Of a stretch of DNA of 6,918 nt, positions 1 to 6,918 are shown in pieces. The notes beneath the pieces are model-generated. The model ran no database searches, had not been told where the DNA came from, and was given only the letters and a program-made list of their open reading frames with translations. The translations under genes were made by a program, and so were the position numbers. The stretch spans positions 1 through 6,918 of the forward strand of contig JAAYYM010000045.1 of NCBI GenBank assembly GCA_012515365.1. The letters run 5' to 3'. The DNA comes from Clostridia bacterium (GTDB lineage Bacteria > Bacillota_A > Clostridia > Lachnospirales > Lachnospiraceae). Each line of letters opens with the position of its first letter. Position 1 is the first letter of the stretch.

Positions 1-2209
1 TATATCCACCAATCAGAGAATAGTAGCTGAGTTGCTCTAATGTTTTTAAAGCATAGGATGGATCAGAAATTGCCATTTTGTTATTACCAGAAGAAGCACA
101 AATAGCGGCAAGATTTTGCGTAAGATATCCTTTGGTAATGCTATTATCTCCGTAGATTTTTTTAACGAGACCGATACAGTTGGAATAGATCTGGATCGCA
201 TCGCTTATTTTACCACTTTCGTACAAAAGCTTTGCATAGGATGTCAGGGTAAAGATTCCAGCAGTTGAGTATTGCATTTGTGTATTCGATAGAACTCCAG
301 CAGCCTTTTTTGTATAGTCCAGAGCTTTTTCTTGCTTTCCAAGTAGAGCGAGATACCTTCCTGCATCCAGATACATACTGGAAAGATTCAGTATCTGCGA
401 GGTTCCATATTTGGTAGCAAGAAAGATTGCCTTCTCTTCTAATTCCAGAGCCTGAATAAAATTTTGATGAATTTTAGCTGCTTTCACTGCCTGAAAGTGA
501 AGGAGCATGGCTGAGTTTTCGGTTGAAATATTACGATAATGCTGACAGATATCATTACACTCATTTAATAGTTTTTCAAAAGAGCGGAATTGCTGGTACT
601 GACTGGTTCGTTCTAAGGCAGCAAAGACGATTCGCTTCCAAATATCTTCATTATCTTTTTTAACAAAGCGTAGGGTGGTATCTACCATATCCAGTGCGAA
701 AACATGATAGCTACTTACCTCATTCACACAAGTGGATCTTAGATGTTCGAATAAGTGTGGGCAGTCATTTAATGACAAGGATTTTCGTGCATTAATTATT
801 TTCCGTATATAGGGATGTAGTTGAATCTGGTTATGTTCGATTGTCAAAAATCCCAGTTCCAACAATTCATTTACTTCATTTACACAAGTACCATACCACT
901 GATACAGTAATTTGATAGGAATACCTGTCTCAGGTGCTAGAGCAATGACAGCTAATACTTTCTGCTGATTGTGTTCTAGTTCCTGCATATCCAATAACTT
1001 TTCCATGTGGTTTTGGTATCGTCTCTTTTCAGTAGTGTTGTCTTTGGTTATTGAGATTTTGATATCATCCGAAGGAAGAAGGATATTTTCTTTTAACGCT
1101 TCAAATAATTTGGCAGGTGTTATGGCTGTATATGAGAGTAATCTTGCAACCAGTTCTACCGCCATTGTGTGATAGTCTAAAAATTCCAGAATGAGATCCA
1201 GTTCTTCCAGAGAATAATCAGTAGAAGTTCCCAAGTTGCTTTGCAATACCTGCTCTGCCTGTTTCTTGTCAGCAGTAATTGTCAATGTTTCATAAGATGA
1301 AAATAGATTTCTTGTGGTAAAGATAACCCTACATTTTAAATCACAAAATTGAGAGAGAAGACTTTCTGTGGAAGCTGTTGTGTCAAAGTTATCAATTACA
1401 AGCAGGGTATCTTCTTTTAAGGATTTTAGAAAGCGAAAATGCTTCCGGAATCGTTCTTTTTCTGTTAATCCATCCGTATCATCCACAAAATCCAAATCAG
1501 CTACCATTTCATAGAGACTACCTGAATAATCAAGGAGCAAGATGTTGGTATAGTCTTTTCGGTGAAGCTTAATATATCGTTTAATAAGTTCGCTTTTTCC
1601 AATGCCAGCTACCCCTTGTATAAAAAGTGTTTGATGTTCTTCTAGTAATTCATGTACTTCTGCTAATTCTTTTTCCCTGCCTACAAAGGTTTTAATTGGT
1701 TTTGGTAGAAGGGTAGTCAGTATAATATCATCAATTAACGGGGATGTGCCACCAGAAGCTTTTGCATCAAATTTGACAAAAGATCTGGACATACCAAACA
1801 AAAGAACTTCAGCGATAAAACATGCATATGCGTCACTTGATGATTCTGCATAAAATGAAAGTAGTCGTTCTTTTTCAAAATCGGATATGGAAGTATCCGA
1901 TATCAGAAGTGTTTTAATATCATTAGCCGCATTGGCATAATCACTCAGATAAGGAAAAAGTTCCTTTTCCATATCCTGATACATAGCTTCCTTGCGGGAA
2001 TCATCCACATAATAATTAACGATTCTAGGGCTGACCTTCGCCTGCCCTTTGATCCATTTGCAGACTAATCCGTTGTCATACATAAAATCCTCGGTATCAT
2101 TGGAAAAGCTGGCAAAAATCATATACACATAATCTATTTGTGATGTATCCGCTTCTTTCAAATAGTGGAATAAAATTGCAGATACAGAATGAAAATCAAC
2201 TCGGTTCAA
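1..2209 (-). CDS. STAND-type NTPase with TPR array (partial, 3' end beyond window)
   Basis: I translated this frame by hand: it is open for 736 codons from a TTG start (2209-2207) to the window edge with no frameshift. The TTG is supported by AAGGAGA (2223-2217) seven bases upstream and by an in-frame TAA just before it; the nearest ATG in frame is residue 29. Residues 1-155 form an unrecognised, mostly helical N-terminal domain. A GREKEL motif follows at about 177-182, then Walker A GVAGIGKSE (199-207), Walker B TLLVIDNFD (268-276), an FTTRN sensor-like motif (297-301), HTMAVELVAR (347-356) in the place of the GLPLA motif, and a winged-helix-like HPYIR near 466-470. From about residue 520 the protein is helical with TPR-like repeats spaced about 41 residues (clearest at 657-736). 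STAND proteins are signal-sensing switches that oligomerise, and many act in phage defence or regulation. A defence role here is inference. The effector would be the N-terminal domain or a domain beyond the window. Confidence 0.85.
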   Translation of the reverse strand, partial: MNRVDFHSVSAILFHYLKEADTSQIDYVYMIFASFSNDTEDFMYDNGLVCKWIKGQAKVSPRIVNYYVDDSRKEAMYQDMEKELFPYLSDYANAANDIKTLLISDTSISDFEKERLLSFYAESSSDAYACFIAEVLLFGMSRSFVKFDAKASGGTSPLIDDIILTTLLPKPIKTFVGREKELAEVHELLEEHQTLFIQGVAGIGKSELIKRYIKLHRKDYTNILLLDYSGSLYEMVADLDFVDDTDGLTEKERFRKHFRFLKSLKEDTLLVIDNFDTTASTESLLSQFCDLKCRVIFTTRNLFSSYETLTITADKKQAEQVLQSNLGTSTDYSLEELDLILEFLDYHTMAVELVARLLSYTAITPAKLFEALKENILLPSDDIKISITKDNTTEKRRYQNHMEKLLDMQELEHNQQKVLAVIALAPETGIPIKLLYQWYGTCVNEVNELLELGFLTIEHNQIQLHPYIRKIINARKSLSLNDCPHLFEHLRSTCVNEVSSYHVFALDMVDTTLRFVKKDNEDIWKRIVFAALERTSQYQQFRSFEKLLNECNDICQHYRNISTENSAMLLHFQAVKAAKIHQNFIQALELEEKAIFLATKYGTSQILNLSSMYLDAGRYLALLGKQEKALDYTKKAAGVLSNTQMQYSTAGIFTLTSYAKLLYESGKISDAIQIYSNCIGLVKKIYGDNSITKGYLTQNLAAICASSGNNKMAISDPSYALKTLEQLSYYSLIGGY

Positions 2210-2216
2210 ATAATCA

Positions 2217-2223
2217 TCTCCTT
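2217..2223 (-). promoter_or_regulatory. Ribosome binding site fixing the TTG start
   Basis: AAGGAGA on the minus strand sits seven bases before TTG (2209-2207). An ATG that overlaps the site (2217-2215) opens a frame of only three codons before TGA, so it cannot be the start. The reading frame of the long gene has a TAA immediately upstream of this site. Confidence 0.7.
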
Positions 2224-2276
2224 AGAATGTTTAAATTTCAGATTCCATCAAATGCCAGTTGCAATGGAATATCTAA

Positions 2277-2305
2277 ATTATATCACAGAATACACAAACG
2301 AACAA
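2277..2305 (-). promoter_or_regulatory. Promoter of the STAND-TPR gene
   Basis: On the minus strand, TTGTTC (2305-2300) is followed by a 17-base spacer and a perfect TATAAT (2282-2277), with a TGA just before it that makes an extended -10. Transcription would start near 2270, giving a 5' leader of about 60 bases before the TTG start. This is a prediction from consensus only. Confidence 0.6.
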
Positions 2306-2417
2306 ATGTTCTTTCAAAAAATACTCAAATTTCAATCAGTTTTCTATCAATGTCTGGGATCTCATTTCACGGTAGGATAGAAAGAAAAAGCTTTATGAAA
2401 GCGGGAAGGAGATGGCT

Positions 2418-2612
2418 ATGAACAAGGAATTTGAGCGATGTTGTAGGTTAATGGCTAAGTTGATGGAAAAGTATGGTTCTATGGTTTTACAAGATATTAA
2501 GATGGAACTTCAATACAGACCAGAGCGATGGATAATGAACGTGGATGGAAAAAAATCAAGATTTGCTACCTATGTAAAACGATTTGCTGTTTATCAATTT
2601 AGCGCTGCATAG
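2418..2612 (+). CDS. Small hypothetical protein (64 aa)
   Basis: I do not recognise this family. The start at 2418 is preferred because AAGGAG (2406-2411) lies six bases before it; the in-frame ATG at 2412 touches the ribosome site and is an unlikely start. The product begins MNKEFERCCRLM and is basic, with two helical-looking segments: an N-terminal one rich in Cys, Met and Lys, and a C-terminal one (KSRFATYVKRFAVYQF). It has no signal peptide, membrane segment or obvious catalytic motif. It lies divergently from the STAND gene and upstream of the DUF6933/recombinase pair. Size and charge would allow a DNA-binding or accessory role in the mobile element, but nothing in the sequence proves this. 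The good ribosome site is the main evidence that it is a real gene. Confidence 0.5.
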   Translation: MNKEFERCCRLMAKLMEKYGSMVLQDIKMELQYRPERWIMNVDGKKSRFATYVKRFAVYQFSAA

Positions 2613-2643
2613 AATTAAGAGCTTAAAAAAAGCTAATAAATTG

Positions 2644-2671
2644 GGGCATAGATAAGACTTATGCTATGCCC
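2644..2671 (+). terminator. Hairpin after the small gene, possible weak terminator
   Basis: GGGCATAG (2644-2651) is the exact reverse complement of CTATGCCC (2664-2671). The stem can extend inward by ATAAG/CTTAT past one bulged G, leaving a very tight loop. The downstream bases TGATTTATA are only moderately U-rich, so termination would be inefficient. The hairpin lies 32 bases after the stop of the small gene and just ahead of the DUF6933 promoter, where a terminator would be expected. Confidence 0.4.
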
Positions 2672-2700
2672 TGATTTATAACTTTAATGAAAATTATTCA

Positions 2701-2729
2701 TTGATTAAGAGTTGGAACAGTGATAAAAT
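2701..2729 (+). promoter_or_regulatory. Promoter of the DUF6933-recombinase operon
   Basis: TTGATT (2701-2706), a 17-base spacer and TAAAAT (2724-2729) form a good sigma-A promoter, with TGA before the -10 as an extended element. Transcription would start near 2736, about 70 bases before the DUF6933 gene. The -10 lies inside the first copy of a tandem 22-bp repeat, so a repeat-binding protein could control it. Confidence 0.55.
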
Positions 2730-2754
2730 AATGTTGGGACAATTGAAAAATAGT
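2711..2754 (+). repeat. Tandem imperfect 22-bp repeat over the operon promoter
   Basis: Two abutting copies occupy 2711-2732 and 2733-2754, with 16 of 22 positions identical by my count. Each begins GTTGG(A/G)ACA and ends in an A-run followed by TA(A/G)T. The 22-bp period is about two helical turns, so the conserved GTTGGNACA blocks face the same side of the DNA. The first copy covers the -10 and the second covers the predicted start site. An operator is the natural reading, but the AT-rich halves add to the match by composition alone. Confidence 0.4.
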
Positions 2755-2807
2755 AAAAAACATAATACAAACAATTCATTTTCATAGACAAGGGAGGTAT
2801 TACATTA

Positions 2808-3335
2808 ATGATTATATATTGCTCAAAGGCACTACAGACCGCATTAAAACTAAGCAAGGCAGATTTTGCGACACCAGAACAGTTAGAAAAAGAGGACAAT
2901 CCATTTTATGCATGGCATGGACATGTTGCAAAGGTGGATGGACGAAACACTATAATCCTAATGAATGATAAAACTATGTACAGCATGCTCTTTAGAAATA
3001 AACTGCCAAGAAATAAAGACAAGTTTGCAGAGGTTGTGATGGAAGCACTTCCATACACTTTCGAGGTAGGCAATATTAACACGGAAGAAATATCCACTTA
3101 TATGAGCAGTGTGGATAGTATTATATTCGCTGAGAAGGCGGATCGACAAATTACTGGAAATATCACTCGTATGATTTTAGATATGGGTTATCGTTGGGAG
3201 TATGCGTGGAGAGAAGACGAGACAATTCAGGCATATGAGGCATACGCACAAAATCGTCTTCTAAGAAAAATTGGGAAAGACTACATTATTCCCTTTGAAG
3301 AAATGTTAAAAGCCTTATGTGGAATTCACGAATAA
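2808..3335 (+). CDS. DUF6933-like domain protein (175 aa)
   Basis: The start MIIYCSKALQTALKL, the block NPFYAWHGHVAKVDGRNTII, and LMNDKTMYSMLF are the pattern I remember for DUF6933 proteins, which are small, cytosolic and of unknown function. Residues about 1-115 make up that domain. The rest (about 116-175, with ITRMILDMGYRWEYAWR) is a helical tail I do not recognise. There is no signal peptide or membrane segment. AGGGAGG (2791-2797) lies ten bases before the ATG. The stop is 21 bases before the recombinase start, and no promoter or terminator separates them, so the two genes are probably co-transcribed. The family name is recalled from memory and needs a profile search. The biochemical role is unknown, and the link with the recombinase is positional only. 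Confidence 0.75.
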   Translation: MIIYCSKALQTALKLSKADFATPEQLEKEDNPFYAWHGHVAKVDGRNTIILMNDKTMYSMLFRNKLPRNKDKFAEVVMEALPYTFEVGNINTEEISTYMSSVDSIIFAEKADRQITGNITRMILDMGYRWEYAWREDETIQAYEAYAQNRLLRKIGKDYIIPFEEMLKALCGIHE

Positions 3336-3356
3336 GAATGTGGAGGAGGAGTGCCG

Positions 3357-5030
3357 ATGAAGAAAAAACTTAAATGCTACATTTATACCAGAGTATCCAC
3401 TTCCATGCAGGTGGAAGGCTACAGTCTGGATGCGCAAAAGGATAAACTAAAAAAATATGCAGATTATCAAGAAATGGTGATTGCTGGTGAATATTCTGAT
3501 GAAGGCAAATCTGGTAAAAGTGTAGAAGGAAGACCAGAGTTTCAACAGATGCTTTGTGATATTGAAAGTGGTAAGGATAAGGTAGACTTTGTACTTGTCT
3601 TTAAGTTGTCCCGATTTGGAAGAAATGCGGCGGATGTTTTAAGCTCCTTACAGAGAATGCAGGATTTTGGTGCGAATCTTATCTGTGTAGAAGATGGAAT
3701 AGATAGCTCAAAGGACGCAGGTAAATTAATGATTTCCGTATTGTCAGCGGTAGCTGAAATTGAACGTGAGAATATTCTTGTGCAGACCATGGAAGGTCGT
3801 AGGCAGAAAGCAAGAGAAGGAAAATGGAACGGTGGATTTGCTCCATATGGGTATAAACTGGTAGATGGAGAATTACAGATTGCAGAAGATGAAGCACCTA
3901 TTATCCGTCTGATCTATGATAAATTTGTTAATACAACCATGGGGATTGGAGCAATTGCTGTATTCCTTAATCAGAATGGCTACCGAAAAAAAATCAGACA
4001 GAACAATACAATGGAGACTTTTTCATCTTCTTTTATCAAAGGAGTATTGGACAATCCAATCTATTGTGGAAAACTAGCCTTTGGCAGACGTAAGAATGAG
4101 AAAATTGCAGGAACCCGAAATGAATATCATGTGGTAAAGCAGGATTCTTATTTGATTAGCGATGGAATTCATGATGAAATTATTTCAGAGGAAAACTGGA
4201 ATTTGGCACAGAAAAAGCGTCAGGAAACTGGAGTGGGCAATGAAAAGGTTCATAGTCTTGAACACGAGCATATTTTATCTGGTATTATAAAATGTCCAAT
4301 CTGTGGAAGTGGTATGTATGGAAATGTCAATCGTAAAAAACGTAAGGATGGAACCTTATACAAAGATTACTTTTACTATGCTTGTAAACATAGAACCTTC
4401 ATTGATGGACATCATTGCACTTACAAAAAGCAATGGAATGAAGATAAGGTAAATGATGCGGTTGCTGAGATTATTGGAAAACTGGTAAATAATCCAAAGT
4501 TCGAGAATGAAATCAGGACGAAAATAGGAAATAGTCTAGATACAAAAGATTTGGAAAAAGAACATACGAACTTGAAAGAGCAGCTAAAACAGTTACAAGG
4601 TGCAAAGAATAAGCTGGCAACCCAGATGGATCATTTATCGGTAGCAGACAAGCATTATGATAAAAAATATCGGGATATGCAGGAACGCATGGATGGATTG
4701 TACGATGAAATGGATGCATTAGAATTGTCTATTGAAGAAATTGAAAGTCGTTTATTTAACATAAAACAGCAGAAAATTTCTGGCGATAACGTCTATCAAT
4801 TCCTTCTTTATTTTGATAAACTGTATGATAAGATGACTGATGGAGAGAAAAAAGAATTTGTAAAGAGCTTTGTAGAGGAAGTGCATCTTTATGATAAAGA
4901 GCAGGAAGATGGCAGATTCTTAAAGCATATCAAGTTCAAATTCCCTGTATTTTTCAATGGAGCAGAGACACAGGAACTTGATTGGGACAATGAAAGTACC
5001 GTTGAGACGGTTGTATTGATTCAAGGATAA
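3357..5030 (+). CDS. Large serine recombinase (site-specific integrase)
   Basis: This 557-aa protein catalyses strand exchange between short att sites through a 5'-phosphoserine intermediate. The N-terminal resolvase domain shows YTRVSTSMQ with nucleophile Ser14 and catalytic Arg12, then SRFGRN (85-90) and AEIERENI (about 133-140). The 'Recombinase' DNA-binding domain follows (about 160-290, beginning near GGFAPYGYKL). A zinc ribbon has Cys313, Cys316, Cys343 and Cys354, and a coiled coil (about 400-470) begins LEKEHTNLKEQLKQLQ. Length and domain order are complete for the family. I chose ATG 3357, seven bases after GGAGGAGG (3342-3349); the in-frame GTG at 3351 is one base from it and too close. 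It is probably in one operon with the DUF6933-like gene. The C-terminus ends STVETVVLIQG, which echoes the rlmD-like tail at 6313-6378 and may mark an att-related sequence. No clear terminator follows it. Confidence 0.95.
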   Translation: MKKKLKCYIYTRVSTSMQVEGYSLDAQKDKLKKYADYQEMVIAGEYSDEGKSGKSVEGRPEFQQMLCDIESGKDKVDFVLVFKLSRFGRNAADVLSSLQRMQDFGANLICVEDGIDSSKDAGKLMISVLSAVAEIERENILVQTMEGRRQKAREGKWNGGFAPYGYKLVDGELQIAEDEAPIIRLIYDKFVNTTMGIGAIAVFLNQNGYRKKIRQNNTMETFSSSFIKGVLDNPIYCGKLAFGRRKNEKIAGTRNEYHVVKQDSYLISDGIHDEIISEENWNLAQKKRQETGVGNEKVHSLEHEHILSGIIKCPICGSGMYGNVNRKKRKDGTLYKDYFYYACKHRTFIDGHHCTYKKQWNEDKVNDAVAEIIGKLVNNPKFENEIRTKIGNSLDTKDLEKEHTNLKEQLKQLQGAKNKLATQMDHLSVADKHYDKKYRDMQERMDGLYDEMDALELSIEEIESRLFNIKQQKISGDNVYQFLLYFDKLYDKMTDGEKKEFVKSFVEEVHLYDKEQEDGRFLKHIKFKFPVFFNGAETQELDWDNESTVETVVLIQG

Positions 5031-5153
5031 AAAAATAAAGGGCTGAATATGCCCATAAATCAGGAACTTTTAGACTGGAAGGCGGCATTAAAGAATTCAT
5101 TTTAGGTATAAATTTTGGTAAGCAGAATATAATAAAAGAGCTGTAAATATTAC
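5031..5153. other. Spacer between the recombinase and the AbiF RNA promoter
   Basis: I see no gene here. A small hairpin GGGC (5040-5043) / GCCC (5051-5054) follows the recombinase stop but has a four-base stem and no U-run, so it is not called a terminator. Some transcription from the recombinase operon may therefore enter the downstream RNA. Confidence 0.4.
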
Positions 5154-5182
5154 TTGACAGAAAGTAGTTAGTCGAGTACGAT
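5154..5182 (+). promoter_or_regulatory. Promoter of the structured RNA and AbiF-type gene
   Basis: A perfect TTGACA (5154-5159) is followed after 17 bases by TACGAT (5177-5182). GATAAT (5180-5185) is an alternative -10 at a 20-base spacing. Either would start transcription near 5189-5192, just before the GC-rich RNA. It is the only consensus -35 I noticed in the window, which suggests that the RNA is made at a high level. Confidence 0.6.
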
Positions 5183-5205
5183 AATTACAGTGATCGCGTT
5201 GCAGA

Positions 5206-5243
5206 AACCTGTGAGGCCTGCGACCGGGGGAGAACCTGCGGGG
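5206..5243 (+). repeat. Repeated AACCTGYGRGG motif in the structured RNA
   Basis: AACCTGTGAGG (5206-5216) and AACCTGCGGGG (5233-5243) are identical at nine of eleven positions, and both differences are transitions. Each can fold as CC, a short loop and GG, and each sits in the loop region of a separate hairpin. Two copies could be two recognition sites for one protein, but coincidence within a short GC-rich RNA remains possible. Confidence 0.5.
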
Positions 5244-5257
5244 GCTCCTCTTTTTTT
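5227..5257 (+). terminator. Intrinsic terminator between the RNA and the AbiF-type gene
   Basis: GGGGAG (5227-5232) and CTCCTC (5245-5250) pair with one G-U; an inner CC/GG pairing in the loop is possible. TTTTTTT follows at 5251-5257. The gene's ribosome site begins only 13 bases after the T-run. The protein can therefore be made only by read-through, or by transcripts that resist the hairpin, which would keep RNA in excess over mRNA. Confidence 0.65.
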
Positions 5258-5282
5258 ATTCTATGAACTGGGGGGATAGGAT

Positions 5283-6224
5283 ATGCAAAAGATTTTTCTG
5301 GATTATGACCAGCAGATAGAAAAGCTGGCAAAGGAAAAGAACCTTATTATCAAGGATAAAGCATATGCGAAAGAGATTCTGAAGCAGACAAGTTATTATT
5401 CATTAATTGGTGGATACAAAGACATCTTTAAGAACCCCACAACAAAAAAATATAATGATGGAACAAATTTCGAGGATATAGTAGAGTTATACTACTTTGA
5501 TGAGCAACTTCGTCAGATTTTTCTAAAGTATTTGATTAAAGTAGAAAATGAAATTAAATCACTAGTCTCTTACTATTTCACAGAGAAGAATGGAGAAGGG
5601 CAACAGGCGTATCTTGATGTTCATAATTATAATTACTTTGGGAAAAAGAATGTTCGAGATATTGATTACCTCGTAAGAGTTTTAAAAAACTATGTAGAGA
5701 AACCTACAGATTATCATTACATTAATCACGCACAAAAAAAATATCAAAATGTTCCACTATGGGTACTAACTAATGCACTTACCTTTGGAAATATATCAAA
5801 AATGTATATGCTATTACCACAGGATATTCAAATTAAGGTAAGTCAAAATTATCCGTATATCAATGAGCGACAGTTGGTACAGATACTGACAGTACTTGTA
5901 AAATATCGCAATGTCTGTGCCCATGGAGAGCGACTATTTACATATAGGACAACAGATAGCATTTCGAATTTACCAATTCATAAGAAAATGAATATTCCTA
6001 AAAAGGGACAGCAATACATCTATGGAAAAAATGATTTGTTTGCGGTTGCTGTCACGTTGCGATATTTGTTAAATAGTAAGTGGTATAGTGAATTTAAAAA
6101 AGAATTAGCTGCATTAATTCACAAATATCTGAAAAGTCACGATAGTATTTCAGAGGAAGAATTGTTAGAAAAAATGGGATTCCCTATAAATTGGAAATAC
6201 ATAACGAGATATCGTAAGTGTTAA
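5283..6224 (+). CDS. Abi_2/AbiF-family HEPN protein, candidate abortive-infection ribonuclease
   Basis: This 313-aa protein has the landmarks I know for Abi_2 (AbiD/AbiF) proteins: an N-terminal QIEKLAKEKNLIIKD and SYYSLIGGYKDIF (37-49), FDEQLRQIFLKYLIKVENEIKSL spread over 72-94, PLWVLTNALTFGNISKMY spread over 158-175, and KYRNVCAHGERL (207-218). The last holds an R-x4-H signature, Arg209 to His214, typical of HEPN ribonucleases. There is no signal peptide or membrane segment, so it should act in the cytosol on RNA. In AbiF systems the protein is kept silent and, on phage infection, damages RNA to stop growth; activity here is inferred from the family. A G-rich Shine-Dalgarno (5270-5275) lies seven bases before the ATG. 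Length is normal for the family and the motif is intact, so the gene looks functional. It follows a structured RNA and terminator under one promoter. A single R-x4-H motif suggests activity as a dimer, unlike two-motif Cas13. Confidence 0.9.
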   Translation: MQKIFLDYDQQIEKLAKEKNLIIKDKAYAKEILKQTSYYSLIGGYKDIFKNPTTKKYNDGTNFEDIVELYYFDEQLRQIFLKYLIKVENEIKSLVSYYFTEKNGEGQQAYLDVHNYNYFGKKNVRDIDYLVRVLKNYVEKPTDYHYINHAQKKYQNVPLWVLTNALTFGNISKMYMLLPQDIQIKVSQNYPYINERQLVQILTVLVKYRNVCAHGERLFTYRTTDSISNLPIHKKMNIPKKGQQYIYGKNDLFAVAVTLRYLLNSKWYSEFKKELAALIHKYLKSHDSISEEELLEKMGFPINWKYITRYRKC

Positions 6225-6238
6225 AATAATCAAAAAAT

Positions 6239-6264
6239 AAGATACTCTGAAAAGGGTATCTTTT
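6239..6264 (+). terminator. Terminator of the AbiF-type gene
   Basis: AAGATACTC (6239-6247) pairs with GGGTATCTT (6254-6262) through nine pairs, one T-G, with a six-base TGAAAA loop, and runs into TTTTCTGTT. The stem begins 14 bases after the stop codon. An A-run on the left side means it could also work for transcripts coming from the right. Confidence 0.75.
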
Positions 6265-6474
6265 CTGTTAGTAAAATAAGAATTGGAAGTGCTGCTAGTA
6301 CATGGCATCTAAATACCCCAATCAAGACATATTGAGACGGTAGTTCTTTTGTCTAGGGGTTCAGAAGTAAAAGCTTAAAAAGAGATTTCCGAGATTGTAT
6401 CACTTTTTTTAAATTTTCTTCTCTAGCTGATTAGCAATTGCATGAAAAAGTAAAATATGGAGAGGAATGTGAAA
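6265..6474. other. Intergenic region between the AbiF terminator and the lipoprotein gene
   Basis: Apart from the rlmD-like tail, this AT-rich stretch holds a run of seven T near 6404-6410 without a convincing stem before it. For the lipoprotein gene, TAAAAT (6451-6456) could be a -10, but its best-spaced -35 (TGATTA, 6428) is poor, so no promoter is called. Confidence 0.4.
6313..6378 (+). pseudogene. Fragment like the 3' tail of rlmD/rumA (likely att junction)
   Basis: The frame reads IPQSRHIETVVLLSRGSEVK, then Ala and stop, preceded in frame by TAA (6310-6312) and lacking a start or ribosome site. Firmicute RlmD (23S rRNA m5U1939 methyltransferase) proteins end in a closely similar way (…FPQTxHVETVVLLSR), as I remember them. 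The 3' end of rlmD/rumA is a known insertion hotspot for integrative elements. The natural reading is the displaced original tail of a gene whose body lies beyond the left edge, with the element ending here. The alternative is that this is only a short chance frame; it is 21 codons. The block TTGAGACGGT (6332-6341) also occurs in the last codons of the recombinase in the same reading frame. Confidence 0.45.
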
Positions 6475-6918
6475 ATGAAAAATATACACTTATTTTGCCT
6501 GGTGTTATTGTCAGGGTTAGTACTTATGGCAGCAGGATGTGGAAGCAAACCAGAGAAAGCAGCTCAGGATTTAGAAGAAAATGAGGATCTGAATGAAAAC
6601 AATGATGATGCTCAGGTTGAGGGAATTGCATCAGAGTATGGTTCACCAGAAGAGGAAGCCGAAGCAACAGGAAGAGATTTATTTTTTGTGCTCTATGATC
6701 GAATTGGAGCGCAGCGTGATTTAGATTTAGTACAGGATGCAAGAACATATAAATCCAAAGTTACAACAGCAGATACAGAATATGTTACGGTGAGTGATGC
6801 AAATTACATAAATACACTGGATTTAACTACAGTATCATATAACCCAACAGAACAACAGGACTGGCAATTTGACGGAACCAATGCAACCGGTAGAATTCAG
6901 ACTTATTCAGATGGAAAA
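6475..6918 (+). CDS. Lipoprotein, N-terminal part (partial)
   Basis: The frame is open for 148 codons from ATG 6475 to the window edge. GGAGAGG (6459-6465) is nine bases upstream. Residues 1-21 are a lipoprotein signal peptide: Lys2, a hydrophobic stretch (LFCLVLLSGLVLMAA) and Gly21, then Cys22, the residue that would be lipidated. The -3 Ala is less usual than Leu but acceptable. An acidic, disordered linker (about 30-60, rich in Glu, Asp, Asn) leads into a soluble extracellular region beginning near GRDLFFVLYDRIGAQRDLD. The protein would be anchored to the outer face of the cytoplasmic membrane. I do not recognise the mature domain, and most of it lies beyond the window. It follows the presumed att tail, so it may be ordinary chromosome flanking the element. 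Confidence 0.85.
   Translation, partial: MKNIHLFCLVLLSGLVLMAAGCGSKPEKAAQDLEENEDLNENNDDAQVEGIASEYGSPEEEAEATGRDLFFVLYDRIGAQRDLDLVQDARTYKSKVTTADTEYVTVSDANYINTLDLTTVSYNPTEQQDWQFDGTNATGRIQTYSDGK

Follow-up and report, generated by a model that had tools for sequence, protein, structure and literature searches.

A putative RNA-antitoxin/HEPN-toxin cassette of the Abi_2 superfamily with its own class of leader RNA

Introduction

Is the short structured RNA encoded upstream of a clostridial Abi_2 gene the partner of a HEPN ribonuclease and, if so, does it belong to the RNA class already described for such systems? This question is raised by positions 5154-6224 of the window (the whole 6,918-nt stretch of Clostridia bacterium DNA analysed here, contig JAAYYM010000045.1), where a promoter is followed by a predicted RNA of about 69 nt (comprising a 5' AGUGAUCG, a covarying hairpin and a terminator hairpin) and by an ORF encoding a 313-amino-acid Abi_2 HEPN protein.

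Two systems serve as references. In AbiFCd-RCd22 of C. difficile (phi027/phiC2), the account in PMC12373285 describes a toxic protein and an RNA that is active in cis and in trans and binds the protein directly, with R202/H207 being needed. Similarly to the window, this system comprises a SigA promoter, a short structured RNA, a terminator and an Abi_2 HEPN gene with an RNxCAH motif; RCd22 is described there as having two abiF motifs (RF03085), whereas the window RNA has no RF03085 match, and the window protein is 28.9% identical to the phiC2 homologue. In PbAbiF-AbiFr, according to PMC12737573, one RNA is bound per monomer and bulge bases inhibit the RNase. Its dimeric HEPN protein with an ncRNA partner (structure 8vz6) resembles the window system, and is the one structure that the fold of the window protein matches with confidence.

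Results and Discussion

Layout and genomic setting of the cassette

The combination of an RNA and a HEPN gene, noticed in a preliminary description of this DNA, was confirmed. The features are as follows.

5154-5182, + strand: sigma-70-type promoter (TTGACA at 5154-5159, 17-nt spacer, TACGAT at 5177-5182)
5189-5257, + strand: leader RNA of the R1 class, predicted length about 69 nt (R1 model match and conservation)
5189-5197, + strand: single-stranded conserved 5' strand AGUGAUCGC (identity 0.99 across 15 close loci, with 8 of its 9 columns unchanged)
5198-5224, + strand: hairpin 1, a 7-bp stem (5198-5204 pairing with 5218-5224) enclosing a 3-nt internal loop on the 5' side, two inner pairs, a 5-nt loop and 1 nt on the 3' side
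5227-5257, + strand: hairpin 2 (5227-5250) and T-run (5251-5257), terminator-like (fold; 40 of 40 leaders examined)
5270-5275, + strand: GGGGGG, a possible ribosome binding site 7 nt 5' of the ATG (reading of the sequence)
5283-6224, + strand: Abi_2 HEPN protein of 313 amino acids with R209-x4-H214 (PF07751, PADLOC AbiD, 8vz6 fold, motif)

The R1 model, built from 27 sequences including the window itself, matches the window at 5187-5227 (61.9 bits). With type III (RNA-protein) toxin-antitoxin systems the window shares the placement of an RNA gene and its terminator immediately 5' of the gene for the putative toxin, under one promoter. In these systems the antitoxin consists of tandem repeats, ToxI being an example, whereas R1 has a single match in the window.

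A protein scan of genome contigs gave 16 close loci (68-79% identity of the best segment), mostly from Lachnospiraceae by record titles. The DNA common to the window and these loci is confined to window positions 5109-6228, apart from one stretch, a 44-base match of locus L019 to window positions 3-46, which is itself an Abi_2-like piece. Because the shared DNA is cassette-sized, the RNA and the gene move as one cassette.

The neighbouring genes deserve mention. A STAND NTPase/TPR protein is encoded at 2-2209 on the - strand; its residues 1-714 match a 771-amino-acid relative at 90%, and its last 25 residues, at the window edge, resemble residues 21-45 of the window Abi_2 protein (60%), so that this gene seems to be fused to an Abi_2 piece just beyond the left end of the window. 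A 175-amino-acid DUF6933 protein (PF22016), encoded at 2808-3335 on the + strand, gave a match to PDC-S63 (E 3.8e-14), which is a candidate defence family, and a large serine recombinase (3351-5030) adjoins the cassette.

The Abi_2 HEPN protein

The protein matches Abi_2 (PF07751) over residues 31-219 with 159.4 bits (cut-off 25.6; E 1.5e-46), as well as AbiD of PADLOC (E 1.1e-61). Its HEPN RNase motif, R-x4-H, reads RNVCAH at residues 209-214, and R209, N210, C212, A213 and H214 are invariant in 30 of 30 aligned sequences. The AlphaFold2 model (pLDDT 93.3, pTM 0.90, from a 27-sequence alignment) found one PDB match at E <= 0.001, namely 8vz6, 'PbAbiF dimer bound to ncRNA' (E 9.4e-11; TM 0.75/0.79), to which it is 20% identical in the structural alignment. 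The same entry was top by sequence, with 39.3 bits for the single protein and E 6.5e-24 for the profile. The 313-residue Abi_2-like protein with an intact R209-x4-H214 of the preliminary description is thus upheld by family, fold and motif. It is worth noting that PbAbiF groups by score with the RF03085-type proteins, unlike the window protein (130.8 bits for the RF03085-type protein L146, 74.7 for L046 and 39.3 for the window protein).

A few genes of the clade that carries R1 (see below) hold internal stops, and at L016 (912-1300) an intact R1 RNA precedes an Abi_2 gene reduced to short pieces.

The leader is conserved and covaries as an RNA

The RNA is near-identical in all 15 close loci with upstream DNA (the sixteenth, L013, begins inside the gene). 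Averaged over these 15 loci, identity to the window amounts to 0.99 for AGUGAUCGC, 1.00 for hairpin 1 (where 26 of 27 columns do not vary) and 0.94 for hairpin 2, against 0.45 for the upstream DNA, 0.57 for the promoter spacer and 0.34 from the terminator to the ATG.

Diverged forms were taken from loci at about 41-61% protein identity, found in 392 genomes of the order and in two phage records. Across 27 such sequences, all cells of the 7-bp stem that have letters on both sides are paired, with two-sided changes at five of the seven pairs and with G-U as well as Watson-Crick pairs kept. The covariation score of the stem was reached by none of 500 shuffles and slid controls pair in 21-44% of cells, the 27 sequences being a biased sample chosen by likeness to the motif, for which kinship alone can beat such shuffles; evidence against kinship as the source of the signal comes from the slid controls and from the two-sided changes. 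AGUG is nearly invariant among 25 diverged sequences (the alignment including hairpin 2). Pairing of the 5' strand with the loop as a pseudoknot, with 74% of cells paired and a two-sided change at one of four pairs, was not supported.

Folding energy is unremarkable on its own (z -1.74 and -1.64, single-sequence fold) and hairpin 2 was not listed by a simple terminator scan of the window, so that the case for an RNA rests on conservation and covariation. By both, the window leader is a genuine RNA. The preliminary description had asked for covariation and conservation in homologous loci; both were found (two-sided changes at 5/7 stem pairs; 15/15 close loci). Its two-hairpin RNA with a terminator holds as well, since the hairpins at 5198-5224 and 5227-5250, with their seven T, are conserved and the first one covaries.

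The occurrence of the cassette in unrelated flanks, next door to a large serine recombinase (3351-5030), could also be read as the mark of a DNA feature of mobile units, i.e. a recombination or insertion site instead of a functional RNA. We consider this reading very improbable, because stem changes preserve G-U plus Watson-Crick pairs, the promoter spacing is fixed and some copies are placed in phage tRNA arrays (both described below).

Promoter and predicted RNA start

Taken alone, the promoter is at chance level, since the region 4800-6500 has four promoter-like sites as compared to 7.7 expected from shuffles. The TTGACA promoter of the preliminary description is nevertheless present (TTGACA/17/TACGAT), with a -35 box of 0.99 identity across the 15 close loci. 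In 40 of 40 R1-type leaders examined, a promoter scoring 9-12 of 12 ends 6 nt (34 leaders) or 7 nt (six leaders) 5' of the A in AGUG, as counted for the best-scoring site per leader, with no shuffle control and with L016, L032, L036 and L047 outside the set. Because this spacing is fixed, A5189 is the predicted first RNA base, in agreement with the start proposed earlier. Hairpin 2 and a T-run (or TTTCGTT) follow the promoter and AGUG in all 40 leaders examined, which share the order promoter-RNA-terminator-gene with a single promoter.

This order would also be expected if the leader acted only in cis, as an attenuator or a riboswitch-like 5' UTR that controls read-through, perhaps by sensing a phage factor, and did not bind the HEPN protein. 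Leader control of AbiD1 and RCd22-dependent termination are indeed described in PMC12373285. The lactococcal AbiD1 system, as presented there, resembles the window in combining an Abi_2 protein with a structured leader and with a short transcript that ends prematurely, and differs from it in that the reported control is translational and involves a phage protein. Against a purely cis-acting leader, the constrained and covarying part is hairpin 1 with the 5' strand, not the terminator; conserved copies occur without a downstream Abi_2 gene; and tRNA-linked phage copies have no T-run. We therefore hold such a leader to be improbable.

R1 differs from the abiF RNA and follows a clade of Abi_2 proteins

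The preliminary description had stated that the RNA would be a new class if it did not match the known AbiF motif. An Rfam search of the window gave no match at E <= 1, and RF03085 gave none in 5120-5300 at E <= 10. As a positive control, RF03085 matched phiC2 (L017) upstream of AbiF with 37.6 bits, and a covariance search did not find it in L001, L008, L016, L018 and L019. The best Rfam match in 5120-5300, sbrA, was rejected as the identity of the leader (20.9 bits against a cut-off of 45, with an alignment lying mostly in the terminator part). From this lack of an RF03085 match to the window leader it follows that, within the limits of Rfam 15 and of the open-access literature searched, R1 is a new RNA class. 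The preliminary reading of an AbiF-type RNA/HEPN system stands for the protein family, for the relationship to PbAbiF with its ncRNA and for a conserved RNA that tracks a protein clade; it does not extend to the abiF motif RF03085, which the leader lacks.

Similarly to R1, RF03085 is a small asymmetric hairpin between a promoter and an Abi_2 gene. The two differ in their conserved sequence and in the side of the asymmetry: in R1 the 5' strand of the hairpin contributes 3 unpaired nt and the 3' strand 1 nt, and R1 lacks the long 3'-side internal loop of RF03085 (CAAAUC in its model). RF03085 gave 20 hits in 16 of the 80 genomes searched (out of 84 with an Abi_2 relative), five genomes being over the cut-off, and none of these hits coincided with an R1 hit.

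A tree was built from the 104 Abi_2 proteins that have 270 or more amino acids (seven of 111 were shorter and left out). One of its clades (support 100/99) has 40 members, 38 of which have R1; of the 64 proteins outside this clade, none has it. The two exceptions within the clade are L036, which has its only R1 just downstream of the gene, and L155, which sits on a long branch (2.65). RF03085 was found for 14 tree proteins, all in another clade of 42, and needs five changes on the tree, four of its 20 hits being at places without a tree protein and L186 (a weak hit) being scored as none.

Hairpin architecture was counted post hoc, with a pattern that was set after viewing the sequences and that permitted a 4-nt loop to fit one group, and with 10 of 111 loci left ungrouped (L013, L016, L032, L036, L136, L140, L144, L155, L174, L179). 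Counted in this way, the R1-like pattern (7 bp, 3 nt, 2 bp, loop, 2 bp, 1 nt, 7 bp) occurs in 34 of 41 R1-clade leaders (0.2 expected), in 0 of 8 leaders of a mixed group and in 0 of 42 of the RF03085-side clade. An R1-like 5'-sided pattern is found at 10 of 10 loci of other early-branching groups (0.1 expected), which provide few independent sequences; in their leaders, the asymmetric hairpin is itself terminator-like, and the likeness was also seen by eye. The abiF-like 3'-sided pattern occurs in 19 of 42 leaders of the RF03085-side clade (1.0 expected), in 5 of 41 of the R1 clade (2.4 expected), in 1 of 10 early ones (0.5) and in 1 of 8 of the mixed group (0.0). The exact mirror pattern was seen as well, in 5 of 41 leaders of the R1 clade (against 0.1 expected), where it is perhaps hairpin 2, and in 1 of 10 of the early groups. 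These mirror and abiF-like cases outside the RF03085-side clade speak against a clean division. RNA architecture may follow a deep split of the Abi_2 protein family, which we offer as a lead only.

Rfam 15 gave only RF03085 here for AbiF-type systems, and R1 adds a second class with the opposite asymmetry and its own clade. The two provide a natural comparison for studying the silencing of a HEPN RNase by RNA, and the co-evolution of RNA and enzyme before guides.

Other Abi_2 groups have leaders with neither R1 nor RF03085, in which conserved, group-specific hairpins were seen by eye between the promoter and the gene (L133-L135, L046/L049/L050, L139/L141/L143, L147/L151/L177, L161/L156/L182/L185 and L154/L171/L173).

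Proposed mode of action

The cassette is a known kind of system, an Abi_2 HEPN protein with an RNA partner, endowed with a new RNA class, and we regard it as quite probable that it works as an RNA-antitoxin/HEPN-toxin pair of the Abi_2 (AbiD/F) superfamily. We infer that the window RNA inhibits the HEPN protein; most likely, it would limit expression by termination and neutralise the HEPN dimer by binding. First, the single promoter would produce a short RNA starting at A5189 and mostly ending at the hairpin 2 terminator. Second, judging from the layout, occasional read-through would generate the mRNA of the HEPN protein, as for RCd22/AbiF of C. difficile. Third, because of the analogy with PbAbiF-AbiFr and AbiFCd-RCd22, the short RNA is expected to bind the HEPN dimer through its conserved 5' strand and asymmetric hairpin 1, and to block the RNase site, the protein contacts probably being the AGUGAUCG strand and, on the 5' side of the hairpin, the 3-nt internal loop. 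Fourth, and this is the least certain step, a fall in RNA supply, e.g. when a phage halts host transcription, would leave the free protein to cut RNA and growth would stop; release upon phage infection is a guess. The binding mode may differ from that of PbAbiF, given that the protein is distant (39.3 versus 130.8 bits) and the RNAs differ. Part of the function of R1 may also lie elsewhere, since R1 occurs as well without an Abi_2 gene.

The tight linkage of RNA and protein, together with the proposal that HEPN/RNA systems are kin of the ancestors of Cas13 (as put forward in PMC12373285 and PMC12737573), would also suit an RNA that activates or directs the HEPN protein, as a Cas13-like cofactor or guide, rather than inhibiting it. 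The RNA has, however, no variable guide-like segment, its conserved part spanning almost the whole predicted transcript, and in the characterised relatives, as described in the same two sources, the RNA acts as an inhibitor. An activating or guiding RNA thus appears more improbable still than a purely cis-acting leader, and inhibition remains our preferred reading.

Lone R1 copies in phages

Two pattern scans of viral contigs found the R1 core in 19 contigs (16 plus three more), and PF07751 is present on seven of these records and absent from 12; the records may be fragmentary, a number of them measuring just 4-6 kb. A viral scan at the protein level found no relative. By blastn, INPHARED gave two records for the window RNA and none for the phage RNA.

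In six of the 12 Abi_2-less contigs, representing three lineages, R1 is located within or next to a tRNA array. Five of them, belonging to two lineages (L199/L212 and L206/L210/L211), have the RNA directly after the CCA of a tRNA-Met and before a tRNA-Arg; four of the five stretches have eight tRNAs and the fifth (L199), which is cut, has three. These five copies keep hairpin 2 and have no T-run, and L212 and L199 carry terminase and portal genes. Between the two lineages the RNA is identical at 58 of 63 positions, as compared to 48 of 82 columns for tRNA-Met (where the called end of one copy omits ACCA), 50 of 77 for tRNA-Thr and 59 of 82 for tRNA-Arg, yet tRNA-Asn is identical at 74 of 75. 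In the third lineage (L248), two bases separate the end of the R1 match from the tRNA-Asn that follows, leaving no room for a second hairpin. The pattern of a tRNA followed by CCA-AGTGA occurs in 38 viral contigs; because a search at E <= 1 of the 33 not already known brought just one match to R1 (16.5 bits, E 0.05), AGTGA after CCA is mostly due to chance.

Two further Abi_2-less copies, L196 (with terminase, portal and capsid genes) and L197 (with terminase and portal genes), belong to phage regions of genomes G765 and G065, respectively. PF07751 is absent genome-wide from G765, from G065 and from G113 (which holds the sibling copy L123), these genomes being 93-98% complete. Covariation was observed in the viral set of R1 sequences too. 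When the stems of lone copies were considered alone, 99.4% of stem cells were paired in 22 distinct rows, with two-sided changes at five of seven pairs and with none of 500 shuffles reaching the score, in an alignment fitted to the R1 model, which favours pairing, and from which the near-identical L210-L212, L193, L123 and L124 were omitted.

From these observations we propose that the lone phage R1 copies serve as an RNA-based counter-defence against Abi_2 HEPN toxins and are freed through tRNA processing, a proposal whose chances of being right or wrong we judge to be even. In the tRNA-linked copies, 3' processing of tRNA-Met would free the same 5' AGUG end as predicted for host promoters. 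Several points bear on this decoy function. First, there is a precedent in the pseudo-ToxI of phage phiTE, a phage-borne RNA antitoxin mimic (PMC3475682); it mimics the repeat antitoxin of ToxIN, as shown experimentally in that account, whereas R1 mimicry is proposed. Second, the RNA anti-CRISPRs (Racr) are likewise solitary phage copies of an RNA bound by a defence protein, their target being CRISPR-Cas in the description of PMC10651486, while the anti-defence role of R1 is a proposal. Third, cyanophage S-CREM1 carries an abiF-type RNA in a tRNA-rich genome, but of the RF03085 class (PMC9964418); the RNA is called likely functional during infection, with no mechanism stated in the passages concerned (PMC9964418; review PMC12197685). 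Fourth, against a decoy, the three INPHARED records with R1 (L018, L019 and L250) all carry Abi_2, and L204 and L205 adjoin a long phage ORF of the same kind, by eye, as in contigs with the full cassette, so that these two may simply have lost the Abi_2 gene. If the proposal is true, lone phage R1 would be the AbiF-type counterpart of pseudo-ToxI and of the RNA anti-CRISPRs. The lone copies make RNA-based counter-defence against AbiF-type systems directly testable.

Second and lone R1 copies in chromosomes

At E <= 0.01, 41 of the 392 genomes had R1 hits, 54 in all. Hand classification placed 28 directly before an Abi_2 gene (some of them broken), five before short remnants or split pieces, three as second or downstream copies and 14 alone within the 3-13 kb around, with one weak lone copy (G350); the other three, G009 (inside an ORF), G363 and G382 (both partial matches), were not counted. 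L123 and L124, among the 14 lone copies, are phage regions, and several chromosomal lone copies look like leftovers, which likewise speaks against a decoy. At the lone-copy locus L103, an Abi_2 of another kind lies about 1.6 kb upstream; an Abi_2 match on the opposite strand at L102 was weak (23% over 115 residues, E 4e-4) and was judged to be due to chance. Of 398 genomes sampled from the phylum, three had R1, and two of these belong to the family of the nearest genome; a blastn search for the window RNA in plasmids found none.

Second copies of R1 were observed downstream of Abi_2 genes at L019 (1321-1360), L127 (2141-2181), L126 (56-96) and L106 (3264-3303), and those of RF03085 at L176 (1639-1675) and L192 (1640-1676). 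Finally, at L105, L111 and L112 a lone R1 lies upstream of what appears by eye to be the same 185-amino-acid ORF, which lies 285-842 bases after the RNA and whose L112 copy matches Zeta_toxin (PF06414, E 8.5e-7).
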